Source of the DNA: Bacillota bacterium
GTDB taxonomy: Bacteria; Bacillota; Clostridia; Caldicoprobacterales; Xylanivirgaceae
Length of the DNA stretch: 57,947 nucleotides
Reading direction: 5' to 3'
NCBI GenBank assembly: GCA_023621995.1
Contig: JAMOAB010000170.1
Coordinates: forward strand, 1-57,947
Below, piece after piece: positions 1 through 57,947 of this stretch. The position numbers and the translations under genes are program-made. Positions within the stretch are counted from its first letter, which is position 1, and each line of letters starts with the position of its first letter. A model generated the notes under the pieces. The model worked only from the letters and a program-made list of their open reading frames with translations. It was not told the DNA's origin and made no database searches.

Positions 1-857
1 TTTTGTGTGCTAAATTTTCAAAACCAAAACTCTGTTTCTTAAACCGAAAGTATTCCTCAATTCTCCATCTCGGCATATATGTATAAACGATCCTCTTTAG
101 ATCTTATTTATTTTCTATAGGTTTATTGGTAGCAAGCATCATAGGCTTTTCTCCTAGTCCATAGACCAATACAAGGCAAACAGGTTCTTTATTGGCTGTC
201 ACTTTCACATTCAGGTGACTAACGTAAGTAACAACTTTTGACTCTTTACCTTTATTTCGAAACGTTAAAGTCAGCCTAACCTTTCCCTTTCTTGAATCCC
301 TTAAGGTAGTGGATTTATACCATTTGCCTTTCCAAAATAATTTACGTCTTTCTGTAAGACGTATAATAAAGTATTGATCTTTTTCATGCATAAAATAGAA
401 CATAGAGTTTATATCATATCCTCTATCAAATACAAATGTTCCATTCCCCTTTGTGGATTCTATACTTGCTCCAAGCCATTAAAAGTTACTGTATTTATAG
501 ATTTATAGCTTTTTTCTTTAGATGAATGAATATGGGAAAAGATACTTAATGGTTGTCTATTCTCTTTAGATAATCCTACTATTTCAGTAACCATATATCC
601 CTTCTCATACTTGTTCTCTTTACTCGATCCATCTCTTACTATACCTAAATCTTCAAATGCTTGCCCATGTGGTTTTACTATGTCAGAATCATCGACCAGT
701 ATTATTGGATCTTTTTCTAAATTTTTTATTACTTGCCTAGTGTAGTTTTCATCAATTTGAGGAGAAAGATCTTTTTCCAGGTTCTTATCTAAACGTTCAG
801 GGACTTTTCTATGTTTTTAATAATATCATTTATAGGTTTTTGCATCCTTTTAGACAT
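1..857 (-). pseudogene. Decayed IS4-type DDE transposase, continues past left edge
   Basis: Remnant of an insertion-sequence transposase read on the minus strand from an ATG at 857, which has a GGAG ribosome site. Piecewise translation gives a DDE-type catalytic core: ILVDDSDIVKP (about 680-715) holds the first Asp, FVFDRGYD (about 425-450) the second, and RWRIEEYFRFKKQ (about 30-70) resembles the Glu-bearing Y-R-E-K region of IS4-type enzymes. The frame is broken at least three times: a frameshift with TAG near 790, a second frameshift near 475, and an in-frame TAA at 104-106 where the sequence continues sensibly on both sides. The longest intact piece is 104-403. The 3' end and one terminal repeat lie outside the window. 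Nothing suggests it is active. IS4-superfamily placement is by motif only. Confidence 0.8.
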
Positions 858-927
858 ATTTTATCTCCATAAACTCAAATTTATATCATAGTCATAATTT
901 TTTACGGAAACTCAAGACACTAATAGG

Positions 928-956
928 TTGAATATTTATTTGTTTTGCAATATACT
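928..956 (+). promoter_or_regulatory. Sigma-A-type promoter of the XRE-cupin / acyl-CoA ligase pair
   Basis: TTGAAT at 928-933 and TATACT at 951-956 are separated by exactly 17 bases. The start codon at 992 follows about 35 bases later, with GGAGG just before it. This fits a housekeeping promoter. It begins right after the transposase remnant. Confidence 0.7.
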
Positions 957-991
957 AGTCATAAAGTAAAAAACGGAATGGAGGTATTGAC

Positions 992-1546
992 ATGTCAGAG
1001 CAGTTAAAGCTAATAGGGGCAAGACTTAAAGACCTTAGGGAGATCTCCGGTGAATCTATAGAGGACATATCAAAAGATCTAGACATATCACCCTCGCTCT
1101 ATGCTAAATATGAAAGTGGTGAGGCAGATATTCCAGTAAGTTTTTTATTCAATGCTGCAAATAGATTTAGTGTAGAGTTATCTACCCTTTTAACTGGTGA
1201 AGAACCAAGACTAAAGATATATTCACTAGTCAGAAAAAATAAGAGATTAAGTGTAGATAGGCGAAAAGAATACAGATACGAAAGTCTCGCCTATAATTTT
1301 ATTGATAAAAAGGCAGAACCTTTTATAGTTACAGTAGATTATAAAGGTGATAGTGAACCTGCAAATCTAAATTCTCATCCTGGGCAAGAATTTAATCTTG
1401 TCCTAGAAGGAACATTAAAAATAGTCATAGATAAATATGAATTGATTCTCCATGAAGGAGATGCCCTATATTTTGATTCAAGTTATAAACACGGAATGGT
1501 TGCTTTAAATAATAGACCTGCTAAGTTTCTTGCAGTAATATTGTAG
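992..1546 (+). CDS. XRE-family transcriptional regulator with C-terminal cupin domain
   Basis: This 184-residue protein has an N-terminal helix-turn-helix of the Cro/XRE type (residues about 7-61, with SIEDISKDLDISPSLYAKYE as the core) and a C-terminal cupin barrel (about 110-184, with HPGQEFNLVLEG and HEGDALYFDS as its two conserved strands). Proteins of this plan usually bind a small ligand in the cupin and control a neighbouring metabolic gene. It has a strong GGAGG site before the ATG and its own promoter. The acyl-CoA ligase follows 51 bases downstream on the same strand with no terminator between, so it is the probable target and co-transcribed partner. The effector is unknown. Confidence 0.88.
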   Translation: MSEQLKLIGARLKDLREISGESIEDISKDLDISPSLYAKYESGEADIPVSFLFNAANRFSVELSTLLTGEEPRLKIYSLVRKNKRLSVDRRKEYRYESLAYNFIDKKAEPFIVTVDYKGDSEPANLNSHPGQEFNLVLEGTLKIVIDKYELILHEGDALYFDSSYKHGMVALNNRPAKFLAVIL

Positions 1547-1597
1547 AATTAAAATTTATAAAGTCTTATAAAAATACAAAAAGAGGTAGGATATATT

Positions 1598-3256
1598 ATG
1601 CTAAATAGTTTTCTTAAAAAAGACAATTTTACATCATTAGAAGACTTCAATGATAATTATCAAGTTATTGTTCCTGAAAATTTCAACTTTGCATATGATG
1701 TAGCCGATAGATTAGCAGAGAACTCACCTGACAAAAAAGCTCTGGTCTGGTGCAATGATATGGGAGAAGAAAAGATATTTTCTTATGCCCAAATGAAATA
1801 TTATAGCGATAAGACAGCCAATTATCTTTCTGCCCTAGGTATAAAAAAGGGTGATGCTGTCATGCTAATGCTAAAACGGCGCTACGAATTTTGGTTTTGC
1901 ATACTAGCCCTACATAAATTAGGTGCTATCGCCGTGCCAGCAACTCATCTGCTAACTCCCAAAGATCTCATATATAGAAATAATGCAGCAAGTATAAAGG
2001 CTGTTATAGCAGTAACTGATGATGAAGTTGTTGAACATATAGACATTGCCCATAAAGAGTCACCGACCCTTCAATTAAAACTTGGAGTAGGCAATACAAT
2101 AAAGGAAGATTGGCATAATTTTAACGCGGAAATGGAGATGGCAACATCGGTTTTCGAAAGGCCTACAGGCGATATGGCTACTACAAATTCAGATATATCG
2201 TTACTATACTTTACGTCTGGAACTACCGGACAGCCTAAGATGGTGCAGCATAACTTTACATATCCATTAGGTCATATACTTACTGCCAAATACTGGCAAA
2301 ACGTTAAAAAAGATGGTCTCCACCTTACAGTTGCAGATACTGGTTGGGCAAAGGCAGTATGGGGCAAATTATACGGTCAATGGCTCTGTGAATGCGCAGT
2401 ATTCGTATATGATTACAATCATTTTGATCCTCATAAACTATTGGAAGTAATATCTAGACATAATATTACTTCCTTTTGTGCACCACCTACCATATATCGT
2501 TTTCTAATAAAAGAAGATCTGACAAAATATGATCTGAGCAGTTTAGAATACTGCGTAATAGCTGGAGAACCTTTAAATCCTGAAGTATATAACCAATTTT
2601 ACAAGGCAACTGGTCTCAAGCTTATGGAAGGCTATGGTCAAACTGAATTGACAGTAGCAATAGCTACCCTTCCTGGCATGGAGCCTAAACCTGGATCTAT
2701 GGGTAAACCCCTTCCAGGATACGATATAGATATAATCGATGAAAATGGTGAACCATGTGACGTTGGTGAAGAAGGACAGATAGTAATATATACAGATAAG
2801 AAAAAGCCAGTGGGAATGTTTGATGGATACTATAGAGATAAGGCAAAGACCATGGATGTATGGCATGATGATATATATTATACTGGAGATATGGCATGGA
2901 AGGATGAAGATGGATATTATTGGTTCGTAGGTAGGGCTGATGATGTTATTAAAAGTTCTGGATATAGGATCGGACCTTTTGAGGTCGAAAGTGCCCTTCT
3001 AGAACACCCGGCAGTTCTAGAATGTGCTATAACAGGTGTGCCCCATCGTATAAGAGGGCAAGTAGTTAAAGCAACTATAGTACTTGCAAAAGGATATAAA
3101 GCAAGTGACAAGCTTAAATTGGAACTACAGAATCACGTAAAAAAAGTAACTGCCCCATATAAATATCCACGTATAATCGAATTTGTAGAAGAACTACCTA
3201 AAACTATAAGTGGTAAGATAAGAAGAGTAGAAATACGTAAAAAGGATACCTTATAA
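1598..3256 (+). CDS. AMP-forming acyl-CoA synthetase (acetyl-CoA synthetase-like)
   Basis: The 552-residue enzyme belongs to the ANL adenylating superfamily, which activates a carboxylic acid as acyl-AMP and transfers it to CoA. Visible motifs are the phosphate-binding loop [12 protein letters not shown] (residues about 203-214), GYGQTE (A5 motif), [20 protein letters not shown] (hinge region) and the C-terminal [10 protein letters not shown] with the catalytic Lys near residue 540. Length is normal for the family. The gene has a GAGGTAGG ribosome site and shares an operon with the XRE-cupin regulator. Close relatives are often annotated as acetyl-CoA synthetase, but the acyl substrate (acetate, longer or aromatic acids) cannot be told from sequence here. 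The stop codon lies within the terminator hairpin. Confidence 0.88.
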
Positions 3257-3267
3257 GGTATCCTTTT
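3241..3267. terminator. Bidirectional terminator between acyl-CoA ligase and spoIVA
   Basis: AAAGGATACC (3241-3250) and GGTATCCTTT (3257-3266) form a perfect 10-bp stem around TTATAA. T-runs follow the stem on both strands, so it can end transcripts from the ligase on the plus strand and from spoIVA on the minus strand. It overlaps the last codons of the ligase. Confidence 0.85.
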
Positions 3268-3281
3268 TATATGAAATCCTA

Positions 3282-4766
3282 TCATAGGATAATACATATG
3301 AGACCACCATTGCCATCGTTTATAATACGTTGTAGGGTCTCTTGTATCTTTATCTGAGCATCTTCAGGCATACGCATAAGTTTGTTTGATAGTCCTTCTT
3401 TAACAAGCTCATGAAGGGATTTTCCAAATATATTTGTATCCCAGATTCTCTGGGTATCACTTTCAAACTCATCTAGCAGATATTTTACAAGTTCTTCACT
3501 TTGCTTTTCAGTACCTACAATGGGAGATACCTCCGTCTGTATATCAACTCTTATAAAGTGCAAAGACGGGGCACTTGCCTTTAGCCGTACTCCAAAGGCA
3601 TTCCCTTGCCTTACGATTTCTGGCTCTTCTAAAGTCAGCTCATCCATTGTAGGAGATACAAGACCATATCCTGTCTTTCTTACATCATTGAGCGCAGTAG
3701 CTATCCTATCATATTCCCGCTTGGCAGCAGCCAACTCTTTCATAAGCCCTATAAGCTGATAGTCCCCTTCAATCTCTAAACCACATTCCTCTCCTAATAC
3801 CTTATAGAACATATTGGGTTTTGTCTCTATATTAATTGCTCCCCCACCTGTACCAAGATCTATCATATCAATCTCTGGCTTATCGATAAATTCAGATTCT
3901 TCAAACACCCTCCCCATATACTCCATATCCCTTACTCTATATACCCCTTCTGTAGATCTAAATAATATGTCTAATATATGGGTTATGAGCCAATGGTCTT
4001 CATCAAGACTTTCTACCCATCTTGGTAGCTGAACCTTGATCTCAGTCAGGGGAAATTCAAATAGTACATTGCTCAATATATTGTTTATATCCTCATTTGT
4101 TAAATTCATAACATCCATTGCTAATACTGGAACACCATATTTATCTTCAAGTCCTGCCTGCATCTTTTGGACCTCTTCAGAGTTTGGAACCTTTGAATTT
4201 AATATTATAATAAATGGTTTAGAGATTTCTCTAAGCTCCCTTATTACCCGTTCTTCTGCATCTATATAGTTTGAGCGAGGAATGTCAGTAATTGTTCCAT
4301 CGGTAGTTACTACCAGACCTATAGTAGAGTGATCAGTTATAACCTTACGAGTTCCTATCTCTGCAGCCTCTTCAAAAGGAATATCGTGATCAAACCATGG
4401 AGTTCTAACCATTCTAGGCTCTCCATCCTCCATATGCCCTATAGCTCCTTTTACCAAATAACCAACACAATCTACCATACGGACATTTAGATTGGCATTC
4501 TCTCTTATGGAAATTTCTACTGCTTCATTGGGTACAAATTTAGGCTGTGTCGTCATAATTGTCTTACCAGTGCCGCTTTGAGGCATCTCGTCTAATGCCC
4601 TCTGACGTTTCATTTCATTGTCCATATTAGGAAGAACTAGAAGCTCCATAAATTTTTTGATAAGAGTTGACTTCCCCGTCCTAACCGGGCCAACAACACC
4701 AATGTATATATCTCCGTCAGTACGCTCGGCAATATCGTTATAGAGGTCAAATTTTTCTGTTGCCAT
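3282..4766 (-). CDS. spoIVA: Stage IV sporulation protein A, spore coat morphogenetic ATPase
   Basis: At 494 residues this matches SpoIVA along its length (the B. subtilis protein has 492). SpoIVA polymerises with ATP hydrolysis on the forespore outer membrane and forms the basement layer of the coat, and it is also needed for cortex assembly. The TRAFAC-type P-loop GPVRTGKST is at residues 26-34, followed by MVDCVGY (switch region) and the conserved IGTEKQSEELVKYLL and INDGNGGLICIIL near the C-terminus, which is the membrane-anchor end in B. subtilis. The start MATEKFDLYNDIAERT aligns with known SpoIVA N-termini and has a GGAGGGAAGG ribosome site. It lies downstream of plsY with a 140-base gap. 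In other species it is sigma-E dependent; I could not place a convincing sigma-E promoter. Confidence 0.97.
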   Translation of the reverse strand: MATEKFDLYNDIAERTDGDIYIGVVGPVRTGKSTLIKKFMELLVLPNMDNEMKRQRALDEMPQSGTGKTIMTTQPKFVPNEAVEISIRENANLNVRMVDCVGYLVKGAIGHMEDGEPRMVRTPWFDHDIPFEEAAEIGTRKVITDHSTIGLVVTTDGTITDIPRSNYIDAEERVIRELREISKPFIIILNSKVPNSEEVQKMQAGLEDKYGVPVLAMDVMNLTNEDINNILSNVLFEFPLTEIKVQLPRWVESLDEDHWLITHILDILFRSTEGVYRVRDMEYMGRVFEESEFIDKPEIDMIDLGTGGGAINIETKPNMFYKVLGEECGLEIEGDYQLIGLMKELAAAKREYDRIATALNDVRKTGYGLVSPTMDELTLEEPEIVRQGNAFGVRLKASAPSLHFIRVDIQTEVSPIVGTEKQSEELVKYLLDEFESDTQRIWDTNIFGKSLHELVKEGLSNKLMRMPEDAQIKIQETLQRIINDGNGGLICIIL

Positions 4767-4906
4767 CCCCTTCCCTCCAATATATGTAAATTTAAATATC
4801 CATTATGTTCTCTTTATTTTGAAGATATATTATTAAACATTATATATATATTTAAGGGATGGCAAAATTATGACAAGTTAATTAACTATTTAACGGAGAT
4901 TTTTTT

Positions 4907-5512
4907 CTATCTCTTAAAAAAACTTCCCTTTCTAAGATTTATCTTGTTCTCCGTACCGTTTAACAAGCGCTTTATATTGGACCTATGTCTATATACGCCT
5001 AAAATTGCTATAAATAGACCGACAAATATATATTCTTTAGGATATGCATATAATGCAGTTAATATAGGTGCAAGTATGACACATGAAACCGACGCCAAAG
5101 AGACATATTGGGTAGTATATATTATTATCATTGCGATTATAAATCCAGTAACACCTACCCAAGGTGCCAAGATAAACATGACACCAAGTGACGTAGATAT
5201 TCCCTTTCCACCCCTAAAGCCTAACAACACAGGATAGTCATGTCCTAATATTACTGCACATCCAGCTAAGGCACCTCCAAGATCTGCTCCAAGAGCTTTA
5301 CCTATTGCTACAGCAATAATTCCTTTGAGCATATCTATGATAAAAACTATAATACCTGGACGCGTACCCAACACCCTCCATACATTTGTTGCACCCACAT
5401 TCCCACTTCCATGATTCCGAATATCTATATCTCTAAGTAATTTTCCAGCAAAATATGCCGGTGTAATATTTCCAATAAAATATGCTATTATAATAGCAAG
5501 AATATATCTCAT
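4907..5512 (-). CDS. plsY: Acyl-phosphate:glycerol-3-phosphate acyltransferase PlsY
   Basis: Integral membrane enzyme of 201 residues that transfers the acyl group from acyl-phosphate to glycerol-3-phosphate, the first step of phospholipid synthesis in Firmicutes. It has about five hydrophobic segments. The family motifs are visible: HGSGNVGATNVWR (residues about 34-46), GFRGGKGISTSLG (about 98-110, phosphate loop) and the C-terminal YRHRSNIKRLLNGTENK. It begins 13 bases after der ends, so the two are almost surely co-transcribed. The der-plsY-spoIVA order is common in clostridia. ATG start with GGAGGGG-like site. Confident call. Confidence 0.96.
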   Translation of the reverse strand: MRYILAIIIAYFIGNITPAYFAGKLLRDIDIRNHGSGNVGATNVWRVLGTRPGIIVFIIDMLKGIIAVAIGKALGADLGGALAGCAVILGHDYPVLLGFRGGKGISTSLGVMFILAPWVGVTGFIIAMIIIYTTQYVSLASVSCVILAPILTALYAYPKEYIFVGLFIAILGVYRHRSNIKRLLNGTENKINLRKGSFFKR

Positions 5513-5525
5513 CCCAAACCCCTCC

Positions 5526-6836
5526 TTATCTTTCGCGAAATATCATCCTAATAGGCGTACCTTCTAAATCAAAAGTCTTTCTAAAGTAATTTTCTAAATA
5601 TCGTTCATAGGAATAATGAACAAGTTTTGTGTCGTTTACAAAGATCACAAAAGTAGGAGGCTTTGTAGAAACCTGAGTTCCATAATATATCTTAAGTCGC
5701 CTTCCCCTATCAGAAGGTGGCTCTACCATTGCAGTAGCATCATACATGCAGTCATTTAATATGCCTGTCTTTATCCGACGATTATAGCTATCATATACGT
5801 TATCTATGAGATGGATTACTTTTTCTACTCTTCGACCTGTCTTAGCAGATATAAAAATACTTGGCGCATAATCCATAAATGCAAGGTTTAAGCCTATCTC
5901 TCTTTTATAATCATATATTGTGTTTGTATCTTTGTCTATTAAATCCCATTTATTGATCACGAGAATAGAACCTTTTCCTTCTTCATGTACTAATCCTGCT
6001 ATCCTTGCATCTTGCGTAGTTATATCTTCTGTTGCATCCATGACTATAAGTGCTACATCACAGCGTCTTATAGCAGATAGGGCACGCATAACACTATATC
6101 GTTCTAGCGACTCTTCTATACGGCTCTTTCGCCTTATACCTGCCGTATCGATAATTATATATTTCTTATTATCATATTCAAAATAGGTATCTACCGCATC
6201 CCTAGTAGTCCCTGGTATATCTGAAACGATGACCCTGTCTTCTCCTAATATTCTGTTTACTAGAGAGGATTTTCCCACATTGGGCTTACCAACCACTGCT
6301 ATCTTGATCACTTCTTCATCCATTTCTTCTCTGTCAACATCTGGAAAATGGGCAATAAGTTCATCTAAAAAGTCTCCTAACCCCCTCTTATGGCTTGCAG
6401 ATACTGGAATAGGTGTACCCAATCCAAGATTATAGAACTCATATATATTATCCTCCATGTGCGGAGCATCGATCTTGTTTACAACTAATACAATCTCTTT
6501 ACGGGATCTTCTCAATATATTTGCTATTTCATAGTCTGTATGGGTTATACCTTCACTTCCATCTACAAGGAAGATAATCACATCTGCTGTATCTAGAGCA
6601 ACATCCACTTGCTGCCTTATATGAAGTAAAAATTCATCATCTCCTTCTGGATCTAATCCGCCTGTATCTACAAGAGTAAATTCTCTTCCTAGCCACTCTG
6701 TATCTGCATAGATCCTATCCCTAGTTACTCCTGGTTCATCATGTACTATGGATATCCTTCTGCCTATGATCTGATTAAAAAAAGTGGATTTACCTACATT
6801 AGGACGGCCTACAATTGCTGCTATCGGTTTTGCCAT
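5526..6836 (-). CDS. der: Ribosome-assembly GTPase Der (EngA)
   Basis: Der has two consecutive GTPase domains and a C-terminal KH-like domain and acts in 50S subunit assembly. Domain 1 shows GRPNVGKST (residues about 10-18), DTGG and NKID; domain 2 shows GKPNVGKSS (about 182-190), DTAG and NKWD; the KH-like end carries TKPPTFVIFVND and the PIRMIFRER tail. The product is 436 residues, normal for the family. The frame extends upstream to a GTG at 6845, but the ATG at 6836 is preferred: it gives the usual MAKPIAAIVGRPNVGKST N-terminus and the GGGGTGA just upstream serves as ribosome site. Followed closely by plsY. Confidence 0.96.
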   Translation of the reverse strand: MAKPIAAIVGRPNVGKSTFFNQIIGRRISIVHDEPGVTRDRIYADTEWLGREFTLVDTGGLDPEGDDEFLLHIRQQVDVALDTADVIIFLVDGSEGITHTDYEIANILRRSRKEIVLVVNKIDAPHMEDNIYEFYNLGLGTPIPVSASHKRGLGDFLDELIAHFPDVDREEMDEEVIKIAVVGKPNVGKSSLVNRILGEDRVIVSDIPGTTRDAVDTYFEYDNKKYIIIDTAGIRRKSRIEESLERYSVMRALSAIRRCDVALIVMDATEDITTQDARIAGLVHEEGKGSILVINKWDLIDKDTNTIYDYKREIGLNLAFMDYAPSIFISAKTGRRVEKVIHLIDNVYDSYNRRIKTGILNDCMYDATAMVEPPSDRGRRLKIYYGTQVSTKPPTFVIFVNDTKLVHYSYERYLENYFRKTFDLEGTPIRMIFRER

Positions 6837-6861
6837 ATACCTCACCCCAAATTCTTATTAT

Positions 6862-6917
6862 AATTATTCAAGTTCAATCCTAAAAATGTTAAGGTTAAGC
6901 CTATACACTTGAATAAT
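6862..6917. repeat. 12-bp perfect inverted repeat between DUF512 gene and der
   Basis: AATTATTCAAGT at 6862-6873 is repeated inverted as ACTTGAATAATT at 6906-6917 with 32 bases between. It lies in the gap between the DUF512 gene and der. There is no T-run next to it, so it is not a normal intrinsic terminator. It could be an RNA fold in the joint transcript or a protein site. Confidence 0.5.
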
Positions 6918-6945
6918 TTCATAAAACTCAACTTTATTGATTTAT

Positions 6946-8280
6946 TTATAATCTTGAATTATCCATATATATTTTTAAAATTGTCTCCACCATTCCATAT
7001 CCATTTACTGGTACTACAACAATTTTAGTATCAAGCTCCTTCTCAAGCTCCATTAAAGATATATCATCTAAAAACACGTCTTCTCCCTGCCTAAGCATTA
7101 CATCTGGTATTAAAAGAGCAATGCCCAAGTCTTTATCCTTGAGAGTGCTTATTATATCTGAAGCAGTAATAAGACCTGCTACTGTCACACTAGTACCGAA
7201 AAAGTTATTTTCAATTGGATATACATCAATTTTTATATTCATTTTTTCTTCTATTATAGCTGACCATCGCTTCATAAAATTAGCAGCCGACATCCCTGTT
7301 GCTATGGTAATATGCCCCTCTACTCCATCTAAGCTAGTCGTATCTTCCAATGCATTATATAACTCTTCTTCAAACTTTACAACCAGCCCAACACCGTTAT
7401 CAAGCTGGGGAAAATCATCGTAATATTCATATGGTGGAAAATCCCTACCCGATAATATGTAAAATTCATCTGAAGCATATACAAATCGTCTACCTAGATA
7501 GGTAGTTGCTTTTTTTTGCCATCTATCAACCTGATCTATGACCCTACCTGCCGAAAATTTGTTAAATGGCTCTATTATCTCTAAACCCTCTCTATATTTG
7601 GTAAGACCAACAGGCACCAATGCTATAGAATCAATCATTCTGTTATATTCCCACAGATCTCTTAAAGTCCTATCTAGCTCTTCGCCATCATTCCAACCGT
7701 GACATAGTACTAACTGACAATTTAGCTCTATCCCACCCCTATAAAACTCGTCAAGGATCTCCTTGACATTTCCTGCCCTTTTATTATTCATCATCTCTAT
7801 ACGTAACTCAGGATTTGTAGTATGTATAGAGACATATAGAGGACTTATATTTTGTTCTACTATTCTATGAACATCCTTTTTAGATATATTGGTCAGAGTG
7901 ATATAGTTACCCATTAAAAAGGATAAACGCCAATCATCATCCTTAAAATACAGTGTAGATCGCATGTTAGGAGGTAATTGATCTACAAAACAAAATATAC
8001 ACTTATTTTTGCATGACCTATTTTTATCCATAAGCCATGGATGAAAGATTAAACCTATATCTTCAGCACAGTCCTTTTCTATATCTAATATCCACTCTTC
8101 ACCATTCTTTTTTTCTACCAATACATCTAGACTTTCAAGTGCCATAAAGTCCATATAATCAATTACATCAATAACCTCTTGTCCATTTATACTAACCAAT
8201 ACATCTCCTGCTTCTATGCCCATCTTATGTGCAATACTGCCTTCACATACATCGTCTATAACATGTTTTTTATAATTCAA
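6946..8280 (-). CDS. DUF512 radical-SAM-like protein with N-terminal PDZ domain
   Basis: The 444-residue protein has a PDZ-like segment at the N-terminus (residues about 5-65, GSIAHKMGIEAGDVLVSING), then a radical SAM-type cysteine motif CKNKCIFC (C90, C94, C97, spacing CxxxCxxC), a TIM-barrel-like middle and the DUF512 C-terminal region. Proteins of this family sit beside der in many clostridia; their reaction is not established to my knowledge. The start is a TTG at 8280 with GGAGAGGAAA just upstream; no ATG gives the full PDZ domain. It follows the DUF3189 genes with an 82-base gap, and der follows with a 109-base gap containing an inverted repeat. Family call firm, function unknown. Confidence 0.88.
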   Translation of the reverse strand: MNYKKHVIDDVCEGSIAHKMGIEAGDVLVSINGQEVIDVIDYMDFMALESLDVLVEKKNGEEWILDIEKDCAEDIGLIFHPWLMDKNRSCKNKCIFCFVDQLPPNMRSTLYFKDDDWRLSFLMGNYITLTNISKKDVHRIVEQNISPLYVSIHTTNPELRIEMMNNKRAGNVKEILDEFYRGGIELNCQLVLCHGWNDGEELDRTLRDLWEYNRMIDSIALVPVGLTKYREGLEIIEPFNKFSAGRVIDQVDRWQKKATTYLGRRFVYASDEFYILSGRDFPPYEYYDDFPQLDNGVGLVVKFEEELYNALEDTTSLDGVEGHITIATGMSAANFMKRWSAIIEEKMNIKIDVYPIENNFFGTSVTVAGLITASDIISTLKDKDLGIALLIPDVMLRQGEDVFLDDISLMELEKELDTKIVVVPVNGYGMVETILKIYMDNSRL

Positions 8281-8362
8281 TTATTTCCTCTCCCTATAAA
8301 TCTTGCCGTTATTAGCCATGATCCTTAATACATATCCATTATCTTTAAAAACCTTCATTGTG

Positions 8363-8836
8363 TCAAGAACTACTTATAATATCATATTCCTTTTTTTTGA
8401 CACCTCTGACCAACTCTACAAAGACCTTATAATACCTTTGAATACCCCATATTGTTAGAGGTCGTCCTAAGTTTACCAATCCCAGTCTTCTAGACAATAT
8501 ACCTCCGATTGCTGTTACAGGATGGAGTTTTACTAAGGCATTTACAAATAAAATATTAGTATTTTCAATGAAATACTCATTTAAATAACTCTTAATAGAT
8601 GGTATGACCATATGTCTAGCATTTTTCATACCCATTATATATATATCGCTACAATATTCATCAGTACCTACATATATGGGAGTACCAATATCTCTCTTTT
8701 CCATCTCATCATAAAATGGTATCTCTTTAAAAACATGGGCCTTGGGCACGTCACATTCAGATATATAGTTTAAGTGTATAGCAGCACATACAACCGATGT
8801 ATGGGCACCACCGTGACAATGATAAAATATTTTCAC
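8363..8836 (-). CDS. DUF3189 family protein (copy 2 of tandem pair)
   Basis: This 157-residue protein begins MKIFYHCHGGAHTSVVCAAIHL, typical of DUF3189, a family found mainly in spore-forming Firmicutes. The His/Cys-containing N-terminus (HCHGGAHTSVVCAA) looks like a small ligand or metal/phosphate loop, but no activity is known to me. The start is GTG, overlapping the stop of the upstream copy as TAGTG, so translation is coupled. It differs strongly from its neighbour, which is a diverged paralogue: both share the order strand, GTDE/GMDE (residues about 57-60) and IMGMKN/TIGCKT. Location between spoIIP and DUF512 suggests a sporulation-linked role by association only. Confidence 0.82.
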   Translation of the reverse strand: MKIFYHCHGGAHTSVVCAAIHLNYISECDVPKAHVFKEIPFYDEMEKRDIGTPIYVGTDEYCSDIYIMGMKNARHMVIPSIKSYLNEYFIENTNILFVNALVKLHPVTAIGGILSRRLGLVNLGRPLTIWGIQRYYKVFVELVRGVKKKEYDIISSS

Positions 8837-9285
8837 TATTTCCCCACCTCCCTAATTAATTCTCTGTTTTTATCTACAAAGGAATGGAGCCTAGGATATG
8901 CGCTATGATACCAATAATAAAACAGCCGCTTGGCTGTATTACTGAAAAAACCATGGTTATTTATTTTAGTGATAATATGGGGAAGAAACATGGCAATTGT
9001 ATTTGTATTTATATAGTATAGATCAGAATCTATACTATATAGATCGCGAAAACCATTCTGTGCATTTATTATTACCTCCCCAAACGTCTTGCAACCAATT
9101 GTATATATACTGTTTAAGTTTTCATCCATACCTACAAAAATTAGGTTTCCAAATTTATTTGAATATCTCCTACACAATTCAAAGTATGAATCTATACCGT
9201 CATTGCCATAATCTATCCCTATATGGATAAGGGCACACAGATATGGTTCATATGTGGGAAAATAGCCATAATAGACTATATCCAT
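8836..9285 (-). CDS. DUF3189-like protein (copy 1, diverged, lacks His/Cys loop)
   Basis: This 149-residue protein is a likely paralogue of the next gene, with the same overall order (MDIVYYGYFPTYEPYLCALIHIG, FVGMDENLNSIYTIGCKT). The N-terminal HCHGGAHTS loop of the other copy is replaced by GYFPTYEPY, so any chemistry carried by those residues is absent; the two may form a heteromer. It is 35 bases downstream of spoIIP and its stop overlaps the GTG of copy 2. The ATG at 9285 has a GAGGAGAG ribosome site. Function unknown; family membership is by similarity to its neighbour and is less firm than for copy 2. Confidence 0.7.
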   Translation of the reverse strand: MDIVYYGYFPTYEPYLCALIHIGIDYGNDGIDSYFELCRRYSNKFGNLIFVGMDENLNSIYTIGCKTFGEVIINAQNGFRDLYSIDSDLYYINTNTIAMFLPHIITKINNHGFFSNTAKRLFYYWYHSAYPRLHSFVDKNRELIREVGK

Positions 9286-9320
9286 ATATATCTCTCCTCA
9301 AAATATTTTAGCTAAGATAC

Positions 9321-10460
9321 TTATTTATCATCATCATCTTCCCACACTCCAGATAACTTGCTCTTGACTTCTTTACCACCTGAACTGATAAAAAGATATC
9401 CTACAATACCGATGACAAGTACAACAAACAACCATAATATCCCTCTACTACTGCCCTTGGTCTTCTCATAATTTATAGGCGTAGTCTTGTATTCTTTGGT
9501 TGGTTTCTCCACGGACTTTATAGTACCTCCAAATATACTTTTTGATACTACATCTGCCAAAAAATTTGTGGATGTCTGGGCAGCCCCTTTGTCATTTTCA
9601 TAGGTCCCTACCTCAAATAGTAGAGAACGAGGTGAAAGCTCTTGATTATACATTCCTCCACCTATATATATATCTTTTATAAGTCCAGGATACGTCTTAT
9701 CAGCCACAGCCTTTATCTTATATGCCAATTCCTCATTAGCTTGTCTATTTTGGTTTCTTCTACCTACAACTATCCTAACCTTTGTAGCAGGTTGTCCTCC
9801 TAGGGTTAGATCATACTCACTTTTCGGTACTGCGTCCCTATGGATATCAAATATGGCAGCAACTGGTTGTTTTGATTTTATAAGTTGTATGGCAGTATTT
9901 CTTGAGCGCCTATATGCGCCAGCATCGTGAGGATCATGGGGAGTTTTATCTATATAAGCATTAACTCCATAAGATTGTAAATTATCTTTAAATGATTGGG
10001 CTACATCAAAAATACCCCCTCCACCCCTAATACTTGCTGCACCATCGCTAGGAACATACGACTCATCACTATGGGTACAATATATGAGTATATTGGCATC
10101 TTTATCAGATACAACTACTGGCAACACGTCAGTGTACTTCGATGATGTTTCATCTTTCTTAACTTCTTCTATATCAGGTAATACAACATTCCCCAATAAC
10201 TTTGCACTTGCCACCCTATTTTCTTTATCGATAGAAGATATTCTATAATGCCTATTATCACCAGTTATATATTCATCATCTACAAAGAGTTCTCTTCCAA
10301 TTAAAGTAAGGACATCTCCTCCATCTTCCATTATAGTATAATATCCCATCTCTTCTTCATACCAATCGTCTGCTATGGCATAGTCCATAAGTATATTAGA
10401 CGATATTACAATTGCTATAAGCAATAGGCCTAGCCTTTTTACCCTCTTATTACTTATCAT
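9321..10460 (-). CDS. spoIIP: Stage II sporulation protein P-type cell wall hydrolase
   Basis: SpoIIP is a peptidoglycan amidase/endopeptidase that works with SpoIID and SpoIIM in septal thinning and engulfment. The 379-residue product has an N-terminal signal/membrane segment (about 9-30), then the SpoIIP catalytic domain with IYCTHSDESYVPSDG (about 126-140), FDIHRDA (about 205-211) and a conserved GGGMYNQELSPRSLLFEVG stretch holding the expected metal and catalytic His/Glu residues. A second hydrophobic helix (about 345-362) lies near the C-terminus, followed by an acidic tail; I do not expect this in B. subtilis SpoIIP. It overlaps the DUF1614 gene by 11 bases. A paralogue of the main SpoIIP is possible if another copy exists elsewhere. 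Confidence 0.9.
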   Translation of the reverse strand: MISNKRVKRLGLLLIAIVISSNILMDYAIADDWYEEEMGYYTIMEDGGDVLTLIGRELFVDDEYITGDNRHYRISSIDKENRVASAKLLGNVVLPDIEEVKKDETSSKYTDVLPVVVSDKDANILIYCTHSDESYVPSDGAASIRGGGGIFDVAQSFKDNLQSYGVNAYIDKTPHDPHDAGAYRRSRNTAIQLIKSKQPVAAIFDIHRDAVPKSEYDLTLGGQPATKVRIVVGRRNQNRQANEELAYKIKAVADKTYPGLIKDIYIGGGMYNQELSPRSLLFEVGTYENDKGAAQTSTNFLADVVSKSIFGGTIKSVEKPTKEYKTTPINYEKTKGSSRGILWLFVVLVIGIVGYLFISSGGKEVKSKLSGVWEDDDDK

Positions 10461-11157
10461 GACTATCTCTCTCCTCTTCTTTTTTATAAGATTCTAAATT
10501 TGGGTCAAGCTCCTCTGAAAATTCGCCATGATTGAATGTAAGCCTCTTCTTCTCCGTGCCGCCCTGCAACTTCTCCCTAAACTCGCCTATAAGTTCTGAA
10601 AGTATGACAGCTAGAAGCCCTGATATTACAACAGCATCTACTGCCCCTCCTGCACCTAGTTTAACAGGGCTTGGTATGTCCATAATCACATTCTCTACTC
10701 CTTGCGCAATATCTGCAAGTAGTATTCCCATGACGCCGGCAATAAATGAAGCCCGCCTTGATCTACCTAGAAGATATCCAACTATGCCTGCTACAACTCC
10801 ATAGACATAGTTAGGATCTACTACCATTGTCTCCGGTTCTGCTGGCAGCAATCTGCCAACTAAAAATACTGCCACACCTGCTATTAGAGATGCCATTATA
10901 GATCTCACTTTTTCTCTAGTGGTTCCAGCCTTTACATATAGGTATACCACTAATATAAATGGTACAATTGCACCTCCAATGTTTATAGAGAACCTCTGCC
11001 CTAGGGGAATATCTGGCAGTAGTCCCCCTATAAATATGGCCAACATAAATATTACTGCGCCTTTATCGCTAAGTCTCATCCTGTCTAATATGTTCTGTCC
11101 CACACCAAATAGTATGAGAATTGTCATAAGTACTAGCATTGTCAATCCAAAAGACAT
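10450..11157 (-). CDS. DUF1614 family integral membrane protein
   Basis: A 235-residue, very hydrophobic protein with about seven to eight membrane segments and a charged cytoplasmic-looking tail of about 45 residues. The Gly-rich pattern LSDKGAVIFML, GLLPDIPLG, NIGGAIVPFILVVYLYVKA, VVAGIVGYLLGRSRRASFIAGV and GAGGAVDAVVISGLLAVILSE fits DUF1614, a family often found just upstream of a SpoIIP gene in clostridia. It is the first gene of the run leading to spoIVA, and the terminator of the pst operon ends just before it. Its last 11 bases overlap spoIIP, so the two are translated together. Possibly a partner of SpoIIP in the mother-cell membrane; this is an inference from position. Confidence 0.78.
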   Translation of the reverse strand: MSFGLTMLVLMTILILFGVGQNILDRMRLSDKGAVIFMLAIFIGGLLPDIPLGQRFSINIGGAIVPFILVVYLYVKAGTTREKVRSIMASLIAGVAVFLVGRLLPAEPETMVVDPNYVYGVVAGIVGYLLGRSRRASFIAGVMGILLADIAQGVENVIMDIPSPVKLGAGGAVDAVVISGLLAVILSELIGEFREKLQGGTEKKRLTFNHGEFSEELDPNLESYKKEEERDSHDK

Positions 11158-11230
11158 ATTCTACACTCCTCATAGCCCATTTTGTTATCTTAGCTTTCCC
11201 AAAGTCTTATATATGTATTCTATTAAAGAC

Positions 11231-11257
11231 AAAAAAAAAGAGCCCTTGTTGTGGGCT
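11231..11257 (-). terminator. Terminator of the pst-phoU operon
   Basis: On the minus strand AGCCC and GGGCT pair around ACAACAA and are followed by CTTTTTTTTT. It lies 18 bases past the phoU stop codon. Confidence 0.85.
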
Positions 11258-11274
11258 GGAGATTTTGTAGCTAA

Positions 11275-11931
11275 TTAATTTAATTCTTTCTTCTCACCAG
11301 TTACAATATATATTATCCATTCGCATATATTGGTAGCATGATCCGCAATTCGTTCAAGATATTTTGCCACCAATAAAAAATTGGTAGACTGATATATGTT
11401 CTCACTGTCTACTTTCATATATTCTAATAATTCATCAAATAAATCCTCATAGATATTGTCTACTATATCGTCGCGAGTACATACATCTGTAGCTAACACT
11501 ACATCCTTATCTACATAGGCCTTTAGTGCATCTCTCACCATATCCAATCCAATATCAGCCATTTTAGGTATATCTATTATGGCTTTCATATATGATTCAT
11601 TGGCCAATCTTATTGCTATCTTATTTATATCCACCCCATGATCTGCCATGCGTTCTATATCTGTTATAATCTTTAAACTAGCATGGATAAGTCTCAAGTC
11701 TTTGGCCACTGGCTGCTCAGTTGCAATGAGCCTGACACATCTATCCTCAATGTCAAAGGCAAAATTATTGATATCCTCATCTTTTTCTATAGTCACTTCC
11801 GCCAATTCCACATTTTGATCTACCAATGCCTCAATTGAGCTATTTAATAACTCTTCCATCATACTTCCCATATCTAATATATGTCTCTCCAGCTCCTTAA
11901 GCTGCCTAGAATATTGATAACGCGCACTCAA
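11275..11931 (-). CDS. phoU: Phosphate signalling protein PhoU
   Basis: PhoU links the PstSCAB transporter to the PhoR kinase and dampens the response when phosphate is plentiful. The 218-residue protein has the twofold PhoU repeat: DEDINNFAFDIEDRC and ERMADHGVDINK in the first half, and CTRDDIVDNIYEDLFDE and ERIADHATNICEW in the second, which carry the metal-binding acidic motifs. The start is TTG at 11931 with AAAGGAGAG upstream; there is no ATG that keeps the N-terminus. It is the last gene of the pst operon, 17 bases after pstB, followed by a strong terminator. Regulated with the operon by the Pho boxes upstream of pstS. Confidence 0.96.
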   Translation of the reverse strand: MSARYQYSRQLKELERHILDMGSMMEELLNSSIEALVDQNVELAEVTIEKDEDINNFAFDIEDRCVRLIATEQPVAKDLRLIHASLKIITDIERMADHGVDINKIAIRLANESYMKAIIDIPKMADIGLDMVRDALKAYVDKDVVLATDVCTRDDIVDNIYEDLFDELLEYMKVDSENIYQSTNFLLVAKYLERIADHATNICEWIIYIVTGEKKELN

Positions 11932-11948
11932 AAATATCTCTCCTTTCG

Positions 11949-12707
11949 TTAGCCAAACCTTCCAGTTATATATTCTTCCGTTCTCTTATCTTTTGGATTA
12001 TAAAATATATCTTCAGTGGAGCCCATCTCCACTATTTCACCATTTAGAAAAAACACAGTGAAATCCGAAACCCTTGCTGCCTGTTGCATATTATGAGTAA
12101 CTATCACTATTGTGTAATGCTCCTTTAACTCTCTTATGAGATCTTCTATCTGCACAGTAGACACTGGATCCAGTGCAGAAGTAGGCTCATCCATTAGCAC
12201 CACATCCGGCTCTACTGCCATAACCCTAGCTAGACACAAGCGCTGCTGTTGCCCTCCCGATAGGGATAGAGCGTCTTTATTTAGTCTGTCTTTTACCTCA
12301 TCCCATAGGGCAGCCTTTTTTAAGCTTTCTTCCACTATATGATCAAGTCTCTTTTTACTTTTAATTCCATGAATCCTAGGCCCATATGCCACATTATTAT
12401 ATATGGACATGGGAAATACATTAGAGGCTTGAAAGACCATTCCAACCTGTTTTCTAAGGGTTATGACATCATAGCCACTATATATATCTTTTCCATCGTA
12501 TAGTACCCTACCTTCTATACCTATATTGGGAACTAGGTCGTTCATGCGATTTAATGTCTTTAAAAAAGTAGATTTACCGCAGCCAGAGGGACCTATAAGT
12601 GCTGTGACTTTGTTTTCTATTATATCCATATTTACATTGTGAAGAGCTTTAAAATTGCCATAGCTTACTGTTAAATCTCTTATATTAAATTTTACTGCCT
12701 CACTCAT
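11949..12707 (-). CDS. pstB: Phosphate ABC transporter ATP-binding protein PstB
   Basis: ATPase subunit that powers phosphate import with PstA, PstC and PstS on the inner face of the membrane. The 252-residue protein has Walker [10 protein letters not shown] (residues about 39-47), the Q-loop [13 protein letters not shown], the signature [13 protein letters not shown], Walker [14 protein letters not shown] and the H-switch IVTHNM. These and the length are typical of PstB rather than other ABC ATPases. It overlaps the end of pstA by 8 bases, and phoU follows 17 bases on. Confidence 0.97.
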
Positions 12708-13527
12708 CTACAATCGTCCTCCTCTTTATTAGCCGATTACTTGCCATATTTATGATCAATATAATAATTATTAGTACATTTGCAGTGGCAAAGGCACGTT
12801 CAAAGGAGATACCCTCTTTCGTCAATAAATATAGGTGGGTAGATAGGACTCTAGCAGATGAAGATAGGCTGTCTGCCAACCTATAGTCTGTGCCCATTGT
12901 AAATGTCAAGGCCGCTGTCTCCCCTATAATACGCCCTATGGCCAGTACGACTCCCGCAAGAATACCTGGCAAGGCACTGGGTAATACTACTCTCTTTACA
13001 GTATCCCATTTTGTAGCGCCAAGGGCTAAACTGCCCTCTCGATAGGATATGGGAACTGCATTTATGGCCTCCACTGAAGTCTTTATTATAGTGGGAAGCA
13101 CCATTATAGAGAGGGTAAGACTTCCCGATAAGAGACCTACCCCAAGCTTTAAATAGTTACTAAAGAATATGAATCCAAATAGTCCAAATATTATAGAAGG
13201 TATACCAGCTAATGTGTCTATGCTAAATTTAATGGCTGTAACTGATCTCCTTTGACCTGCATATTCCGATATATATATGGACGCCCCCAGTCCTATAGGT
13301 ACGCAAAATATCAAAGTTAACACTATCATAAATATGGTATTTGCTATTATAGTGGAAATTCCACCTTCCTTGCCTGCCTTTTTAGGAGCTTGAAATAAAA
13401 AGTTTATTATTCCATCTTCGTCTTCCACTACAAATTTTAATCCATTTACTAGCATATAGCCTAATATGGCTACCAATATGCCTATGGTTATAATAGTCGC
13501 CATCCATATCAAGTATTTCTTAATCAT
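12700..13527 (-). CDS. pstA: Phosphate ABC transporter permease PstA
   Basis: Membrane permease of 275 residues with about six helices that forms the phosphate channel with PstC. It shows the EAA coupling-loop pattern [29 protein letters not shown] and the PstA-type segments [16 protein letters not shown] and [15 protein letters not shown]. Its start ATG overlaps the pstC stop as ATGA, and its end overlaps pstB, consistent with strict translational coupling of the transporter subunits. Confidence 0.96.
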
Positions 13528-14402
13528 ATATCCTTTTTCACCTTCTTTTGTATGACCTGTACAAATATATTTAGCAGCATTATAAATACAAACAGTACGC
13601 CACCAGTGGCAAAGAGAGCAGTTCTGTGCAGTCCCGATGCATAGCCCATATCTGTAGCTATATTCATGGTCAAAGTTCTTACCATAGACGTTAAACCTTT
13701 TGGCATTATAGGGGCATTGCCTCCTACCATGAGCACTGCCGTAGTCTCGCCTACGGCTCGTCCTATACCCAGGCCTATAGAGGCCAATATACCTGGCCTT
13801 GCTGCTGGCAATATCACTTTAAATATGGTCTGCCACTTAGAAGCTCCAAGTGATAAAGAGGCCTCCTTATAACCTTTGGGAACAGCAGATATGGCCACTT
13901 CTGAAATACTTATAATAGTAGGCAGTATCATTATTGCAAGGACTATGGAAGCAGACATCACACTATATCCACTGCCACCAAAGAGCTGCCTTACCTTAGG
14001 TGCTATGACCATGACCCCAAAAAATCCATATATAACTGATGGTATTCCAGCTAAAAGCTGAACTGCACTGCCCAATACCTCTGCCATCTTGGGAGTACTC
14101 ATTTCAGCCAAGAATATGGCAGTTGCTATACCAAGTGGGACTGCAATCACTAAAGCTCCAAAGGTCACATATAGGCTACCTATTATAAAAGACAATATGC
14201 CAAATCCTGGGTCTTTACGTGACGTAGGCAACCAGTGGGTACTAAATAGAAAGTCAGACAATCTTACTTCTTTGAATAGGGGTAGAGCTGAAACTAATAC
14301 AAAAATAGTGATTATAACTACAGCTGCCACACATAGAAGGGCACATATAAATAGAACGATCTCTATATAGCTTTGATGCTCTTTTTTCTCTCTACCTAGC
14401 AT
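13524..14402 (-). CDS. pstC: Phosphate ABC transporter permease PstC
   Basis: Second permease subunit, 292 residues with about six membrane helices. It shows LLAGIPSVIYGFFGVMVIAP, the EAA-type loop KEASLSLGASKWQTIFKVI and GRAVGETTAVLMVGGNAP, all typical of PstC. The frame continues upstream to a TTG at 14417, but the AGGAGGAG sequence there is the ribosome site for the ATG at 14402, which is the start chosen. That ATG lies one base after the pstS stop codon. The start MLGREKKEHQ gives a short cytoplasmic N-terminus before the first helix. Confidence 0.95.
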   Translation of the reverse strand: MLGREKKEHQSYIEIVLFICALLCVAAVVIITIFVLVSALPLFKEVRLSDFLFSTHWLPTSRKDPGFGILSFIIGSLYVTFGALVIAVPLGIATAIFLAEMSTPKMAEVLGSAVQLLAGIPSVIYGFFGVMVIAPKVRQLFGGSGYSVMSASIVLAIMILPTIISISEVAISAVPKGYKEASLSLGASKWQTIFKVILPAARPGILASIGLGIGRAVGETTAVLMVGGNAPIMPKGLTSMVRTLTMNIATDMGYASGLHRTALFATGGVLFVFIMLLNIFVQVIQKKVKKDI

Positions 14403-14403
14403 T

Positions 14404-15261
14404 TCACTCCTCCTCAAGTCCTATGAATCCATTTTCCTCTACTATTGCCTGTCCATCAGAAGAGAGGAGAAAATCTATAAACTGTGCCTCTATACTGTCT
14501 TTGGCTAAATCTTCTCTGTGTATTATATTCAGCTTTCTGGATATGGGATATTTCCCATCTATTACGTTTTCTTCAGTAGCCTCTATTTCGTCTATAGACA
14601 CTGGCACAGCTCCCGCATTTTTGGCCTCTTCTATATAGCCAAATCCACAATAACCTACTCCACCTGGAGTACTGCCTGCCTTTACAACCATATCTCCATT
14701 TGAATCAGTCACTATGGCTTCTTCCACAAACTGAGGATCTGATTCTCTACCTAGTACACTATCTAGGACCATCTCTTTGAAAGCAGATCTTGTCCCTGAA
14801 GCCTCGTCCCTATTTATCACTGTTATTTCCATATCATTGCCACCAACTTGACTCCAGTTGTCTATATCACCAGCAAATATGTTGGCAACTTGCTCTAGAG
14901 TAAGGTTTGAGACGCCTGCATCTTCATTTATAATGATGGCAATCCCATCTATTGCTATAGGTGTTGACACGATACCTTCACTTTTCTCTTCATCCTTTAA
15001 CTCTCTAGAGGCACCTGCCAAGGTATAGATGCCATCTTGTAGCCCCTTTATGCCGGCGCTAGATCCTTGAGCGTCATAGCTGAGTTTTACGTCCTGACCT
15101 TTTGGGCTAAATGATTCAATGGCCGTAGTGAATATAGGCTCTAGAGTTGTAGAACCTCCGAAAGAATAGTCCTCTCTGTCATTCGTAGAACATCCAGTTA
15201 TAAATACAATAGTTAAGATTGCAAAAAGTAAGAGTGGTAAAAATAGTTTAGTCTTTTTCAT
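14404..15261 (-). CDS. pstS: Phosphate-binding lipoprotein PstS
   Basis: Extracellular solute-binding subunit of the high-affinity phosphate transporter. It starts with a lipoprotein signal peptide ending in the lipobox ITGC (Cys24 is the lipidation site). The mature domain carries the phosphate-binding pattern GSTTLEPIF (about 36-44), YDAQGSSAGIKGL (about 62-74) and NRDEASGTRSAF (about 150-161). Length 285 is normal. GGAGGG ribosome site before the ATG. First gene of the operon; its leader begins just downstream of an array of Pho-box repeats and a TATAGT -10 element, so strong induction under phosphate starvation is expected. Confidence 0.96.
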   Translation of the reverse strand: MKKTKLFLPLLLFAILTIVFITGCSTNDREDYSFGGSTTLEPIFTTAIESFSPKGQDVKLSYDAQGSSAGIKGLQDGIYTLAGASRELKDEEKSEGIVSTPIAIDGIAIIINEDAGVSNLTLEQVANIFAGDIDNWSQVGGNDMEITVINRDEASGTRSAFKEMVLDSVLGRESDPQFVEEAIVTDSNGDMVVKAGSTPGGVGYCGFGYIEEAKNAGAVPVSIDEIEATEENVIDGKYPISRKLNIIHREDLAKDSIEAQFIDFLLSSDGQAIVEENGFIGLEEE

Positions 15262-15293
15262 TCATCATCCCTCCATAAGTTTTATTTGTCTCC

Positions 15294-15370
15294 ACTATAT
15301 AGCAGTGAAGTTAAATGCAAATAAAGCCTATGTTAAACCTATGTTAAATCTAGTTGTAACCATTTGTAGA
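15294..15370 (-). promoter_or_regulatory. Pho-box array and promoter of the pst operon
   Basis: Reading the minus strand, a series of 11-base units runs toward pstS: TTCTACAAATG, GTTACAACTAG, ATTTAACATAG, GTTTAACATAG, GCTTTATTTGC, ATTTAACTTCA. The TTAACA/TTACAA cores match the PhoP-binding TTNACA direct repeats known from Bacillus, with one helical-turn spacing. They occupy about 15309-15370. A -10 element TATAGT (15294-15299) follows, with the expected start near 15287 and a leader of about 26 bases. There is no good -35, as expected for a promoter that needs PhoP. The phoPR genes are encoded about 1-3 kb away. Confidence 0.75.
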
Positions 15371-15421
15371 ACTGTGAATAACATGCTAATAGTTGGAGCA
15401 ATGCAAGATAGGAGTGATATG

Positions 15422-16045
15422 ATGCTAGAATCCATATTGCTAGTAGCAGTACTATCCTTAGATGCCTTTGTGGCTAGTATGGCCTATGGAACAAATAAAA
15501 TCAAAGTTCCCTTTACATCAATATCTATTATCAACATAATCTGTGCGTCTTTCCTTGCTATATCTCTTTTCTTAGGCTCTATAGTAAAAAAGATCATACC
15601 AGGGGATATTACCGTAGTAATTAGTTCTATAATCTTAATGTGCTTGGGAGTATATTACCTATTGGAAAGTATTATTAAATCCTATATAGGTAGACATCTA
15701 AACCCAAATAAAAAGATAAAACTAAATTTATTTGATTTTCATCTCATAATAGATATATATGTAGATGAAACTAAAGCCGACTTTGACAACTCTAAGTATT
15801 TAAATTCAAAAGAGGCCCTGTATCTTGCAACAGCCCTATCCTTAGATTCTCTTGCCATAGGCTTTGGAAGTAGTTTAGGGGATATAAACTACCTAAGAGT
15901 CATACTATTATCCCTGATCTTCGATATGGTTGCAGTATCCACGGGACTATTTATAGGTAGAAAATTTGCAGAGAAGTCAAAAGTAAATATATCTTGGCTA
16001 GCTGGAGTAATCCTAATAATTTTAGCTATTTTAAAATGGAAATAA
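15422..16045 (+). CDS. ytaF: YtaF-type sporulation membrane protein (MntP-like fold)
   Basis: Membrane protein of 207 residues, with about six helices in two inverted halves. Each half holds the LSLDAF/LSLDSLAIG motif (near residues 11-16 and about 140-148), as in the YtaF family related to the manganese exporter MntP. YtaF is found in spore formers; transported ion unknown. The frame opens at 15305, but that stretch is the Pho-box array and codes for nothing conserved. ATAGGAGTGAT puts the start at ATG 15422 (15419 is also possible). It is divergent from pstS, so PhoP binding could affect it as well. Converges with phoR at a strong hairpin. Confidence 0.82.
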   Translation: MLESILLVAVLSLDAFVASMAYGTNKIKVPFTSISIINIICASFLAISLFLGSIVKKIIPGDITVVISSIILMCLGVYYLLESIIKSYIGRHLNPNKKIKLNLFDFHLIIDIYVDETKADFDNSKYLNSKEALYLATALSLDSLAIGFGSSLGDINYLRVILLSLIFDMVAVSTGLFIGRKFAEKSKVNISWLAGVILIILAILKWK

Positions 16046-16049
16046 AAAA

Positions 16050-16083
16050 GCAAACTTTAATTCACGAATGAATTAAAGTTTGC
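16050..16083 (-). terminator. Terminator at the end of phoR
   Basis: GCAAACTTTAATTCA (16050-16064) and its perfect complement (16069-16083) form a 15-bp stem with a CGAA loop. On the minus strand it is followed by TTTTTT, so it ends the phoPR transcript. The phoR stop codon is inside the stem. On the plus strand, after ytaF, there is no T-run. Confidence 0.85.
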
Positions 16084-17815
16084 TACTTAAATACTTAGGC
16101 AGAGATATGAAAAACTCTGTCCCTATCCCCTCTTCACTGCGAAGGTTGATGGTGCCATTCATGGAACTTATTGTATGTTTAACTATGGCCAATCCAAGGC
16201 CTGTGCCCCCCATCTTTCTAGATCTGCTCTTGTCTACTCTATAAAACCGTTCGAATATCCTAGGTATATGCTCTTTGGGAATACCTATACCTGTATCCCT
16301 TATCCGTATACTGACACTGTCGTACATACTCTCTACAGATACATATACCTGTCCACCTTCTGGTGTGTATTTTATTGCATTGTCCATGAGATTTATTATC
16401 ATGCGCTTTATATCGTCTCTATTGCCTTCCATCCAAATGGCAGGATTAGAGTATTCAAAGTGTATGTCAATATTCTTTTTTGCACTTTGAGTATGCATTA
16501 TAAGAACTACTTCTCCTATAACCTCAACTATATCTATGCTCTCGATGGTAGGTCTTCTGTCCTTAGACTCTAGCTCCGATAAGCTCAAAATGTCATCTGT
16601 AAACCTAGATAGTCTATCTGCCTCCACGTCTATTATCTGCAAAAATTTTTTCACTGTCTCCCTATCCTCTATGTCTATATGTTGAAGGGTCTCTACAAAA
16701 CCCTTTATAGACGTAACAGGAGTCTTAAGTTCGTGAGAGACATTGGCTATAAAGTCGGTGCGCATCTGTTCTAGCCGGCGTAGATCAGTAATATCTTGTA
16801 TCAATATTAGGGCGCCAGTATGTCCATCACTCTGATCTATAGGGGAGATGTTTATATTATATATCTTTTTATAAAAATCCTGTATTATAAGTTCTTTAGA
16901 CGTCTCTATACCCCTATATAGACAGTCGTCTAATGCGTTATCTATATCATCTATAATGCAATCTATATGTCTACCCTCAACATGATCTGTTATCTTAAAC
17001 ATATCCTGGGCCGCTTGGTTTATAAGTATTATACTCTTGTTTTCGTCTATAGCAATTATACCATCTGTAATACTAGTCAGAACTGCCTGCATCTTTATAT
17101 TGCTGTCATTTAATTTCTGTATATACGCATCCAGCTGATCTGCCATAAGATTAAATGAACTGGCCAAGACTTGTATTTCGCCTTTCGTATCTGTCTCCAT
17201 TCTGCCTTCAAAGTTGCCATCTGCCATCTGCTCGGCAAGACCTGTTATATCATATATGGGCTTGGTAACCTTTCTGGAAAATACATTGGCTTGACTTAGG
17301 GCTATTAAAAGGGCCAATACAAGCGCTAAAGACACGCCTCTACTCTGGCGATATATGTACTTATTTATATAATCTATAGACATGGCCAACCTTATGGCTC
17401 CAGCACGATCGTGTAGCGGAAGGGCTACATACATCATATCCGCATTAAAAGTGCTACTGTGTCTTATCGCTTTACCCAATTCTCCCTGTAGCGCTTTTTT
17501 GATCTCCGGCCGCTGACTATGGTTGGGCAGATTTTTTATATCTGCATCAGAATCAGCCATTACCCTTCCCTTATCATCCACTATGGTAACCCTCACATTA
17601 AATTCACTACGGAAATTCTTTGCAAAACTGTCTAGTTCATCCTCATCATATGTATCTAGAATATGGTCTCTTATCATAAGGGCATCATTTGAAAGTCTCT
17701 CTTCTATCATATTTAGATAATTACTTCTTGTAATCTTGAGAGGTATCAGTCCAGATATCACTATACATATGATTATTAGTACTATATAGGTAATAAATAT
17801 GTTTTTTCTCATCAT
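16073..17815 (-). CDS. phoR: Phosphate-type sensor histidine kinase PhoR
   Basis: The 580-residue membrane kinase has two hydrophobic segments (about 8-25 and 160-176) around an extracytoplasmic sensor region, a HAMP linker (about 177-230), a PAS domain (about 240-345), a HisKA domain with the phosphorylated His361 in NVSHELKTPVTSIKG, and a HATPase domain with NLMDNAIKYTPEGG, DTGIGIP and GGTGLGLAIVKH. This is the PhoR architecture. It overlaps phoP by 4 bases (ATGA). The nearby pst operon, phoU and Pho-box array support a phosphate role over the similar WalK type. The strong hairpin at 16050 covers its end. Confidence 0.92.
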   Translation of the reverse strand: MMRKNIFITYIVLIIICIVISGLIPLKITRSNYLNMIEERLSNDALMIRDHILDTYDEDELDSFAKNFRSEFNVRVTIVDDKGRVMADSDADIKNLPNHSQRPEIKKALQGELGKAIRHSSTFNADMMYVALPLHDRAGAIRLAMSIDYINKYIYRQSRGVSLALVLALLIALSQANVFSRKVTKPIYDITGLAEQMADGNFEGRMETDTKGEIQVLASSFNLMADQLDAYIQKLNDSNIKMQAVLTSITDGIIAIDENKSIILINQAAQDMFKITDHVEGRHIDCIIDDIDNALDDCLYRGIETSKELIIQDFYKKIYNINISPIDQSDGHTGALILIQDITDLRRLEQMRTDFIANVSHELKTPVTSIKGFVETLQHIDIEDRETVKKFLQIIDVEADRLSRFTDDILSLSELESKDRRPTIESIDIVEVIGEVVLIMHTQSAKKNIDIHFEYSNPAIWMEGNRDDIKRMIINLMDNAIKYTPEGGQVYVSVESMYDSVSIRIRDTGIGIPKEHIPRIFERFYRVDKSRSRKMGGTGLGLAIVKHTISSMNGTINLRSEEGIGTEFFISLPKYLSSKL

Positions 17816-18519
17816 GCATCACCATTTAGATTGAACTTATAGCCTACCCCTCTTACCGTCTCTATAAAGTCTAAATCTTCACCTATTTTTTTGCGAAGAT
17901 TTCTAATGTGTACATCTACAGTGCGAGTATCTCCATAATAACCATAGCCCCATATACTATCTAAGATAGCATCTCGAGTCAAGACCTTGCCCTTGTTTAA
18001 GACCAACATCTTTAGAAGTTCAAACTCCTTTAAAGTAAGGTCCAACTTTTCACCGTCTCTACACACCTCATAGCTGGAACTATCAATAGTGAGAGGACCT
18101 GCTATTATAGGTGCCTGGCCATCAGTCGGCTGCATTAAAAGATCTGTCCGTCGCAATTGGGCCTTTGCCCTAGCCACAAGCTCTCGTACACTAAAGGGCT
18201 TAGTCACATAGTCATCAGCTCCAAGCTCTAAGCCTATGACCTTGTCTAACTCTGTCCCCTTGGCAGTGAGCATTATTATGGGTATGAGCCTGGTCCGCTG
18301 ATTTTTCTTTAAAATACGACATACTTCTAAGCCATCTATACCCGGTAGCATTAAATCCAGTATTATTATATCTGGTAACTCTCTTTTACATATATTGAGG
18401 CATTCCTCCCCTGTTGTGACAGCCAGTACATCAAAGCCTTCCCGCTCAAAATTGAATTTCAGTAGTTCTAATATATGTTCTTCATCATCTACTAATAACA
18501 CTGTATTTTTATTAGTCAT
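17812..18519 (-). CDS. phoP: OmpR-family response regulator PhoP
   Basis: Response regulator of 235 residues: receiver domain (about 7-120, acidic pocket D11-D12, phospho-acceptor D55 in IILDLMLPG, K at LTAKG) and a winged-helix DNA-binding domain (about 140-232, LTLKEFELLKMLVLNKGKVL and TVDVHIRNLRKKIG). The frame runs up to 18549, but AAGGAG eight bases before the ATG at 18519 and the usual short N-terminus favour MTNKNTVLLVDDE. It lies between pgeF and phoR in an overlapping gene run. Likely activates the pst operon through the 11-bp repeats at 15309-15370 and may act on ytaF and its own operon. Confidence 0.93.
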   Translation of the reverse strand: MTNKNTVLLVDDEEHILELLKFNFEREGFDVLAVTTGEECLNICKRELPDIIILDLMLPGIDGLEVCRILKKNQRTRLIPIIMLTAKGTELDKVIGLELGADDYVTKPFSVRELVARAKAQLRRTDLLMQPTDGQAPIIAGPLTIDSSSYEVCRDGEKLDLTLKEFELLKMLVLNKGKVLTRDAILDSIWGYGYYGDTRTVDVHIRNLRKKIGEDLDFIETVRGVGYKFNLNGDA

Positions 18520-18545
18520 CTTCATAACTCCTTGTCCATGAACCA

Positions 18546-19283
18546 TCATACCAACATAATAATTGCTGCCATCCGCTTTGGTGTGCCTCCCTCTCGCCTA
18601 TATGAGTAGACTATATCGGTATTACAGCTGGTACAAATATTGGCCTTATATATGTTTCTTCTAAGTATCCCCTGCCCTTCAAGATCTCTTGCGTTTGCCT
18701 CAGCTAGATCTATATGATACTTCCCATTATCTCTATGCTCTAGTATATCTGAACCAAATTCAAAAGCTCTACCAAACTTTCGAGCTACAGGAGGATCTAC
18801 CTCAAAGCAACACTTACCTATAGAAGGCCCTATGGCTACTATACACTCTCTTGGGTCAGTGCCATATGCCTTATGCATAGCCTGAAGCGTATTTGCCCCA
18901 ATGTGGGCTACAGTACCCTTCCAACCTGCATGGCTTACAGCTATAGCCTTATTTTTCACGTCTAAAAAATATAGAGGAACGCAATCAGCATAAAAAGTTA
19001 CAAGGGCAATACCTGGCCTGTCTGTCATAAGGCCGTCAGCATCTACCGTACTTTCACTGCCAGCCATTACAACTTTGTCTCCATGCACCTGTCCACAAAA
19101 TACAATTTCTTCAGGATAAATATCCATACTGTGACAAAAATTCAAAGTAGACTTTCTATCGCCCTTATCTACTGCACCTACCCTAGTACTAAAACCGGTC
19201 TTTACAATACCCGTCTCATCTAAAGAAGGTATGGTATATCCCCATACCTTCTCCCCCTTATTTAATATAAAATTATTCTTCAT
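18546..19283 (-). CDS. pgeF: Laccase-domain purine nucleoside hydrolase/phosphorylase (YfiH/YlmD family)
   Basis: The 245-residue protein belongs to the multicopper-oxidase-like DUF152 family, whose members have been reported as purine nucleoside phosphorylases/deaminases or as peptidoglycan editing factor in E. coli. The zinc/active-site residues are visible: GQVHGDKV (about 63-70), DCVPLYFLD (about 99-107), [12 protein letters not shown] (about 117-128) and [11 protein letters not shown] (about 151-161). It overlaps nrdR by 11 bases and phoP follows 26 bases on. In many Firmicutes this gene lies near ylm/division genes; here it is in the malic enzyme-phoPR run. The exact physiological substrate is not certain. 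Confidence 0.9.
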
Positions 19284-19728
19284 TTAATAATTTTTTAAGC
19301 TCCTCCATAAATGTATTTATATCTTTAAACTGCCTATAGACCGAGGCAAATCTCACATACGCCACCTCATCTAGCTCTTTAAGACGTTCCATAACCATCT
19401 CTCCTATATTTTCACTGGTTATTTCTTTCTCTAGAGAGTTGTATATTGTCTTCTCCACATCTGCTACTAAGTTTTCAATATCTGTAATGCTAACTGGCCG
19501 TTTTTCACAGGCCTTTAAGACTCCACCCATTATCTTTCCACTGTCAAACACTTCTCTACGCCCGTCCTTTTTTATGACAAAGATAGGCATATGTTCTATC
19601 TTCTCATATGTTGTAAAGCGCTTACCACAGCTTATACATTCTCGGCGCCGGCGTATAACAGTACCTTCATCGGTAGGTCTAGAATCTACTACCTTACTTT
19701 CCTGGTAACTACAAAATGGGCATTTCAC
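19273..19728 (-). CDS. nrdR: Transcriptional repressor NrdR
   Basis: NrdR senses ATP/dATP through an ATP-cone domain and represses ribonucleotide reductase genes. The 151-residue protein has an N-terminal zinc ribbon (C3, C6, C31, C34; [17 protein letters not shown]) and an ATP-cone (about 48-138, [14 protein letters not shown] and [11 protein letters not shown]-like end [17 protein letters not shown]). The start is GTG, overlapping the malic enzyme stop as GTGA; it ends inside pgeF. Its NrdR boxes should lie upstream of nrd genes, which are not in this window. Confidence 0.96.
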
Positions 19729-20900
19729 TTAATCTTGGCCACCCCCGAATCTATTGCAGCCTTGGCAACTGCCTTAGCCACTGCCTCACTAACCCTTGGA
19801 TCGAATGGTTTAGGTATTATATAGTCTTCATTGAGCTCTTCGTCAGATATGATACCTGCAATAGCTTTAGCTGCCGCAATTTTCATGTCGTCATTTATAT
19901 CTGTCGCACGTACATCTAGAGCCCCTCTGAATATACCAGGAAATGCAAGTACATTATTTATTTGATTTGGAAAATCTGATCTTCCAGTGCCTATAACTCG
20001 TGCACCTGCTGCTCTAGCATCCTCAGGATATATCTCAGGTACAGGATTTGCCATGGCAAATATAATGGCATCTCTATTCATACTCTTTACCATTTTAGGA
20101 GTTAATGTATTTGGTGCAGATACACCTATAAACACATCGGCATCTTTTATAACATCCTCTAAACTACCTTGCTTCTTGTCTAAATTGGTAATCTCTGCAA
20201 TCTCTTCCTTTGCAGCATTTAGCCCAGCTCTTCCTTTGTATATTGCACCCTTTCTATCACACAATATTACATCTTTAAGTCCAAGACTCATAAGCAATTT
20301 TGTACATGCTATACCGGCAGCACCTGATCCATTCACCACTACACTTATATCTTCAATCTTCTTGCCAACTATTTTGAGAGCATTTAACATAGCAGCCAGT
20401 GTTACAACGGCTGTCCCATGCTGATCATCATGAAAGACTGGTATGTCTAGTTCTTTTTTTAGTCGCCTCTCTATCTCGAAACAGCGAGGAGCTGATATAT
20501 CTTCAAGGTTAATACCACCAAAGGTAGGAGCTATCATCTTTACAGTGTTTACTATTTCATCTACATCTTTAGTTGCAAGACATATTGGAAAAGCATCTAC
20601 ATTGGCAAATGTTTTAAATAAAACAGCTTTGCCCTCCATTACTGGCATACCTGCCTCTGGACCTATATCTCCGAGTCCTAATACTGCAGTTCCATCGGTA
20701 ACCACAGCTACTAAATTCCCTTTACGAGTATATGTATATACCTTGTCTAAATCCTTATTTATCTCTTTACATGGTTCTGCAACACCAGGAGTATATGCTA
20801 AGGATAGATCGTGCATGGATTTTACCTCTACCGTACTATTTACCTCAATTTTGCCCTTTAACTTTTCATGAAGCTTCAACGATTCCTCTTGAATTGTCAT
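19725..20900 (-). CDS. NAD(P)-dependent malic enzyme (decarboxylating)
   Basis: Oxidises malate to pyruvate and CO2. The 391-residue length fits the short bacterial class. The motifs are [12 protein letters not shown] (about 30-41), [25 protein letters not shown] (about 65-90; catalytic Lys at the end), [13 protein letters not shown] (metal and substrate site), [11 protein letters not shown] (nucleotide-binding Rossmann loop) and ANPVPEI. No phosphotransacetylase domain is present. First gene of the nrdR-pgeF-phoPR run. Upstream, TTTAAA (20960-20965) and TATAAT (20937-20942) with 17 bases between could be the promoter. Cofactor preference is not decided. Confidence 0.93.
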
Positions 20901-20936
20901 AATATAAACACTCCTTATTTTATATAGTCATTTTAC

Positions 20937-20965
20937 ATTATAAAGCATTTTAGAAATTATTTAAA
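20937..20965 (-). promoter_or_regulatory. Candidate promoter of malic enzyme-nrdR-pgeF-phoPR
   Basis: On the minus strand TTTAAA and TATAAT are 17 bases apart, with the malic enzyme start about 37 bases downstream. The -10 is perfect, the -35 weak. Confidence 0.45.
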
Positions 20966-20991
20966 GGGGTCAATCTCTATTATACAATTTT

Positions 20992-21237
20992 TTAATCAAG
21001 TTTAATATCGATATCTACCAAAATTACATCGTCACCTATCTTTTTTATCTTCTCCCATGGAATTACTAAATCATCATCTCCCTTTAAAAAACCTAAAAGT
21101 CTATTTGCACCTGGTACAACTATTGCAGTAACCCTGCCTTCATATAGATTAAATTCCATATCAATTACATAGCCTAGTCTTCTACCATCCCTTATATTTA
21201 TTACCTCTTTTTGTCTAAAGTCAGACGATTTGGTCAT
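20992..21237 (-). CDS. YlmC/YmxH-family sporulation protein (PRC-barrel)
   Basis: A small protein of 81 residues made of one PRC-barrel-like domain: VINIRDGRRLGYVIDMEFNL, VTAIVVPG and DLVIPWEKIKKIGDDVILVDI. This matches the YlmC/YmxH family of Bacillus and clostridia, seen near sigG or in sporulation loci; the role is not known. GGGGAGGT ribosome site before the ATG. It lies 186 bases downstream of sigG and is separated from it by a terminator, so it is transcribed on its own. The AT-rich upstream gap holds a 13-base direct repeat (TTTAAAATATATT, near 21273 and 21306) of unknown meaning. Confidence 0.85.
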   Translation of the reverse strand: MTKSSDFRQKEVINIRDGRRLGYVIDMEFNLYEGRVTAIVVPGANRLLGFLKGDDDLVIPWEKIKKIGDDVILVDIDIKLD

Positions 21238-21376
21238 ACCTCCCCACCCCTTTTTAACCTTTGTATCTTTATTTAAAATATATTCTCTTTAAATCAAAAA
21301 ATGCTTTAAAATATATTGTTATTAAACTGCAATTTAAAGATTGTACAGATTTTTTAAAGCTTGTATAGATTTTAGA

Positions 21377-21416
21377 TAAAAAAAGACCTTTAGTCTATGA
21401 ATAGGACTAAAAGTCT
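21377..21416 (-). terminator. Terminator of the sigE-sigG transcript
   Basis: On the minus strand AGACTTTTAGTC and GACTAAAGGTCT form a 12-bp stem with one wobble pair, followed by TTTTTTT. It is placed directly after the sigG stop codon. Confidence 0.85.
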
Positions 21417-21422
21417 TTCACA

Positions 21423-22196
21423 TCATACATACTTTCTCATATGAATCAGAGCAGATTTTTCTAGCCGTGACACTTGTGCCTGTGATATGCCTATTTCCTC
21501 AGCAACTTCCATCTGAGTTCTTCCTTCGAAGAAGCGTAGTGTCAATATGAGCTTTTCCCGATCGTTTAATTTCTCCATAGCTTCTTTTAAAGCTATACTC
21601 TGTAGCCAGTCCTCATCTTGATGATTCTCATCCTTGACTTGATCCATAACATAGATAGCATCTCCGCCATCGTGATATATTGGTTCAAACAGCGAAATGG
21701 GATCTTGGATGGCATCTAATGCAAATACAACCTCCTCCCTAGGCAGATCCAGCGCATTTGCAATCTCTGAAATTGTAGGTTCCTTTGAATCTTTATTTAT
21801 CATCTGTTCCCTTACTTGCATGGCCTTATAGGCTATATCTCTCAGAGAACGGCTCACTCTGATGGGATTGTTGTCTCTTAAATAGCGTCTTATTTCACCA
21901 ATTATCATAGGCACTGCATAAGTAGAAAATCTAACATTATGAGAAGTATCAAAATTATCAATTGCTTTAATAAGTCCTATACACCCCACTTGAAAAAGAT
22001 CATCTATATTCTCTCCCCTATTATTAAATCGCTGTATAACGCTCAAAACCAGCCTCAAGTTTCCCTGTATAAATTCCTCTCGTGCTTTAGTATCTCCTGC
22101 ATGTATGCGCTCAAATAGTTCCATCATCTCTTCATTTGTAAGTACTGGTAACTTAGAAGTGTTTACACCGCATATCTCGACTTTGTTTGAAAGCAT
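21423..22196 (-). CDS. sigG: Forespore-specific sigma factor SigG
   Basis: Late forespore RNA polymerase sigma factor. The product of about 257 residues is nearly collinear with B. subtilis SigG: NKVEICGVNTSKLPVLTNEE at the start, region 2 with DLFQVGCIGLIKAIDNFD and RFSTYAVPMIIGEIRRYLRD, region 3, and region 4 with QMEVAEEIGISQAQVSRLEKSA. The N-terminal KVEICGV motif is particular to SigG. Three starts are possible (TTG 22217, ATG 22202, ATG 22196); 22196 lies 9 bases from GGAGG and gives the usual N-terminus. The gene follows sigE by about 75 bases, the usual spoIIG-sigG order, so read-through plus its own later promoter is likely. Confidence 0.96.
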   Translation of the reverse strand: MLSNKVEICGVNTSKLPVLTNEEMMELFERIHAGDTKAREEFIQGNLRLVLSVIQRFNNRGENIDDLFQVGCIGLIKAIDNFDTSHNVRFSTYAVPMIIGEIRRYLRDNNPIRVSRSLRDIAYKAMQVREQMINKDSKEPTISEIANALDLPREEVVFALDAIQDPISLFEPIYHDGGDAIYVMDQVKDENHQDEDWLQSIALKEAMEKLNDREKLILTLRFFEGRTQMEVAEEIGISQAQVSRLEKSALIHMRKYV

Positions 22197-22269
22197 GCTC
22201 ATTTTCCTCCATCCCAATTTATCCTTTCATAAAAAGATTATTACCTGGGACGAGGTTTTTTATTCTAAA

Positions 22270-23001
22270 TCACAACATCCTATTGATTTCCTTTTTTAAC
22301 CTCTTTATAATTTTTTTCTCTAATCTTGATATATAAGACTGTGATATTCCTAGTATGTCTGCTACTTCCTTCTGTGTCTTTTCATCACCATCTTCAAGTC
22401 CAAATCTAAGTTCAACGATTCGCTGTTCACGAGCAGTGAGCTTTCCCATTGCTATTCTCAAGAGCTCCCTATCTACCTGTTCTTCAATAAATTTATAGAC
22501 AAGATCATTTTCTGTTCCCAATATGTCAGACAGAAGAAGCTCATTCCCATCCCAATCTATATTTAAGGGCTCATCGAAAGAAATCTCTGATTTTGTCTTA
22601 CCATTTCTTCTAAGATACATGAGTATCTCATTTTCTATGCAACGAGATGCATATGTTGCCAGTTTAATCTTTCTCGTAGGATCGAAAGTATTTACAGCCT
22701 TTATAAGACCTATAGTTCCAATAGATATGAGATCTTCAATACCTACACCAGTATTTTCAAACTTTCGAGCTATATACACAACTAATCTTAGGTTTCTCTC
22801 TATTAATATACTTCTAACTGATTGATCTCCATCCTTTAATAGGTTTACAAGTAGGCCTTCTTCTTCATTCGTAAGCGGTGGAGGCAACGCTTCACTTCCA
22901 CTTATATAAAATATGGGATAATGATCTAATAAATTCAATGTCTTTAGTATTTTAAACAAAAATCTATTATATCTATAGGCAAGTTTGTTATATGATAACA
23001 T
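22270..23001 (-). CDS. sigE: Pro-sigma-E, mother-cell sigma factor
   Basis: Early mother-cell sigma factor made as an inactive precursor. The 243-residue product has the basic/hydrophobic pro-sequence (residues 1 to about 30, with [14 protein letters not shown]) that anchors it to the membrane, then the processing region [17 protein letters not shown], matching the SpoIIGA cleavage area in B. subtilis. Region 2 ([21 protein letters not shown]) and region 4 ([20 protein letters not shown]) are intact. The start ATG has GGGGAGG upstream. It lies 15 bases after spoIIGA. It should direct spoIVA and other engulfment and coat genes, several of which are in this window. Confidence 0.97.
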
Positions 23002-23016
23002 ACAATAACCTCCCCT

Positions 23017-23868
23017 CTACCCTATTATCTCAGGACTTATAAGTGCATGGTAATTTTCTGTCTTAGATAATCTACTGTTATATATGCCTACTATGACACT
23101 ATCTGTCTCTATCCTATCTTCATCAATGAATACTTCTAAAATATCGGGTCTAAACCCAATTAACATCCCATTAGGCTTACCAAGGGCAGTAAAGGGTATA
23201 AGGCGAAATCTCTCCATCCATGATGAGCTAGATATATATTGGGTTACACTTCCTAAATCATCTTCAAGTGACTGTTCAAATATAGTCTTGATCTCCGGGG
23301 GAAGAGTATCCTTTACTTCATTATATTCTACTACAACTACAGGATAGTTACTCACTGGATCATATAGAGAATTACCAGTATCTAATAGTGCCTGTGTTAA
23401 AATTCGCCCTTCTCCAAAAGATATAGATATATTATATATAAGTCTACCTTTGGAAAATCTAAGGTTTATATAGGACCATAATAATCTAAAACTTACTATA
23501 ATTGCTAGACACGCTATTGCTAATATTTTGATAGGATAATTGTTTATGTAAAAGATACCATTCTCTATGAAGATAATATCATTAAAAAAATAGTAAAGCC
23601 CTAGTGCTGCACCGCCAAATATAAACGTAACTATGTAAAATAGTATAAATATCTTCACAAATTCTCTAAAACTCTTTAGATCATATGCAATAAGTATCAT
23701 TATCAATGAGAGGCAAATTTTTAGTGACGTCCGTCGTAAAAACTCATATCCAGGTATGAACAATAATACTGCATAGATACCACCAATGGCAGCAGATATA
23801 ATAATTCGCCATACGTTACTTCGTCCTTTGACTAACTTAAGGGTTATAAGTAATAGTATAAAATTCAT
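23017..23868 (-). CDS. spoIIGA: Sporulation sigma-E factor-processing peptidase SpoIIGA, N-terminus in doubt
   Basis: SpoIIGA is a membrane aspartic protease that cleaves pro-sigma-E. From the ATG at 23868 the product is 283 residues with about five membrane helices (residues 1-135) and a protease domain with LLDTGNSLYDPVSNYPVVVVEY-like motif (D163-T-G), RLIPFTALG and GFRPDILEV. Homologues start earlier: the open frame upstream (to 23913) reads EYRYIDIIWIDNLI, which looks like their first helix, but holds no ATG, GTG or TTG. A TTG (23916-23918) with GGAGGG eight bases before it is one base out of frame, at GGGG. ATG 23868 itself has no ribosome site and would cut the first helix. See findings. 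Confidence 0.85.
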   Translation of the reverse strand: MNFILLLITLKLVKGRSNVWRIIISAAIGGIYAVLLFIPGYEFLRRTSLKICLSLIMILIAYDLKSFREFVKIFILFYIVTFIFGGAALGLYYFFNDIIFIENGIFYINNYPIKILAIACLAIIVSFRLLWSYINLRFSKGRLIYNISISFGEGRILTQALLDTGNSLYDPVSNYPVVVVEYNEVKDTLPPEIKTIFEQSLEDDLGSVTQYISSSSWMERFRLIPFTALGKPNGMLIGFRPDILEVFIDEDRIETDSVIVGIYNSRLSKTENYHALISPEIIG

Positions 23869-23957
23869 TATTAGATTATCTATCCATATTATATCTATAT
23901 ATCTGTATTCTACCCCAACCCTTGTCCCTCCAGCCTAGTATCAACTTTATATATTCT

Positions 23958-23991
23958 ATTATATATTTATATGTATTAAAATATTGTAGAA
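23958..23991 (-). promoter_or_regulatory. Candidate spoIIG promoter with a Spo0A-like box
   Basis: On the minus strand TATAAT (23958-23963) lies about 40 bases before the spoIIGA ribosome site. About 20 bases upstream is TTCTACAA (23984-23991), one base different from the Spo0A box TTCGACAA. spoIIG of B. subtilis is a Spo0A-activated sigma-A promoter, so the position fits, but one imperfect box in AT-rich DNA is weak evidence. Confidence 0.35.
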
Positions 23992-24006
23992 CTCTGTCTT
24001 TGAAAT

Positions 24007-24053
24007 AAAAAAAAGAAACGACAATAAGAAAGTTTATTGTCGTTTCTTTTTTT
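24007..24053. terminator. Strong hairpin terminator after ftsZ
   Basis: AGAAACGACAATAA and TTATTGTCGTTTCT pair perfectly, flanked by A-runs and T-runs on both sides, so it works on the minus strand after ftsZ and could work in reverse. It separates the dcw cluster from spoIIGA-sigE-sigG. Confidence 0.9.
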
Positions 24054-24054
24054 A

Positions 24055-25131
24055 TTATCTATTATACCTTCCTCTTCGCAAAAACGTAGGTATATCTAAA
24101 TCATCTTCACTATCCTGACTACCCATAGTCTGTTCTAGTATTTGCCCTACCTTTTTTTCCTCTTGTTTCTGCTTACCCTGTTGATCAAATCCAGTAGCAA
24201 TAACAGTTATACTAACTTCATCCTGTAATTTTTCATCTATAACTGCCCCGAATATTATATTGGCATCTGGATGGGCAGCTTCCGCAACTAACTCAGCAGC
24301 TTCATTTACCTCGTATAGTCCTAGATCTTCTCCACCCGTTATATTTAGTAATACTCCCTTGGCTCCTTCTATAGTTGTCTCTAGGAGGGGACTTTGTATA
24401 GCCTGCTTTGTAGCTTCTACCGCCCTATTATCTCCCGCAGACTTGCCTATTCCCATATGGGCTAGCCCCTTTTCCTGCATAATTGTCCTCACATCAGCAA
24501 AGTCAAGATTGACAAGACCAGGTACAGCAATAAGATCAGAGATACCTTGTACACCTTGTCTAAGTATGTCATCTGCCACTTTAAATGCTTCCAACATAGA
24601 AGTACGCTTTTCCACTACCTGAAGCAATCTGTCATTGGGTATTGTCACTAAAGTGTCTACCTTATCTTTTAAGGCTTCTATCCCCTTCTCGGCATTTATC
24701 ATCCGTTGCCTTCCTTCAAACATAAAGGGTTTAGTCACAACACCAACTGTGAGTATGCCCATCTCTTTACTCACTTCAGCCACAACGGGTGCAGCTCCAG
24801 TACCTGTACCACCACCCATACCGGCCGTTATAAATAACATATCTGTGCCTTTTAAAGCTTGATAAATCTCTTCATAACTTTCTTCTGCTGCCTTTTGCCC
24901 AATATCAGGATCAGCTCCTGCCCCTAATCCCTTCGTAAGCTTTTCACCTATCTGAATCTTTTGATCTGCTTTTGAAAGGAATAACGCCTGTTTATCCGTA
25001 TTTATAGCTATAAATTCAACTCCCTGTAAGCCAAAGTCTATCATGCGATTTACAGCATTATTTCCTCCACCACCAACACCTACCACTTTAATCTGTGCAA
25101 AGTGCCCTGTGTCAACATCAAACTCAAGCAC
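24055..25131 (-). CDS. ftsZ: Cell division GTPase FtsZ
   Basis: Tubulin-like GTPase that forms the division ring and the polar sporulation ring. The 358-residue protein has the nucleotide-binding [15 protein letters not shown] (17-30), the tubulin signature GGGTGTG (106-112), the T7 loop [11 protein letters not shown], and the conserved C-terminal peptide [15 protein letters not shown] that binds FtsA and other partners. The start is GTG with AAGGGGG upstream. It lies 14 bases after ftsA and is the last gene of the dcw cluster; the stop sits right at the terminator. Confidence 0.98.
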
Positions 25132-25145
25132 AAAAAAACCCCCTT

Positions 25146-26354
25146 CTACTTGTTAAAGAATGCTGAAAGCCATTGTATTATTCTATCTTTTATACTTATA
25201 TGTTCATCCTCCATGATATCAGGTGGAATAGCCATAACCTGCTCTTTAAGCAAAGCATATGTACTGGCGAGAGTTACACCATTAGATGCACCTATTATAT
25301 CAGGTTCCCCTATTCTTATTTCCCTACAATCAAGATGAATATTTGCAAAATCTCTAGCACCCCTTATGGATGCTACACCTCCACCTATGAGTACTGCACT
25401 ACAACTTTGTCTGTCGATTGTATTTGATCTATCTATACTGTCTCCTATGAGCTCAAAAAGCTCTTCTATTCTTAATTCGACTATTTCCTGTATATAGTTA
25501 AGGGGTACGTCCACATTTTCTTCTCCAATCTTTAAAGGCATATATAGTTGTTCCTTCTCCTCAGCATCTGATAGGTCAAGACCTAAAACACATTGTCTCT
25601 TTAAGTTTTCTGCCTGCTCGAAAGATATATCTAATCCTATAGATAGATCATTTGTTATACTAAAACCACCAACAGGAAGCCAATCAGTGTATGTAGGTAC
25701 TCCATCTTTGTATATGATTATGTCGGTAGATTTTCCACCCACATCTATTAATACACTACCATTTTGCTTTTCTTCGTCTGTCAAGAATATATTTCCAGAT
25801 GATAAAAGCATTGGTTTTACATAATCAACATGAATACCTTGCTCAGCTAATCCCTCTACTACTTGGGATATGAATTCCTGATTTATACATACAAGACAAC
25901 TATTTACCCCTAGCGATGAACCTTTTATATCTATAGGATCATCTACATGGCGCTGTCCATCTATTATAAAGCTTTTAGGTATTACCTGAGATATGTGCCA
26001 CTCATCTGGCAAGGGATATTTACCACAGGCTCCCAAGACCTTAGAGATATGATAGTGAGTTATAACACCGCCATCTACCTCTATTGTACAACTGTTTTCT
26101 AGTATGCCAGTATAGTACCCAGGTACACCTAATACTGTCCGAATGACCCCAGATTCTGTAATGTCATTAAGACTGGGAATTGTCTTGCTGAGTAAAGGAA
26201 CAATAAAATCAGTATCACTCCAATCATTCCCCTGCATATCTGAATATGGGATAGATTGGACAGATTCGATGGCCATACCTCCTTCTATTTGCCGTGCTAC
26301 AATTATTGCTAGTTTGGTTGTACCCCAATCTATTGCCACTAGATATTCATTCAA
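25146..26354 (-). CDS. ftsA: Cell division protein FtsA
   Basis: Actin-like protein that tethers FtsZ to the membrane. The 402-residue product shows the phosphate-1 motif [14 protein letters not shown] (7-20), phosphate-2 [16 protein letters not shown], the adenosine motif [12 protein letters not shown] and a C-terminal amphipathic helix ([14 protein letters not shown]) for membrane binding. It is more diverged from B. subtilis FtsA than FtsZ is, as often in clostridia, but its position before ftsZ settles the call. The start is TTG at 26354 with AAAAGGGG nine bases before; no ATG is better. A gap of 107 bases separates it from sbp. Confidence 0.9.
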
Positions 26355-26461
26355 TATACCCTACCCCTTTTCAGTAGAAGTAATCTATAGTTTACTATGT
26401 TTTTTATACTTTTGTACTATTTAATGTTATCATAAAATCTATAAAAGTTAAATGGTTTTAT

Positions 26462-26830
26462 TTACTTATTTTTGTCATTTTCCACATACGATCTCTTTTT
26501 TAGATACCCTAAAAGATAACGACGAATTATAGCAAAATTGTTGAACATCCTATTGCCAAAGGCAAAGATTGCCGCCAAGTATATGGGTACATCAAGTCTA
26601 TCACCTAGATAGGCAAGCCCTGCTGCTAAAAATGAATTACCAAAAAAGCCTGATATAAATACGTCAGTTTCAAAATTGCCCTCCAGATATGCCCTTATAG
26701 CTCCAAACACTGAATCTAAGGCCGCTAAAACTGCAATAGACATGTACGATGAATATGCCATAGGTACTCTTATGGGAAGTAACATGCCTAGTAAAATTCC
26801 AAGTAACATTCCAAAAATTGGTAGCCACAT
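26462..26830 (-). CDS. sbp: Small basic protein Sbp (DUF1290)
   Basis: A 122-residue membrane protein with about three helices and a basic C-terminus, matching the small basic protein of Gram-positive dcw clusters (GILLGMLLPIRVPMAYSSYM, DSVFGAIRAYLE, FGNRMFNNFAIIRR). Its role is not well defined; it lies between DUF881 and ftsA, as here. It starts 2 bases after the second DUF881 gene, with AGGGTGAATAGG upstream, and is thus part of the same transcript. Confidence 0.9.
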   Translation of the reverse strand: MWLPIFGMLLGILLGMLLPIRVPMAYSSYMSIAVLAALDSVFGAIRAYLEGNFETDVFISGFFGNSFLAAGLAYLGDRLDVPIYLAAIFAFGNRMFNNFAIIRRYLLGYLKKRSYVENDKNK

Positions 26831-26832
26831 AC

Positions 26833-27576
26833 CTATTCACCCTTTTTTACAATATTTGCATATTTATAATCTAAAGCGCCATATATATAACGGGGTATAT
26901 ATATTTCTTTAGATTTCTTTATAGTAAACTCCAACCCCCATGCATCCAATATATGGTATATACTATCTTCCCTTTTGAAATAATTAGCAAGCTCATCTGG
27001 GTTCCCAATTGCCTTTATTTTAAAAGGCGGTGCAAACCTCTGGTCTCTTCCAATATTTATGGTAGGTCCACCACAACTTATCCTTGAAGTTTCAATAATA
27101 CGTGTATCATTTATAGAAATTGCTTCAGCACCGGCTGCCCTAAGCTCATTCACTACATTGAGAAGATCACTATCGTGGACAATGTAGTTCTCTAAAAATG
27201 CAGGATTATTATACATTATATCGTCTTTTTTTCTATCGTTTAATGTAATCTCTATACCAGGACCTTGCATATCTATCAGTCCCGCCATCATTCGTAAATC
27301 TAGTAGTTGCTTTTCTATGTCTTCCCCATCATGCTCTAGTCTAGCAGCCCTTTCTTCGAACTTGGAAAGTTTTTTTTCTTTCTCTTTAAGCTCCTCTAAC
27401 TTTTCTTGCCTTTCCTTATCTAGGGATTTCTTTTCATTTAGAAGTTTCTCCACAGTCTGTATACTACCTATATTTTCAATCTCAATTGCTGGACCATTAG
27501 ATTGGACTGCAAGCGCAGTAAAAAAACCCAAAAATACACATACAATAGTTATTACCTTAAAAGCCTTTTTATCCAT
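26833..27576 (-). CDS. DUF881 family protein, second copy
   Basis: The 247-residue protein has one N-terminal membrane segment (about 7-25), a charged coiled coil (about 40-80, KEKKLSKFEERAARLEHDGE) and a DUF881 domain (about 90-225: GPGIEITLND, LLNVVNELRAAGAEAISIND, GPTINI, PFKIKAIGNPDELANYF). DUF881 proteins (YlxW/YlxX in B. subtilis) sit outside the membrane next to ftsQ and ftsA; the role is unknown. It is a clear paralogue of the gene just before it. GAGGTGAG ribosome site. Binding to FtsQ or to the septal wall is only suggested by position. Confidence 0.88.
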   Translation of the reverse strand: MDKKAFKVITIVCVFLGFFTALAVQSNGPAIEIENIGSIQTVEKLLNEKKSLDKERQEKLEELKEKEKKLSKFEERAARLEHDGEDIEKQLLDLRMMAGLIDMQGPGIEITLNDRKKDDIMYNNPAFLENYIVHDSDLLNVVNELRAAGAEAISINDTRIIETSRISCGGPTINIGRDQRFAPPFKIKAIGNPDELANYFKREDSIYHILDAWGLEFTIKKSKEIYIPRYIYGALDYKYANIVKKGE

Positions 27577-27595
27577 ACTGCACTCACCTCAATAA

Positions 27596-28306
27596 TCATT
27601 TGTCTTGCACCGGTTTTGCATAATCGAACTCTATGAGTTTTTCATACTTAGGAATATAGAGTTTATTTTCTCTTCTTATGTTTATATCTAATACTTGAGA
27701 CAGTTCGTCTGAAACCCCACCTAAGAGTTTTAAAGCTGCTTCTAACGTATCTGGATTACCAATTGCCTTTATTTCAAAAGGCACTGAATGTCTATTGGTA
27801 TTTATAACTATATAATCTCCTGCATTACGTATTTCAGTTGTGGATATTATCCTCTCATCATTTATAGATATGGCTTCAGCGCCAGCTGCATTTAACTCAT
27901 TAACTAGTTTGAGTAGATCTTCATAGTTGACATTTGAAATTAGCTGACCTTGTGGAGTAGTCAAAAATGTATTTACTGTAACTACTACTCCTGGACCCTC
28001 CAAATCTACTACCCCTGCTAACATTCTCATTCTATCAAGTTCGTCATATATAGCCTGACTTAGATTTCCCTCGCCCTTTGCAGCATTTTCATATTCCCAG
28101 ATCTTTTGATCATATTCCCTTATCTGGTTACTCATTTTTTCATTTTCTTGCTTGAGTTTTTGTACCTCCCGAGTAAGCTCTTGAGTTCGTTGCAGTGATA
28201 CATTGCCCCCCACCTTTTGTACATTTTTAAACTGGGTTGCAAGCATAAGACCCAATATCATACATACAAATGCTACAGCCAATTGCCCTGAAATTCTCTT
28301 ATTCAT
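27596..28306 (-). CDS. DUF881 family protein, first copy
   Basis: The 236-residue protein has one N-terminal membrane segment (about 8-22), a coiled coil (about 35-75, LTREVQKLKQENEKMSNQIR) and a DUF881 domain with GPGVVVTVNT, DLLKLVNELNAAGAEAISIND, VPFEIKAIGNPDTLEAAL. The ATG at 28306 is used since GAGGTGA lies 5 bases before it; a GTG at 28315 is in frame but inside that ribosome site. It begins 10 bases after ftsQ. Tandem DUF881 genes here match the ylxW-ylxX pair in B. subtilis. Confidence 0.88.
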   Translation of the reverse strand: MNKRISGQLAVAFVCMILGLMLATQFKNVQKVGGNVSLQRTQELTREVQKLKQENEKMSNQIREYDQKIWEYENAAKGEGNLSQAIYDELDRMRMLAGVVDLEGPGVVVTVNTFLTTPQGQLISNVNYEDLLKLVNELNAAGAEAISINDERIISTTEIRNAGDYIVINTNRHSVPFEIKAIGNPDTLEAALKLLGGVSDELSQVLDINIRRENKLYIPKYEKLIEFDYAKPVQDK

Positions 28307-28316
28307 TGATTTCACC

Positions 28317-29054
28317 TCAATCTAATACTGGACTGAATATGGCTTTCCCCGGAATACTTATATCAAATATCCACTCTGAAGATAGATCTGGCTCCAGTTC
28401 TTTAAACTCATCAGTCTTTAGCCATTTAAGTTTTTTATCTACTTCAATAGCTTGTCCTAACTTAATCATTATATGATTGGTTGAAATAATATATATATCG
28501 TCGGGGTTTTCCATTTGTATTTCTTCTATTATATCCTCCACACCCTGACTATATATACCTTCAAGTACGCGAAGCATAGCTCTAAACTGGTAGTCATCTC
28601 CTGCAATAATTCTTTCGCCCTTTGCAAAACTCTTTACATATAGATCTGTTATAATTGGATATCCTTCTATTTGTCTTTCACTAGTTATATCTAATACTAT
28701 TCCCTTCGTATCAATAACTATATCACTTGCCAAATAAGGAATAATAGCACTCTTTTTCCTCTCTTTTATATATATACATATACTATCAGGATAAATGCGC
28801 TCTATCTTCTCTACTTTCACATAGGGATTCTTCTCTAACCTTTTTTTTATTAGATTTTTGTCGAGCTTAAATATATTATCACCCTCATGTATACCACATA
28901 ATCTTATGAGTTCTTCTTCCGCTATATCTTCATTGCCAAAAATTTCGACACTCTCTATTAAAAAGTAATCAGTACCTATTATTACTATACATCCCATAGA
29001 CAGTAGTAATATAAAGAGTAATAATATAATTTTCCCTAACCATTGTCTTCCCAT
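28317..29054 (-). CDS. ftsQ: Cell division protein FtsQ/DivIB
   Basis: Bitopic division protein of 245 residues: a short cytoplasmic N-terminus, one membrane helix (about 8-28), a POTRA domain (about 31-100: LIESVEIFGNEDIAEEELI, GIHEGDNIFKLDKNLIKKRL, NPYVKVEKIERIYPDSICI) and a beta domain (KSAIIPYLASDIVIDTKGIVLDI). This is the FtsQ/DivIB scaffold that binds FtsL and DivIC in the divisome. AGGTGGT ribosome site. It follows ftsW directly, without the murG (and murA or murB) usually found between them. Confidence 0.92.
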   Translation of the reverse strand: MGRQWLGKIILLLFILLLSMGCIVIIGTDYFLIESVEIFGNEDIAEEELIRLCGIHEGDNIFKLDKNLIKKRLEKNPYVKVEKIERIYPDSICIYIKERKKSAIIPYLASDIVIDTKGIVLDITSERQIEGYPIITDLYVKSFAKGERIIAGDDYQFRAMLRVLEGIYSQGVEDIIEEIQMENPDDIYIISTNHIMIKLGQAIEVDKKLKWLKTDEFKELEPDLSSEWIFDISIPGKAIFSPVLD

Positions 29055-29140
29055 AATACCACCTATATCTATTAATCCTTATAATATCATCTCCCATGCT
29101 ACCAGTGTAACTATGCTAAAAACATCCATAACTTAAACTT

Positions 29141-30232
29141 TTAAGTGGCCCTAGAATATTTAGATATGTTTAAAAGTACACCAACACTTGACATAAATAG
29201 GAATAATGATGTACCTCCATAACTTATAAACGGCAGTGGCACTCCCGTGGGAGGTATGGAATTTGTAACAACAGCTATATTTAATAAAACCTGTATACCA
29301 ATCATGCATATTATTCCTGACGCAAGTAAAGTCCCAAACAGATCTGGAGCTGTTATGGCTATCTTTATACCCCTCCATATAAGGGAAAGAAATAATAGCA
29401 TTACAAGGGTAGCTCCTACAAATCCCAGTTCTTCACCTATTATGGCAAATATAAAATCGGTCTCACTATAGGTTAAATATAGGAATTTCTGTCTGCTAGC
29501 TCCCAGTCCCATACCAAACCATCCACCTGAGCCTAGAGAATATAGAGATTGTATGGTCTGCCATCCTTTCCCTTTTGGATCAGACCAAGGATCTCTAAAT
29601 GCTAAAATTCTATTAAGCCTATATTCAGCATCTTTAACTAGTGCCACTACACCTATACAACCTGCTCCCACAAACATAAGAAGATGCCATATCTTAGCAC
29701 CTGCTAAAAACAACATGACAAATGTAATCATTACTAATATTCCAGCTGTACTCATATTGGGCTGCTTCATTATAAGTAAGAACAATACTCCTGTAACCAT
29801 GAGGGAGGGTATTACTCCCTTCCAAAACGAACTTGCTTTTTTCTTATCTTTAGATAAACTATCCGATAGATATATTATTAAGGCAAGTTTTGCTATCTCT
29901 GATGGTTGAAAACTGAATGGACCTATATATAACCACCTCTTAGCTTTATTTAGTTCAGTTCCAAAAAATAATACAGCCACCAATAATAAGATGCTCACAA
30001 ATAAAAAGAGCTTTGAAAACTTTTTTAATTTCCAATAGTCGAAATTGGCCATGAATATCATTCCACACAGCCCTGCAATGGCCCATAGACCTTGCCTTTT
30101 GAAAAAATAATAACTATCATCAAATTTCTGCTGTGCATAATAAAAACTGGCGCTAAATACCATTGTAACTCCTATACATACTAAAAGTAAGGTGATAAAC
30201 ATTATAGGATAATCTATGCCCTTCTTATTCAT
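29141..30232 (-). CDS. ftsW: FtsW/SpoVE-type SEDS peptidoglycan polymerase
   Basis: Polytopic membrane enzyme of 363 residues and about ten helices that polymerises lipid II together with a class B PBP. SEDS motifs: KRWLYIGPFSFQPSEIAKLALIIYLS (about 93-118, start of the catalytic region), RLNRILAFRDPWSDPKGKGWQ, SETDFIFAIIGEELGF (catalytic-region acidic residues) and PPTGVPLPFISYGGTSL. Its place after murD is that of spoVE in B. subtilis, so it may serve vegetative septation, spore cortex or both. It is 4 bases downstream of murD. An 86-base gap to ftsQ follows, where murG is missing. Confidence 0.94.
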   Translation of the reverse strand: MNKKGIDYPIMFITLLLVCIGVTMVFSASFYYAQQKFDDSYYFFKRQGLWAIAGLCGMIFMANFDYWKLKKFSKLFLFVSILLLVAVLFFGTELNKAKRWLYIGPFSFQPSEIAKLALIIYLSDSLSKDKKKASSFWKGVIPSLMVTGVLFLLIMKQPNMSTAGILVMITFVMLFLAGAKIWHLLMFVGAGCIGVVALVKDAEYRLNRILAFRDPWSDPKGKGWQTIQSLYSLGSGGWFGMGLGASRQKFLYLTYSETDFIFAIIGEELGFVGATLVMLLFLSLIWRGIKIAITAPDLFGTLLASGIICMIGIQVLLNIAVVTNSIPPTGVPLPFISYGGTSLFLFMSSVGVLLNISKYSRAT

Positions 30233-30236
30233 ATAA

Positions 30237-31598
30237 CTACCTCCTAAGGGCTTTCACAGCTTCTTTAAATACTTCTCCCCTCTCTTCATAACTGGTAAAC
30301 ATATCCCAGCTAGCGCACGCAGGAGATAATAATACATTTTCCCCTGGTCTTGCCAAAGAAAAGGCCTTTGATACTGCATCCTCTATATTACACACCTTAT
30401 GTATATTTAAAAAACCTTTTTTCTTTGCCGTTAGTATTAATTTTTCGGCTGTTTCACCCAATACTACCATATGGGTCACCTTATCACCAAATGCATCTAT
30501 AAATACATCAAAAGTAGTACCTTTATCCATACCTCCTGCTATAATAACTGTTGGGCCATCCATAGCTTTTATAGCTCTTATAGAGGCATCCGGATTCGTG
30601 CCTTTTGAGTCATTGTAAAATTTTATACCTTCTACGGTATCTACATATTCAATACGATGTTCTACCCCTTTAAAAGTCTTAAGTGTATCAGAGATTACGA
30701 CAGGATCTATATCCAATATTCCAGATATGGCGGTTGCTGCAAGTGCATTTTCTAAATTATGTTCCCCAGGAATGGCTATATCCCTGATATGACATATCTT
30801 CTCCTTACTCTTACCCATATCCATTACTATATTACCGTCTTCTATCCACACACCGGGTGAGCCCGAGATGGTCTTACTAAACATAACAACCTGCCCCTTC
30901 GCTTGGGATATAAGTTTCTTTGTATTATAATCATCTGCATTTAAGACCATATAGTCATCCCCATCCATATTTTTATATATTCTTTCCTTTACGCGTATAT
31001 AGTTATCCATGGTCTTGTGCCTATCTAGATGGTCTTCAGTGATATTGAGTATGGCTCCCACGTGTGGTTTAAAGTTCTCTATACTCTCTAGTTGAAAACT
31101 ACTTACCTCTAATACTACTATATCGTCCTCATCTATTTCCATTATTTCATCAATAAATGGTACTCCAATATTTCCCACTATATGGGCAGTGTAACCGGCA
31201 GTTTTTATAATTTCTCCCACCAAAGCAGTAGTCGTCGTCTTGCCATTGGTTCCTGTTATAGCTACTATAGGGGCACTACACAATCTATATGCCAGCTCCA
31301 TCTCCCCTATAACTTCAATACCTAAAGCTTGTGCCGTATCTACAAAGTCCAAATCAAAGGGAACGCCAGGACTCAATACTATCATATCCATATTGGGTAT
31401 TATATCGTCTGGACTTTTACCCAAATAAAATTCAATTCCGTATATATCCAATTCTTCTAATTGTTCTTTCAGCTTATCAGCTGGTTTTATATCATTTACA
31501 TACACATTAGCTCCAAGTTCTCTCATAAGTCTAGCACTAGCAATACCACTTCGAGCCATACCTACTATCAGAATGTTTTTATCTCTATATCGTTCCAA
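30237..31598 (-). CDS. murD: UDP-N-acetylmuramoyl-L-alanine--D-glutamate ligase MurD
   Basis: Cytoplasmic ligase that adds D-Glu to UDP-MurNAc-L-Ala. The 453-residue protein has the Mur ligase order: N-terminal Rossmann domain (LIVGMARSGIASARLMRELG), central ATPase with P-loop AITGTNGKTTT (about 112-122), NITEDHLDRH, and a C-terminal domain with NDSKGTNPDAS and LLSPACASWD. The length and the last two motifs are specific for MurD. It follows mraY by 11 bases and precedes ftsW by 4. Confidence 0.96.
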   Translation of the reverse strand: MERYRDKNILIVGMARSGIASARLMRELGANVYVNDIKPADKLKEQLEELDIYGIEFYLGKSPDDIIPNMDMIVLSPGVPFDLDFVDTAQALGIEVIGEMELAYRLCSAPIVAITGTNGKTTTTALVGEIIKTAGYTAHIVGNIGVPFIDEIMEIDEDDIVVLEVSSFQLESIENFKPHVGAILNITEDHLDRHKTMDNYIRVKERIYKNMDGDDYMVLNADDYNTKKLISQAKGQVVMFSKTISGSPGVWIEDGNIVMDMGKSKEKICHIRDIAIPGEHNLENALAATAISGILDIDPVVISDTLKTFKGVEHRIEYVDTVEGIKFYNDSKGTNPDASIRAIKAMDGPTVIIAGGMDKGTTFDVFIDAFGDKVTHMVVLGETAEKLILTAKKKGFLNIHKVCNIEDAVSKAFSLARPGENVLLSPACASWDMFTSYEERGEVFKEAVKALRR

Positions 31599-31609
31599 TT
31601 ACAAACCTC

Positions 31610-32605
31610 CTACACTCCTAAAAGTCCTATTAGACAGAGTACTACAGTAATTATCATAAACATTGTCACTACCCGCGTCTCTGGCATACCTTTGAGTTCA
31701 AAATGGTGATGAAGGGGACTCATCTTAAATACACGTTTACCAGTCAGTTTATATGATGTGACTTGTATTATAACTGATATGGATTCCACCATATATATAC
31801 CTCCCATTATAGGCAAGAATAGGGGCATCTTAAGGAGTACTGCCAAAGCAACTACAGCTCCACCGATCCCCAGTGAACCTGTATCGCCCATAAATACTTG
31901 AGCAGGATATACATTGTAACGCAAAAATCCAAGACAACTACCTGCTAGGGCTCCTGCGAAAATCCCTAAATTGTAGTAATTTGCCGCTACATATGCAAGC
32001 CCCTCATCTGAAGCTTTAACGGAAGCAAAGATTGATATAATACAGAATGTAATAGCTACTATCAAAGTCACTCCAGATGCCAAACCATCTAACCCATCGG
32101 TAAGATTGGTACTATTTACTGTACCTATTATGACAAAGACTATAAAAGGTATATACCATATTCCCAGATCCCATTTCTTTGTTGTAAATGGTATATATAT
32201 GCTACTACCTATATCTGCATGTCTATACGCAAATATGGCAAAGATTACAGCTATGACAATCTGACCTATTATCTTTTGGTATGCCCTTAAACCAAGAGAG
32301 CGCTTCATAGCAATCTTTATATAGTCATCAAGAAAACCTATGAGGGCAAATCCAATGGTAACTAACACTGCTACCACTACAAAGTCCAAGTTTTTTTGAG
32401 CCAATAGGAGAACAGTAATACATAAAGGTATCAGGAAAATTATTCCACCCATTGTAGGCGTTCCCTCTTTTTTTAGATGGGCACTAGGTCCATCGTCCCT
32501 TACATGCTGTCCAAACTTAAACCTGCGGAGCATAGGTATGGAGATCTTCCCAGCAATAAGGGTGAGTAAAAGGGATAGTATTACTGAGTGTATTATAGGT
32601 TCCAT
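31610..32605 (-). CDS. mraY: Phospho-N-acetylmuramoyl-pentapeptide transferase MraY
   Basis: Integral membrane enzyme (about ten helices) that makes lipid I from UDP-MurNAc-pentapeptide and undecaprenyl phosphate. The motifs are KKEGTPTMGGIIF (about 46-58), GFLDDYIKI (metal-binding Asp pair), NLTDGLDGLA, VFMGDTGSL and the MSPLHHHFELKG loop near the C-terminus. The 331-residue form starting at ATG 32605 is used; it lies 4 bases after the murF stop with GGAG upstream, whereas the longer frame (to 32638) only overlaps murF and adds non-conserved residues. Confidence 0.96.
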   Translation of the reverse strand: MEPIIHSVILSLLLTLIAGKISIPMLRRFKFGQHVRDDGPSAHLKKEGTPTMGGIIFLIPLCITVLLLAQKNLDFVVVAVLVTIGFALIGFLDDYIKIAMKRSLGLRAYQKIIGQIVIAVIFAIFAYRHADIGSSIYIPFTTKKWDLGIWYIPFIVFVIIGTVNSTNLTDGLDGLASGVTLIVAITFCIISIFASVKASDEGLAYVAANYYNLGIFAGALAGSCLGFLRYNVYPAQVFMGDTGSLGIGGAVVALAVLLKMPLFLPIMGGIYMVESISVIIQVTSYKLTGKRVFKMSPLHHHFELKGMPETRVVTMFMIITVVLCLIGLLGV

Positions 32606-32609
32606 TCCA

Positions 32610-33992
32610 TCATCTCCTCTCCCGCAGATGATGTACAATTTGTTCCATCTGCATCCCCCGGGATCCCTTCACTAATATTGTATCTCCTGTATCTATTAAA
32701 GTGTCTAAATATTCTATTACGTCTTTGTTACAATTAAAGTGATATATATTGTTATCCATTCCCAACTCTCGTGCTCCAATACCTATATATTTACTGTCAC
32801 GCCCCATTGTAATTAATAGATCTATATTTTCTTTGACTATCCACTTGCCCACATTTTTATGTGCTTTTTTAGAATAAGAACCAAGCTCCAGCATATCACC
32901 TAAAATGGCAATCTTACGCCTGCTCTCCATATCGCCTAATACAGAAAGGGCAACCCTCATTGATTCAGGATTTGCGTTATACACATCGTCTATGATCTTT
33001 ACACCATAATCGGTAGTAAATATATTGAGTCGCATACTTCCTAATTGAAAGTTATATAGCGCTTTCTTTATGAGCTCCATATCTATTTCGTACATAAGTC
33101 CTACCGCTACTGCAAACAGACTATTATATACATTATGAACCCCAGGTATGGAAAGCTCTATTTTATAGCTAGTACTGTCTACATCTATATAGTAAGATAT
33201 GCCGCTATCTCCATTTGGTTCGATGTCATATGCTTTTAAATACACATCCCCTGTACCAATATATATTATGGGATATGTAAATTCCTCCTCTACCGTCTTT
33301 AAATAGGGGTCATCTCCATTCAATATTGCCATGCACCCCTCATGAAAGTAATCAAATATCTCCATTTTTGCCTTAAATATATTATCCTGGCTCTTCAATT
33401 TCCCTATATGAGATAGTCCAATATTTGTTATAATAGCAACATCAGGCATAGCTATCTCGACCAAACGGTGGATTTCTCCAAGCTCATTCATACCCAGTTC
33501 CACTACTGCCATATCGTGATTACTATTAAGTCTTAGTAAAGTAAGGGGAAGCCCTATTTCATTATTTAAGTTCCCTTCAGTGGCAAGTACGTCATACTTA
33601 GTACTGAGAACCCCATATATCATATCTTTAGTAGTAGTCTTGCCAGTACTACCTGTTATAGCTATAACAGGTATATTAAACCTTGCCCTATTGTATGATG
33701 CAATATCTTTCAAAGCCTGCAAAGTGTCCTCGACTTCTATAACAGCTAATTGAGATATATCAATATCTTTCAATGGCTTTTCTGTCAATATTGCTCCAAC
33801 TTCCCTATTTATCACTGCATCGTATATAAAATCATGACCATCAAATCTTTCGCCTTTTAGAGGAATAAATAAACTCCCCTTCTGAGCTGTTCGACTATCA
33901 GTACTTACCATATCTATCTCTAAATCTAAATCTCCTGATATGATAGTTCCATCCAAAATATCGGCAAGTTTTGCCATGGTAATTGGTTCCAT
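32610..33992 (-). CDS. murF: UDP-N-acetylmuramoyl-tripeptide--D-alanyl-D-alanine ligase MurF
   Basis: Adds D-Ala-D-Ala to the UDP-MurNAc-tripeptide. The 460-residue product has the MurF N-terminal domain (STDSRTAQKGSLFIPLKGERFDGHDF), the P-loop AITGSTGKTTTKDM (about 107-120), EGNLNNEIGLPLTLL, and NANPESMRVAL in the C-terminal half. The ATG at 33992 directly after the murE stop (TGATATG) is chosen, with GGAGAGGG upstream; the frame runs on to 34022. The adjacent murE shares the same fold but differs clearly in motifs. Confidence 0.95.
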   Translation of the reverse strand: MEPITMAKLADILDGTIISGDLDLEIDMVSTDSRTAQKGSLFIPLKGERFDGHDFIYDAVINREVGAILTEKPLKDIDISQLAVIEVEDTLQALKDIASYNRARFNIPVIAITGSTGKTTTKDMIYGVLSTKYDVLATEGNLNNEIGLPLTLLRLNSNHDMAVVELGMNELGEIHRLVEIAMPDVAIITNIGLSHIGKLKSQDNIFKAKMEIFDYFHEGCMAILNGDDPYLKTVEEEFTYPIIYIGTGDVYLKAYDIEPNGDSGISYYIDVDSTSYKIELSIPGVHNVYNSLFAVAVGLMYEIDMELIKKALYNFQLGSMRLNIFTTDYGVKIIDDVYNANPESMRVALSVLGDMESRRKIAILGDMLELGSYSKKAHKNVGKWIVKENIDLLITMGRDSKYIGIGARELGMDNNIYHFNCNKDVIEYLDTLIDTGDTILVKGSRGMQMEQIVHHLRERR

Positions 33993-33993
33993 A

Positions 33994-35448
33994 TCAAGCC
34001 CTCTCCTTTCGGAGTATCTCATCTACTACTTCTCGCTCATCGAAATGTATAGTTTTATTCTTTAATATTTGATAATTTTCATGACCTTTTCCTGCCAATA
34101 TTATGACATCTCCTTTTTTAGCCTCTCTAAGGGCATATTCTATTGCAGTACGCCGATCTTCAATCGTAACATATGGACACATGGTCTTTTGAACTCCAGG
34201 GATAATATCTTCGATTATTGAAATAGGGTCTTCTGTCCGTGGATTATCTGACGTTATAATGCACAGGTCTGAATACCTTCCTGCCACTTCACCCATCATT
34301 GGACGTTTTTCCCTGTCTCTATCGCCGCCACAACCAAATAATGTAATAAGTCTGCCAGTTGTTATGCCCTTAGCTGTCTTTAGTATATTCTCCAATCCAT
34401 CAGGTGTATGGGCATAGTCTATTATAATAGAGTATTCAGTATCTGTATCTAGAAGTTCAAATCGACCAGGTACACCATATACACCCTCAAGTCCTGCCTT
34501 GATCATATCTTTCCCAATATCCATACAATAGGCAGCCGCTCCTGCAGCAAGTGCATTGTATACACTAAATATGCCAGGTATATTGAGATCTATCCTAACT
34601 CTATCGTCTGGAAGATGTAAATTAAATGACACACCTCTAGATGTTATATCTATGTCCCTTGCATACACTTGGCAGTTCCCGTTACTTATTCCATATGAAA
34701 TTATGTTCTCGCCTATATTTTGGGCTATTATTCTTCCATTTTCATCGTCCATATTTATTATGGCAATTCGGCTGTTTTTAAATAGTTCCTCCTTTGCCGC
34801 CCTATAATTTTCTACTGATCCGTGGAAATCTAGGTGATCCTGGGTAAGATTTGTAAATATACCTATATCAAAGTGGCATCCCCCTACTCTCTTTAGACTA
34901 AGAGAATGGGAAGACACCTCCATTACAACTACATCAATACCTTCATCTAGCATATTAGACAGAAAGCGCTGAAGATCAAGGGATTCAGGAGTAGTCCTAT
35001 CACTATCTACTATCCTATTCCCAATCATATTTGTTATAGTACCTATAAGTCCCACCTTAAGTCCTGCCTTTTCTAAAATGCCCTTCATAAGATAGGTTAT
35101 AGTTGTCTTACCGTTGGTGCCTGTAACGCCAATTAACTTAAGCTTTTCAGCAGGTCTTCCAAAAAAATTGGCAGACATTAGAGCCATAGCAAGCCTGGAA
35201 TCACGGACAAACACCTTTGTTACACCAGTTTTAACCGGTATATCCTTTTCTACTACTAGTACCCTTGCACCTCTTTCTACGGCTTCAGCAGCAAAATTAT
35301 GTCCATCAAATTTAAAACCCTCGATACAAAAAAATAATGAATTAGGTGTAACTTGCCTTGAATCATAATACATATTATCTATTTCAACATCAAGATCTCC
35401 CACTACGTCGATATATGGGGTATCCTCTAAAATTTTGCATAATAACAT
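33994..35448 (-). CDS. murE: UDP-N-acetylmuramyl-tripeptide synthetase MurE (likely meso-diaminopimelate)
   Basis: Adds the third residue to the wall peptide. The 484-residue protein has the Mur ligase domains with YDSRQVTPNSLFFCIEGF (about 28-45), P-loop GVTGTNGKTTITYLMKG (about 108-124), DRTTPESLDLQ and VMEVSSHSL. In the C-terminal part, SDNPRTEDP matches the DNPR motif that marks meso-diaminopimelate-adding enzymes, rather than the lysine type. GAGG ribosome site. Encoded 71 bases after the PBP gene and one base before murF. Confidence 0.95.
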   Translation of the reverse strand: MLLCKILEDTPYIDVVGDLDVEIDNMYYDSRQVTPNSLFFCIEGFKFDGHNFAAEAVERGARVLVVEKDIPVKTGVTKVFVRDSRLAMALMSANFFGRPAEKLKLIGVTGTNGKTTITYLMKGILEKAGLKVGLIGTITNMIGNRIVDSDRTTPESLDLQRFLSNMLDEGIDVVVMEVSSHSLSLKRVGGCHFDIGIFTNLTQDHLDFHGSVENYRAAKEELFKNSRIAIINMDDENGRIIAQNIGENIISYGISNGNCQVYARDIDITSRGVSFNLHLPDDRVRIDLNIPGIFSVYNALAAGAAAYCMDIGKDMIKAGLEGVYGVPGRFELLDTDTEYSIIIDYAHTPDGLENILKTAKGITTGRLITLFGCGGDRDREKRPMMGEVAGRYSDLCIITSDNPRTEDPISIIEDIIPGVQKTMCPYVTIEDRRTAIEYALREAKKGDVIILAGKGHENYQILKNKTIHFDEREVVDEILRKERA

Positions 35449-35519
35449 TTTTACCTCCTCAGTTCACCAATAATCTTCTGTAATCTATATTCCTATATAT
35501 CTATAATAGATATTAACAA

Positions 35520-37664
35520 CTATTCTCTTTCGAATGTTACAAGCACCTCAGCACCAGGAGCAACTACCTCCCCTGCCTCAGGTACTTGCTTTACAGCAAT
35601 TCCACTACCTTCTACTTTAAGTTTTAACTTATTAGACGTCAATATCTTATTTGTCTCTATTAGAGATTTACCAACTACATCGGGTACAACAACTCTATTG
35701 TCTGCGTTTTCTCTGTTTTCTTCAATTTCCACATTTTCGTCCTGATCCTGTGTTAAATATAAAATCACCTTTGTGCCCTCTTTGACAACCGCCCCCGGTT
35801 TTGGCATTTGGTCCTTTATAGTAGTACCTGATAACTGGGTTGAGTATGTAAGTCCCAAATCTTTCAATGCCTTAGTAGCATCTTCAAGTGACATATCAGT
35901 AAGATCAGGTATGCTGACATCTGGTATATCACTGAGATTTGGATCTTGATCATATCTAGGTTCTATATCCAAATATTTTAATATATCTTCTAATATCATC
36001 TTGACATAGGGTGCTGCTACCTGACTGCCAAAATCTACCGCAGCTTCTGGCTCATCTACCATAAAAAGCACAATCACTTGTGGGTCATCAGCTGGTGCAA
36101 ATCCTATAAATGATGCAATGTGTTTTCCCTGTACGATTTTACCATCCGGCCCATATTTTTGGGCAGTACCTGTCTTCCCTCCTACTCTATAACCTGGTAT
36201 ATATGCATTCTTTCCGCTCCCGTCCATTACAACCTGCTCTAGAATATAACGCATGGTCTCTGAAGTCTTAGAAGATATAACTTGTTTTACTATCTTAGGT
36301 TTTATCTCTTCTATAATTGCACCCTCTACATCACGAAATTCCTTGGCTATATGGGGTTCCATAAGATTACCACCATTTATAACCGCAGATACTGCTGTTA
36401 TAAGCTGTATAGGAGTTACTGCTATTGCCTGACCAAAACCCATTCGGGCAAGATCTACATTTTTAACTATATCTTTATTCATTATAACTCCTCGTTCCTC
36501 ACCTAACACATCTATACCTGTCTTATATCCAAAACCAAAATCATCAAGATATTGGTAAAATTTGTCCTTACCCATCCTCAAAGCAATATCCATAAATACC
36601 GGATTGCAAGAATTTTTCACACCTTCTACAAAGTTTTGATGTCCGTGCCCCCAACTTCTCCAACATTTTATCCTAACTCCATCCACCATCTTAAATCCAG
36701 GACAGTCAAAGGAGCTGTCAGGTGTAACTATACCTTCTTCTAAACCTGCAGCTGATGTTATTATCTTAAAGGTTGAACCGGGATCTAAATTATCTTTACA
36801 ATTTATATTTTTTACATACTCTTGCATTCCTTCGAAGCCTAAATCCCTAGGTGGATTATTAGGATCAAAATCCGGTCTACTTGCCATAGCCAATATCTCA
36901 CCGGTACTTGGTTCCATAACAATGGCATATACCTTCTTAGCATTATAGTTAGCCATGGCATCAGATACAGCTTTTTCAGTAAAATGCTGTATGGTTTGAT
37001 CTATGGTAAGTACTAAATTCCATCCATCTTTGGGAGGTATGTACTGATCTACATTATATGGCAATTCTTTTCCATGGACATCGGTCTCAGTTATTATTCT
37101 GCCAGGCGTCCCCTTTAATTGTTTGTCATAGTATAATTCTATTCCCTCTTGTCCTTCTCCATCTATCTTGGTAAAACCCAATATGTGGGAGGCCAAATTC
37201 TTATTAGGGTAATAACGCTTACTCTCCTCTGTAAATACTATACCCTTTATATCAAGGTTTCTTACCTCATTTGCTATTTCTTTGGATACTTGCCTTTTTA
37301 TCCAAACTTCAGATTTACTCTTGTCAGAGATCTTTTCATACAGATCTTCCTCGGACACATCTATTATAGGGGCCAAGAGTCTTGCTGCCTCCTTTGCATC
37401 CTCTATCTGACTTGGCCTGGCAGCTATGGTTTCTGCACTAGCACTCTGCGCTAGTACATTCCCATTCCTATCATATATTATGCCTCGCTTAGGGGCAACA
37501 GGTAATTTCCGCGTCCACTGATCTAAAGCCTTACTTTGAAGCTCTTCACCCCATATTAACTGTATGTAGGCTAGACGACCAATCAATATAAAAAAAATTA
37601 AGGTTACCACTATAAGCAATGTCAGTAACCTTTTTCGGTTGGTAACCCCCGCCGATGTTGCCAC
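35520..37664 (-). CDS. spoVD: Class B penicillin-binding protein SpoVD/FtsI with two PASTA domains
   Basis: Septal transpeptidase of 714 residues: membrane anchor (about 11-35), PBP dimerisation domain (about 55-205), transpeptidase domain (about 240-555) with STFK (297-300, catalytic Ser297), SCN (352-354) and KTGT (497-500), then two PASTA domains (about 592-655 and 668-714). The PASTA pair and position between ftsL and murE match SpoVD of B. subtilis; only one such gene is seen here, so it may do both vegetative and sporulation work. Two Cys (C321 and C334) near the active site are worth noting, as SpoVD is redox controlled in Bacillus through two cysteines there. Confidence 0.93.
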   Translation of the reverse strand: MATSAGVTNRKRLLTLLIVVTLIFFILIGRLAYIQLIWGEELQSKALDQWTRKLPVAPKRGIIYDRNGNVLAQSASAETIAARPSQIEDAKEAARLLAPIIDVSEEDLYEKISDKSKSEVWIKRQVSKEIANEVRNLDIKGIVFTEESKRYYPNKNLASHILGFTKIDGEGQEGIELYYDKQLKGTPGRIITETDVHGKELPYNVDQYIPPKDGWNLVLTIDQTIQHFTEKAVSDAMANYNAKKVYAIVMEPSTGEILAMASRPDFDPNNPPRDLGFEGMQEYVKNINCKDNLDPGSTFKIITSAAGLEEGIVTPDSSFDCPGFKMVDGVRIKCWRSWGHGHQNFVEGVKNSCNPVFMDIALRMGKDKFYQYLDDFGFGYKTGIDVLGEERGVIMNKDIVKNVDLARMGFGQAIAVTPIQLITAVSAVINGGNLMEPHIAKEFRDVEGAIIEEIKPKIVKQVISSKTSETMRYILEQVVMDGSGKNAYIPGYRVGGKTGTAQKYGPDGKIVQGKHIASFIGFAPADDPQVIVLFMVDEPEAAVDFGSQVAAPYVKMILEDILKYLDIEPRYDQDPNLSDIPDVSIPDLTDMSLEDATKALKDLGLTYSTQLSGTTIKDQMPKPGAVVKEGTKVILYLTQDQDENVEIEENRENADNRVVVPDVVGKSLIETNKILTSNKLKLKVEGSGIAVKQVPEAGEVVAPGAEVLVTFERE

Positions 37665-37688
37665 CCATTACTCCCCCTTTTTGTAAGA

Positions 37689-38189
37689 TCAATTTATCAT
37701 ATCAATTATACGTTCTATTATTGTCTTCTTAGAGTGCTGAATATGTTCCGTTTTTTCTACCTCGCTAGGGCTATCATTAAATAGGCTGACTACTTGAACT
37801 TGGTCCTTTGTAGGATAGTCCATCCCCAAGTCCTCTTTAGCTACTTTCTCTATCCGATTTAGATCTCCACATACCGCCAACTCTACACGTAGATTCTCCT
37901 GTCTACTCTTCTCTTGTTCTAAAGCATTCTCCAGTTTTAGTATGTTCTGGTGGTTCTGGTTTATAATAGCATACCTTCCAACAACAAGACATGAAAATGC
38001 AAACATGCCTATAAGCATAAGCATGGGCATAATCTTGCCCTTTGTCTTTGGTTTAACCTGCTCGCCTGTCTTCTCCCTGGCCTGTTCTCTAGGCAGGACC
38101 GTTTGGGTAGGTACCTCTTGTCTTCCTTTTTCATGCTGTTGATCGTATTGTGGATAATAACTATACTGCTGTCTTTCTGCTACTAACAA
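37689..38189 (-). CDS. ftsL: FtsL-like cell division protein
   Basis: Bitopic division protein of 166 residues. It has a long cytoplasmic N-terminus rich in Gln, Tyr and charged residues (1 to about 50, QQYSYYPQYDQQHEKG), one membrane helix (about 54-76, MPMLMLIGMFAFSCLVVG) and a short coiled coil outside (about 85-110) ending in a GDLNRIEKVAKEDLGMDYP segment, typical of FtsL. The cytoplasmic arm is longer than in B. subtilis FtsL (117 residues). The start is TTG at 38189 with GGGAGG nine bases upstream. Placed between rsmH and spoVD, its usual site. Confidence 0.88.
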   Translation of the reverse strand: MLVAERQQYSYYPQYDQQHEKGRQEVPTQTVLPREQAREKTGEQVKPKTKGKIMPMLMLIGMFAFSCLVVGRYAIINQNHQNILKLENALEQEKSRQENLRVELAVCGDLNRIEKVAKEDLGMDYPTKDQVQVVSLFNDSPSEVEKTEHIQHSKKTIIERIIDMIN

Positions 38190-38232
38190 TTTATTCAGCC
38201 TCCCATCTTATTATTCATCCTAATGTATACTA

Positions 38233-39159
38233 TTATAATTTTTTGCAGGCCCTAAGCTTTGCACTCCTTGCTCGGGGGTTTTTCTCTAACTCATCTTCCT
38301 TTGCCATTAAAGGTTTTCTGGTAATTATTTCCACCTTAGGCTCTAAACCACATATACATATTGGAGCATCTTTAGGACAAGTACATGGATTTTCATACTT
38401 CTTAAAAGTTCTCTTTACTATACCATCTTCTAATGAATGGAAGGTTATTACACTCAACCTTCCTCCTGGCTTTAAAGCTTCTATACCCTTTTCTAAACCC
38501 AATTTTAGTGCCTCAAGTTCCCTATTGACTTCGATACGTATTGCTTGAAAAGTCCTTTTGGCAGGATGGGGACCCCTGCGCCTTGCCCCTGCTGGTATAG
38601 CTGCTTTTATTATATCTACAAGTTCTCCTGTACTCTCTATAGGCCTGTTATCGACTATAAATTCTGCTATCCGACTTGCCCACCGCTCTTCACCATACTT
38701 ACGTATTATTTTATTTAATTCTTTTTCAGAATAGGTATTGACTACATCGTATGCAGAAAAATCTTGATCGGGATTCATGCGCATATCTAGAGGAGCATCC
38801 TCACTATATGTAAATCCTCTATTCGCATTGTCGAGTTGGGGAGAAGACACACCAATATCAAGAAGCATACCATCTATACATGGTATATCCAATTCCCCTA
38901 ATATACTATCTAGATGGGCAAAGTCGCCGCGTACTGGAATAAATGACTTGCCAAACTCAGATAATTTCTTGGTAGTATATTCTAAAGCCATTGGATCCTT
39001 GTCTATCCCTATGAGGGTTCCTCCAGGTGTTATTTGTTTGAGTATTCCATAAGCATGTCCACCTCCGCCTAATGTACCGTCTACAACTATATCTCCCGGC
39101 TTACAGTTTAAAATAGTTAAAACTTCATTATATAATACAGATTTATGCATAAAATTCAT
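38233..39159 (-). CDS. rsmH: 16S rRNA (cytosine(1402)-N(4))-methyltransferase RsmH (MraW)
   Basis: SAM-dependent methyltransferase acting on C1402 of 16S rRNA. The 308-residue product has HKSVLYNEVL at the start, the SAM loop VDGTLGGGGHAYGIL (about 28-42), DGMLLDIGVSSPQLD, RRGPHPAKRTFQAIRIEVN and LSVITFHSLEDGIVK. The GTG at 39171 belongs to the ribosome site GGTGGAGAG; the ATG at 39159 gives the normal start MNFMHKSVLYNEV. It starts 15 bases after mraZ. Confidence 0.96.
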   Translation of the reverse strand: MNFMHKSVLYNEVLTILNCKPGDIVVDGTLGGGGHAYGILKQITPGGTLIGIDKDPMALEYTTKKLSEFGKSFIPVRGDFAHLDSILGELDIPCIDGMLLDIGVSSPQLDNANRGFTYSEDAPLDMRMNPDQDFSAYDVVNTYSEKELNKIIRKYGEERWASRIAEFIVDNRPIESTGELVDIIKAAIPAGARRRGPHPAKRTFQAIRIEVNRELEALKLGLEKGIEALKPGGRLSVITFHSLEDGIVKRTFKKYENPCTCPKDAPICICGLEPKVEIITRKPLMAKEDELEKNPRARSAKLRACKKL

Positions 39160-39174
39160 ATATCTCTCCACCGT

Positions 39175-39606
39175 CTAAATTCCCAAGTCAGACATACGTT
39201 CAAATATTGCTTCATGATCCATATCTGCTTGTTCATTATATTCATCCCAAACGTCCCTACTCCATATCTCCACCCTAGATAGGACTCCTATTATTACAAT
39301 GTCCTTCTCCAACTTTGCATATTCACGGAGATTGGAAGGAATAAGGGTTCTTCCTTGTTTATCCAATTGACACTCAGATGCACCGGCAAAAAAGAATCTG
39401 GTAAAAGCACGGGCATCTTTACTAGTAAGTGGTAACGTGCGAAGCTTGTCCTCAAGGTTCGCCCATTCATGGCTAGGATATACGAATAGGCAATTATCGA
39501 GACCTTTAGTGATGACAAAGTTCTCGCCCAGCGCCTCCCGAAATTTGGCAGGCATTATTATACGTCCTTTCGGGTCGATAGTATGCTGGTGCTCTCCTAT
39601 GAACAT
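39175..39606 (-). CDS. mraZ: Transcriptional regulator MraZ
   Basis: MraZ has two SpoVT/AbrB-type half domains and binds direct repeats upstream of its own gene. The 143-residue product shows the [16 protein letters not shown] (about 11-26) and [16 protein letters not shown] (about 83-98) copies of the conserved DxKGR motif. The ATG at 39606 with AGGGGTGGG upstream is the start; a GTG at 39615 is within that site. It opens the dcw cluster, and three AAGTGG repeats lie just upstream, so autoregulation is expected. Confidence 0.96.
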
Positions 39607-39626
39607 ATATCCCACCCCTAATATAT

Positions 39627-39662
39627 ATTATGACACCACTTCGCTCCACTTTCAACCACTTT
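39627..39662 (-). promoter_or_regulatory. dcw promoter overlapped by MraZ operator repeats
   Basis: On the minus strand TTGAAA (39650-39655) and CATAAT (39627-39632) are 17 bases apart, giving a good sigma-A promoter with a leader of about 15-20 bases before mraZ. Three AAGTGG repeats with a 10-base period (AAAGTGGTTG, AAAGTGGAGC, GAAGTGGTGT; 39636-39662) cover the -35 and the spacer. They match the GTGG/TGGG-type direct repeats known for MraZ, so the protein can block its own promoter. Confidence 0.75.
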
Positions 39663-39756
39663 ACACTATAATTTCTACAAATCTTCTCTATCTCCTGCAT
39701 ATTAGCCATGGAAAATTTTTATTTTTAAAAAATTAGCTAATAAGTCCTAGCCAAAA

Positions 39757-39793
39757 CAAAAAAAATACACGATTTTAAATCGTGTATTTTTTT
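39757..39793. terminator. Bidirectional terminator between NlpC/P60 gene and mraZ
   Basis: ATACACGATT and AATCGTGTAT form a perfect stem with long A- and T-runs on either side. It follows the NlpC/P60 stop by 45 bases on the minus strand and insulates the dcw promoter. Confidence 0.9.
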
Positions 39794-39836
39794 GTTTGTA
39801 ACTTTTATAAATGACCTATGTTCAAATATTATTGAC

Positions 39837-40811
39837 CTATCGTAAAACCCTACGTCCCCAACAAAATCCTTCTTTATAATATCCCGAATTGAGGTTGCTC
39901 ACGATAACTTTTCTACTTCTCTTAGAAGAAGAGGCATGTATGAAATTCCCTCCCCCTATGTATATACCTGCATGATGTACTGGCCTTTCACTACCCCTGG
40001 AATTGGTAAAAAACACCAGATCGCCAGGTTGTAAATCCCCTCTATTTGAGATCTTAGTCCCTATTGCAGCATTCCCCTGTGCATTTGCACTGCGGGGTAA
40101 GCTTATGCCAAAGTTTTTAAATACAAAACTAGTAAAACCAGAGCAGTCAAATGCCGATGGCCCATTAGCCCCATATACATATGGCACTCCTTGATACTTT
40201 TGGGCAAAATTCACTATATCGTTAGCAGTTGTAGAAGAAGTATTACCTCTACTAGTTTCATTTGATGATTGATTGCCTGAACTGCTTTTACTCTTGGCAT
40301 TTGCAGAAAACAGTTTGCCAATTGTAGCATTTCCTGCAATCCCATCCACCTTAAGGCCATTTACCCTTTGAAATTCTTTTATCGCCTCTACTGTAATAGG
40401 ACCATAGTATTCGGTTATACGACAATGTCTGTAATACCCTAATTTTTCCAATTGATTCTGAATGGTTGATACTTCTGGATGCTGATCGCCTAATTTGAAG
40501 GTTTTCCCTGATAAATTGGACTGTTTCAATTTTTGAATGGTAGCTGGACCTACAATCCCATCTGATTTAATGCCTGCTTGGTTCTGAAATGCCTTTACTG
40601 CATTATAAGTTATTGGTCCGTAATATCCTGTAATATGTGATTCTTTAATTAATCCATGGCTTAAAAGAAGCTCTTGCACTTCTCTTACTTGACTACCAGT
40701 GCTGCCTGTCTTTAGTATGGTACTAGCATAGACAATAGAGTTGAAAGGAATTATTGCAATAGACAGCCCGATAATTAATGTCCCTGCCACAACCTTCTTT
40801 ATATTATCCAA
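39837..40811 (-). CDS. Secreted NlpC/P60 peptidoglycan endopeptidase with two PG-binding domains
   Basis: Cell wall hydrolase of 324 residues that should cut peptide stems of peptidoglycan. It has a signal peptide (1 to about 29, ending IVYAS), two peptidoglycan-binding-1 domains (about 33-97 and 105-168, each with YYGPIT followed by a VGPATI/AGNATI-type turn), a Ser/Asn/Thr linker and a C-terminal NlpC/P60 domain with catalytic C223 in FDCSGF and His in PVHHAGIYIG, plus HASSS. The start is taken as TTG at 40811 with GGGGGGAA upstream; a TTG at 40826 lies before that site. Monocistronic, with a clear promoter and terminator. Confidence 0.92.
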   Translation of the reverse strand: MDNIKKVVAGTLIIGLSIAIIPFNSIVYASTILKTGSTGSQVREVQELLLSHGLIKESHITGYYGPITYNAVKAFQNQAGIKSDGIVGPATIQKLKQSNLSGKTFKLGDQHPEVSTIQNQLEKLGYYRHCRITEYYGPITVEAIKEFQRVNGLKVDGIAGNATIGKLFSANAKSKSSSGNQSSNETSRGNTSSTTANDIVNFAQKYQGVPYVYGANGPSAFDCSGFTSFVFKNFGISLPRSANAQGNAAIGTKISNRGDLQPGDLVFFTNSRGSERPVHHAGIYIGGGNFIHASSSKRSRKVIVSNLNSGYYKEGFCWGRRVLR

Positions 40812-40846
40812 AATAGTTCCCCCCAAATATTATAAGCTTTAGCAAG

Positions 40847-40875
40847 AGTATACTCTTTGTCCAAATATCAGTCAA
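40847..40875 (-). promoter_or_regulatory. Sigma-A-type promoter of the NlpC/P60 gene
   Basis: On the minus strand TTGACT (40870-40875) and TATACT (40847-40852) are 17 bases apart, about 36 bases before the start codon. The remaining 160 bases up to recJ show nothing else I can support. Confidence 0.75.
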
Positions 40876-41044
40876 ACCTTATAAATGACTAAATTCCCAG
40901 CTATACTCATAGTTTTGCCAAATATTACAATATTATTACGTTTTAGTTAAATATCTGTTTATAATTATTTGCGTCCACTATTAACAATGTTAGCACAGGA
41001 ACTTAAGCAATTTTGCAGGTAACTTCATTGATTTATTTATAATA

Positions 41045-43351
41045 TTAATACTGGTTATCCGTATAACTCCTTAATAGACTGTCTATAGTAGCAAGTTCTC
41101 TTGAGTTTATATATCTTTTAAAGGCTATCATCTCATGAAATGAGTTGTGTAATAGCTCCTCTATCTGTCTGTTTGGTAGACCATTACTGCCTTTGCCTCT
41201 ACATATTATGACCTCACCCATATCTTCCCATATATAATCTATAAATCCTGCATCTTTTAAATATAGTAGTGCTATTTCTATTAACTCCTCTGGAGCACAC
41301 ATAAGCGATGATAGGGCCTGTATTGTTGTGACTCCATTTCTATTCTGTATAACATGTTTTAATATAGCCTGCAGTTGTCTCATAAATTGATTTATATTTA
41401 AAAAATCATCGCCTTGAAATCCCAGAATAACTTCATTGGCACCGCTCAGTACAATAAGTTCCCTTAATATTGCCGGCGCAGGCGGGGCAGATATGAGGAG
41501 CAATCTCTCGCATTTGCTAATTTCATAGCGAGTTATTACATTTTTAGAAATTTTCTCTAGCCCTTCATAATATATGGGAATATCTGGGCAGGTCTTTAAT
41601 ATCTTATCTATAGGTTGCCTTCTAAGATCATACCATTGTATATGACGGTCAAATGTAGGAGGCCTTAATTCTTGCTTTTTACTACATTTCATATGAAGAA
41701 CTGTAAGCAACACCCTGCCCCTATTTTGGCTTAACGTATATACAACATCTACTTTCTTAAGTTCATCCCATTCATCACCTATGGAAGGAGCCCACCACCA
41801 TATACCTTCTACCTGTGTACCATCCGACGATAATATAAGCCTTCGGTGATTCTTACCTATAACCCTATTGGATACTATATCCACGTTTCTCGATACAAAA
41901 ACAGGTTTAGAGAAAGCATGGCCAAACGGTGCCAGCTTATCTATTCGTCTCAGCATCGTATTGTCCATAGCCGATATGGAAGCCTCGACATCTACATCAA
42001 TAAGATCTTTCTGTATCCCCTTTTCTTTGGGTAAAAGGGCTTGTATGTGGCGGGTAAATAACTCTAGCTTCTCTACGTTCAGTGACATACCTGCCGCCTG
42101 CTTATGTCCACCAAATTTTAGTAGATAGTCTTCACTATCTACTAAGAGTTCATATATGGACACATTGCCTACAGATCTAGCAGAACCAGTAGCAGTAAAA
42201 CCATCATCTTTTAGTGTAAGACATATGCAGGGTCTTCTATATTGCTCTGCTACCTTGCCAGCAACTATGCCCAAGACTCCCTCGTGCCAACTGGCATTAT
42301 ATAGTACAAATATCCCTTCATCTCTTTGTTCCTCTTCTACTATTTGGACTGCCTGCTCATACATATAATTTTGAAGCGTTTTCCGTCTACTATTTAAACT
42401 GTCTAGCTCCATTGCATTTTCAAGCGCCCTGTCCCAATTTTGTTCAAGTAGTAGTTTAAGTGGGAGATAAGGATTATCCATTCTGCCTGCTGCATTTATA
42501 CGAGGGGCTATTTGAAAGGCTATATCTTCCTCATCCTCTACCGTACAATTATTTGAATTAAGTACACTGTATAGAGCCTTCAATCCTATTCTATCTGGAT
42601 TTATAAGATAGGGTAGTCCTTTTTTAAGCAAATACCTGCACTCACCAATTACTGGCACTACGTCTGCAATTATACCGAGGGCAACAAGATCTAGCCATTG
42701 TCCTTCGTATATACTACGTCCACTTCTCTCATACAGAGACATAATCAACATATATGCTACCCCAACCCCAGGAAGAAAATATAGGGGATGGGTGTCCCCA
42801 TAGAGTTTTGGATTTAATATGACATTTGCCGGCGGAAGAATTTCAGGTGGTGTATGGTGATCGGTTATTATTACATCCATACCTATATCTCTAGCCAACT
42901 TTATCTCATCAATATTAGAAATACCACAGTCACAGGTTATTATGAGATCAATATTATTATCTTTAAGGTCTCTTATTACATCGCTATTCATGCCATAACC
43001 TTCTGTAAATCTATGGGGAATGTGACATATCACATTATCAAAAAATGGCGTCAAAGCCTCTTTAAGCAGTACGGTAGATGTTATACCATCTACATCATAA
43101 TCACCGTATATACATACATTAGCGCCATCATCTGCCTTTGACAAGATAGATAAAGTAGCTTCTTGCATGCATTCTAAATCAGAAGGATTAAATGAATTAT
43201 AATAATCTTGGTTTATAAACTTTTTCACATCTTCTGGATCTTTAATGCCTCGTCTATATAAAATGCCGGCAATCAGCTCATCTCCATTTGCCGCCTCTAT
43301 ACACTCCTCAGGCAATATAGTTCCCTCAGGTAGCAACACTTTAATATCCAC
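41045..43351 (-). CDS. recJ: Single-strand-specific exonuclease RecJ
   Basis: 5'-3' single-strand DNA exonuclease used in recombination and repair. The 768-residue protein has the DHH phosphoesterase domain with YGDYDVDGITS (residues 82-92), CDCGIS, ITDHHTPPE (162-170) and NPK, the DHHA1 domain with FGGHKQAAGMSL, an OB-fold region, and a C-terminal extension of about 200 residues (from about 560) typical of Firmicute RecJ. The extension lacks the usual catalytic motifs. It is 15 bases after the PD-(D/E)XK nuclease gene and appears to be the last gene of the repair run; no terminator seen at its end. Confidence 0.95.
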   Translation of the reverse strand: MDIKVLLPEGTILPEECIEAANGDELIAGILYRRGIKDPEDVKKFINQDYYNSFNPSDLECMQEATLSILSKADDGANVCIYGDYDVDGITSTVLLKEALTPFFDNVICHIPHRFTEGYGMNSDVIRDLKDNNIDLIITCDCGISNIDEIKLARDIGMDVIITDHHTPPEILPPANVILNPKLYGDTHPLYFLPGVGVAYMLIMSLYERSGRSIYEGQWLDLVALGIIADVVPVIGECRYLLKKGLPYLINPDRIGLKALYSVLNSNNCTVEDEEDIAFQIAPRINAAGRMDNPYLPLKLLLEQNWDRALENAMELDSLNSRRKTLQNYMYEQAVQIVEEEQRDEGIFVLYNASWHEGVLGIVAGKVAEQYRRPCICLTLKDDGFTATGSARSVGNVSIYELLVDSEDYLLKFGGHKQAAGMSLNVEKLELFTRHIQALLPKEKGIQKDLIDVDVEASISAMDNTMLRRIDKLAPFGHAFSKPVFVSRNVDIVSNRVIGKNHRRLILSSDGTQVEGIWWWAPSIGDEWDELKKVDVVYTLSQNRGRVLLTVLHMKCSKKQELRPPTFDRHIQWYDLRRQPIDKILKTCPDIPIYYEGLEKISKNVITRYEISKCERLLLISAPPAPAILRELIVLSGANEVILGFQGDDFLNINQFMRQLQAILKHVIQNRNGVTTIQALSSLMCAPEELIEIALLYLKDAGFIDYIWEDMGEVIICRGKGSNGLPNRQIEELLHNSFHEMIAFKRYINSRELATIDSLLRSYTDNQY

Positions 43352-43365
43352 CTATATACCTCCAG

Positions 43366-44154
43366 CTAAAAATGTATTTCATCTATATCATCCCAATTAT
43401 CTAGTTCAATCTCTTCCTCTGAAAATATTGAATGATATTCAACCCTATCTGTATTACAAAAATAATTAAATTCACATGATGGACAATATTTTAGACTGTC
43501 TGTTTTATCATAACTATCATAATCAAATCTTTCTATAGTCTTTATAAAAGTCTTTAAAATTCTTCTATCCTCTTCAAACTGTCTTTTGTTATAGGATAAT
43601 TCTATAGGTCTTTCAGGAAATGCTGGTTGCCAATATATCATTGTAATTTCCTCTGGAACTACATTTCTTCCTGTAATCCTATCACCTCCTACTGTCATGA
43701 CATATCTATATACTCTGGTTTGCATAGAATTGGACACTCTCCCATAATCCAATGGATACTGTTCCGTCTTCCAATCATATATGATTATACTCCCTTGTCC
43801 ATCTATATATATAAGGTCATATTTTGCCTGAAGTTTCATTTCTTCTTCGACGATTTTAATATGATACTCTGGATAGTACTCTCCTCGTGCCGTTTGGGGA
43901 ACATATTTTTTAAGGGCGTCTATCCATTCATTGAGTTCGGCATATTCTTCAAAGAAGTCCATATTTAATGGTATATTTGAAAAATATCTATCTGCTAGTA
44001 TATGGAACTTATTTCCCCTCTCTATATTGTCTCCTCTAGGCCGAGTACCTTTCCAGTATAATCCTTCTATATATCTCTTTTGAAATCTTACTGGGCATCT
44101 TCTAAATATATTAAGTGAGTGTTGACTAAAAAAGAAATTATCATCTAAAGACAT
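43366..44154 (-). CDS. PD-(D/E)XK nuclease with probable 4Fe-4S cluster (RecB/Cas4/AddB-like)
   Basis: Stand-alone nuclease domain of 262 residues. It has SLNIFRRCPVRFQKRYIEG (first Cys near residue 20), GNKFHILADRYF (His motif), a YDLIYIDGQGSIIIYDWKTE core (the D and the E-x-K-like DWK pair of PD-(D/E)XK), QTRVYRYVM (Q-x3-Y motif) and a C-terminal KYCPSCEFNYFC cluster. One upstream and three downstream Cys is the Fe-S pattern of AddB and Cas4 nucleases. The ATG at 44154 has GGGGTGG upstream; it lies 2 bases past the UvrD stop. No cas genes are near, so a partner of the two UvrD-like proteins is the better reading. Confidence 0.82.
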   Translation of the reverse strand: MSLDDNFFFSQHSLNIFRRCPVRFQKRYIEGLYWKGTRPRGDNIERGNKFHILADRYFSNIPLNMDFFEEYAELNEWIDALKKYVPQTARGEYYPEYHIKIVEEEMKLQAKYDLIYIDGQGSIIIYDWKTEQYPLDYGRVSNSMQTRVYRYVMTVGGDRITGRNVVPEEITMIYWQPAFPERPIELSYNKRQFEEDRRILKTFIKTIERFDYDSYDKTDSLKYCPSCEFNYFCNTDRVEYHSIFSEEEIELDNWDDIDEIHF

Positions 44155-44156
44155 GT

Positions 44157-46349
44157 TTACCACCCCATCTCTATACCCTTTTTCTCATGTAATATATATT
44201 GTTTTAAAACGTTAAAATATATAGAAGGAGTATTGTATGTAGACAATATTAGATATCTCTTTGCCCTTGTCATACCTACATATAATAGTCTGACCTTTTC
44301 ATTTATTATATCAATCTTGGATTGTTCTATATAGTCATGACTACTCCCTAATCCTATAACCTCATCAAACTGGACCTTTGCAATGGCATCTGGATTTTGG
44401 TACTCCTCTTTCAGATAATAGCAATCCCCCATAAATTTATCGTCCAATGTGGCAGGAAAATAGTAAGATGTCATAGACATTAGAAATACAGTGTCCCATT
44501 CCAGTCCCTTTGCCTTATGATAGGTAGATACCGTCACTTCCCCTGGACTTGGTTCAAATCCTTGCATATCATAGACAATGTTTGCAAAATAATTATAAGA
44601 ATTCTCAATACTTTTAAGCTCTTGAGCAAGGTCTATAAGGGACCAACTAGGATTCAGAGAGACCAGATACCGAATATCACTAGCTATCTTCTGTGCAATG
44701 GCCATTCTATCCCAATCGAAATTTAGTCTCTCAGCTATGTGTAACACTAAATATTCTGGCATCTCTCCTGATAATTCTAAAAACTCTCTGAGCAGTGGAA
44801 TTATCTCCTCAAATTTATTCCATATTCTTATCTCCACCAGTTCTTCAGGTATTTTTGTGCTGTCTATACGTCCATATAGTGGATATAAGAGTTCTTCTAC
44901 TGGCACATTTCCAAGGAAAGCAAATAATTTTTCTAGATCTTCCTCTTCTTCATCTTGAAGCATATATTCTAATACTTTTATAAAACGTCTATTATCATAT
45001 GGAAATACAATAAAATCTAACACTGCACCTATTACATTTGCTGCATAGGCCCTCTCTCTAGGAAAGCGGGTTATCTCTTTAAATGGAATACGTCTCTTTT
45101 CTAATTCATCTATGAGTTCATTTGCTGCCCAATTGGTAGGGACAAGTACAGCAATCGTTCTATCAGGATGTAACGATATATGTCCTTCACACTTCTTTGC
45201 AATATATTCAAGTTCTTCCTTTTTATTTTTAAATTCTTTAAAGTAAACAGAACACTCTTCTACAACCGGATTAGGATGGGGATCGTCTGCACCCACTTCT
45301 TCTATATATTGAGGCTCTAAACTCTCCCTACAATCTTTACAGGGATGAAATTTCCTCACCCAATCTACAAAGAAATTTGATATATCTATAACATGGGAGC
45401 AACTTCTACTTGCCACATTTATTGACTGTACATCTGTAAATGGATTGTTACAAAAATCTCTAAAGAGTTTAGGATCGGATATTGTAAATGTGGACATAAT
45501 GGCTTGGTTACTATCACCTACTCTTAAAAGATTCCCTGACTTTTCCGATAGCATTATAAGTAGGTCTTGCTGTATGATATTACTATCTTGGGCCTCGTCT
45601 TCAAATATAAATGTATAACGATTTTGATATTTTTCTAATAGTACTGTATCCTCCCTAAGAAGCTTGAGGGCACCTACTAAAATATCGTCAAAATCTATAA
45701 GTCCTCTAACCTTGAGAGTCGCATCATATTCATTATATAGCTCTACTAACCATTTTAAGGGAAACATTTTGTCTTTAGATTCTATTAGTTTCATCAAATT
45801 AGCACCGTCATATCCATGGACCTTAAAGTATGAAAAACTTCCTATGGCGATCTTAAAAAAATCTCTCTCCCATTTTTCCTCCATATTCACTATATGCTGA
45901 TGGGGATAACCCCTAGCATCTATGAGAGAGTTAAATTCTTGACGATTTCTAGATAGCCATTTTGAAAAAATTTCTCTGAACAATTCTGCCTGTTTGGTAT
46001 CATCGAGTATGATAAATTCATCATCAATTAAGATTCTATCAGGTTTCTCCCTTATTATCTTCATTGCTAAAGTATGGAGAGTCATTACTTCATATCCTTC
46101 CATAGGATTTAGTCCCCTCTCCTTTAAAAGACTATACAACTTTTGTTTAAAATTAGCCACTGCACTATTCATGTATGTGACTATGAGTATCTTACCAGGT
46201 CTATGGCTGCCATCTTCTATGAGTTTTGCTGCTAGCTGGGTTAATACGAAGGTTTTCCCTGCACCAGGTACACTAGGTACTGCCATATAACCTCCATCAT
46301 ATTCCATAACCTTGTCCTGTCCTTTGCGAAATACTATCTTCTCAGTCAT
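44157..46349 (-). CDS. UvrD/PcrA-type SF1A DNA helicase
   Basis: The 730-residue 3'-5' helicase has complete SF1A motifs: motif I PSVPGAGKTFVL (24-36), Ia, motif II FIFEDEAQDS (about 248-257), motif III GDSNQAIMSTF, motif IV near AVLVPTN, motif V VSTYHKAKGLEWDTVFLMS and motif VI RLLYVGMTRAKRYLIL. There is no nuclease domain at the C-terminus, which AddA and RecB have. It overlaps the gene upstream by 4 bases and its stop lies against the nuclease gene, so the three products are probably made together. The extra domains differ from housekeeping PcrA (for instance no typical PcrA C-terminal tail). Likely motor of a nuclease-helicase complex. Confidence 0.85.
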   Translation of the reverse strand: MTEKIVFRKGQDKVMEYDGGYMAVPSVPGAGKTFVLTQLAAKLIEDGSHRPGKILIVTYMNSAVANFKQKLYSLLKERGLNPMEGYEVMTLHTLAMKIIREKPDRILIDDEFIILDDTKQAELFREIFSKWLSRNRQEFNSLIDARGYPHQHIVNMEEKWERDFFKIAIGSFSYFKVHGYDGANLMKLIESKDKMFPLKWLVELYNEYDATLKVRGLIDFDDILVGALKLLREDTVLLEKYQNRYTFIFEDEAQDSNIIQQDLLIMLSEKSGNLLRVGDSNQAIMSTFTISDPKLFRDFCNNPFTDVQSINVASRSCSHVIDISNFFVDWVRKFHPCKDCRESLEPQYIEEVGADDPHPNPVVEECSVYFKEFKNKKEELEYIAKKCEGHISLHPDRTIAVLVPTNWAANELIDELEKRRIPFKEITRFPRERAYAANVIGAVLDFIVFPYDNRRFIKVLEYMLQDEEEEDLEKLFAFLGNVPVEELLYPLYGRIDSTKIPEELVEIRIWNKFEEIIPLLREFLELSGEMPEYLVLHIAERLNFDWDRMAIAQKIASDIRYLVSLNPSWSLIDLAQELKSIENSYNYFANIVYDMQGFEPSPGEVTVSTYHKAKGLEWDTVFLMSMTSYYFPATLDDKFMGDCYYLKEEYQNPDAIAKVQFDEVIGLGSSHDYIEQSKIDIINEKVRLLYVGMTRAKRYLILSTYNTPSIYFNVLKQYILHEKKGIEMGW

Positions 46350-48394
46350 TGATTTCGCCCCCTATTGTCCATTGCCTCACTCCATAGATTGGCGAGTATA
46401 CCTTCATCTTCATAACCTTGGCTACTGTATTGACTAGATGTAAGTATCACCTTTTCACCACAGCGCTTCAATAGACAATTTACTATTGTAGATAATTTAT
46501 ATCGCATGAATAACTCTTCATCCTCCGATGTAATTGGTCTTAATTCATCCCACAATTTAGAGAGTACATAGGGATTTGTAAATATTTTCACATCTCTAGG
46601 TGTCCAGTTACTACTCCTTATATCACACCACACTTGTACTTTTCTGTGTCGCGATGTAGAAAGATATTGAATCGGTGTTGTCAGTAATATACCTTGCTCA
46701 TGTAGGGCAGCCTCTAGATCTATCATTGTCTCAGATTGCTTTGCGCCTTCCATAAACATAAGAATAAATTCTTTCCCTATGTCAACATGAGCACCAAATG
46801 GAGTTAGACTATGTATAAAGGCTTCAGCTGTATCAATGAGCTGTCTACATGCCGTGAGATTTTCATATACTTCAGGTAAAGTTATAAGTATCTCAAGAAA
46901 TACCCGTCTAAAGAAAAGATCAATAGGCATGGGAGAAGCTGCTATATACTCAAGTAACCATCTCCTTATATATTCATATTTTTCTGAATTACTAAATCCT
47001 ATACGTTCACGCCATTTAGGTCCTTCTATAGGAGGAAACATATAGGGTTCTTCTTGAACTACTTGTCTGGCAATAAGACTGCTACGTACAGGGTCCATAT
47101 CTAGTATTAAAGATATTGCATCAGCAATATCTTTTTGACTTGGTAATACTCCGTATGAAGGATGGGCTAGGCATGCAAGAACTATCATTGCGTTTGTATA
47201 TGGATTGTCCATTGCACGTCTCCGCCTTGAAGTATTTATAACCTCTATGTCCCTATCGGTAAAATAGCCCATAATACTACACTCTAAGACTGTGTCTATA
47301 AAAGGAGCAATTATTGCAATATCCTGTGGCAATACTCCTTCCTTGTCTATTAAGGACCATACCCTCTCTTTAAGTTCATCTATCATCTGACTACGAAGGG
47401 GCACATCTATATCCCATTCTACCTGTAAACTGTCAGGGATCGATGGGAGAGGAGCATCTTTATCTACTATAGAATGGCTAAAACAATCTGCAAACCTAAA
47501 CATATCTTCACTACATGTATAACTATGGGAAAGTTCTACTTGATAGCATAGGGAACTTATCTTAGCAAGGGCATATTCAGGATCAGCCCCATAGAACCTA
47601 CTATATCCGCCATCAGTACAGTAACACAACAGAGCACCCTTTGATCCTTGAAGCAATGTCTCCACCAGATCGGTTCCGGCAGGCGCCATCTCCTCCAAAT
47701 TATCTACTAAAAGTATAGGATATTGCTTCCTAAGTGCCTTTACGTATTGTTCCTCCTTAAGTAAAACTTCGCAATATAACATAGTAGCTAAACCATAGTC
47801 CAAACATCCCTTCTCTAGACATATGGATACATAGTCCTTCAAGATTATAGCGATTTCATCATATATTGCCTGTTCAAATAAAGTATCTATGCTACTCGCC
47901 TGTTTTAATCTACTGGCTATATGGGTATATGGTATGCCAGCCAGGGCTGCCCGAGATAATGTAGCAGTAAGTTCAATGGCTATACGATCAGTGGGAACAG
48001 CCACACCTGCAAAAAACTCTATATCCCTACGCCTTTTATCTATACATTCCCCCATTATATACTGTGATCCCTCAAATGATAGAAACACTGGCTCTAAGTC
48101 TTTGTGTCCAATTTGTGGATATAGATCTAGAATTAGGGGCCAATATTTTCTCAATTGCTGCTGGACAAAACCAAAAAATGAGGTACGTACTACTTTACCT
48201 GGCACCTTCATATCGACCTTTTCCCGCCATATAAATGATTGTGCTCTATTCATGACAAGAAGAAGTATGTTAGCACTATCCCAGCCTGCTTCTATATATT
48301 CTAAGTATCTTCTCTTTAGAAAAGTGGTCTTACCTGATCCTACAGGACCAATTATAAGCGTTTTATCTTCTAAAGAAATGTCATGTATATTCAT
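46346..48394 (-). CDS. UvrD-like protein with degenerate helicase motifs (AddB/AdnA-like)
   Basis: A 682-residue protein starting with a good P-loop LIIGPVGSGKTTFLKRRY (13-30) and the AddB-like LLVMNRAQSFIWREKV segment. Motif II is altered (PILLVDNLEEMAP, DN in place of DE), motif III is altered (CTDGGYSRFYGADPEYA), and the region equal to motif V has TTPIQYLSTSRHRKVQVWC in place of HKAKGLE. No nuclease domain. This pattern resembles the inactivated-helicase partner in AddAB, RecBC and mycobacterial AdnAB. It overlaps both neighbours (ATGA) between a phosphoesterase and the active helicase. Probably a scaffold or strand-scanning subunit; this is inferred. Confidence 0.72.
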   Translation of the reverse strand: MNIHDISLEDKTLIIGPVGSGKTTFLKRRYLEYIEAGWDSANILLLVMNRAQSFIWREKVDMKVPGKVVRTSFFGFVQQQLRKYWPLILDLYPQIGHKDLEPVFLSFEGSQYIMGECIDKRRRDIEFFAGVAVPTDRIAIELTATLSRAALAGIPYTHIASRLKQASSIDTLFEQAIYDEIAIILKDYVSICLEKGCLDYGLATMLYCEVLLKEEQYVKALRKQYPILLVDNLEEMAPAGTDLVETLLQGSKGALLCYCTDGGYSRFYGADPEYALAKISSLCYQVELSHSYTCSEDMFRFADCFSHSIVDKDAPLPSIPDSLQVEWDIDVPLRSQMIDELKERVWSLIDKEGVLPQDIAIIAPFIDTVLECSIMGYFTDRDIEVINTSRRRRAMDNPYTNAMIVLACLAHPSYGVLPSQKDIADAISLILDMDPVRSSLIARQVVQEEPYMFPPIEGPKWRERIGFSNSEKYEYIRRWLLEYIAASPMPIDLFFRRVFLEILITLPEVYENLTACRQLIDTAEAFIHSLTPFGAHVDIGKEFILMFMEGAKQSETMIDLEAALHEQGILLTTPIQYLSTSRHRKVQVWCDIRSSNWTPRDVKIFTNPYVLSKLWDELRPITSEDEELFMRYKLSTIVNCLLKRCGEKVILTSSQYSSQGYEDEGILANLWSEAMDNRGRNQ

Positions 48395-49080
48395 ACCTCA
48401 CATATCTCCTTCAATCTGAACTCTAGATAATCACAGGATACAAGATGAAAATTTATACCTTCTATATAGCCCTCTATAACATTTTTAAGACTATCTCCAT
48501 GAAGATGTCCAAAGGCAACATGCTTAACCCTGTAATTTTGCATTAACTCTATAAATTCTGTAGCCTCTCCCCTATCGTTGAATGGAGGATAGTGCATAAG
48601 TACCACTATAGGATCCCCATCTTTTACCGATTTTAAAGAGAGCTCTAATCTTATAAGTTCTCTATTAAAAATTTTTTCATCGTGCTCACTGTATTCCCTA
48701 GAACCTGGAGATGGCCACCCCCTTGTACCACAAAACCATATATTACGATATTTTATACTATTGTTTTGTAGTGGAATTATACTAGGATCAACAGTTTCTC
48801 GTACCCTAGATATGGACGACCACCAGTAATCATGATTCCCCCGTATTATAATTTTTTTACCTGGCAGCTCTCCTATCTCATTGAGATCCACAGTCGCCTC
48901 ATCTAGGGTCATAGCCCAACTTATATCACCAGGTATTAAAACCACATCATTTTTATCTACTCGCCCTTTCCAGTCTAGTCTAATCTTATCCCAATGACCT
49001 TTCCAATGTTCTCCAAATATACTCATAGGCTTGGGAGTATGACCGGATAGGTGAAGATCACTTATTGCAAAGACTTTCAT
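48391..49080 (-). CDS. Calcineurin-like metallophosphoesterase
   Basis: The 229-residue protein shows the dimetal phosphoesterase motifs: FAISDLHLS (residues 4-12), LIPGDISWAM (about 49-58), IIRGNHDYWW (about 77-86), VVLMHYPPF (His) and VAFGHLHGD (GHxH). It resembles YkuE/YvnB-like and Mre11-like small enzymes, but has no capping domain, so the substrate is open. The start at ATG 49080 is used, with AAGGGG eight bases before it. Its stop overlaps the start of the UvrD-like gene, which puts a phosphoesterase at the head of the repair run, an arrangement loosely like sbcCD, though no Rad50-like gene is near. Confidence 0.85.
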   Translation of the reverse strand: MKVFAISDLHLSGHTPKPMSIFGEHWKGHWDKIRLDWKGRVDKNDVVLIPGDISWAMTLDEATVDLNEIGELPGKKIIIRGNHDYWWSSISRVRETVDPSIIPLQNNSIKYRNIWFCGTRGWPSPGSREYSEHDEKIFNRELIRLELSLKSVKDGDPIVVLMHYPPFNDRGEATEFIELMQNYRVKHVAFGHLHGDSLKNVIEGYIEGINFHLVSCDYLEFRLKEICEV

Positions 49081-49095
49081 AAACAAAACCCCTTA

Positions 49096-49132
49096 TGAAA
49101 AACCGTGGCCTATATAAAGATCACGGTTTTCC
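49096..49132 (-). terminator. Terminator after adk
   Basis: AAAACCGTG and CACGGTTTT pair around a 14-base loop; on the minus strand the stem ends in TTTTT. It follows the adk stop by about 34 bases. Confidence 0.7.
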
Positions 49133-49165
49133 CATCTTGTCTATATTATATCTATATTTTTTAAT

Positions 49166-49831
49166 TCAGCCAACCTTATCTGGTTTGGTTTTATCCAGCT
49201 TTTCTAATATAAGCTGATTGACCTCCGCTGGAGTTATATCGACATCATCGATTTTAGTTTTTATATATGGTACTCCACTAGACATATAATAGTCTTTAAG
49301 GGGAGCAGTTTTTTCCTGATATTCTTTAAAACGTTCTTCTATTACTTTTTCATTATCATCATCTCTAATAATAAGCTCCACATTGCAGTCAGGACAAAAA
49401 TCTATTCCATCCTTTACACTAAATATTCTTTTACACTCTGGACAGACTCTTCTACTAAGAAGTCTTTCCATCAATACTGCCTTGGTAACATCCAAATCTA
49501 TTACTACATCTATTTCCTTGCCCAATTTATGTAATATATCATCAAGGGCTTTGGCTTGAGCTACAGTACGTGGATAACCATCTAATATGGCCCCTTTTTT
49601 AAATCTCTCTCCTCTAAGCCCGTCTTCTACTACCCTATTTACCACTTCATCTGATACTAGCTTACCCTCTTTGATAACCTGAACATCTGGATATAGCAAA
49701 TGTTCAGTGTCTGCCAATATTGCCCTAAACAAGTCACCAGTAGAGAGATGTTCAATGTTCATCTTTTTCCCTAATAAACTGGCCTGCGTTCCCTTTCCTG
49801 ATCCAGGAGCACCTAATAACACTATGTACAT
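49166..49831 (-). CDS. adk: Adenylate kinase, zinc-containing long form
   Basis: Interconverts ATP + AMP and 2 ADP. The 221-residue protein has the P-loop GAPGSGKGT (residues 7-15), the AMP site STGDLFR (30-36), LDGYPRT (83-89) and a LID domain with four cysteines (C130, C133, C146, C149) that hold zinc, as in Bacillus. It is usually in the ribosomal protein operon next to secY and map, but here it stands alone between a phosphoesterase gene and a metal transporter operon, with a long hairpin in its upstream region. GGAGG ribosome site. Confidence 0.96.
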   Translation of the reverse strand: MYIVLLGAPGSGKGTQASLLGKKMNIEHLSTGDLFRAILADTEHLLYPDVQVIKEGKLVSDEVVNRVVEDGLRGERFKKGAILDGYPRTVAQAKALDDILHKLGKEIDVVIDLDVTKAVLMERLLSRRVCPECKRIFSVKDGIDFCPDCNVELIIRDDDNEKVIEERFKEYQEKTAPLKDYYMSSGVPYIKTKIDDVDITPAEVNQLILEKLDKTKPDKVG

Positions 49832-49876
49832 CCGAGTTCCTCCTTATGTTTTTTCTATAATGTTTTTAATTGCCTA

Positions 49877-49919
49877 TACAACCACTAAAGTCCAAACTCC
49901 ATGGACTTAACTAATTGTA
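49877..49919. repeat. Long imperfect hairpin upstream of adk
   Basis: TACAACCACTAAAGTCCA (49877-49894) and TGGACTTAACTAATTGTA (49902-49919) pair over 18 positions with two mismatches (and two G-U pairs when read on the minus strand), with a 7-base loop. It ends about 46 bases before the adk start codon. No T-run follows on either strand, so it is not a simple terminator. It could be in the adk leader or be a protein site. Confidence 0.55.
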
Positions 49920-50077
49920 TAAATAACTTAAGCTATCTATTTTTTAGTATCAGTTGCTATTAATATTATCAATTTTTGTCTATATTATCAATCAGATTTT
50001 ACTAGATCTTTAAATTAAATACAAGGGGATAATCCAAACTTTTTTGACCTTCCACATTATATACATAGTGAGTGACA

Positions 50078-50112
50078 TAAAGCCTACTTCTACTTGTAGG
50101 AAGTATTGAGTT
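50078..50112 (-). terminator. Weak candidate terminator of the cbiMQO operon
   Basis: On the minus strand TACTTCCTAC and GTAGAAGTA pair with one bulged base and a short loop, followed by GGCTTTATG. The T-run is poor. The other bases of the 289-base gap to adk hold only the long hairpin at 49877 and AT-rich sequence. Confidence 0.35.
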
Positions 50113-50120
50113 TTCCAAAA

Positions 50121-50966
50121 TTAATTCTTATAATACCGTGTTTCAAGTATTTTTACAAGGATTTCCTCTGCTTCGTCTATACTAATTGGCGTACCTATAT
50201 TATACCCTCTGTTTGAAATCCGCTTAAACAACTCCATTAGCACAGGGGCATCTAAATTGGCATCTTTTAATATCTCAGTATTGGAAAAAACGTCTTTAGG
50301 ATTCCCCTTTAAGACTATCTCACCCTTTGATAAAACATAAATTGTATCTGCTATCTGTGGTACTAGATCTATATCATGGGTAGTGGTTATCAAAGTTATA
50401 CCTAACTCTCTATTCAGCTTATTCAAATAGTCTATTATCTCCTGTTTTGATTTAGGATCTAGTCCATCAAAGGGCTCATCCAATATAAGAATTTTAGGTT
50501 GATTTATCAATGCACCTGCTAGAGCAACCTTTTTCTTCTGCCCTCCACTTAGGTAATGGGGTATCTTATCAAGTAGTTCCTCTATGTCAAGCTGTTTGGC
50601 AATGTTTTTTACTAATTTGTCCGTCTCCTCCCTATCTTTACCATCATTTAAGGGAGTAAATGCAATATCGTCATATACTCGTGGTCCTATTATCTGTTCA
50701 TCTACATTCTGAAAAACCACACCTACCTCACGTCTAAGCTTCTTAAAATCTTTGTAAGGCTCCATACCCAGAACTTCAACTTCACCTTCAGTTGGAGAGA
50801 GAAGACCTAGTATATGAAATAACAATGTAGTCTTTCCCGCCCCATTGGGACCCAGAATAACTATCCGCTCAGCTTGATCTACAGAGAAATCTAATCCACA
50901 TATACTGACTTCAGTCTTGTCTGGATAGACATGTTTTATGCACCTAACCTTTACTACTGGATTCAT
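50121..50966 (-). CDS. cbiO: ECF-type cobalt/nickel transporter ATPase CbiO
   Basis: ATPase subunit of an energy-coupling-factor metal importer. The 281-residue protein has Walker A LGPNGAGKTT (about 39-48), the Q-loop VFQNVDEQIIGPRVYDDIAF, typical of ECF ATPases, signature YLSGGQKKKVALAGALI, Walker B ILILDEPFDGLDP and the switch TTTHDID. The ATG at 50966 (MNPVVKVRCIKHVYP) is chosen: it overlaps the cbiQ stop and has GGAGTGA upstream; the frame extends to 50999. A single ATPase is present, so it would act as a homodimer, as in CbiMNQO systems. Last gene of the operon. Confidence 0.92.
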   Translation of the reverse strand: MNPVVKVRCIKHVYPDKTEVSICGLDFSVDQAERIVILGPNGAGKTTLLFHILGLLSPTEGEVEVLGMEPYKDFKKLRREVGVVFQNVDEQIIGPRVYDDIAFTPLNDGKDREETDKLVKNIAKQLDIEELLDKIPHYLSGGQKKKVALAGALINQPKILILDEPFDGLDPKSKQEIIDYLNKLNRELGITLITTTHDIDLVPQIADTIYVLSKGEIVLKGNPKDVFSNTEILKDANLDAPVLMELFKRISNRGYNIGTPISIDEAEEILVKILETRYYKN

Positions 50967-51679
50967 ATAATAATCACTCCAACCAAAATTATTAGACAAA
51001 ATACAATAAATACAATATCAGTCAAGGATATACCTTCTTCATATCTGTTTACATTTATTTCTCCATCATACCCCCTAAGCGTATATATGAGATACATTCG
51101 TTCACTCATCTCTATAGTTCGAAGCATCAACACTCCTAAAATAGACGCCATATTCTTTATATTTAAAAATAGATTTTTTCTATGGTATCCGCCTCTTAAT
51201 TTTATATTGCGAAGCATATTCCCTATCTGGTCTACTAAAATAAAAAATGCCCTGTAAGTAAATATAAGTATGTCTATCAAAAGGGGAGGCATAAACATAG
51301 AAAAAAAATAGATTATCTCATTGTAGGGTGTAGTACTTATAAGCATTAACAAGCTTAACGCTGCAAGGGCCGATCGTACTACTATAAGTAACCCTTCTTG
51401 CCAAGATTGGCCTATCTTGATTAGTGCAAATAATAGGCTAAAAAAAGCAGGATATAGAGCTAGACGACCAACAGTAGCAAGTGGAATTTGTCCTAATTTA
51501 AACAGAAATACAAATATAATAAATAATATAGTAGCTCCAATCAAAGTATCAGTTAAAAGAACTGCTATAAACAATAAACTTGTTGCCAGCAACTTTATAA
51601 TTGAATTCATGTCATGTATTATACTAGTTCCATTATTCGAAAGATTGTCTATAAATGCCAAATACAATTCTATCACCAC
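50963..51679 (-). CDS. cbiQ: ECF transporter transmembrane subunit CbiQ (EcfT)
   Basis: Membrane coupling subunit, 238 residues with about five to six helices. The typical ECF-T cytoplasmic motif is seen as RTIEMSERMYLIYTLRGYDGE (about 187-207), the second of the two Ala-Arg-Gly-like coupling helices that touch the ATPases; the DQIGNMLRNIKLRGGYHRKN stretch (about 150-169) forms the other. The start is GTG at 51679 (a second GTG follows, and a TTG four codons on is possible); AGAAGTGGTGAT lies around it. It is 2 bases from cbiM and overlaps cbiO. Confidence 0.88.
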   Translation of the reverse strand: MVIELYLAFIDNLSNNGTSIIHDMNSIIKLLATSLLFIAVLLTDTLIGATILFIIFVFLFKLGQIPLATVGRLALYPAFFSLLFALIKIGQSWQEGLLIVVRSALAALSLLMLISTTPYNEIIYFFSMFMPPLLIDILIFTYRAFFILVDQIGNMLRNIKLRGGYHRKNLFLNIKNMASILGVLMLRTIEMSERMYLIYTLRGYDGEINVNRYEEGISLTDIVFIVFCLIILVGVIII

Positions 51680-51681
51680 TT

Positions 51682-52356
51682 CTATACATGTTTTTCGCTT
51701 CTATCCACAAGTTCTGGCTTCACTTTGGATAAAAAAGATACTATTAGAGAAGTTACGACACTCTCTAATATTATACCAATAGCTAATACTATGACGATAG
51801 CAAGCCAACCACTATAGCTCAAGAAATGTATAGCTTCATCATGATGGCCTTGGAGAATTGCATCGCTACTACCGGTAATAAGAAAGATCACACCGAATGT
51901 TATAGCAGTAGAAAGTATAAGAGCTAAGAAAGTAGCTAAAGCTGACGACATACTCCTTTTCCATTTTTTTGTGAATAGGCCATATAACTTATTACCCACA
52001 AGTACCTCGATACCTATTATTGCAGTATTTATACCTACTACAGTTATGCCTCCATGTCCCATAAAGGCTAGTATCAAATTTACTACAAACACGCCTATAA
52101 ATCCTAACTCAGGGCCTACTATTATTCCGCAGAGGGAGGCAAGATTTAGATGAAAAGGTATAAATCCTAGTGGAACCGACATGGTTACTAACATCATTGC
52201 CGATATTGATCCTGCTAATGGTATTTTTTTGCCCACTTGTTCCCTGTCCAGCCTTCTAAGGATGAAAAAAAGAAATATCAATGTCACAGCAAAGCCAATT
52301 ACGAGTAGCCACCACGCATCTCTAGCTACACCATCGGGTATATGTATATGACTCAT
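51682..52356 (-). CDS. cbiM: Cobalt/nickel ECF substrate-binding membrane protein CbiM/NikM
   Basis: Substrate-capture membrane protein, 224 residues, about six to seven helices. The N-terminal HIHIPDGV motif is the signature of the CbiM/NikM family, where the N-terminus reaches into the pocket and binds Co(II) or Ni(II). PLGFIPFHLNLASLCGIIVGPELGF and LAFMGHGGITVVGINTAIIG are conserved parts. The ATG at 52356 is chosen as it gives MSHIHIPDG and has GAGGAG nine bases upstream; the frame goes on to 52398. No cbiN or nikN gene is next to it, though the C-terminal membrane part may replace it. Co and Ni cannot be told apart here. Confidence 0.88.
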   Translation of the reverse strand: MSHIHIPDGVARDAWWLLVIGFAVTLIFLFFILRRLDREQVGKKIPLAGSISAMMLVTMSVPLGFIPFHLNLASLCGIIVGPELGFIGVFVVNLILAFMGHGGITVVGINTAIIGIEVLVGNKLYGLFTKKWKRSMSSALATFLALILSTAITFGVIFLITGSSDAILQGHHDEAIHFLSYSGWLAIVIVLAIGIILESVVTSLIVSFLSKVKPELVDRSEKHV

Positions 52357-52401
52357 AGTTTTCAACTCCTCTAATTGCATATGATTTGCATTTGTCATTT
52401 T

Positions 52402-52430
52402 ATTTTATATTATATATTATAGGTTGTCAA
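52402..52430 (-). promoter_or_regulatory. Sigma-A-type promoter of cbiMQO
   Basis: On the minus strand TTGACA (52425-52430) and TAAAAT (52402-52407) are 17 bases apart, about 45 bases before cbiM. The leader is too short to hold a cobalamin or NiCo riboswitch, so control would be by a repressor or by growth state. Confidence 0.65.
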
Positions 52431-52597
52431 ACAGCTTTTAAACAAATTTCACAAAAACCACCATATTAAAATCTGTTATTCTTCCCATTATGAAAAACTC
52501 TTAAATAGAGTATAATGAAATCATATGGATAATATGCATAGAGAGTTATGCTATCATACGAGCATTCAATCTTAGATGGAAGAAGGAGATAACTATT

Positions 52598-55500
52598 ATG
52601 ATTTCATTAGCTGAAAAAGAAGATCAGCAATATACATCGCTTGACGATATATTAAAAATATTACGCAGAAAAGATAAATCAAAGAGGCCTCCCGCTTTTA
52701 CATGGGGACAGGTAGATGCCCGTGTACATCGAGAGATTTTATATAGAGTGGCTGAAGAGCTAAACCTCTCTAGTCCACGATTTATTGCATCTAAAGATTT
52801 AGAAAAACATAAATTTGAATTCTTAGGCTACTCTTCACTGAATGGCCTTTATTCATATTATAAAAACAGTGTTCCTAGGAAATCTGGAGTCCATGTTATA
52901 AAAAATGTATGTGATCGTCTTGCCATTCCACAGGTGAGTGAAGATGAATGGATACACTATATTGCTAACCATAATATTTTCTCATGGGGCAATGTTCCCA
53001 ACTCAGCAAAACGGAAAATACTCATAAGCGCAGCGCATGAATTAGGCTATCCCCATCCTATCTTCATTAAAAATGACGATTTTTCTGTAAAGTTTGAATT
53101 CTTAAACGGTAAAAGCCTCACCGGCTTTTATACATATTATAAGAATAGATCTGATGGGATTCGAGGTAGTGTAATAAAAGATATGTGCGACTCTCTTAAG
53201 ATAGATATAAATTATAATCATTGGATCGCCTATATCACAAGCGACTCTACTACTGTGTTTTGGGACATTATTCCCCAAGACGTAATGGCAAGAATGTTAT
53301 ATAATGCTGCATATGAGCTTGGCTATACCAATCCCCGTATGTTATCGACAGATGATATAAAAATAAAACTAGATTGTCTTGGAAATACAAGCTTATATAG
53401 TTTTGTATCCCGATTCTTTGGGGTTGAAAAAGGTGGTATGTCTAGTATAGATTATATATGCAATATGTATAATATTCCCCCCCTCACATTCAGAGAATGG
53501 GTAGATACCATATCCCGTAATAAAAACTACAATTGGGATCTTGCATCAAAAGAACACATTAGAGGTCTACTTTTTCTAAAGGCTAGGGAGCATGGCAAAG
53601 ATAATCCAAGGATGCTAAAATATGAGGATCTTTGTCAACCTACTAAGGCTTTGAGAGGCAAAACTCTTACCAATATCTATACATATTTTAGTAGCCTTCA
53701 GGGGTTAGAACTGGTAGGTCAAGCACCACAGCAAGACGTAATAGAATATATGTGTGACAAGCTCCACGTTCCCCATTTAAATACTGAACAATGGATAATT
53801 GTTATCGCTAGGGAAAATTCAAAAGTAAATTGGGCCTCTATTCCAAAAGACATAAAGTCCGATATATTATATAGAGCAGCATACGAATTAGGATTTAAAA
53901 GCCCCCGATTTATGGATTATAAAGATATATGTAATACTAAATTTAATTTTTTAAATGGTAAAACCCTATCAGGACTCTATTATTATTACAGCAATAAAGT
54001 AAACTTTAAAGATGGTCCTATACTTCAATATATGTATGATGATCTCAAAATAGAAAACCTTACCATAAATGATTGGATAATTGCAATTGGCAATTGCAAT
54101 ACATGTAGATGGGAGAGTGTTCCCCTCAAAGTTCAACGAGAAATAATAATCAGGGCGGCAGCTGAAATGGGACTTGCCCATCCTAGACTTATGGGAACTA
54201 GAGAATTCGATTCGGTAGAATTGGCTTTTTTAAATAATAAAACCCTATGCGGACTCTACTATCATTATGCAGCTAAATTGCCTGATAAGGACATGCAGAT
54301 AAATGAGTATATTTTTAATGTTCTTAATATACCTAAACTAGATATACATCCAAATACCGGCAGAATAAATACAATAGATAATGAAAACCATAGAAAATAC
54401 TTTGATAGCATGGCAAATATGAAGGCTTTCGTAAATAATTATCTACAACACTTTTCCTTGGAGAGTCTCTGTCGAAAGTATACTGCTATAAATAATGCTA
54501 AAAAAGCAGGGATATATAAAAAAGGCCTAGTAACTGTGCTTGCTCCTCTGACTAAGGAAGAATACTTAGATTTATTATACGAAGTTTTAAAAAATGTACC
54601 AAGGGACACCTTTTCCCTTAGGAAACCCCGAAATGGGGATTATAGACTTCGTAAATCTGATCTCTACAAAATAGCCAAGGTAGAAGAACTACCTACTCAA
54701 GAAGAGAACAAAATCTTCTTTGCCCAACCCCATAAAGTATCTTTAAAGGATAGGCAAGAAGTTATAGAATTTCTCAACGTATATAGGGATATATTAGAGA
54801 TAAAGATTCAAAAATTCCATGACATAAATTGTACTTTCTTAGTAACCCTCGATAATTCGGTTATATATAAGATACCTGTCGCACTATTCCCAGGTGATAT
54901 AATTAATGTTGACGGGATATGGGAATTTGAAGTCTTAGAATGTAGGGAAAGGAAGATAAATGATGGTTATATAGTAGAGCTAATGCCCCTAGATGATCTA
55001 TCTGAAGAACAGTTAAGTAATATAGATTCCTTTACTCGAGATTCTAATGATAGCATTCTTCTAAATTATATTGAGGAGACAATAGATAATATCAAAGAAG
55101 ACAACTTAAACAGACTTCTCTCTGTAGTCTTGGGCTTGGAGAAAGAGAAAACCATATGTGAGGATGATATTATAGACCTATCGGATAATGATTTTTACAA
55201 TGCTTCAATACTTAAAAATATTTCACAAAAACAAGGGGTCAAACTTGCCTGTTCTTTGGACGGTAATGACAATGTACTTGCTATAATTCAAGGTCCTCCT
55301 GGTACTGGTAAGACTACCCTCATTGAGGAAATTGCCCTCCAATACTACAATAGGGGCAAAGATGTTCTTATAATGGCAAAGACAAATATCGCCGTAGATA
55401 ATATATTAGAGAAGCTGGTAAAAGATAAGGTTAGGGTATTGCGTACTGGCAATAATATAGAACTTAAGTCATCATTGCCCTATGCCCACACTATTTCAAC

Positions 55501-56518
55501 GTCTAACCCCGAATATATGACTCTATTAGGCAATAAAAATAAAATTGTTCTTGGAACACCTATGGGTTTCTTCTTGGATAAAAACTTTGACATAAATAAG
55601 TACGACATACTTATAATAGACGAAGCTTCCCAGATGGATATGCCAGAAACATTGTTTGCTCTCCAATTTGCCGATAGATGTGTAATGATAGGTGATCACC
55701 TACAGATACCTCCCTTCCCCATTCAAAATGAGGTTCTTATGGAATATAACCCATATATGGATCTACAAACTAGGGAGGAGCTACAAAAGAGCCTATTCGA
55801 GATGCTCATAACTGACGTCCATAGATATAATAGCGTGTTTTTAGATATAAATTATAGGACAGAAAATCCACATATGGTATCCCTCATATCCGATCTCATA
55901 TATGATGGAAAGTTATGTCCTAACTTGGATTCAGAATACTATAAAGTTCCAAAGGGTATGCGGAAAAAGCTCTTCCCTGGGAATTCTATAGAGATAATAG
56001 ATACATCAGATATAACCGATCCCCACACAAGGATGGAAACAGAAATTAACTCTACCTACTACAACTTGACTGAGGCTATGTTATCTATCAAGAAGGTATT
56101 GGATCTTCTAGATGAAGGAGCTGAACTAAACAATATCTGCATAATAACACCGTATAAAGCCCATGCAGAAAAGATAAAAGAGCTCTTTTTAACCCACTCT
56201 AAATACTTTACAGAAAATAATCAGGGGTTAGGCCAATTTATAAATAAGAATATCTATACTATCGATTCATTTCAGGGGCGCGAACAAGATATTGTCATTA
56301 TAAACTGGGTAAGGAGTAACTATGGATTGCCTGGCTCTCCCACTAAGACTGGATTTTTGCGGGATTTTAGAAGAGTAAATGTTGCACTATCACGGGCTAA
56401 AAAAAGGCTAATACTTGTAGGGGATTTCGAAACCCTCACCCAATCAGATAATATGAGGGTCCGTTATATCTTCTCTAAATTAAAAACAATAAAGGAAGAA
56501 GAAAAAATTGTCCTATAG
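52598..56518 (+). CDS. UPF1/DNA2-type SF1B helicase with six N-terminal ~92-residue repeats
   Basis: This 1306-residue protein has two halves. Residues about 34-590 hold six tandem repeats of 91-99 residues; the anchor Trp is at 36, 130, 222, 313, 412 and 505. The consensus is roughly W..VP...RREILYRAA.ELG...PR, then F.FLNGKTL.GLY.YY, then I.YMCD.LKIP.L....WI..IA. I do not know this repeat. A linker (about 590-870) has a beta-rich part. The helicase (about 880-1290) has motif I QGPPGTGKTT (G899), motif II IIDEAS (D1008), III GDHLQIPP, IV INYRTENPHM, V TIDSFQGREQDIVI and VI RRVNVALSRAKKR. No nuclease motif seen. AGAAGGAG ribosome site; TATAAT near 52532 may be its -10. Single plus-strand gene, no obvious partner. 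Confidence 0.85.
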   Translation: MISLAEKEDQQYTSLDDILKILRRKDKSKRPPAFTWGQVDARVHREILYRVAEELNLSSPRFIASKDLEKHKFEFLGYSSLNGLYSYYKNSVPRKSGVHVIKNVCDRLAIPQVSEDEWIHYIANHNIFSWGNVPNSAKRKILISAAHELGYPHPIFIKNDDFSVKFEFLNGKSLTGFYTYYKNRSDGIRGSVIKDMCDSLKIDINYNHWIAYITSDSTTVFWDIIPQDVMARMLYNAAYELGYTNPRMLSTDDIKIKLDCLGNTSLYSFVSRFFGVEKGGMSSIDYICNMYNIPPLTFREWVDTISRNKNYNWDLASKEHIRGLLFLKAREHGKDNPRMLKYEDLCQPTKALRGKTLTNIYTYFSSLQGLELVGQAPQQDVIEYMCDKLHVPHLNTEQWIIVIARENSKVNWASIPKDIKSDILYRAAYELGFKSPRFMDYKDICNTKFNFLNGKTLSGLYYYYSNKVNFKDGPILQYMYDDLKIENLTINDWIIAIGNCNTCRWESVPLKVQREIIIRAAAEMGLAHPRLMGTREFDSVELAFLNNKTLCGLYYHYAAKLPDKDMQINEYIFNVLNIPKLDIHPNTGRINTIDNENHRKYFDSMANMKAFVNNYLQHFSLESLCRKYTAINNAKKAGIYKKGLVTVLAPLTKEEYLDLLYEVLKNVPRDTFSLRKPRNGDYRLRKSDLYKIAKVEELPTQEENKIFFAQPHKVSLKDRQEVIEFLNVYRDILEIKIQKFHDINCTFLVTLDNSVIYKIPVALFPGDIINVDGIWEFEVLECRERKINDGYIVELMPLDDLSEEQLSNIDSFTRDSNDSILLNYIEETIDNIKEDNLNRLLSVVLGLEKEKTICEDDIIDLSDNDFYNASILKNISQKQGVKLACSLDGNDNVLAIIQGPPGTGKTTLIEEIALQYYNRGKDVLIMAKTNIAVDNILEKLVKDKVRVLRTGNNIELKSSLPYAHTISTSNPEYMTLLGNKNKIVLGTPMGFFLDKNFDINKYDILIIDEASQMDMPETLFALQFADRCVMIGDHLQIPPFPIQNEVLMEYNPYMDLQTREELQKSLFEMLITDVHRYNSVFLDINYRTENPHMVSLISDLIYDGKLCPNLDSEYYKVPKGMRKKLFPGNSIEIIDTSDITDPHTRMETEINSTYYNLTEAMLSIKKVLDLLDEGAELNNICIITPYKAHAEKIKELFLTHSKYFTENNQGLGQFINKNIYTIDSFQGREQDIVIINWVRSNYGLPGSPTKTGFLRDFRRVNVALSRAKKRLILVGDFETLTQSDNMRVRYIFSKLKTIKEEEKIVL

Positions 56519-56587
56519 AATGTTATTAATTTTATAAAATTGGATATAATCTTTATTGAAATAAGTTTAAGTTAAGGAGTTGATATA

Positions 56588-56785
56588 ATGGACCGCTTAG
56601 CTCTTATTCTGGTTATTATAGGAGCTTTAAACTGGGGGTTGATAGGCCTGTTCCAGTTTGATCTAGTGGCCTCACTTTTCGGTGGACAGACATCTGTATT
56701 AAGCAGAATAATATATTCCCTAGTTGGAATAGTAGGACTCTATAGTATAACCTTTCTGTTTAGAGAGAGGGAAAAAATAACATAA
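56588..56785 (+). CDS. DUF378 family small membrane protein
   Basis: A 65-residue protein with two membrane helices (about 4-22 and 40-58) and the ALNWGLIGLFQFDLVASLFGG stretch found in DUF378, a widespread small membrane family of unknown role. TTAAGGAG ribosome site, eight bases before the ATG. It follows the helicase gene by 70 bases; an AT-rich gap with TATAAT near 56545 could hold its own promoter. The link to the helicase is not clear: DUF378 genes occur in many contexts. A strong hairpin follows its stop. Confidence 0.88.
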   Translation: MDRLALILVIIGALNWGLIGLFQFDLVASLFGGQTSVLSRIIYSLVGIVGLYSITFLFREREKIT

Positions 56786-56790
56786 TAAAA

Positions 56791-56838
56791 AACACTTAAA
56801 AGGCAGGCTTTAAAGCTTGCCTTTTAAGTGTTAAAAAC
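56791..56838. terminator. Long hairpin terminator between DUF378 and SDR epimerase
   Basis: AACACTTAAAAGGCAGGC and GCTTGCCTTTTAAGTGTT form an 18-bp stem with one G-T pair and loop TTTAAA. On the minus strand, TTTTTT follows, so it ends the epimerase transcript; on the plus strand the stem alone is followed by TTAAAAAC and may still stop the DUF378 transcript. Confidence 0.85.
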
Positions 56839-56901
56839 TTATATTGTACATATATCTTCTAACCACGCTTTAAAATAAATCCATGTAAATAGAGCTATCT
56901 A

Positions 56902-57915
56902 CTATATGATTTTAATGTTTTTGACTACAGAATTGTCTATATAACCATTGTCTACAAACCAAACGATAGTATCCTTGAATGTCTCTTCTATTGGGCGAGT
57001 TGTATAACCTAATTCTTTAGTTGCCTTATCATGACTAAATAGAGAATTACTAGATAAAGTATATAGAGAATATGGAGTATATATAGGTCTCTTGCCAATT
57101 AGCTTAGCATACATTGTAATGAATGGACAAAATATCTTTGCAACCCACAATGGTGCTTTTTTATTAGGGGGAGCTAGTCCTGTTATCTGTGCTAAAATAT
57201 TAAATATATCTTCTATAGATAATAGATATCCTGATAGTATATAATTTTCTCCTATCGTTCCCCTTTCTTTTGCTAGTATTATACCTTTGGCTACATCTCT
57301 CACATCAACAAAATCGTACGCACCCTCTACCCCACAGGGAAGATTGCCATGTATAAAATCTAATATCATCTGCCCTACGTATGAAAGCTTATATTCGTAT
57401 GGTCCTATAACCCCTGAAGGATGTACTATAATGGCATTCAACCCTTTTTCTATGCCATCTAGTACAGCTAATGTTGCCTCTGCCTTAGATTTAGCATAGT
57501 GTCCGATTACCTTTTCAGGTTCAAAGTTTAACGTCTCCTCTATACATATCCCCTGTGGCGGTTCGGTAAAAGCATGCACAGAACTTGTATATATGAGTCT
57601 CTCTACATTACACTCAAGACATGCCTCTATCACATTTTCTGTACCTCCAACATTGACCTCATACATGTTTTTGATATTTTTAGATGTAATGGATACAATT
57701 CCTGCAAGGTGATATACTATCTTCGCTTCGACGAAAGCCATTAGTAAATCGTCTATATTTCTTACATCTCCATATACTATATCTAAATCAAGATCTTGTA
57801 TACAAGATATATCATCACCAGGTGCTACAAACGCCAGAACATCCTCTTGCTGTGCAATAAGTTCCCGTACCAGTGCATTACCAATATGACCTGTTGCACC
57901 TGTAACTACCGTCAC
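56902..57915 (-). CDS. NAD-dependent epimerase/dehydratase (extended SDR)
   Basis: The 337-residue protein has the Rossmann motif TGATGHIG (residues 5-12), the DVRN acidic loop, HLAGIVS, the active-site YTSSVHAF (Ser) and YAKSKAE (Tyr-x3-Lys), and the HPSGVIGPYE substrate region. This is the extended SDR plan, closest in feel to dihydroflavonol reductase / 3-beta-HSD-like or nucleoside-diphosphate-sugar epimerases; the substrate cannot be named. The start is GTG with GAGGAGG upstream; there is no in-frame ATG near. It stands alone, the upstream side being cut by the window edge. Confidence 0.88.
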   Translation of the reverse strand: MTVVTGATGHIGNALVRELIAQQEDVLAFVAPGDDISCIQDLDLDIVYGDVRNIDDLLMAFVEAKIVYHLAGIVSITSKNIKNMYEVNVGGTENVIEACLECNVERLIYTSSVHAFTEPPQGICIEETLNFEPEKVIGHYAKSKAEATLAVLDGIEKGLNAIIVHPSGVIGPYEYKLSYVGQMILDFIHGNLPCGVEGAYDFVDVRDVAKGIILAKERGTIGENYILSGYLLSIEDIFNILAQITGLAPPNKKAPLWVAKIFCPFITMYAKLIGKRPIYTPYSLYTLSSNSLFSHDKATKELGYTTRPIEETFKDTIVWFVDNGYIDNSVVKNIKII

Positions 57916-57947
57916 TTCTCTTCCTCCTCAATGGATAATCTATTTAA

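What the first reader, a model, noticed from the sequence alone, without database searches (positions are those of the whole stretch)
52598..56518. Large UPF1-like helicase with six copies of an unrecognised ~92-residue repeat
The helicase half is complete (motifs I-VI, G899 P-loop, D1008-E1009), but the N-terminal half is a modular array. Anchor tryptophans at residues 36, 130, 222, 313, 412 and 505 are 91-99 apart, and each unit carries three blocks: an AA-ELG-type helix with PR, an FLNGKTL-GLYYYY block and a CD-LKIP plus WI block. The units are diverged in sequence but steady in length; unit 3 is the most altered. Such arrays often read nucleic acid or protein partners in a unit-by-unit way. 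No nuclease, methylase or toxin partner is adjacent, so it may act alone in RNA or DNA handling, phage defence, or replication conflict.
Basis: partly seen in the sequence, partly recalled or inferred. Interest (0 to 1): 0.8.

Follow-up and report, generated by a model that had tools for sequence, protein, structure and literature searches.

The report
Helicase with six-module helical arm
A large bacterial helicase carries an N-terminal arm of six repeated helical modules that match no protein family in the libraries searched; it is kept at one chromosomal site in an order of anaerobic bacteria and looks like a housekeeping enzyme, not a phage-defence gene.

Summary
ORF 52598-56518 (1306 aa) has six ~92-residue modules and an intact SF1B helicase core. 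The repeats are far from chance: best self-diagonal score 164 against a maximum of 47 in 100 shuffles. Pfam, NCBIfam and PHROGs have no convincing match for them. A single module is predicted with confidence (pLDDT 91.7) as a five-helix unit that superposes on no solved structure tried.

The setting changes the interpretation. In the order that contains Caldicoprobacter the gene is single-copy, about 1300 aa, with exactly six modules (18 of 30 genomes). It sits at a fixed site, its tree follows families and genera, and the array is as constrained as the motor (dN/dS 0.04-0.08). Beyond the order only one genus of another class has it, with five modules. No phage, plasmid or viral contig matched. 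The motor's nearest solved relative is DNA2, but no nuclease was found.

Best reading: an ATP-driven single-strand translocase docked through the array to a constant cellular partner. Stand-alone phage defence is unlikely. What the array binds is unknown.

The parts
52598..56518 (+). helicase gene, 1306 aa, ATG start, TAG stop
   Evidence: orthologues at 54-84% identity
52637..52918 (+). module 1 (residues ~14-107, re-phased)
   Evidence: module HMM 86.0 bits
52919..53194 (+). module 2 (residues ~108-199)
   Evidence: 115.7 bits
53195..53467 (+). module 3 (residues ~200-290)
   Evidence: 85.2 bits
53468..53764 (+). module 4 (residues ~291-389), with a 6-residue insertion seen only in genera g1 and g2
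   Evidence: 89.6 bits; insertion
53765..54043 (+). module 5 (residues ~390-482)
   Evidence: 109.5 bits
54044..54337 (+). module 6 (residues ~483-580)
   Evidence: 107.5 bits
54338..54751 (+). conserved helical linker (residues 581-718), basic, no family match
   Evidence: region 581-850 found only in the same gene apart from one weak 57-residue hit
54752..55096 (+). stalk-like helices and 1B beta-barrel (residues 719-833)
   Evidence: model 742-814 against Sen1 5mzn Z 7.5, rmsd 2.1 over 72
55196..56515 (+). RecA1 and RecA2 of the SF1B motor (residues 867-1306)
55292..55315 (+). Walker A, GPPGTGKT (899-906)
55619..55633 (+). motif II, DEASQ (1008-1012)
56588..56785 (+). DUF378 small membrane protein, 70 bp downstream on the same strand; conserved neighbour in f2 and part of f3
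51682..52398 (-). cbiM, divergent upstream neighbour kept in f1 and f2

Best explanation
A chromosomal housekeeping helicase of one bacterial order. The C-terminal motor (1B stalk and barrel, RecA1, RecA2) belongs to the UPF1/DNA2 group of SF1B enzymes and most likely moves 5' to 3' along single-stranded nucleic acid using ATP. Six all-helical modules precede it, in the position where DNA2 has its nuclease. They form a fixed-length docking arm that holds the motor on a constant cellular partner (a nucleoprotein machine or a structured nucleic acid), so that the motor can strip or unwind what lies there without cutting it. Shown: intact motor motifs, a 1B barrel in the model, the six-module array, no recognisable nuclease domain, fixed locus, vertical inheritance, equal constraint on array and motor. 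Inferred: polarity, DNA or RNA as the track, and docking as the role of the array.
For: Motor: intact motifs and SF1B relatives; 1B barrel. Array: six modules in all orthologues of the order, conserved before the order diversified. Housekeeping: single copy in 18 of 30 genomes of the order; families and genera monophyletic in the tree; conserved neighbours; dN/dS 0.04-0.08 for the array against 0.04-0.06 for the motor; no match in phages, plasmids or viral contigs. Bacterial DNA2-like Bad moves 5' to 3' on ssDNA (PMC7430649).
Against: No ligand or partner of the array is known; docking is an inference. The gene is absent from most genomes of family f4, so it is not indispensable in the whole order. 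In the five-module genus the array evolves 2-4 times faster than the motor.
Confidence: 0.5

Rival explanations
1. The modules are nucleic-acid-binding domains, possibly diverged Cro/C1-type helix-turn-helix relatives, and the array binds a stretch of DNA or RNA module by module before the motor engages.
For: Weak HTH_26 match in 4 of 75 units, best E 0.0037; profile-profile P 2.2e-5 over 47 columns against 0.0018 for the best of 150 permuted controls; most weak fold hits in the PDB and viral lists are Cro/C1 HTH proteins.
Against: The family was chosen because it came first among many, which weakens the P value. TM about 0.2 and rmsd about 12 A over the matched stretches; the second aligner gave no Z of 2 or more. 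Net charge per unit -2 to +2.
Confidence: 0.27
2. The array regulates its own motor or tunes its stability (folding back on the barrel and RecA domains, as the Sen1 brace and the UPF1 CH domain do) and does not bind an outside partner.
For: Constant array length and equal constraint with the motor; N-terminal elements act on their own motor in Sen1 and UPF1 (PMC5452015).
Against: Six modules are far larger than such elements; nothing here shows contact with the motor, and pTM 0.47 leaves the arrangement open.
Confidence: 0.12
3. A stand-alone phage-defence protein, as many UPF1-related bacterial helicases are.
For: The best hit in the defence library is MkoA, E 4.7e-76, in the helicase part.
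Against: Fixed site, vertical descent, dN/dS 0.04-0.08, no PLD or NERD domain or nuclease neighbour, no spread on plasmids or phages. Neighbours with PADLOC hits are UvrD-type and metallophosphoesterase genes conserved in relatives, not a recognised complete system.
Confidence: 0.07

Closest known systems
DNA2, and the bacterial DNA2-like enzyme Bad (PMC7430649)
   Same: Best solved-structure hit; motor aligned without a break from before Walker A to motif VI
   Different: No RecB-family nuclease domain found and no conserved four-cysteine set; the module array stands in the nuclease's place
UPF1, IGHMBP2, Sen1, SETX (UPF1-like SF1B helicases)
   Same: RecA1/RecA2 motifs and a 1B barrel with stalk-like helices
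   Different: 21 residues where IGHMBP2 has 70, the expected place of the 1C prong; N-terminal array unknown in that family
Mokosh MkoA (PADLOC)
   Same: Helicase part matches at E 4.7e-76
   Different: No PLD or NERD domain in the protein, no PLD neighbour; fixed chromosomal gene
Cro/C1-type HTH domains (HTH_26)
   Same: Weak profile likeness of unit residues 40-86
   Different: No global superposition found; an 11-residue stretch separates the second and third helices of the unit

Membership tests
UPF1-like SF1B helicases | SF1 motor motifs in two RecA domains | tested here: met
UPF1-like SF1B helicases | Subdomain 1B, stalk and beta-barrel | tested here: met
   predicted model only: 742-814 against Sen1 Z 7.5, rmsd 2.1 over 72. 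Z of this size also occurs with unrelated beta-barrels in the same list; position before RecA1 and helices 719-739 and 817-833 fit
UPF1-like SF1B helicases | Subdomain 1C, prong | tested here: not met
   sequence only: 21 residues against 70 in IGHMBP2 at this place, none missing against DNA2. Hence filed as SF1B of the UPF1/DNA2 group, not as UPF1-like proper
UPF1-like SF1B helicases | 5' to 3' ATP-dependent unwinding | not testable with these tools
   needs biochemistry
DNA2 | N-terminal RecB-family nuclease with Fe-S cysteines | tested here: not met
   no nuclease family match in residues 1-850; no conserved four-cysteine set
IGHMBP2 family helicase TIGR00376 | Score above the curated cut-off of 348.9 bits | tested here: not met
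   220 bits
Mokosh | PLD-like domain (types I and II) and NERD domain (type I), as listed in PMC10952713 | tested here: not met
   no such match in residues 1-850 nor in the eight neighbours scanned; definition
Cro/C1 HTH (HTH_26), for the module | Profile match above the curated cut-off | tested here: inconclusive
   best E 0.0037 in 4 of 75 units; profile-profile P 2.2e-5
Cro/C1 HTH (HTH_26), for the module | Superposable five-helix HTH fold | tested here: inconclusive
   weak Foldseek hits with TM about 0.2; no Z of 2 or more; searched in the W-first phase only
HNH_repeat PF18780, for the module | Profile match over the ~54-residue repeat | tested here: inconclusive
   hhalign P 0.0026 over 20 columns only, about the level of the best permuted control of another family

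The most novel reading that the evidence does not exclude
The module is a new nucleic-acid-binding repeat whose array of fixed length reads a defined stretch of DNA or RNA module by module and positions the motor there: a natural sequence- or structure-addressed helicase.
Probability: 0.08. Interest if true: 0.85.

Novelty: new variant of a known kind. Interest (0 to 1): 0.5.

Why it matters
It defines a repeat module with no convincing match in the family libraries searched, fused to a well-understood motor and kept constant across an order of anaerobic bacteria that includes Caldicoprobacter. Its helicase part resembles proteins best known from phage defence, yet the gene behaves like a housekeeping gene, so it may show what such motors do for the cell outside immunity. 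Orthologues from heat-loving species would be good material for structural and single-molecule work.

Tried and rejected
Chance repetition (shuffles). A seventh unit in the linker (negative bit scores). Membership of Mokosh, DNA2 and TIGR00376 (see tests). A weak hit in G157 is a chance match with stops and no neighbouring repeats. Searching the linker and 1B region for other architectures found only the same gene, apart from a 57-residue hit in G553 at E 7.5e-4 that was not followed. Fold searches of the whole array returned mainly the 1B barrel, so the repeats were folded and searched alone; an absent match there does not prove a new fold. Sequence search of the PDB with the unit profile gave only weak hits (DCN1-like 0.07, DDX6 0.7). 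Paper searches found nothing on this protein. Not possible: a profile search outside the phylum; the one genome-contig scan used two short patterns and missed the five-module genus, so distant carriers may exist.

Full report
What is there. The ORF at 52598-56518 encodes 1306 residues. Residues 1-850 match no Pfam family; residues 870-1300 are an SF1 helicase (AAA_11 and AAA_12). Self-comparison of residues 1-610 gives the best diagonal at offset 93 with score 164, against at most 47 in 100 shuffles. A HMM from 75 units of 13 species finds six units in the window protein at 91.6-112.4 bits, six in every orthologue of the order that was aligned, five in the homologues of another class, and no seventh.

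Phase of the module. Starting modules about 22 residues before W gives six complete modules over residues ~14-580, and the five-module homologue starts at the same boundary. Consensus: EWIxxI...W...P....R.IL..AA.ELG..NPR.....DF...F.FLNGKTL.GLY..Y...........I..ICD.

Structure. The array model has mean pLDDT 80.6 but pTM 0.47, so single modules are better supported than their arrangement. The same helix pattern repeats six times. One unit alone (W-first phase, 75 sequences) reaches pLDDT 91.7 and pTM 0.81 with five helices. Foldseek finds no PDB match below E 3.6, the second aligner no Z of 2 or more, and the viral library nothing below E 1.0. Many of the weak hits are Cro/C1 HTH proteins, and profile-profile comparison with HTH_26 gives P 2.2e-5 over unit residues 40-86, against 0.0018 for the best of 150 column-permuted controls. 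This is a lead only: HTH_26 was picked because it came up first, and the structures do not superpose.

The motor. Residues 742-814 of the model form a beta-barrel like the 1B barrel of Sen1 (Z 7.5, rmsd 2.1 over 72), between stalk-like helices. The nearest solved sequence is DNA2 (1.5e-32), aligned in one stretch; IGHMBP2 has 70 residues where this protein has 21, the expected place of the 1C prong. No nuclease domain was found in residues 1-850 and no conserved four-cysteine set. PMC5452015 gives 1B and 1C as common to the UPF1-like helicases studied, so this protein is filed as SF1B of the UPF1/DNA2 group.

Distribution. The genome belongs to the order that contains Caldicoprobacter: contigs of G007 and G004 have the lengths of the C. 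oshimai and C. algeriensis contigs. A profile of the N-terminal half finds the gene in 18 of 30 genomes of the order. The unit profile finds nothing else in 381 genomes of the class (the one weak extra hit is noise), and among 398 of the phylum only one further genus, with five modules. No match in phages, plasmids or viral contigs.

Inheritance. Families f1-f4 and their genera are monophyletic in the protein tree. In the window, in f2 and in part of f3 a DUF378 gene follows within 10-70 bp on the same strand; cbiM lies upstream in f1 and f2, adk and a metallophosphoesterase upstream in f1 and f4. Six f4 genomes without the gene keep metallophosphoesterase, adk and cbiOQM on one side and a ychF-like gene on the other, with other genes between, including a chromate-transporter-like pair. 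The simplest reading is ancestral presence and loss in much of f4. Equivalent units of different species share 53-69% identity, different units 28-39%, so the array was complete before the order diversified. Among pairs of family f2, which holds Caldicoprobacter, dN/dS is 0.04-0.08 for the array and 0.04-0.06 for the motor; in the five-module genus the array is looser (0.17-0.28 against 0.07-0.10).

Interpretation. A conserved site, vertical descent and equal constraint on arm and motor point to a constant cellular target. The arm sits where DNA2 carries its nuclease, so a docking arm for a non-cutting motor is the most economical mechanism. What it docks to, and whether the track is DNA or RNA, is not shown by anything here. 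Near-neutral modules (net -2 to +2) and a basic linker (+7 over 581-730) hint that nucleic acid meets the linker and motor more than the arm (inference).

Limits. Genomes outside the phylum were seen only through one two-pattern scan, which missed the five-module genus. Group codes f1-f4 and g1 onwards are the tool's. The chromate-transporter, ychF and mraZ labels come from reading the sequences, not from a family search. No structure of the whole protein was predicted, so contacts between array and motor are unknown.

Noticed in passing
window 44157-48394 (-): Two adjacent UvrD-family-like genes next to a metallophosphoesterase and adk; PADLOC gives GajB at E 4e-48 for 44160-46349, but all are conserved at 71-79% in the sister genome G001.
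   Followed up: partly
L116-L121: In six f4 genomes without the helicase, a chromate-transporter-like gene pair and other genes lie between cbiM and a ychF-like gene.
   Followed up: partly
protein residues C105, C197, C288, C386: The ICD motif cysteine in the last helix of units 1-4; invariant in units 2-4 of nine aligned orthologues, S in the five-module genus at 105, where module 1 is missing.
   Followed up: no
L074-L076: In the five-module genus unit 5 is shortened by about 10 residues and the array is under looser constraint than the motor.
   Followed up: partly
L029 9155-12187 (-), L030 8944-11856 (+): Two f4 genomes lacking this gene carry another UPF1-type helicase of about 1000 aa with about 296 residues between Walker A and motif II, against 109 here.
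   Followed up: no
L016 8494-12513, L026 8937-12962: Runs of N in these two assemblies fall inside the gene, so their translations contain X and were left out of the structure alignments.
   Followed up: yes
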